From positions 1-20,407 of the forward strand of contig JAAENB010000788.1 of assembly GCA_024224995.1 (NCBI GenBank): DNA of 20,407 bases. Direction: 5' to 3'. The notes below the pieces were generated by a model. That model was not told the DNA's origin and ran no database searches. It saw only the letters and a program-made list of their open reading frames with translations. The position numbers were made by a program, and so were the translations under genes. This DNA comes from a bacterium. Lineage in GTDB: Bacteria; Spirochaetota; UBA4802; UBA5550. Positions 1 through 20,407 of the stretch are shown here, in pieces (position 1 is the stretch's first letter; each line of letters opens with the position of its first letter).

Positions 1-8
1 AAGAGTAG

Positions 9-37
9 TTGACAAAATAAAAATTATGCGTTATATA
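9..37 (+). promoter_or_regulatory. Candidate sigma-70-type promoter
   Basis: A perfect -35 hexamer TTGACA lies at 9-14, followed by 17 bases and a TATATA -10-like hexamer at 32-37 in an AT-rich run. The nearest plus-strand gene is galactokinase at 332, which would give a leader of about 290 nt carrying the repeat element at 77-258. The -10 match is imperfect, and the site could equally serve something small that I cannot see. Confidence 0.35.
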
Positions 38-76
38 TATAGTATATCAACCCGGGTCTTCGGCTCCGCTCAGACA

Positions 77-258
77 CCGGATGGCCGGGAAAAAATACGA
101 AAGAAACTTAATTGTATTGCGAGCTGCATCTGGCCTTGAAGTAGTATGGGCTCTTTGGGTTGTGAGGACTGTTTGAGCGGAGCGAGTTCCGGAGCAATCC
201 AAAGAGCCCATACTACTTCAAGGCCCGCGCACAAGCAAAATTTAGTTCCTTGAGAGAG
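77..258. repeat. Composite intergenic repeat element, copy 1
   Basis: The left end reads CCGG, three bases, then GCCGGGAAAAAATACG (84-99) and a GAAACT motif. The right end is a 22-base word at 237-258 that starts AAAATTTAGTT and ends CTTGAGAGAG. Both ends recur in the same order and orientation at 6641-6664 and 6948-6969, where the right-end word differs at one base of 22. The interiors are unrelated, and here the interior is a 27-bp inverted repeat. Shared ends around different palindromic cores suggest a dispersed non-coding element. No coding capacity is visible. Confidence 0.6.
132..225. repeat. 27-bp perfect inverted repeat with 40-nt loop
   Basis: Arms 132-158 (GGCCTTGAAGTAGTATGG...) and 199-225 are exact reverse complements over 27 bp. 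Four more pairs (159-162 with 195-198, one of them G-U) extend the stem inward. The loop contains GAGCGGAGCGAG. No U-tract follows, so it is not a textbook terminator. It fills the interior of the repeat element at 77-258. Confidence 0.8.
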
Positions 259-282
259 CAGTTTTTTCCAGTAAAAAAAAGT

Positions 283-296
283 TGACTCATGAGTCA
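283..296. promoter_or_regulatory. 14-bp perfect palindrome upstream of galK
   Basis: TGACTCATGAGTCA at 283-296 is a perfect dyad about 35 bp upstream of the galactokinase start codon. A dyad of this size so close to a gene is a plausible repressor site, but no regulator gene lies nearby. The function is inferred. Confidence 0.35.
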
Positions 297-331
297 TTGT
301 TGAGTAGTTGATTCCAGGGAGGAAAAAAGAT

Positions 332-1519
332 ATGGAACAAAGCAGCGGATTTATTAAAGAAAAAATTATCCTGTTCAAAGAGATATACGGCGAGCAGGGG
401 AATATCGACATATTTTTTTCTCCCGGACGGGTGAATCTTATAGGGGAGCATCTTGATTATAATGGAGGGGCGGTTTTCCCGGCAGCTATTTCGCTTGGGA
501 TTTACGCTTTTGTGCGGTACCGCGATGACAGAATAGTCCGGATGCGTTCACAAACAATGCCCGGAGAAGCAGAATATGATCTTAAGCAGGATATAGTTCA
601 TGACGGCACAAGTGGCTGGTGGAACTATCCGGCAGGAGTTCTGAAGTTTCTTAAGGAAGACGGAAAAGAACTAACGGGAGCCGATATATTTTTTGCCGGA
701 ACCCTGCCCAACGGCGCAGGGCTTTCATCATCAGCATCACTTGAACTGCTTACTTCTTATATAATGACCCATGAGCAGGCAACGGAAGCCCGGGACCGGG
801 TCTGCCTGGCGGAATTGTGCCAAAAGGCAGAGAACCAATTTGTAGGAGTGAACTGCGGAATTATGGATCAGTTTGCCATAGCCATGGGAAAGAAGGATTG
901 TGCCGTACTTTTGTATGCCCATACACTTGAGTACGAAACAGTGCCCCTTGCGCTGGGAGAATACCGCCTCATAATAATGAACACTAATAAACCACGGACC
1001 CTGGCAGGATCTCAATTCAATGAACGCCGGAGAGAATGCGAGCGGGCCCTTGCAAGCATCAGGACCGTGAAAAATATTACCAGGCTCGTAGAGGCGGAAG
1101 AAAATGATGTTGATAGCATTAGTGACGAGACAATCAAAAAACGGGCACGCCATGTGGTAAGCGAACACCAGCGGGTTCTCAGATCCGCAGCCGCCTTAAA
1201 AGAAAAGAACCTGCCTCTTTTCGGCCTCAATATGACCGAGTCCCACCGTTCATTAAAAGATGATTACGAAGTATCCTGTCCTGAGCTTGATTCCCTGGTA
1301 AGCGCGTCACTCTCTGTTGAAGGATGCATTGGAGCCCGCATGACCGGAGCCGGATTCGGCGGAGCAGCTATTGCCCTGGTAAGAAAAGATGCTGCACAGA
1401 GCTTCATAAAAGAGGTAGGGACACAGTACACACGGGAAACCGGACTCAAAGCCGATTTCTATGAGGCTGAAATTGTTAACGGAGTACAAAAAATCGGCCT
1501 ATTTCCGGTTATTTCTTGA
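332..1519 (+). CDS. galK: Galactokinase
   Basis: This cytoplasmic GHMP-family kinase phosphorylates alpha-D-galactose with ATP to galactose-1-phosphate, the first committed Leloir step. The predicted protein has 395 aa, a normal length for the family. Three family motifs are visible: the galactokinase signature GRVNLIGEHLDYNGG at residues 32-46 (with the catalytic-type Arg33), the ATP-binding loop LPNGAGLSSSAS at about 125-136, and the C-terminal MTGAGFGGAAIAL. CGIMDQF near residue 179 carries the catalytic Asp. I chose ATG 332 over an upstream in-frame TTG at 308 because AGGGAGGA at 316-323 is a strong, well-placed ribosome binding site. No galT, galE or mutarotase is in the window, so the gene is isolated from its pathway partners. 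A terminator follows it directly. The assignment is firm. Confidence 0.95.
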   Translation: MEQSSGFIKEKIILFKEIYGEQGNIDIFFSPGRVNLIGEHLDYNGGAVFPAAISLGIYAFVRYRDDRIVRMRSQTMPGEAEYDLKQDIVHDGTSGWWNYPAGVLKFLKEDGKELTGADIFFAGTLPNGAGLSSSASLELLTSYIMTHEQATEARDRVCLAELCQKAENQFVGVNCGIMDQFAIAMGKKDCAVLLYAHTLEYETVPLALGEYRLIIMNTNKPRTLAGSQFNERRRECERALASIRTVKNITRLVEAEENDVDSISDETIKKRARHVVSEHQRVLRSAAALKEKNLPLFGLNMTESHRSLKDDYEVSCPELDSLVSASLSVEGCIGARMTGAGFGGAAIALVRKDAAQSFIKEVGTQYTRETGLKADFYEAEIVNGVQKIGLFPVIS

Positions 1520-1562
1520 CTCTACCAGCCCTGTTTTTATCATAAGGGCTTTATATTATTGG

Positions 1563-1589
1563 AAATCCCCTTATAATAGGGGATTTTTT
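1563..1589 (+). terminator. Rho-independent terminator after galK
   Basis: An 8-bp stem (AAATCCCC at 1563-1570 with GGGGATTT at 1579-1586) closes an 8-nt loop and runs into a T-tract. It lies 44 bases after the galK stop and separates galK from the transporter operon. Confidence 0.8.
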
Positions 1590-1632
1590 ATAATTATATA
1601 CATGAATAAAAATATACCAGATCGGAGGAACC

Positions 1633-2787
1633 ATGTCAGTGAGAAAGTTATTAGTTTTATGCGTATGCTCAATTTTCCTAACTTCTTTTTTCTCCTGTAA
1701 AAAAGGAGCAGGAGACACTATCAAGATAGGAGCTATTTTCGCGGTAACAGGACCGGCTTCATTCCTGGGAGCACCGGAAAAAAAGACAGCTCAAATGGCG
1801 ATAAACAAGATTAATGCCAAAGGCGGTATTAATGGGAAGAAACTGGAACTTATTGTTAAAGATTCAGGTGGAAACCCGGAAAAGGCCATCTCTTTTGCAA
1901 AGCAGCTTATTGAAGAAGATAAGGTTTTTGCTATTATTGGGCCGTCAACAAGCGGCGAAACAATGAAAATCAAGAATATTTGTGAAAAAGCCAAAATTAT
2001 TCTTGTTTCCTGCGCTGCTGCGGAAGTAATTGTTAATCCCGTAGCAAAATATGTATTCAAAACTCCTCAGAAAGACAGTCATGTTGTTCAAAAAATATAT
2101 GAAACCATGAAAACTATGGGAATTTCAAAGATCGGGATCGTATCCGGAAATACGGGGTTTGGAAAAGCCGGAAAAGCTCAACTTGAAAAACTGGCAGCCA
2201 AAGCCGGAATCAAGATCCTTATTAGTGAAGTATATGACAAAAAAGCAACGGATCTTACGGGAGTTCTTACCAAGGTGAAGGCAATGAATGTTCAGGCAAT
2301 TGTCAACTGGTCTATTGTTCCTGCGCAGTCAATTGTCGCTAAAAACATGAAGCAGCTTAACATTAATGTTCCCCTGTTTCAGAGCCATGGTTTTGGAAAT
2401 ATCAAGTATGCCAAAGAAGCCGGGAAAGCCGGGGAAGGGATCATCTTTCCATGCGGAAGACTTTTTGTATCCGATATGATGGAAGACGGAAGCGCGCAAA
2501 AAGCGGTTCTTGCTCAATACAAGAAAGATTACGAAGCAAAATATAAAGAGGACGTCAGTACCTTTGGCGGACACGCGTATGATGCCGTAATGATCCTGAT
2601 AGAAGCCTTAAAAAAGGCCGGGTCTGCGGATACGGAAAAAGTCCGTACCGCTATTGAAAACCTTAAAGATTTCCCCGGAACGGGCGGCGTTTTTAATTTT
2701 TCAGCTGAAGATCATAATGGTCTTGGAATTGATTCATTGTCAATGCATACCGTTAAAGACGGAAGATTTGTATTATATAAGAAGTAA
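1633..2787 (+). CDS. livJ: Branched-chain amino-acid-type ABC transporter substrate-binding lipoprotein
   Basis: This is the extracytoplasmic binding component of a HAAT-family importer, with a type 1 periplasmic-binding fold (leucine/isoleucine/valine-binding family). The 384-aa precursor begins with a basic n-region, a hydrophobic stretch and the lipobox FFSC with the lipidated Cys at 22, so it is a membrane-anchored lipoprotein rather than a free periplasmic protein. After it come the family hallmarks IKIGAIFAVTGPASFLG, INKINAKGGINGKKLEL and the IGPSTSGETM ligand loop. GGAGGAA at 1624-1630 supports ATG 1633. It heads the livJHMGF operon. A strong hairpin after it (2806-2832) would allow excess binding protein over permease. 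The substrate cannot be read from sequence. The family also binds amides, urea and aromatic acids, and the PaaK homologue downstream of livF hints at an aromatic or aryl-acid ligand. Confidence 0.9.
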   Translation: MSVRKLLVLCVCSIFLTSFFSCKKGAGDTIKIGAIFAVTGPASFLGAPEKKTAQMAINKINAKGGINGKKLELIVKDSGGNPEKAISFAKQLIEEDKVFAIIGPSTSGETMKIKNICEKAKIILVSCAAAEVIVNPVAKYVFKTPQKDSHVVQKIYETMKTMGISKIGIVSGNTGFGKAGKAQLEKLAAKAGIKILISEVYDKKATDLTGVLTKVKAMNVQAIVNWSIVPAQSIVAKNMKQLNINVPLFQSHGFGNIKYAKEAGKAGEGIIFPCGRLFVSDMMEDGSAQKAVLAQYKKDYEAKYKEDVSTFGGHAYDAVMILIEALKKAGSADTEKVRTAIENLKDFPGTGGVFNFSAEDHNGLGIDSLSMHTVKDGRFVLYKK

Positions 2788-2805
2788 GTAAAAAAGTAAG
2801 TAAAC

Positions 2806-2832
2806 AAAGGGACCGGGATTCCCGGTCCCTTT
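2806..2832 (+). terminator. Intra-operon hairpin terminator or attenuator, livJ/livH
   Basis: A perfect 12-bp stem, AAAGGGACCGGG (2806-2817) against CCCGGTCCCTTT (2821-2832), has a 3-nt loop. It lies between the livJ stop and the livH start, which are 68 bp apart. Only a short T-run follows. Such a hairpin typically stabilises or partly terminates the upstream message and raises the ratio of binding protein to permease. Confidence 0.7.
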
Positions 2833-2855
2833 ATTATAAAAAAAGGTCATAAAGA

Positions 2856-3746
2856 ATGTCATCAGAACAGTTCCTGCAATATCTTCTTTCCGGTATAACC
2901 ATCGGAAGTATTTATGCCATTGTGGCAATCGGCTATAATATTATTTATAATACAACAGGTATCATCAATTTTGCCCAGGGTGAGTTTTTAATGCTGGGAG
3001 GCATGATCGGGGTTACAATGCAGCACTATATGCCGTTACCCCTGGCAATACTGGCAGCAGTTATTTTAACAGCCACTGTGGGAGCTGTAATTGATTTTAC
3101 TTTTATCCGGAGGCTAAAAAAGCCTTCGGTCTTGAATATGATTATCGTAACAATTGGTCTTTCAATTGTAATACGGGAGATCGCGCTGCATATCTGGGAT
3201 GAAAAGGTCCGGTCGCTGCCGTATTTTACCGGCGACGAGGTTTCTTCTATCAATATTTTTGGCGCTTATATTTCTCCCCAGGTTTTATGGGTACTGGGAG
3301 TATGCGGTATTACTGTTCTGCTTCTGAGCCTGTTTTTTAAATTCACGGTCTTAGGCCGTTCAATGAGAGCCTGTTCCGCGAACCAGGTTGCCGCACGGCT
3401 GTGCGGCATCAATGTAAAGAACATGGTAACCATATCGTTTATGCTCAGCGCGGCCATTGGAGCCCTGGCCGGATGCGTGGTATCTCCCATTACCCTTACC
3501 CAGTATGATTGCGGAACATCCCTGGCCATAAAAGGATTCGCCGTTGCCATCCTTGGAGGATTGGGCAACAGTATGGGAGCAGTAGTGGGAGGCCTTATTA
3601 TTGGAGTGCTTGAGGCATTCAGCATCAGCGTGCTTCCCCTGGCATATAAAGACGCGGTGGCTATTTCAATATTACTCATTATATTATTTGTAAAACCGAG
3701 CGGAATTTTTGGCAGTAAAGAAGTTTCTGCGTTGAAGGAGTTTTGA
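2856..3746 (+). CDS. livH: Branched-chain amino-acid-type ABC transporter permease LivH
   Basis: This integral inner-membrane permease forms one half of the translocation channel with LivM. The 296-aa protein has about eight hydrophobic segments and the family signatures GSIYAIVAIGYNIIYNTTGI, INFAQGEFLMLGG near the N-terminus, and the coupling-loop region FTVLGRSMRACSANQVAARL followed by GLGNSMGAVVGG. The start is ATG 2856 with a modest AAGG at 2844-2847. Its stop TGA (3744-3746) overlaps an ATG at 3746 that is a duplicated, now defunct copy of the livM start. In the original arrangement livH and livM were probably translationally coupled through this TGATG junction. The identity is secure. 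The disturbed 3' junction is the odd feature. Confidence 0.92.
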   Translation: MSSEQFLQYLLSGITIGSIYAIVAIGYNIIYNTTGIINFAQGEFLMLGGMIGVTMQHYMPLPLAILAAVILTATVGAVIDFTFIRRLKKPSVLNMIIVTIGLSIVIREIALHIWDEKVRSLPYFTGDEVSSINIFGAYISPQVLWVLGVCGITVLLLSLFFKFTVLGRSMRACSANQVAARLCGINVKNMVTISFMLSAAIGALAGCVVSPITLTQYDCGTSLAIKGFAVAILGGLGNSMGAVVGGLIIGVLEAFSISVLPLAYKDAVAISILLIILFVKPSGIFGSKEVSALKEF

Positions 3747-3779
3747 TGAGTCTCAGAGGAGCCTGTCCCGCAGAGGGGC

Positions 3780-3805
3780 TAACGTGGGGTTGAAACCCCA
3801 CGTTA
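3780..3805. repeat. 26-bp palindrome with GGGGTTGAAACCCC core (copy 1)
   Basis: TAACGTGGGGTT and AACCCCACGTTA are perfect 12-bp arms around a GA centre. The 14-base core is identical to that of the palindrome at 3823-3848, while the outer arm bases differ with matching changes on both sides. Confidence 0.85.
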
Positions 3806-3822
3806 TGAGAAGGAGAGGGGGA

Positions 3823-3848
3823 CAACAAGGGGTTGAAACCCCTTGTTG
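3823..3848. repeat. 26-bp palindrome with GGGGTTGAAACCCC core (copy 2)
   Basis: CAACAAGGGGTT and AACCCCTTGTTG are perfect 12-bp arms around GA. The core matches the copy at 3780-3805, and its reverse complement occurs at 6883-6896. Confidence 0.85.
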
Positions 3849-3871
3849 GACGAAGCGGCAGCAGCAGAGTT

Positions 3872-3950
3872 CGGGATTTGAGTAAGTCCTCTTCAGGGTG
3901 GTGAAACAAGAATATTTTCACCACCCTGAAGAGGCCTTACTAAAATCCCG
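3872..3950. repeat. Long hairpin, 35-bp stem, shared-loop family member A
   Basis: Arms 3872-3906 and 3916-3950 pair over 35 positions with two mismatches (3880/3942 and 3887/3935) around a 9-nt loop. The apical part, CCTCTTCA, four variable bases, GGTGAAACAAGAATATTTT, recurs in the hairpin downstream of the STAS gene (11376-11466). No U-tract follows, so a simple terminator role is unlikely. Confidence 0.8.
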
Positions 3951-4005
3951 GCTCACTAACCCGGGATTCGCCCGGCACAAGAATAAGTTTATATAAGGAA
4001 ATTTG

Positions 4006-5073
4006 ATGAGTCTCAAAAAGTATTATCCCATATTCGGCTTGATATTATTTGTAATAGTATTCCAGCTGTTTTTATCCCTTATTGGAAAAGAATTTTTTTT
4101 AACACAGCTCACTATGGCAGCATACTATGCTCTTGTAATAGTGGGGCTTACTGTTCTAATGGGATATACGGGCCAGATATCTATCGGCCACGCGGCTTTT
4201 TTTGCCATAGGCGGTTATACCACGTCGGTACTTACCGCGAATAAGTTAAGCGGTCTTACAGGGGCCGGGGTCGCGCAGTTTCTTATGAATATTGGAATGA
4301 CAACAATAGATAAAGACCCTTACGGAACAGAGATCGTTCATCTCTCACCCTGGGCAGCACTGACGTTTGCCATAATCATAACTGCTCTTATTGCCTTTCT
4401 CATTGGTATACCCATATTAAAATTAAAGGGCCATTACCTGGCAATGGCAACCCTGGGATTTGGAACAATTGTATACCGTGTCGTTCTGGGAACCGAGATT
4501 TTTGGCGGAGCAGACGGAATTTCCGATGTTCCGCCTTTTAGACTATTCGGCAATCTCGCCGTAGCAGGCGATTCGTCGATGAGGATAGAGAATTACTATA
4601 TTGCCTGGTTTGTCGTAATACTGTGTGTCGTGCTGCTGCTTAACCTCATAAATTCACGCGTAGGAAGAGCGCTGCGGTCCATCCACGGCAGTGAGGAAGC
4701 GGCAAACGCCATGGGAGTAGATACTGCCCGGTATAAACTGGCGATCTTTGTGTTAAGCGCGGTCTTCGCGTCTGTGGGCGGGGTCTTCCTGGCCCATTAT
4801 AACGGCGGGATTGGCCCGTCGGAAGCGGGCGTTATGAAGTCGGTGCGGTATGTGGCAATCGTGGCAGTGGGCGGCATGGCAAATCTCTGGGGCGCTCTTA
4901 TTATGGGAATCGTGCTCAATTTTCTGTCACTCCGGGGCTATTTCGGAAGTTATGATGACGCGTTTTTTGGAGTGATCCTTATTGTTATAATGATATTTTA
5001 CCCTGACGGAATTTTTAAACAAGAGAATTTCAAGGGACTCATAAAAACAAAATTATTAAAAAGAAAATCTTGA
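4006..5073 (+). CDS. livM: Branched-chain amino-acid-type ABC transporter permease LivM
   Basis: This is the second inner-membrane permease of the importer and partners LivH. The 355-aa protein has about ten hydrophobic segments. Family signatures are VGLTVLMGYTGQISIGHAAF, LKGHYLAMATLGFGTIVY (GHYLAMAT is highly characteristic), the coupling-loop sequence SRVGRALRSIHGSEEAANAMG, and GGMANLWGALIMG. I chose ATG 4006, with AAGGAA at 3995-4000, over an in-frame TTG immediately before it. That ribosome binding site comes from the palindromic insert separating livH from livM, so translation here no longer depends on coupling to livH. livG follows after 13 bp. The family assignment is firm. Confidence 0.92.
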   Translation: MSLKKYYPIFGLILFVIVFQLFLSLIGKEFFLTQLTMAAYYALVIVGLTVLMGYTGQISIGHAAFFAIGGYTTSVLTANKLSGLTGAGVAQFLMNIGMTTIDKDPYGTEIVHLSPWAALTFAIIITALIAFLIGIPILKLKGHYLAMATLGFGTIVYRVVLGTEIFGGADGISDVPPFRLFGNLAVAGDSSMRIENYYIAWFVVILCVVLLLNLINSRVGRALRSIHGSEEAANAMGVDTARYKLAIFVLSAVFASVGGVFLAHYNGGIGPSEAGVMKSVRYVAIVAVGGMANLWGALIMGIVLNFLSLRGYFGSYDDAFFGVILIVIMIFYPDGIFKQENFKGLIKTKLLKRKS

Positions 5074-5086
5074 AAGAGTTACAATT

Positions 5087-5851
5087 ATGAGCTTTTTGAA
5101 AATAAATAATATAAATAAATCATTTGGCGGACTTCACGCCGTAAATGCAGTTTCATTCGAGGTGGAGAAAAATTCCATCCAGGCAGTAATTGGCCCAAAC
5201 GGAGCCGGAAAAACCACGCTTTTTAACCTGGTTTCCGGGGCAATCAAGCCCGATTCGGGCAGTGTGCTGTTTAATGAAAAATCGATATATAACCTGGCAC
5301 CGCATAAGATTGCCCGGCACGGAATATCCCGGACATTCCAGAATATAAAACTATTCAGTTCAATGTCCGTACTTGAGAATGTAATGGTAGGCCGCCATGT
5401 AAAGACAAAGGCGGGATTCTTAAGCGGCATGTTTAACCTGCCTTCCACCTGGAAAGAAGAGCGGACCATTCGTGAAAAGTCAATGGAGCTGTTGAAGCTT
5501 TTGGGAATCGCGGACCTGGCTCATGAAGACGCCGAGAGCCTTGCGTTCGGCAAGCAGCGAACAGTAGAATTTGCCAGGGCCCTGGCATCGGAACCGGAGC
5601 TCTTGCTTTTAGATGAACCTGCGGCGGGCTTAAATATTTACGAGACCGCGGAGATCGCGGAGATGATATCAAAGATCCGGGAATGGGGAATTACCATACT
5701 TATTATTGAACATGATATGTCACTGATTATGGATATTTCGGAAAATATCGTAGTGTTAAGTTCCGGAGAGAAAATAGCCCAGGGAAAGCCCGAAGATATA
5801 CAAAAGAACGAAGAAGTAATAAAAGTCTACCTGGGGGACGATGATGCTTAA
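5087..5851 (+). CDS. livG: Branched-chain amino-acid-type ABC transporter ATPase LivG
   Basis: This cytoplasmic nucleotide-binding subunit powers the LivHM permease together with LivF. The 254-aa protein shows Walker A GPNGAGKTT, a Q-loop region in GISRTFQNIKLF that is typical of LivG, Walker B LLLLDEPAAG, and the switch His in IIEHDM. The C-loop reads LAFGKQRTVEFARAL, where LivG proteins normally have LSYGQQR, so the serine that contacts ATP across the dimer is alanine here. ATG 5087 is preceded by a GAAAGAG-type ribosome binding site at 5072-5078. The 3' end overlaps livF by 11 bases, which suggests coupled synthesis of the two ATPases. Confidence 0.93.
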   Translation: MSFLKINNINKSFGGLHAVNAVSFEVEKNSIQAVIGPNGAGKTTLFNLVSGAIKPDSGSVLFNEKSIYNLAPHKIARHGISRTFQNIKLFSSMSVLENVMVGRHVKTKAGFLSGMFNLPSTWKEERTIREKSMELLKLLGIADLAHEDAESLAFGKQRTVEFARALASEPELLLLDEPAAGLNIYETAEIAEMISKIREWGITILIIEHDMSLIMDISENIVVLSSGEKIAQGKPEDIQKNEEVIKVYLGDDDA

Positions 5852-6578
5852 GATCAGGAATCTGGAATCGGGTTATGGCAAGCTGCGGGTGCTGAAAGGA
5901 GTTTCCATGCATATCAATCCCGGAGAGATTGTAGCCATCATCGGGGCAAACGGAGCAGGAAAAACCACCTTGCTGGAAACCATATCCGGAATAATTTCAG
6001 CCAGGGATGGCGAGATAAAGTTCGACGGAAAGAACATCGGGCGGATTTCCGCGGAACGGATCGTAAGCCGGGGCTGTGCCCTGGTTCCCGAAGGACGGCA
6101 GGTTTTTTCAACCATGACCGTAAAAGAGAATCTTATGCTGGGAGCCTATTCCATACGGAAAAAAGCTGAGAAAGAGAGCATACGGCAGGAGCTTGAATCT
6201 GTTTATGAACTTTTCCCAAAATTAAAAGAGAGAGAAACCCAGCTTGGCGGAACCCTCTCCGGCGGGGAGCAGCAGATGCTAGCTATTGGAAGGGCCTTAA
6301 TGGCACAGCCAAAGCTCATTATGCTTGATGAACCTTCCATGGGGATCGCGCCAATTATCGTAAAAAATATTTTTAAAAATATAGTAAAATTACGTGACCA
6401 GGGAAAGACCATACTCCTGGTTGAGCAAAACGCGAAGGCCGCGCTCAGTATTGCCGACAGGGGATACGTCATTGAGACCGGCCAGATCGTGCTTGACGAG
6501 TCGGCAGAAGAACTCTTAAACAATAATGATGTTCAGCGCGCCTATCTCGGAAAAGACTATAAGAGCATAAGTGAGTAA
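5841..6578 (+). CDS. livF: Branched-chain amino-acid-type ABC transporter ATPase LivF
   Basis: This is the second ATPase of the importer, 245 aa. Visible motifs are Walker A GANGAGKTT, the LivF-typical Q-loop PEGRQVFSTMTVKENL, a canonical signature LSGGEQQMLAIGRAL, Walker B IMLDEPSMG, and VEQNAKAAL, where LivF proteins normally carry Gln at the switch position. Two adjacent ATG codons (5841 and 5844) could serve as the start. I used the first, behind GGGGG at 5833-5837. The stop is embedded in TAAGTAAGTAAG (6576-6587), which places stop codons in more than one frame. A similar TAAG run follows livJ. livF is the last transporter gene, and a 398-bp repeat-rich gap separates it from the PaaK homologue. 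Confidence 0.93.
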   Translation: MMLKIRNLESGYGKLRVLKGVSMHINPGEIVAIIGANGAGKTTLLETISGIISARDGEIKFDGKNIGRISAERIVSRGCALVPEGRQVFSTMTVKENLMLGAYSIRKKAEKESIRQELESVYELFPKLKERETQLGGTLSGGEQQMLAIGRALMAQPKLIMLDEPSMGIAPIIVKNIFKNIVKLRDQGKTILLVEQNAKAALSIADRGYVIETGQIVLDESAEELLNNNDVQRAYLGKDYKSISE

Positions 6579-6640
6579 GTAAGTAAGGTAATCGGTGGCC
6601 CAGGGGCCGGGTGATCGGTGATCGGTAAAAGAAAGAAGCC

Positions 6641-6969
6641 CCGGTAAAGCCGGGAAAAAATACGGAGAAACTGCGGCCCCCACTGAGCGGGGTGCGACCC
6701 CTGCGAGGGGATTTAGCATGGGGCTCTGCTCTGTACCCGGGGTTAAAAACCCCGGGCTACATGACTACACCCCTCTGGGGTGTTTCCGGTATGGGACCGA
6801 CTCGCCCGCAGGGCATTGGTTAATCATTGGTTGGTGCTGACCCAAGACAGAATCGCCCCAGCGGGGCGACGTATTGTAGCTCGGGGTTTCAACCCCGTGA
6901 AACAGAGCAGAGCCCCGGGATAAAATCTTCGGGAACAGGCCCTATTAAAAATTTAGTTTCTTGAGAGAG
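6641..6969. repeat. Composite intergenic repeat element, copy 2
   Basis: The left end (CCGG, four bases, GCCGGGAAAAAATACG at 6649-6664, then GAGAAACT) and the right end (22-base word 6948-6969) match the ends of the element at 77-258. The interior differs completely and holds the multi-hairpin block 6720-6916. The right end, GAGAGAGG, lies directly before the paaK start and forms its ribosome binding site. With bases 6579-6640, which hold only GGTGATC direct repeats, it accounts for the whole livF-paaK gap, and I see no gene there. Confidence 0.6.
6720..6916. repeat. Multi-hairpin block closed by a 15-bp inverted repeat
   Basis: GGGGCTCTGCTCTGT (6720-6734) pairs perfectly with 6902-6916. Enclosed in order are perfect small hairpins: 6736-6756 (9-bp stem, AAA loop), 6767-6783 (7 bp, TCT loop), 6804-6814 (4 bp, GCA loop), 6853-6869 (TCGCCCC/GGGGCGA, AGC loop) and 6882-6897 (CGGGGTT/AACCCCG, TC loop). 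ATTGGTT is also directly repeated near 6815-6831. The layout is that of a multibranched fold, or of a cluster of REP-like palindromes. I do not recognise it as a known RNA family. Confidence 0.65.
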
Positions 6970-6976
6970 GTGAGTT

Positions 6977-8266
6977 ATGATATATAATAAAGAATATGAA
7001 ACAATGCCGCGGGAAGACCTGGAGCAGATCCAGATAGAGCGCCTTCAATCTACGTTGAACAGGGTATATCGTAATGTGGCTCATTATAAGAATAAGTTTG
7101 ATGAGTGTAATATTAATATAGAAAAAATAAAAAATATAAAAGATATAAAAGAGCTTCCGTTTACAACAAAGGAAGATTTGAGAAACAGTTATCCTTATGA
7201 TATGTTCGCGGTACCGTTAAAAGATATAGTACGGATACATTCTTCAAGAGGAAGAACGGGAAAGCCAATCGCCATCGGTTATACCAGGAATGATCTAACC
7301 CGCTGGTCGGAGCAGGTAGCCCGGCTGCTAATCGCTATTGGTATTGATGACCATGATTTTGTACAGATCGCTTTTGATTACAGCATGTATACGGGCGGGT
7401 TTGGGTTTCATTACGGAGCTGAAAATATCGGCGCATCGGTAATACCGTCCTCAACGAACAGCAGGATTCAGGACCAGATCCTGCTCATGAAGGATTATAA
7501 GACCACAGTACTGCTCAGCACGCCCAGTTATGCCATTGACCTGGGGAACAATTTAAAAGAGATGGGAATACATCCCGAAGAGCTGAACTTGCGGCTTGGA
7601 CTTTTTGGCGCAGAGCCCTGGGGAGAGAAGGTCCGCGAGACCATAGAAGAAAAACTGCATATTTCCGCCTTTAATAATTACGGCGTAAATGAAATAATGG
7701 GGCCGGGAGTAGCCTGTGAATGCGATGAAAAGAACGGGCTCCACGTCAATGAAGATCATTTTATTGTAGAGATCATAGACCCTGAGACGCTTGAGCCCGT
7801 AGAGGACGGCAAAGAAGGGGAGCTGGTATTTACCACAATAACCCGGGAAGGTTTTCCGCTCATCAGGTACCGCACCGGGGACCGGACCATGCTTCTTGGA
7901 GGAGAATGCGCCTGTACTCGCACAACCCGGAGAATAGCCCGGGTAGCCGCCAGGGTCGATGATATGATCGTTATACGGGGCATCAATGTCTTCCCGGTCC
8001 AGATCGATGAAGTGCTTAAAAAAGCCGAAGGCATAGAACCTCATTTCCAGGTAGTTCTTGAGAACGAGGAAGGGATCGACACAATGGAGATCAAAGTTGT
8101 CGTATCCGATGATATATTTAATGATGAAGTTAAAAAGATGATGGAACTGAAGAACCGTATATCGGGCCTTATTGAGGATGAGCTTGGCATCTCAGCAAAG
8201 ATAAGCCTGGTAGAGCAGGAGACCCTGCGGGATGAGAACGTGGAGAAGGTTGTCGATAATCGGTAG
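6977..8266 (+). CDS. Phenylacetate-CoA ligase family protein, divergent
   Basis: This is an adenylate-forming enzyme of the PaaK family, whose characterised members convert phenylacetate, ATP and CoA to phenylacetyl-CoA. The 429-aa length is normal. Supporting motifs are YGVNEIMGPGVACEC (A5-like), PLIRYRTGDRT (A7/A8 core) and RVDDMIVIRGINVFPVQIDEVL, which is very characteristic of PaaK. Two key sites differ. The ATP loop at residues 88-97 reads HSSRGRTGKP where the family has HASSGTTGKP. The C-terminal A10 segment reads DENVEKVVDNR where family members have a GKAKRV-like sequence, so Asn421 sits where the catalytic Lys is expected. Activity is therefore uncertain. The start is ATG 6977 behind GAGAGAGGTGAG, part of which is repeat-derived. 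Its position after the Liv operon suggests a role with the imported compound. Confidence 0.85.
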   Translation: MIYNKEYETMPREDLEQIQIERLQSTLNRVYRNVAHYKNKFDECNINIEKIKNIKDIKELPFTTKEDLRNSYPYDMFAVPLKDIVRIHSSRGRTGKPIAIGYTRNDLTRWSEQVARLLIAIGIDDHDFVQIAFDYSMYTGGFGFHYGAENIGASVIPSSTNSRIQDQILLMKDYKTTVLLSTPSYAIDLGNNLKEMGIHPEELNLRLGLFGAEPWGEKVRETIEEKLHISAFNNYGVNEIMGPGVACECDEKNGLHVNEDHFIVEIIDPETLEPVEDGKEGELVFTTITREGFPLIRYRTGDRTMLLGGECACTRTTRRIARVAARVDDMIVIRGINVFPVQIDEVLKKAEGIEPHFQVVLENEEGIDTMEIKVVVSDDIFNDEVKKMMELKNRISGLIEDELGISAKISLVEQETLRDENVEKVVDNR

Positions 8267-8293
8267 GGGAGATTTTACCCGGAATCTGTACCT

Positions 8294-8323
8294 TGAAAGC
8301 GACGTTCCGTAACGTCGCTTTCA
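8294..8323. terminator. Hairpin between convergent genes
   Basis: TGAAAGCGACGTT (8294-8306) pairs perfectly with 8311-8323 over 13 bp around a CCGT loop. It lies between the end of the PaaK homologue (plus) and the end of the HAD gene (minus), where a shared terminator is expected. No T-run flanks it on either side, so its terminator role is only probable. The rest of 8267-8424 holds a 12-bp palindrome, GACAATATTGTC (8388-8399), and nothing else I can name. Confidence 0.5.
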
Positions 8324-8424
8324 GAAAGAGTCCTCGGCTGATTTTCCCCCTGGAATCAAAAAATGCCAACTCTTATTTGTGTTTTTAGACAATATTGTCG
8401 AGAAATGCATATAAGAGGCGTTGT

Positions 8425-9096
8425 TTACAGGTTTGAAATAATCCCTTCTATATCGATGAGCTGATTAACAAAGGCGTCTGTAGTACCCGGGGCGAAATCC
8501 TCAGGGGAGCGGAGGCCGCTTTCCAGGGAGGCGATGAAGAAGAGGCCGGCAGATTTCGCGGAGAGGGCGTCATTGGGGGAGTCACCGATGTATAGGGCCT
8601 GTTCCGGCTTAACCCGGAATTCTTTCAGGAGTCCCTCAAAGGCTTTTGGGTGGGGTTTGGGATGTTCGTACCGTTCCCGGTAATAAAAAGAATCGATCCG
8701 CCGGTACAGGGGATGATCGGTCGATAATAAGTGAAGCGATTCCGGTTTCGTGCGAGAGGTGAGAATAGCGGTTTTTTTGCCCGCTTTTTTGAGGCGCCAG
8801 AGCAGCGCCAGGTTTTCTTCCGGAACAACATCAATGAGACCCGCAGATATAAATTTCCTATGAGTTTCTTCGTATATTTCAAAAAAAGCAGCAGTATCAA
8901 TCCCGGGAATCCTCTCCGCAATGGCTTCATGTATAGGCGTGCCCCAGTTCCGCTGATGCGCCTCCCTGCTCATGGGACCAAAGCCCAGCTTCCCGGCAAT
9001 ACAATTTTCCAGGTTAAAACACGCCTCTTCCGTCATGCACAGGGTATCATCAAAATCAAAAACAACAACTTGAACCTTGCACCCTGTTCCTTTCAC
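8425..9096 (-). CDS. HAD-superfamily hydrolase, phosphoglycolate-phosphatase-like
   Basis: This cytoplasmic phosphatase of the haloacid-dehalogenase superfamily has 223 aa. All four HAD motifs are present: DFDDTL with nucleophile Asp14 and acid/base Asp16, Thr113-Ser114 in ILTSRT, Lys147 in HPKPHPK, and GDSPND (171-176) for Mg binding. The helical cap inserted between motifs I and II (about residues 20-90) is the C1 type seen in Gph/PGP-like phosphatases. The substrate cannot be inferred. The start is GTG at 9096-9094, overlapping the exonuclease III stop as GTGA. An in-frame stop five codons upstream excludes a longer form, and no well-spaced ribosome binding site is present, so translation is probably coupled. 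It is the last gene of a three-gene minus-strand operon. Confidence 0.85.
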
Positions 9097-9872
9097 CTGT
9101 TTTTGATTTCAATCCCAATAGGGCAATGATCCGAGCCCATAACATCTGTTAGCATAAACGAAGATTTAACGTCCCCTTTCAGGCTATCGCTAACGAAAAA
9201 GTAGTCAATACGCCAGCCCGCATTATTAGCCCTGGCATTTGCCCGGTAGCTCCACCAGGAATAGTGGGAGCCTTCAGCAGTGAAGAGCCGGAAGGTGTCC
9301 ACATAGCCGTGGGAGATAAATTTGTCAATCCAGGCTCTTTCTTGGGGAAGAAACCCGGACGAATCTTCATTGGCTTTCGGCCGGGCCAGGTCAATTTCGG
9401 TATGAGCGGTATTAACGTCGCCGCAAATAATAAGGTTTTTCCCATTATCTTTGAGAGAATCGGCGTATTCGAGAAAGGCGTCGTAAAAGTCCATTTTGTA
9501 TTGAAGCCGTTCATCGGACATTTGCCCATTTGGGTAATAGATGTTAAAGAGCACAAAAGAATCATAATGGGCAATGATAGTACGGCCTTCGGAATCGAAG
9601 CGGTCAATGCCGAAACCGTAGTCCACGTGCTCCGGTTCTGTTTTAGAGAACAGGGCAGTACCGCTGTATCCTTTTTTAACGGCGGAACAATAATATTGGT
9701 GATATCCCTTAAGCGAGGTAATTTCTTCAGGGACCTGGCTTTCTTCGGCCTTGGTCTCTTGCAGGCATAAAATATCGGGTTTTTCTTTGTTAAACCAGGG
9801 AACAAACCCTTTTTTGTTTATGGCTCTTATGCCGTTAACATTCCATGAGAGTATTTTTTTTGTATTTTTCAC
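9093..9872 (-). CDS. xth: Exodeoxyribonuclease III / AP endonuclease
   Basis: This DNA-repair nuclease of the Xth/ExoA/APE1 family cleaves the backbone 5' to abasic sites and trims 3' ends. The 259-aa protein contains the full set of family motifs: SWNVNGIRA (9-17), LQETK with metal-binding Glu39, [20 protein letters not shown] with Tyr112, [13 protein letters not shown] with Asp152 and Asn154, [25 protein letters not shown] and the terminal GSDHCPI with the catalytic Asp248-His249 pair. No domain is missing or added. The start is GTG 9872-9870, overlapping the stop of the Uma2-family gene as GTGA. AGGA in the Uma2 C-terminal codons serves as its ribosome binding site. Being linked to another nuclease and a phosphatase suggests a small nucleic-acid-processing operon, though co-transcription need not mean co-function. 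Confidence 0.95.
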
Positions 9873-10453
9873 TTAGGTGTTTCCTGAAATAGCATATCAA
9901 CATCTATGACAAGTCCGGGGATGACTGTTGCTTTCATTGTTCCCTTTCCTTCATAGATTTTTGGAATTCCGAATTTTTTATTTTTTTCCAGCAATCGTAC
10001 GGTAATTAGTTTGTTAACGGGATCAATTATCCAGTATTCTTTAACGCCATTTTTTTGATATAATTCAACTTTTATAATACTGTCTTTTGAAGCAGTAGCC
10101 GGCGATAATATTTCAATAATGAAATCGGGAGCTCCCAGACATCCGTTTTTGTCAATTTTCTCAGTGTCGCAAATAACAACAATATCGGGTTGAACAACAT
10201 CAATAATCTTGTTGTTCGCGGTAATGCTTTTGGGAAAGCGTACATCAAAAGGAGCGGAACGGCCAACACAGTTTTTATCTACCAGGAAATTCCTGATCTG
10301 GCCCCCCAATTCCCATGAAATTTTTTGATGTTCATCGGAAGGAGCGGGACTCATGCTATATGCAGTACCATTGATCAATTCCCATCTTTCATCATCCGGC
10401 CATGTCAGGTAATCTTCATAGGTAAATTTATGTTCGGGTTCGGGAGATGGCAT
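9869..10453 (-). CDS. Uma2-family (DUF820) putative endonuclease
   Basis: This is a 194-aa protein of the Uma2 family, which has a PD-(D/E)XK restriction-endonuclease-like fold. The family is widespread, especially in cyanobacteria, and its biological role is largely unknown. Matching elements in order are [21 protein letters not shown] near the N-terminus (given here in two parts: FTYEDYL and RWELINGT), VQPDIVVI with Asp90, [10 protein letters not shown] with Glu114, and [15 protein letters not shown] with Lys and Tyr positions typical of the family. I chose ATG 10453 over a start 27 codons upstream because ATAAGGA (10461-10467, minus strand) is well placed. It heads the operon with exonuclease III and the HAD phosphatase through a GTGA overlap. 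No methyltransferase is nearby, so it is not a restriction-modification pair. Confidence 0.88.
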
Positions 10454-10487
10454 ATCTTTTTCCTTATATTGTATTATAATATTATCA

Positions 10488-10516
10488 AATATAGTTACCA
10501 CACCCGGAAAATGCAA
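10488..10516 (-). promoter_or_regulatory. Candidate promoter of the Uma2-xth-HAD operon
   Basis: On the minus strand, TTGCAT (10516-10511) and TATATT (10493-10488) are separated by exactly 17 bp. The -10 matches five of six consensus bases and the -35 only three. Transcription would start about 28 nt before the ATG at 10453. The double dyad at 10533-10573 lies directly upstream. Confidence 0.4.
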
Positions 10517-10532
10517 GCGAATATCGCTGTGC

Positions 10533-10573
10533 AAGTGTCAGAAATTGACAGCAGCTGTCAATTTCTGACACTT
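10533..10573. promoter_or_regulatory. 19-bp inverted repeat made of two TGTCA-N5-TGACA dyads
   Basis: AAGTGTCAGAAATTGACAG (10533-10551) and its exact reverse complement (10555-10573) flank a 3-nt centre. Each arm is itself a dyad: TGTCA, five bases, TGACA at 10536-10550 and again at 10556-10570. The two dyad centres are 20 bp apart, about two helical turns. It lies in the divergent region between the minus operon and the STAS gene. A T-run follows on the plus strand, so a terminator-type hairpin is an alternative, but no plus-strand gene precedes it. Confidence 0.6.
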
Positions 10574-10762
10574 TTTGGGGAATATTAAGCACACAGGCTC
10601 TACCCGGTTCTACAATAGTTATTAGTAGCTTGAGCTCTACTGCTGAATAAACGACATTCTATCTGCCGGATATCCCCAAAATTATTCATTTTTTATCTTA
10701 AAAATTAAAAAAAATAAAAAAGTGATGGAAATGGATAACTTTTTTTAGTAATATTCTGCTTT

Positions 10763-10778
10763 TGGCACGAATATTGCA
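10763..10778 (+). promoter_or_regulatory. Sigma-54 (RpoN) promoter
   Basis: TGGCACGAATATTGCA matches the -24/-12 consensus almost perfectly. The invariant GG is at 10764-10765 and GC at 10776-10777, with the required 10 bases between. Transcription would start near 10789, inside the left arm of the hairpin 10781-10859, and run toward the STAS gene. The AT-rich region upstream (10600-10760) could hold enhancer sites, but I cannot identify any. Confidence 0.8.
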
Positions 10779-10780
10779 TA

Positions 10781-10859
10781 TATATTATAGTAGGACAGGT
10801 TGGGATGACTTATGCTACCCCCTCCAGCAGAGCATCCCGGCCTGTCCTACTATAATATA
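10781..10859 (+). repeat. 27-bp hairpin at the 5' end of the sigma-54 transcript
   Basis: Arm 10781-10807 pairs with 10833-10859 over 27 positions. Twenty-five are Watson-Crick and two (10800-10801 against 10839-10840) are U-G in plus-strand RNA. The loop is 25 nt. RNA starting near 10789 would begin inside this stem and still keep about 19 pairs, so the 5' end would be double-stranded. Confidence 0.7.
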
Positions 10860-10880
10860 GAATTGGGAAAAGAGAGCAGG

Positions 10881-10976
10881 ATGCAATTAAGAATTAAGAC
10901 CAAAAAAAAGATGAAGAAAAACAATAAAATAAAGGTCGAGAAGAGTAATAATAAGAAGAAAGAGGGGACTAAATAA
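10881..10976 (+). CDS. Possible small Lys-rich peptide
   Basis: ATG 10881 opens a 31-codon frame ending at TAA 10974-10976. The product is extremely basic (about half Lys or Arg) with runs such as KTKKKMKKNNK. It lies in the leader between the sigma-54 promoter and the STAS gene. The purine-rich bases before the ATG (GAGAGCAGG) are close but poorly spaced as a ribosome binding site. The composition could simply reflect A-rich leader DNA. I do not recognise it. Confidence 0.2.
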   Translation: MQLRIKTKKKMKKNNKIKVEKSNNKKKEGTK

Positions 10977-11024
10977 TGCCGGGTTTCCGGCAATAAAGAT
11001 ATTTTTAATCTCGGAGGGGCTGTT

Positions 11025-11351
11025 ATGAATTGGGAGAATTTAGTAAACCTGGCTATAAAAATAGAAAGTGGCCGGGATCGAATAGAACTATATTTAAAAG
11101 GCTGCCTGGAAACAGTAGATGTGAAAACATTTATGAATACCTTAACAGAGCAGTTCCGCAAAAAACCCGGCATCATAGAAATAAACTGCAAAGACTTGCG
11201 GCACATTGATTCCTCACTAATCGGCGCGCTAATATGGTTCCTTAATACAGCCGGAGAATACGGAGTACAACTCATCTACAGCAACCTGGACACCGGAATA
11301 GGAAAACTCCTTGAATCAGCAAAACTAAACGACCACTTCAACCTCCGCTAG
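11025..11351 (+). CDS. STAS-domain protein (anti-sigma factor antagonist-like)
   Basis: This is a 108-aa single-domain cytoplasmic protein of the STAS fold, the SpoIIAA/RsbV class that acts in partner-switching by binding an anti-sigma kinase. The diagnostic segment is DLRHIDSSLIGALIWFLNTA, where the DSS at residues 62-64 aligns with the phosphorylatable-serine region (DSSGLG-like) of SpoIIAA. The N-terminal strands (IELYLKGCLE) also fit. GGAGGGG at 11013-11019 supports ATG 11025. No kinase, phosphatase or sigma factor is adjacent, so the partner is elsewhere. Transcription likely comes from the sigma-54 promoter at 10763, through a 5' hairpin and a leader of about 235 nt. A 37-bp hairpin follows the gene. 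Many spirochaete-like genomes carry orphan STAS genes, and the specific output is unknown. Confidence 0.8.
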   Translation: MNWENLVNLAIKIESGRDRIELYLKGCLETVDVKTFMNTLTEQFRKKPGIIEINCKDLRHIDSSLIGALIWFLNTAGEYGVQLIYSNLDTGIGKLLESAKLNDHFNLR

Positions 11352-11375
11352 CCGGAACTCTTTAAACCGTCATCA

Positions 11376-11466
11376 GGCTAACAGCTGCGGCACCACCCCT
11401 CTTCAAAGGGGTGAAACAAGAATATTTTTACCCCTTTGAAGAGGGGTGGTGCCGCAGCTGTTAGCC
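11376..11466. repeat. 37-bp perfect hairpin downstream of STAS gene, shared-loop family member B
   Basis: Arms 11376-11412 and 11430-11466 are exact reverse complements over 37 bp around a 17-nt loop (GAAACAAGAATATTTTT). The loop and upper stem match the hairpin at 3872-3950. No external T-tract follows, although it could still end or stabilise the STAS message. The rest of 11352-11702 holds only promoter-like sequence and two small hairpins. Confidence 0.85.
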
Positions 11467-11573
11467 GGGGGCACCAACAAACTCCTCCGAAACGCATATC
11501 ACCCTCCTTTTTTTATTTTTAATGAGCAGAATCCACTTTTTGACTAATTACTCTTAAAATGTTATTAATTTTG

Positions 11574-11602
11574 TTGACATTATCCCCGGACAGTAGTTAA
11601 AT
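11574..11602 (+). promoter_or_regulatory. Candidate promoter and structured leader of the lipoprotein gene
   Basis: Perfect TTGACA at 11574-11579, 17 bases, then TTAAAT at 11597-11602. A second, weaker pair (TTGACT 11540-11545, TATTAA 11563-11568, 17-bp spacing) lies just upstream. The leader then contains two small hairpins in tandem: AACCGAC/GTCGGTT (11613-11628) and CTGGA/TCCAG (11629-11642). Confidence 0.45.
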
Positions 11603-11702
11603 AGCAATTAAAAACCGACGAGTCGGTTCTGGAATCATCCAGAGAACAATAATCGGATTACAAAAAACACAAATTACATGGAGTATAACAAGGAGTAGGT
11701 TT

Positions 11703-12482
11703 ATGGTGAAAACAATTAGCAAATTATTAGTATTTTTTTTACTGGCATTTTTCTTTTCATGTTTTAACACGCAAGAAGAATTGAGTGCTGATGAGCAGCA
11801 AGCGCTTACGAATGAAGCTCTGGGGATCGCGTTAAACGCGGTTGGAACTTCACTTGATTCAATCGATTGGTCTAAGGCCACGAAAGAGGCCGCTAAAGAG
11901 GACAGCAAAACTTCATTTGATGTACTGAAAGATGATGTTTTTGGTATAACAGCCACACTCGATCTGAGCAGCATGGCATTGATTCTAACATTCGACAAGT
12001 TTGTCGTAGGCGGCGGAGCAACTATATCGGGCGCGCTGGTTATGGCATTAAGCAATGAAAAAATCGACTGCAATGACCAGGGTAAGGAATGCTCATATCA
12101 TACTGTCGTAACTATCAACACCGACGCGAATAACCCGCTTGTAGCAAATAAGAAATGGGACAACTCATCTGATCTGGTAAACATACCCATACAGGTAAAA
12201 GATGTTATTTTCTGTATTGATACTAGCGATATGTTTAAGTTCGATTGGTCGACCCTCAAACTTGAATTAGCCCCTGCACGGATGTGCGGATTCGGCGGCA
12301 AGATCGTTGTGTATGTTCAGGTTCCCAATATTGGAGAATTCGCGGCAACAATGACTCTTGGCGGACAAGAATCTACTTTCTGTAATGACCTGCGCGGCAT
12401 AGTAAATGGACACGATTGGGGAGTTTTTAGCCTGGTCAAAAAATTCTGGCTCGCAGTTATTGACGGAATATGTAACGACTAA
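11703..12482 (+). CDS. Predicted lipoprotein of unknown function, Cys-rich
   Basis: I do not recognise a family. The 259-aa precursor has a short basic start, a Phe/Leu-rich hydrophobic segment and the lipobox FFFSC with Cys20, so it should be exported and lipidated. The mature part begins with an acidic, helix-prone stretch (residues 23-75). A beta-rich segment with Gly-rich VVGGGATISG follows, and then six further cysteines, in the local contexts DCND, ECSY, FCID, MCGF, FCND and ICND. The even number suggests three disulfides in an oxidising compartment. AAGGAG at 11690-11695 supports ATG 11703. It has its own promoter-like region and is followed by a hairpin at 12529-12564, so it is probably monocistronic rather than part of the GH3 cluster. 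Confidence 0.75.
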   Translation: MVKTISKLLVFFLLAFFFSCFNTQEELSADEQQALTNEALGIALNAVGTSLDSIDWSKATKEAAKEDSKTSFDVLKDDVFGITATLDLSSMALILTFDKFVVGGGATISGALVMALSNEKIDCNDQGKECSYHTVVTINTDANNPLVANKKWDNSSDLVNIPIQVKDVIFCIDTSDMFKFDWSTLKLELAPARMCGFGGKIVVYVQVPNIGEFAATMTLGGQESTFCNDLRGIVNGHDWGVFSLVKKFWLAVIDGICND

Positions 12483-12528
12483 ATCATTTCACATGAGCGG
12501 CAGCATAAAAATGCCGGCCGTTGTGTAA

Positions 12529-12564
12529 GCAGAAGGAGACGGGTTGTAAGGCCCGTCTCTCTGC
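12529..12564 (+). terminator. Hairpin after the lipoprotein gene
   Basis: GAGACGGG (12536-12543) pairs with CCCGTCTC (12552-12559), and GCAGA/TCTGC extends the stem after a 2-nt bulge. It sits between the lipoprotein gene and the next cluster. No T-tract follows, so its efficiency as a terminator is doubtful. Confidence 0.45.
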
Positions 12565-12611
12565 GCATTATGCAGGTGCATACGTTCGCATACAACTGGA
12601 GGTTGGAAAAG

Positions 12612-13433
12612 ATGGGTCGTGGGTTACGGAAGGGGATTAAAGAAGGATTTGTTCCAATAGAAAAGGTTACGGATACCGACATTGAAGAGATGCATCGGTT
12701 GTTTGTAAAATATTATGAGAATACCGCCTTTGATATATTTGCCCGGGATATGAGGAAAAAGGACGGTATTATGTGTTTCCGCAAAAAGGTTGATAATAGT
12801 ATAATTGGTTTTAGTACTATTATGAGGATGAATATGCGGTGTAAGGGGAAGAGGGTAGACGGAGTTTTTAGCGGAGATACTGTTCTGGAAAAAGAGTACT
12901 GGGGCAGCGGCATTATACAAATATCATTTATCAGGTACGTTATACTGCAGAAACTGCGAAATCCTTTTGTACCGTTTTATTGGTTCCTTATATCAAAAGG
13001 GTATAAGACCTACCTGCTTCTGGCCAATAATTTTTTGAATCATTATCCCCGCTGCGAAGGCAGGGGCGGGCGGAAAAACCGGCGAATGAAAGATGTGGTA
13101 GAGGCTTATTGTGACTACTTGTATCCGGGATACCTGGATAAAGAGGACGGGCTTCTAAAATTTGGAGATGATTACCAGAAGTTAAAGACTCATGTAGCGG
13201 AAATTACCGATAAATTGAAAGAAGAGTTCCCAAAAATCGCGTATTTTGAAGAACTGAACCCAACCTGGCGGGAAGGAACAGAGCTTCCCTGTATAGGAAA
13301 GCTGGAGCTGGCAGCGTTAGGGTATTACATACAAAAAGTCGGTAAAAATTTGTTGCAAAAATCGCTAGCCCATGTAAGAAGGATATTCGGGGTAAAGACC
13401 GACATCGCTTACGAAAATGCAGACAGGAATTGA
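12612..13433 (+). CDS. GNAT-like acyltransferase-fold protein, first gene of the GH3 cluster
   Basis: This 273-aa protein probably has an acyl-CoA N-acyltransferase fold. The support is moderate. The segment from IIGFSTIMRM through FSGDTVLEKEYWGSGIIQIS resembles GNAT strand beta4 and the acetyl-CoA loop, with YWGSGI in place of the R/QxxGxG/A motif. The remainder is rich in aromatic and basic residues and I cannot place it. There is no signal peptide. I prefer ATG 12612, with GGAGG at 12598-12602, over an in-frame ATG at 12570 that lacks a ribosome binding site. Three imperfect 10-bp repeats cross its stop codon, and a long hairpin separates it from the GH3 gene. Position and orientation suggest it belongs to the export cluster downstream. 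The substrate is unknown. Confidence 0.6.
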   Translation: MGRGLRKGIKEGFVPIEKVTDTDIEEMHRLFVKYYENTAFDIFARDMRKKDGIMCFRKKVDNSIIGFSTIMRMNMRCKGKRVDGVFSGDTVLEKEYWGSGIIQISFIRYVILQKLRNPFVPFYWFLISKGYKTYLLLANNFLNHYPRCEGRGGRKNRRMKDVVEAYCDYLYPGYLDKEDGLLKFGDDYQKLKTHVAEITDKLKEEFPKIAYFEELNPTWREGTELPCIGKLELAALGYYIQKVGKNLLQKSLAHVRRIFGVKTDIAYENADRN

Positions 13434-13451
13434 CAGGAGTTGATCGGAATT
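13422..13451. repeat. Three imperfect 10-bp tandem repeats
   Basis: GACAGGAATT, GACAGGAGTT and GATCGGAATT follow one another at 13422-13451 with one and two differences from the first unit. The array covers the last codons and stop of the GNAT-like gene. It could be a helical-phase binding array or chance. Confidence 0.4.
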
Positions 13452-13500
13452 AGATAAAGCTTTCTGTCTTTTGCTGCTTAAACAGGGATACAAGGATGGT

Positions 13501-13567
13501 ACCTGTGAGGCGGCTTTAAGTTGGAACAGGGAATTCCCCTGTTTGGGCTTAAATCCGTTTCACAGGT
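13501..13567 (+). terminator. 31-bp RNA hairpin with five G-U pairs, upstream of the GH3 gene
   Basis: Arms 13501-13531 and 13537-13567 pair over 31 positions around a 5-nt loop, with 24 Watson-Crick, 5 G-U and 2 mismatched pairs. The wobbles are allowed only in plus-strand RNA (on the minus strand they would be A-C). TTTTCTTG follows. It may be a terminator or attenuator between the GNAT-like gene and GH3, or a leader structure controlling GH3. Confidence 0.6.
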
Positions 13568-13594
13568 TTTCTTGTAATATAAGGGTATAGCTAT

Positions 13595-15277
13595 ATGTTT
13601 TCAGATATTAAAACACGTTATTCATTTGAGCTTATTTACCAGTTCAGTAAACCGGGGTATTACCGGTACCGGAACGCGCTTGCTGATGTAGAAACAGCAC
13701 AGCGCCGGGTATTGTCGGAGCTGCTGGAATACAGTTCACAGTCTGCCTATGGGAAGCGGAATTCTCTTCATAAGGATATGTCATGGGAAGAGTTTAGTGC
13801 TCGTATCCCGGTTACGGATTATAAAGACTGGGAATCCCTGGTTTCCAAACAGATGGAATTCGGGGACGAGCTGCTTAGCGGGGAAGAATGTGAGCGATAT
13901 CAGCCCACCAGCGGTTCCACCTCAAAAGTGAAATGGATTCCCTATACCAATCGATTCCTCGCGGAGCTGGACCGGGCAGTATCACCCATGGTCGTAGACG
14001 TTCTTGCGAAGCAAAAGCATTTGTTAACGGGAAAGCAGTACTGGTCCCTCTCCTGGATGCCCACGGAATACCGGAACGAGTCCGGAGAAAATATGAATGA
14101 TGATTCAAAACTTCTTCCCTGGTACAAGCGTATTCTTGTAGAGCAGACAATGGTAGTGCCAAATGAGATTTCCTTTGCGCCCACATCGGACGGAGCCCTG
14201 TTTGCCACATTGGCGTACCTTGCGGCAGCACGTAATCTTACGGTAATTTCCGTATGGAGTCCAACATTCGCGCTGAATATGTTTGAGCAGTTAAGCACCT
14301 ACCGGCAGGAGCTTGCGGATGTCCTCAGGTCCGGGAAGTGGGGAGCATGGACAGATGAGTTATCATTTTTGTCCTGTCCGCGATCGGCAGAAGCATCGTC
14401 CGTCTTACGGGTCTGGGACGGAAATGTAACAAGCGATTTTCTAAAGAAATTCTGGCCCAATGTAAGTATGATAAGTTCCTGGGACACATCCACTTCCGCG
14501 ATCTGGGCCCGGGAATTAAAAGAGCTCTTTCCGGATGCAGAGTTCCAGGGCAAGGGGCTCTGGACAACGGAAGGGATTATAACAATGCCTTTTGAAGGAA
14601 AATATCCACTGGCAGTGACAAGCCATTTTTATGAATTTATAGATCTTGAAACAGGAACGCTCCACCCATCCTGGGATTTGCAAAAGGGACAGGTTGTAAA
14701 GCCATTGATATCAACAGGATCGGGGTTCTTCCGCTATGCCATCAATGACCGGCTGAAAGTGGTCGATTTTATTAAAACCTGTCCCTGTTTTGAATTCCAG
14801 GGAAGGATTGACGAGGTCGACATGGTGGGCGAAAAGATCGCACCCGGAATTGCGATGTCGGTATTAAACCGGGCAGGCGACCGGTATTCGGTACGGGCTT
14901 TAAGCCTTCTCGCGATTGCGGCGAATACGAGCGGGAAAAGCAAACCTTATTATTTGTTGTTATGCGAAGAGGATAATTCTTTTGGCGAGATGAAAAAAGA
15001 AGTAGCCGAATATGCCGATAGTCTGCTCCGGGAGTCGTTCCATTTTAAGCTGGCCAGGGATTTAAACCAGCTCGCGCCCACAAAAGTCCTGTTTCACCCG
15101 GACGCGCGAAAATTATACCAGCAAATCGCGGAAACAAGAGGAATGATCCTTGGCGACATGAAAATAGAACCCCTGCTTCTTTTGACGGAAGAGGAGCTGG
15201 AGGAATCGGTTAAGAAGGGAGCGGCAAAGGAGTTCAACTCCGGGCAAAAAAATTTAAACTTTGAACTTCAAACTTGA
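13595..15277 (+). CDS. GH3-family acyl-acid amido synthetase
   Basis: This adenylate-forming enzyme of the GH3 family has 560 aa, within the family range. Plant members (JAR1, auxin-conjugating GH3) activate a carboxylic acid as an acyl-adenylate and transfer it to an amino acid. Bacterial members are poorly characterised. The three nucleotide motifs are present: QPTSGSTSKVKWIPYT (103-118), GLWTTEGIITMPF (321-333) and GFFRYAINDRLKVVDF (377-392, with Arg380 and Asp385), followed by FQGRIDEVDMVGEK, a typical hinge region. It is cytoplasmic with no signal peptide. ATG 13595 is preceded by AAGGG at 13581-13585. It is followed after 23 bp by a double-GNAT-like gene and then an exporter, so the product is probably an amide or related conjugate destined for export. 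Acid and amine substrates cannot be read from sequence. Confidence 0.88.
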   Translation: MFSDIKTRYSFELIYQFSKPGYYRYRNALADVETAQRRVLSELLEYSSQSAYGKRNSLHKDMSWEEFSARIPVTDYKDWESLVSKQMEFGDELLSGEECERYQPTSGSTSKVKWIPYTNRFLAELDRAVSPMVVDVLAKQKHLLTGKQYWSLSWMPTEYRNESGENMNDDSKLLPWYKRILVEQTMVVPNEISFAPTSDGALFATLAYLAAARNLTVISVWSPTFALNMFEQLSTYRQELADVLRSGKWGAWTDELSFLSCPRSAEASSVLRVWDGNVTSDFLKKFWPNVSMISSWDTSTSAIWARELKELFPDAEFQGKGLWTTEGIITMPFEGKYPLAVTSHFYEFIDLETGTLHPSWDLQKGQVVKPLISTGSGFFRYAINDRLKVVDFIKTCPCFEFQGRIDEVDMVGEKIAPGIAMSVLNRAGDRYSVRALSLLAIAANTSGKSKPYYLLLCEEDNSFGEMKKEVAEYADSLLRESFHFKLARDLNQLAPTKVLFHPDARKLYQQIAETRGMILGDMKIEPLLLLTEEELEESVKKGAAKEFNSGQKNLNFELQT

Positions 15278-15300
15278 AACTTTCTTTTAAAGAGGTACTT

Positions 15301-16482
15301 ATGAATATTGATAATTTTATAGGCGGTTTTTCCGGGGGGCGAATGGCCAAACCGGAAGACAATCAGAAGATACTCAATTTTTACAACTCTTTTAGTATGG
15401 AAGGAGGGGCTTTTAAAATAGCCTTTCGAAAGGAACCCGATTATTTTCGATTCCTCAGCTATGAAAGCCCCAAACATCATGTATTTCTCATGGAGAATAA
15501 CGATAAAGAAATAGAAGCAATGGCTTCAATGATCGTACGGCCCTGTTACATCAACGGGGAAGTAGACCGTGTCGCGCATATTTCCGATCTCCGGGTCGTG
15601 AGCAAGGCACAGCGAAAGAATAAATTCCGGTGGCGTGATTTTTCACTGGCAATTTGTGAACAGGGAGAAAAGATACGGGAGTTCGAAAAATGCCGGTATT
15701 ATCTTGGTTCCTATGTGGATGCCAACAAACAGGCTAAAGACGTAATTAGTTCATTTGACGCTCCCTATGCCACCAGTGATGTGGCAAATTACCGGATGGT
15801 AAGCCTGCTTGCCCGGAAACTGCCAAAAGTGTTCGGAAGAAAATCATCGGTTTCGGACCTGAAAATAACAATCACCAGGGCACGGGAAGAAGACCGGGAA
15901 GAGTTAAAAGGATTCCTCGACCGGCAAAGCAGGAAGCGGACATTCGGATATGTGTACAGTGGAAAGGACGGAGAACTGGAACGGCGAATTCGTGACTGGG
16001 ACGGGTTTACGATTGCCTCTTTTTATGTGGCCAGGAATACGGCCGGAACGATCATCGGGTGCTGCGCGCCCTGGGATCCCACAACGGGGAGAAGAATCGT
16101 TGTTGATACATTTCCGGGATCCCTGGTTTTCCTGGCAAAAGTGGTAAAGCTCCTGGGGAAAAACGTACCCGATCCGGGAGATGAATTAAAGACCCTGTAT
16201 TTGACAACAATGGAATATGATTATTCGTTATCAACGAAACAAAAGCGGCATATTTTAAATGCCATGATTGATGAAGTGTATAAAACCGGCATAATGAAGG
16301 AGTATCATGTGCTGGCTTTTTGTGATTATAAAAAAGAGAGCATCGCGGCAGGTCTTAAAAAGGATTATTTTGTGGAAAGCACCTCAACAGTGCTCTACCA
16401 GCTTCATGCCCGTGACTCGGAAGAGGTAATACGGGAGAGTGAACTGGCAGTACCTCCGGGCCACGAGATGTGTCTAACATAA
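15301..16482 (+). CDS. Double-GNAT-like acyltransferase
   Basis: This 393-aa protein without signal peptide or membrane segment appears to hold two GNAT-type halves. In the N-terminal half, EAMASMIVRPCYI and VAHISDLRVVSKAQRKNK fit strand beta4 and a degenerate acetyl-CoA loop. In the C-terminal half (from about residue 190), ITITRAREEDREELKGFL opens a second domain with GTIIGCCAPWD and a later Tyr-rich MEYDYSL region. The acyl-CoA loop motif is weak in both, so catalysis is unproven. I chose ATG 15301, with AAAGAGG at 15289-15295, over an in-frame TTG at 15274. It sits 23 bp after the GH3 gene and 32 bp before the exporter, all in one apparent operon, so it is likely to act on the same product. 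Confidence 0.65.
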   Translation: MNIDNFIGGFSGGRMAKPEDNQKILNFYNSFSMEGGAFKIAFRKEPDYFRFLSYESPKHHVFLMENNDKEIEAMASMIVRPCYINGEVDRVAHISDLRVVSKAQRKNKFRWRDFSLAICEQGEKIREFEKCRYYLGSYVDANKQAKDVISSFDAPYATSDVANYRMVSLLARKLPKVFGRKSSVSDLKITITRAREEDREELKGFLDRQSRKRTFGYVYSGKDGELERRIRDWDGFTIASFYVARNTAGTIIGCCAPWDPTTGRRIVVDTFPGSLVFLAKVVKLLGKNVPDPGDELKTLYLTTMEYDYSLSTKQKRHILNAMIDEVYKTGIMKEYHVLAFCDYKKESIAAGLKKDYFVESTSTVLYQLHARDSEEVIRESELAVPPGHEMCLT

Positions 16483-16514
16483 AAGGAATGGTTCTGAGTT
16501 CCAGGTAACGAGCA

Positions 16515-18878
16515 ATGAAATTAATTAAGTCCATAGCAAAATCGATAGTAGCGTATTACTGGCTGGTCCTTATCCTGGTGGCGGCTCTTTCTATTCCCCT
16601 GTTCTATTTTTCCTCAAAGCTTTATTTTTATAATGATATAGAGATCTATTTTGAAGATGATAATAAAGAACTGGCTGATTATAAAAAGTTCCAGGAACGG
16701 TATGGCAATGAACAGCTTGTTGTGGCGGTCTTTAAAGATGAGAACCTGTTTAGCGTCGAGAATATTCAATTGATCCGGCAAATGAGCGGCGCGCTCAAGC
16801 GGATCAGCGGCGTACAGCAGGTGTACAGTCTTACGGAAGCGAAAGAGGTCTTTGAAGACAGCGAAAGCATTGATTATAAGGAAATTATTCCAACCGGGGC
16901 AGTCACTGCGGAGCAGCTCCAAAAGGTGCGAAAAAAGGTGATGGCCAATGAAGCAATCCGCGATAACCTGCTTTCGAAAGACGGAACAACAACAGCAGTT
17001 GTTATAGAGCTAAAAGCGCTGGACAGGATAGAAAAAAGAAAAACTCTTGGGATGATTGTCACCGCTTCCGGAAAGATCGGGGACGGCAGGATAAAACTTC
17101 ATTATACCGGCATACCCTTTATAGAAGCCGAACTAACCAGGCTTTCGGAACGGGACCTGGTACTCTTTATCCCCATACTGCTGCTGATTATATTTGTGGT
17201 CACAGTATTTTTGCTCAAGAGTGTGTCCCTGGCAATACTGAGCCAGGTAAATTTGTTAATAACCACGGTCTGGACAGTGGGATTTTTTGTGGTGTGCGGA
17301 GAAAGTTTTAATATCGTCGTGGTAACCATGACGGCAATATTGCTGGCCATATCCATCGCGGACTCGATCCATATTCTTACGCAATACAAAAAGGATCTGT
17401 ACAAACACGGGTACGACAGTATCAAGGCCATCCGTAGTACGCTAACCCACATCTGGCTTCCCTGTTTTTTAACCAGTGTTACAACAGCAGCCGGTTTTTT
17501 ATCGTTTGTCACCGGCAGTATACGGCCCGTGACCATCCTGGGAATATTTACCTCCGTTGGAGTACTCTTTGCCTTTGCCCTGTCGGTCACTTTTATGCCG
17601 GCAACACTGATCCTGTTTCGAAAAAGGAACAGGGAGATGGGTATGGAAAAGGATGATTACAGTGACGAGGGGGGGCAAGAAACCGGAAAAGGGCTCTTGT
17701 CCCGGGCTCTTATGGCAACCGGCAGGTTTGCCACAGGCTACCGGAAAGCAATTATCGTTGTATTTGTGGTATTGCTGGTTTTTGGAATAACCGGTATTAC
17801 CAGGCTCACCTTTGAAAGTGATTCAATGCGGTATCTTCCCAACAGCAATAGTTTTAAATCGGATTGGATGTTTATAGAAAAAAATCTTGGAGGATCGAAT
17901 CCCTTTGTGCTGCTTCTCCAGGCAAACGGTGATGTTAATTTTGCCCAACCCGAAGCGCTCAAACTGCTGGATAAGGTCCAGCGCGATATTACGGCATCGG
18001 TAGAAAAAATAACCACAGCCGCATCAATTACCGATTACCTGAAGGAATGCAGCCGGGTCGTGAAGGGCGACGCCTGGTACCGGGTACCATCCTCACAGGA
18101 AGAAATTGAAGAATATTACGAGACAGCGGAGGTTGAACTCCTGGACCGGTTCCTGGGCCCCGGGAAAAAAGAGGCCCGTATAACGTTCCGCACACTGGGC
18201 GGGACCAATGAAGAAGCAGTGGCCATAAATAACCATGTCCGGGACTATATGAAACAGAACCTGGGAACATCGTTCGACTATAAAATAACGGGGCTCACGA
18301 AGTTGTATGTAACATTGGGGAAGAATCTCAAAGAGAGCCAGATAAAGAGTTTTGTTGTGGCCTTTATTATTATCTTCATAATGATGTTGTATATTTGCCG
18401 GGGAGTAACCCTGGCCTTGCTCAGTATGATACCCAACCTGTTCCCGGTGGCAATGATACTGGGATATATGGGCTGGGCCAATATCCCGCTCACCGCGTCA
18501 ACCATTATGATAGCCAGTATTACCCTGGGGATCGCGGTTGATGATTCGATTCATTTTATGGTTTCTTTTAGAAGAAAGATCGGGGCCGGCTATGATACTC
18601 AAACAGCCCTGATGCATGTTTATGGTGACGTTGGAAAACCTGTTGTTATTACCACGTTGCTCTTGTTTCTCGGGTTTGGTGTTCTCACCCTGGGAAGCAT
18701 TTTGCCCACGAGATTTTTTGGATCTCTTACGGCATTTTCCATGCTCTTTGCCCTGGTTGGAGATCTTTATGTTTTGCCCGCGCTTATCCTGGTATTAAAA
18801 CCAAAAGTGACGCCATTGGTCGATAAGGTCTTAACGGAATGTCCGCCCGATGCGATACCGGAAGGGGCAGCGGGATGA
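16515..18878 (+). CDS. RND/MMPL-superfamily exporter
   Basis: This large inner-membrane, proton-driven transporter has 787 aa. The architecture is two repeats: TM1 at about 13-32, a periplasmic domain to about 210, then a block of five helices (about 215-370), a linker, TM7 at about 415, a second periplasmic domain and a final five-helix block (about 615-770). Each half carries the acidic TM4-type motif, AISIADSIHIL near residue 280 and GIAVDDSIHFM near 675, as in MMPL, HpnN and patched-like proteins that move lipids or hydrophobic molecules. ATG 16515 has only a weak ribosome binding site. Its stop overlaps the start of the outer-membrane gene (ATGA), which implies a coupled envelope-spanning system. 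The cargo is unknown but is plausibly the GH3/GNAT product. Confidence 0.9.
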   Translation: MKLIKSIAKSIVAYYWLVLILVAALSIPLFYFSSKLYFYNDIEIYFEDDNKELADYKKFQERYGNEQLVVAVFKDENLFSVENIQLIRQMSGALKRISGVQQVYSLTEAKEVFEDSESIDYKEIIPTGAVTAEQLQKVRKKVMANEAIRDNLLSKDGTTTAVVIELKALDRIEKRKTLGMIVTASGKIGDGRIKLHYTGIPFIEAELTRLSERDLVLFIPILLLIIFVVTVFLLKSVSLAILSQVNLLITTVWTVGFFVVCGESFNIVVVTMTAILLAISIADSIHILTQYKKDLYKHGYDSIKAIRSTLTHIWLPCFLTSVTTAAGFLSFVTGSIRPVTILGIFTSVGVLFAFALSVTFMPATLILFRKRNREMGMEKDDYSDEGGQETGKGLLSRALMATGRFATGYRKAIIVVFVVLLVFGITGITRLTFESDSMRYLPNSNSFKSDWMFIEKNLGGSNPFVLLLQANGDVNFAQPEALKLLDKVQRDITASVEKITTAASITDYLKECSRVVKGDAWYRVPSSQEEIEEYYETAEVELLDRFLGPGKKEARITFRTLGGTNEEAVAINNHVRDYMKQNLGTSFDYKITGLTKLYVTLGKNLKESQIKSFVVAFIIIFIMMLYICRGVTLALLSMIPNLFPVAMILGYMGWANIPLTASTIMIASITLGIAVDDSIHFMVSFRRKIGAGYDTQTALMHVYGDVGKPVVITTLLLFLGFGVLTLGSILPTRFFGSLTAFSMLFALVGDLYVLPALILVLKPKVTPLVDKVLTECPPDAIPEGAAG

Positions 18879-20371
18879 TGAAACACCCGGCGCGAATATA
18901 TTTTCCCGTACTGTTAACGGTACTGTTCCTGATGATGGCAGTATTGCAGCCGGTCCTGGCTCAGGAAAAAAGTAATTTTTCATTGAAGCTGAAAAAAGAA
19001 GCTGCTGCTGAGGATGAAGAAGACGAAGAAGAAGATGAAGAAGACAGCGAAGTAACTTTTGATTATACCGGGATCGTATCACTGGAGAACCTGGTTGATA
19101 TAGATACCAGCGCCGGCGCAGGCGATATGTTTAAAAAAAATGAACTACGCCATAACATGAAGATCCGGTTTGGGACCGAAAGGATTTACGCTAAAATGAA
19201 CTCCAATTTTTATCTTATTCCTTATCTTTTTAGTGACAGGATAAATACTCACTACCGCTACGCCACAGGAGCCGAATTCGGCAGGAATCTCCGGGTTTCG
19301 GGAGAGGCTTTTGAGTTAAATTTCCGTGAGTTATACTTCAATTATGAAACAGGAAGTCAAACCCTGCGGCTGCGGCTGGGAAACCAGGTTTACGGCTGGG
19401 GAACGGCGGATGTATTTAATCCCACATCCTATTTTAACCGCCTCGATCTTCGGGAGCTGCTCTTTAAAGAAGAGGATGAATTGAACCAGGGAGTGCCGTC
19501 CCTGTCGTCCCTTATTCTCGCGGAGTGGTTTTCACTTGAACTGGTTTGCGTCCCCATCCAGGTCCCAATCCTGCTGGCGCCCCGGGGCAATTTGTGGGCA
19601 GTTGAGTACCGGGAAGGGCCCTTTGTTATTAAGGTCGGTGAGCAGGAGCCGATTGACCTGACCTGGTCGAATATTAGTGTTGGCGGGCGCTTTGCCGTGA
19701 ACGTGTGGTCAACCGACCTCTCCCTGAGCTATTTTCACGGACCCGACAGTGAGGCAGTGATTCGGCCGGGCAGCGTGCTCATTGAAGACGGGGCGCCGGT
19801 TTCATTCCTGGGAAACGCGGAATACTACGTAGTAAATAAAATTGGTTTCGACATAACCAGGGCAGTAAGCGATTTTACCCTGCAAGGGGAGGTGGCGTTT
19901 TCATTCGACAAAACCGGGCTTGTGGATACGCCATACCGCTACGATATGACATTCCCCATGGACGTGCGGCAGTCGAAATATATATCCTATTCAGCGGGCT
20001 TTAATTATTCCATATCGTACCATGAGGGCGATACCATGCTTACAATGGAGTGGGCACAGGCCCGCTACTTTGATGGGGGAATTAGTGCCCCGCTTATGAC
20101 CGATATGCTAACTGTTATGCTAACAGATACCTTTTTTGAAGGATCCCTGAAGGTCTCTCTTGGCGGGATTTTTAATATAAAATTTTATAATTCCGATTCA
20201 TTTCAAGTTAAAAATGAAGGCTTTATTCTCATGCCCGCGGCAGGGTATGATTTTAAGAACGGGATAGAGTGCGCGCTCTCCTTTACCTATATTTCGGGAG
20301 AGGACGGATCGCTCCTGACGTATTTTAACGATAAAAAAATAATAACACTGAGGATAAGTTATGAATACTAA
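18875..20371 (+). CDS. DUF1302-like outer-membrane beta-barrel protein
   Basis: This 498-aa exported protein has a signal peptide (basic start, hydrophobic 10-28, cleavage likely after VLA29 before QEK). Amphipathic beta-strand sequence follows up to a C-terminal aromatic strand (ITLRISYEY), typical of outer-membrane barrels. The segment GNQVYGWGTADVFNPT with RLDLRELLFKEEDELNQGVPSL resembles the DUF1302 family, members of which are often encoded beside MMPL exporters and DUF1329 proteins. An odd feature is residues 46-59, where 13 of 14 residues are Asp or Glu, just after the mature N-terminus. ATG 18875 overlaps the exporter stop as ATGA with GGAAGGGG at 18860-18867. A longer in-frame start at 18839 would spoil the signal peptide. 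It probably forms the outer-membrane step of the export route. Confidence 0.8.
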   Translation: MMKHPARIYFPVLLTVLFLMMAVLQPVLAQEKSNFSLKLKKEAAAEDEEDEEEDEEDSEVTFDYTGIVSLENLVDIDTSAGAGDMFKKNELRHNMKIRFGTERIYAKMNSNFYLIPYLFSDRINTHYRYATGAEFGRNLRVSGEAFELNFRELYFNYETGSQTLRLRLGNQVYGWGTADVFNPTSYFNRLDLRELLFKEEDELNQGVPSLSSLILAEWFSLELVCVPIQVPILLAPRGNLWAVEYREGPFVIKVGEQEPIDLTWSNISVGGRFAVNVWSTDLSLSYFHGPDSEAVIRPGSVLIEDGAPVSFLGNAEYYVVNKIGFDITRAVSDFTLQGEVAFSFDKTGLVDTPYRYDMTFPMDVRQSKYISYSAGFNYSISYHEGDTMLTMEWAQARYFDGGISAPLMTDMLTVMLTDTFFEGSLKVSLGGIFNIKFYNSDSFQVKNEGFILMPAAGYDFKNGIECALSFTYISGEDGSLLTYFNDKKIITLRISYEY

Positions 20372-20407
20372 GCATAGGCGGACCGGGTTCAAAACAGCGT
20401 TTCGTAT
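20361..20407 (+). CDS. Start of a further exported protein (partial, runs off window)
   Basis: ATG 20361 is preceded by GAGGA (20350-20354) and overlaps the end of the outer-membrane gene by 11 bases. The 15 visible codons read MNTKHRRTGFKTAFR, a basic n-region expected at the start of a signal peptide. In related clusters a DUF1329-type lipoprotein-sorting-like protein often follows the DUF1302 gene, but that identity is only a guess here. Confidence 0.5.
   Translation, partial: MNTKHRRTGFKTAFR

Follow-up and report, generated by a model that had tools for sequence, protein, structure and literature searches.

A conserved bacterial GNAT-GH3-GNAT gene module and its putative role in making and exporting an acyl-amide lipid

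OlsH, a GH3-family enzyme of the planctomycete Singulisphaera acidiphila, combines a fatty acid with ornithine and ATP to give N-acyl-ornithine, as described in the available text of PMC12493201. OlsH/OlsI is the sole worked-out bacterial GH3 lipid pathway that we found in the open-licence PMC literature. On the side of export, the AmeABCD system of Castellaniella defragrans includes a 787-aa RND pump of the HAE3 type and a DUF1302 outer-membrane protein (PMC6394551, in the part available). For the acyltransferases of the GNAT superfamily, the relevant precedent is human N-myristoyltransferase (NMT), in which the carboxylate of Gln496 is the catalytic base and a three-residue truncation leaves the enzyme barely active (available portion of PMC7048800). 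A 2016 review describes this C-terminal carboxylate mechanism as unique to NMT within the superfamily (PMC4964394, in the section available).

The locus described here lies in a 20,407-nucleotide stretch of bacterial DNA, the whole of which we call the window. Six genes follow one another on one strand from 12612 to 20407 (Table 1), an arrangement that the first-pass annotation had set out together with its gaps and overlaps, and which direct reading of the open reading frames and junctions confirmed. A TGGAGG motif stands upstream of the GNAT1 start at 12612, with a further in-frame ATG earlier at 12570, and AAAGAGGT precedes the ATG of GNAT2. GH3 and GNAT2 are separated by 23 bp and GNAT2 and the pump gene by 32 bp; pump and barrel genes overlap by 4 bases, and barrel and sixth gene by 11. 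The signal-like start of the barrel was judged by eye on the translation, and that the sixth gene might encode a periplasmic partner of the pump is a guess from its few codons. Scans for promoter-like sites (24, against 15.9 in shuffles, sd 4.6) and terminator-like sites (12, against 9.5, sd 3.3) were not informative. Weak matches to Skp1, DUF5700, TLD, Bcl-2 and similar families were set aside as chance.

Table 1 Genes of the locus, with window coordinates and the matches or predictions that support each assignment.
Gene	Position	Strand	Remarks
GNAT1	12612-13433	+	Predicted single-domain GNAT fold with helical additions; 273 aa; no Pfam family
GH3-family acyl-acid amido synthetase (ATP-dependent amide ligase)	13595-15277	+	560 aa; PF03321 1.5e-41, PF23571 6.6e-15
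GNAT2, predicted tandem GNAT with N-myristoyltransferase-like fold	15301-16482	+	393 aa; ends HEMCLT-stop
MMPL/RND pump, nearest HAE3 type	16515-18878	+	787 aa; PF03176 1.2e-33
DUF1302-like outer-membrane barrel, signal-peptide-like N-terminus	18875-20371	+	PF06980 7e-6
Sixth gene, start only (MNTKHRRTGFKTAFR)	20361..20407	+	15 readable codons, sequence only

A scan with a GH3 alignment, using one genome per species, returned 215 matched stretches, from which 184 loci were confirmed and the best 80 kept; these are the nearer GH3 relatives, more distant GH3s lying outside the count. Among these best 80 of 184 loci, tblastn placed GNAT1 at 78 and GNAT2 at 76; 72 loci have GNAT1, GH3 and GNAT2 in that order and on the same strand, with less than 400 bp between neighbours. 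The remaining eight comprise four GNAT1-GH3 pairs without GNAT2, two GH3-GNAT2 pairs without GNAT1, one other gene order and one locus with GNAT2 on the opposite strand. Close to the window itself, the nearest GH3 relative (P0002, 63 percent) shares one 55,961-base contig with the homologues of GNAT1 (P0143) and GNAT2 (P0122), and their locus-tag numbers, where given, are neighbouring, which suggests that this relative carries the same triad.

Since the 80 loci had been picked through GH3, a sample not picked that way was also searched, namely 274 genomes from the class of the Oleispira locus (L010), presumably the Gammaproteobacteria. GH3 was found in 10 of them, GNAT1 in 8 and GNAT2 in 7, and the sets are nested: every genome with GNAT2 has GNAT1, and every genome with GNAT1 has GH3. 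One of the seven GNAT2 genomes is the centre genome, and a second of the seven, G216, which holds L079, was also among the 80 loci. The three genes share a single contig in six of the seven. In G173, GNAT1 is on a separate contig and the GH3 match begins at base 9 of its own. Two radical-SAM genes stand between GH3 and GNAT2 in G160, and the GNAT1 matches of G160 and G007 each contain a stop codon within the matched stretch.

Other phyla show that the triad is not universal. Within the phylum of L001, GNAT2 occurred in two of 247 genomes, one of which (G485) has no GH3 match. Within that of L009, presumably Myxococcota, six of 140 genomes have GNAT2, and a strong GH3 lies on the GNAT2 contig only in G003 and G685, both of which carry GNAT1 there too. 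GNAT1 adjoins GNAT2 in G661 and G616 with no GH3 on the stretch (the G661 contig is just 4.7 kb); G655 has GNAT1 and GH3 about 4 kb apart and no GNAT2. The two GNATs may thus occur as a pair where GH3 is lacking. In E. coli genomes, nothing close to a 7.3-kb stretch of the Citrobacter cluster turned up. The triad is complete in Pseudomonadota and Myxococcota and is present as GNAT1-GH3 in Thermodesulfobacteriota. In a tree of 56 GH3 rows, a supported branch (99/96) separates 54 from the other two. The 54 consist of the window, every locus row that has a linked GNAT (39) and 14 database rows with neighbours unchecked. The other two, G084 and G188, lack a GNAT and sit outside this group on very long branches; their placement is unsure, since such branches can be joined falsely, and the tree was rooted at its midpoint for display. 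The recurring unit is GNAT1-GH3-GNAT2, a real conserved module found across many species, and the expectation that the GNAT-like genes travel with GH3 is upheld both by the 80 loci and by the nested sets.

Neighbours at other loci include fatty-acid desaturases, radical-SAM proteins and Rieske proteins, and three related HxxxDG groups of a condensation-like, acyltransferase-like kind. HlyD together with an AcrB-type RND pump is found at 46 of the 80 loci, and at 41 the RND gene (sought with two query proteins) follows GNAT2 within 5 kb in the same orientation. In Acinetobacter baumannii the order is HlyD, MFS pump, GNAT1, GH3, TolC-like OEP, GNAT2, SurE. The common theme of the loci is lipid tailoring and export, with an exporter type that varies.

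We judge the odds to be slightly in favour of a locus dedicated to making and exporting an acyl-amide lipid, and the product is probably such a lipid, exported from the cell. The product, chemical steps, substrates and direction of transport are what we infer here; gene order, conservation and predicted folds are what the analysis shows. GH3 would use ATP to activate a carboxylic acid, which is probably a fatty acid, and would couple the acid to an amine or an amino acid in the manner of OlsH. GNAT1 and GNAT2 would add further acyl groups to an amine, on either the precursor or the product, their donors being most likely acyl-CoA or acyl-ACP. The HAE3/MMPL-like pump and DUF1302-like barrel of the window would carry the product outward, a role that RND-HlyD or MFS-HlyD-TolC exporters would fill at other loci. 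A dedicated acyl-amide pathway with export had been proposed from the window alone. The GH3-GNAT linkage, the recurrent exporters and the precedent of OlsH (available text of PMC12493201) lend support to that part of the proposal; a conserved linkage to MMPL and DUF1302 was not supported.

The same genes could serve detoxification, GH3 joining an amino acid to the toxic carboxylic acids that arise when hydrocarbons or aromatics are broken down, the GNATs capping amines and the pump expelling the conjugates. Alcanivorax, Marinobacter, Thalassolituus, Oleispira or Aquabacterium feature in the titles of many carriers among the 80 loci, and several of these degrade oil. AmeABCD, a DUF1302/HAE3 system, confers monoterpene tolerance (PMC6394551, in the part available). 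The desaturase, radical-SAM, Rieske and HxxxDG neighbours, however, better match biosynthesis, and conjugation needs fewer than two acyltransferases. Detoxification is in our view unlikely.

The acyl-amide lipid reading has also to accommodate the window's own transport genes. The pump scored 215.2 bits (1.3e-63) against TIGR00921 (HAE3) over positions 7-733 of 733, where the cut-off is 351.9; by sequence it is related to the HAE3 RND transporters but falls below that cut-off. The barrel reached 25.8 bits against PF06980 (cut-off 23.2) over a 64-residue stretch only, residues 144-207, the match being placed on a 510-aa ORF that opens at 18839. The first-pass annotation had placed MMPL and DUF1302 in one pathway with GH3, and conservation of that linkage was not borne out. 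With the window proteins as tblastn queries (a single protein for MMPL), MMPL was found at one of the 80 GH3 loci, L026, where it begins about 120 bp past GNAT2, and DUF1302 at none. As tblastn is insensitive for DUF1302, a search with the DUF1302 model was run in 30 of the 80 genomes, of which 25 were positive, with 59 places in all and none of them within a GH3 locus. Sixteen of the 59 fall numerically inside a locus range; all show stop codons in the mapped frame although they were reported stop-free, and they therefore belong to other contigs. GH3-MMPL-DUF1302 was rejected as a conserved unit.

These counts lend weight to a narrower account, in which the triad makes an amide lipid and the MMPL pump and barrel of the window belong to an unrelated neighbour operon. 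Against it stand the tight spacing in the window, the recurrence of other exporter types at the same place and the position of the L026 pump directly behind GNAT2. We regard an unrelated pump as distinctly improbable and retain the reading in which synthesis and export belong together.

Neither GNAT1 nor GNAT2 of the window matched a Pfam family above cut-off, and their earlier designation as GNAT-like proved sound at the level of predicted structure. GNAT1 adopts a GNAT fold in its model, and GNAT2 a tandem GNAT fold like that of N-myristoyltransferase over nearly the whole chain, with some 10-12 percent of residues identical in the fold alignment. The alignment attains the final residue of the GNAT2 model, 393, in 48 of the 50 rows shown, while the human NMT rows stop at residue 496. 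At the sequence level, Pfam GNAT matches were weak and confined to a few of 18 GNAT2 relatives (best 0.0006), with none in the window protein. The NMT family was absent from the Pfam matches of the 18 GNAT2 members at E up to 5, and a sequence search of the PDB to an E of 10 gave no NMT chain; membership of NMT at that level was rejected. Dianthin and a ribosomal protein, matched by sequence in the PDB, were set aside as chance hits. A comparison of the GNAT1 and GNAT2 profiles (hhalign probability 21 percent, 68 columns) is not taken as evidence of anything beyond the shared fold.

The NMT-like GNAT2 with its invariant C-terminus is the most interesting element of the locus. An acidic residue occupies position -5, with exactly four residues and then the stop, in all 110 GNAT2 proteins with a readable end, a set made up of 74 loci, 21 database proteins, 13 further loci, L011 and L094 (Burkholderia). 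Of the 76 GNAT2 loci, 74 passed a frame test; L011 failed it, was read separately and fits the pattern, and L057, cut at a contig end, was left out. Counted back from the stop with no alignment, position -5 is E in 101 and D in 7 of 108 proteins, no two of which are identical over the last 200 residues, yet many of which are close relatives; the tail set includes clades about 16-21 percent identical to the window GNAT2. Over the last 12 positions at the same loci, the top-residue fraction is at most 0.41 for GNAT1 (n=76) and at most 0.47 for GH3 (n=79).

Although the tail has low model confidence, the parallel with the C-terminus of NMT is suggestive. Two GNAT halves would, as in NMT, bind a long acyl donor together with the amine that accepts the acyl group, and the C-terminal carboxylate would act as base, set at a fixed distance from the invariant acidic residue; we infer this role of the carboxylate, the fixed tail itself being observed. 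Alternatively, the acidic residue at -5 may be the base in its own right, or the tail may have a structural role. A bolder proposal, that bacteria possess a separate branch of NMT-like tandem GNATs with a carboxylate base, which form, together with GH3 and a second GNAT, a portable module for doubly acylated amine lipids to which each lineage has recruited its pump, is possible but at present doubtful. The NMT-like fold and fixed C-terminus would also fit an enzyme that adds an acyl group to a protein or peptide at its N-terminus, like eukaryotic NMT, with GH3 acting separately, but a conserved peptide gene was not noticed among ORFs of at least 80-90 aa, and the tight linkage to GH3 favours a small molecule, so that acylation of a protein seems very improbable beside synthesis of an acyl-amide lipid.

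The window GH3 belongs clearly to its family (143.1 bits against PF03321, gathering score 23.6), and its closest solved chain by sequence is GH3.12 (7.5e-11). It contains three nucleotide-binding motifs, PTSGSTS at 104, TTEG at 324 and GFFRY at 377, which were paired by eye with the OlsH and plant motifs given in the available text of PMC12493201. T105-S106-G107, T325-E326 and G377-R380-Y381-D385 are invariant across 37 GH3 sequences. Against the OlsH equivalog NF052613 the protein scored 23.5 bits where the cut-off is 620, and membership of OlsH was rejected. Notwithstanding the common enzyme superfamily and that weak NCBIfam match, an OlsH-type ornithine-lipid pathway is hardly credible here, given the shortfall in score, the absence of any Pfam match to an alpha/beta hydrolase such as OlsI from the six ORFs scanned between 11703 and 20371 (the window ends at 20407) and the fact that the available text of PMC12493201 does not mention GNAT.

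OlsH is nonetheless the nearest functional precedent for the window GH3. Both are bacterial GH3-family enzymes with recognisable nucleotide-binding motifs, and the window GH3 would likewise be expected to form fatty-acid amides at the expense of ATP. OlsH, however, is partnered by an alpha/beta hydrolase, whereas the window GH3 has two GNATs and exporters. The plant enzymes GH3.12 and JAR1 share PF03321 and a remote sequence match with it, but they act on hormone-type substrates (PMC12493201, available text) and stand in no operon with GNATs or pumps. AmeD and AmeA of C. defragrans, as presented in the available part of PMC6394551, are similar to the pump and barrel of the window, down to the pump's length. 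AmeABCD differs in having a DUF1329 protein (AmeB) and AmeC, neither of which is visible in the window, where just 15 codons of the following gene can be read; its role is monoterpene tolerance, and neither GH3 nor GNAT features in that part of the paper. GNAT2 is like NMT in its predicted tandem-GNAT fold, in aligning to the last residue and in its fixed C-terminus, and unlike it in showing no sequence-level match and in its bacterial operon setting. A GH3 gene with linked GNATs was not found described in the open-licence PMC literature searched, in keeping with the earlier statement that no described bacterial system is known to have this exact set. If our reading holds, the locus is a second bacterial GH3 lipid pathway, with its own acyltransferases and exporters, and it allows a direct test of catalysis by an enzyme's own C-terminal carboxylate in GNATs beyond eukaryotic NMT.

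The GNAT1–GH3–GNAT2 module, which pairs an acyl-acid amido synthetase family protein with a single-domain and a tandem GNAT-fold protein, was also found on a Citrobacter portucalensis IncF plasmid (locus L093:11256-23351). Here a hypothetical protein matching GNAT1 comes first and GH3 follows; two radical-SAM genes separate GH3 from GNAT2, and another two come after GNAT2. A desaturase and one further radical-SAM gene lie near the module. The plasmid is mobilizable by prediction, and its gene set therefore shows that a predicted-mobilizable plasmid can carry the module. GH3 and GNAT2 are likewise present in both ~4 Mb Acinetobacter baumannii 'plasmid' records of PLSDB (L092), which look like misfiled chromosomes.

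In the window, the inverted repeat upstream of GNAT1 is a candidate regulatory hairpin or terminator. Further upstream, the stretch 1633-8266 holds genes resembling a branched-chain amino-acid ABC transporter set, a label assigned by eye from the translations, and after them the ligase tabulated below.

Features upstream of the triad in the window
Feature	Coordinates	Position	Source
PaaK-like AMP-binding ligase	6977-8266	after the ABC transporter-like set	PF14535, 2.2e-22 (Pfam)
Inverted repeat GAGACGGGCCTTACAACCCGTCTC	12536-12559	closely upstream of GNAT1	promoter/terminator scan of the window

A ~335-aa family, represented by L010:12790-13797 and its relatives, has no Pfam match and carries an HxxxDG motif in 25/25 clustered members; hhalign relates it to two nearby HxxxDG families, one of them condensation-like.

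Not every locus holds the full triad. L113:7714-8958 encodes a GNAT2 relative that has the fixed tail (an acidic residue at position -5, four residues before the C-terminus), and a search of its genome for GH3 gave no match. GNAT2 is absent from L002 (11653-15237), L003 and L004; near GH3, these loci have proteins that weakly resemble AMP-binding ones, together with an LPG-synthase membrane domain. At L091:446-2981, GH3 has no linked GNATs and adjoins an alpha/beta hydrolase, a layout similar to that of OlsH-OlsI, the known GH3 and alpha/beta hydrolase pathway for ornithine lipids.
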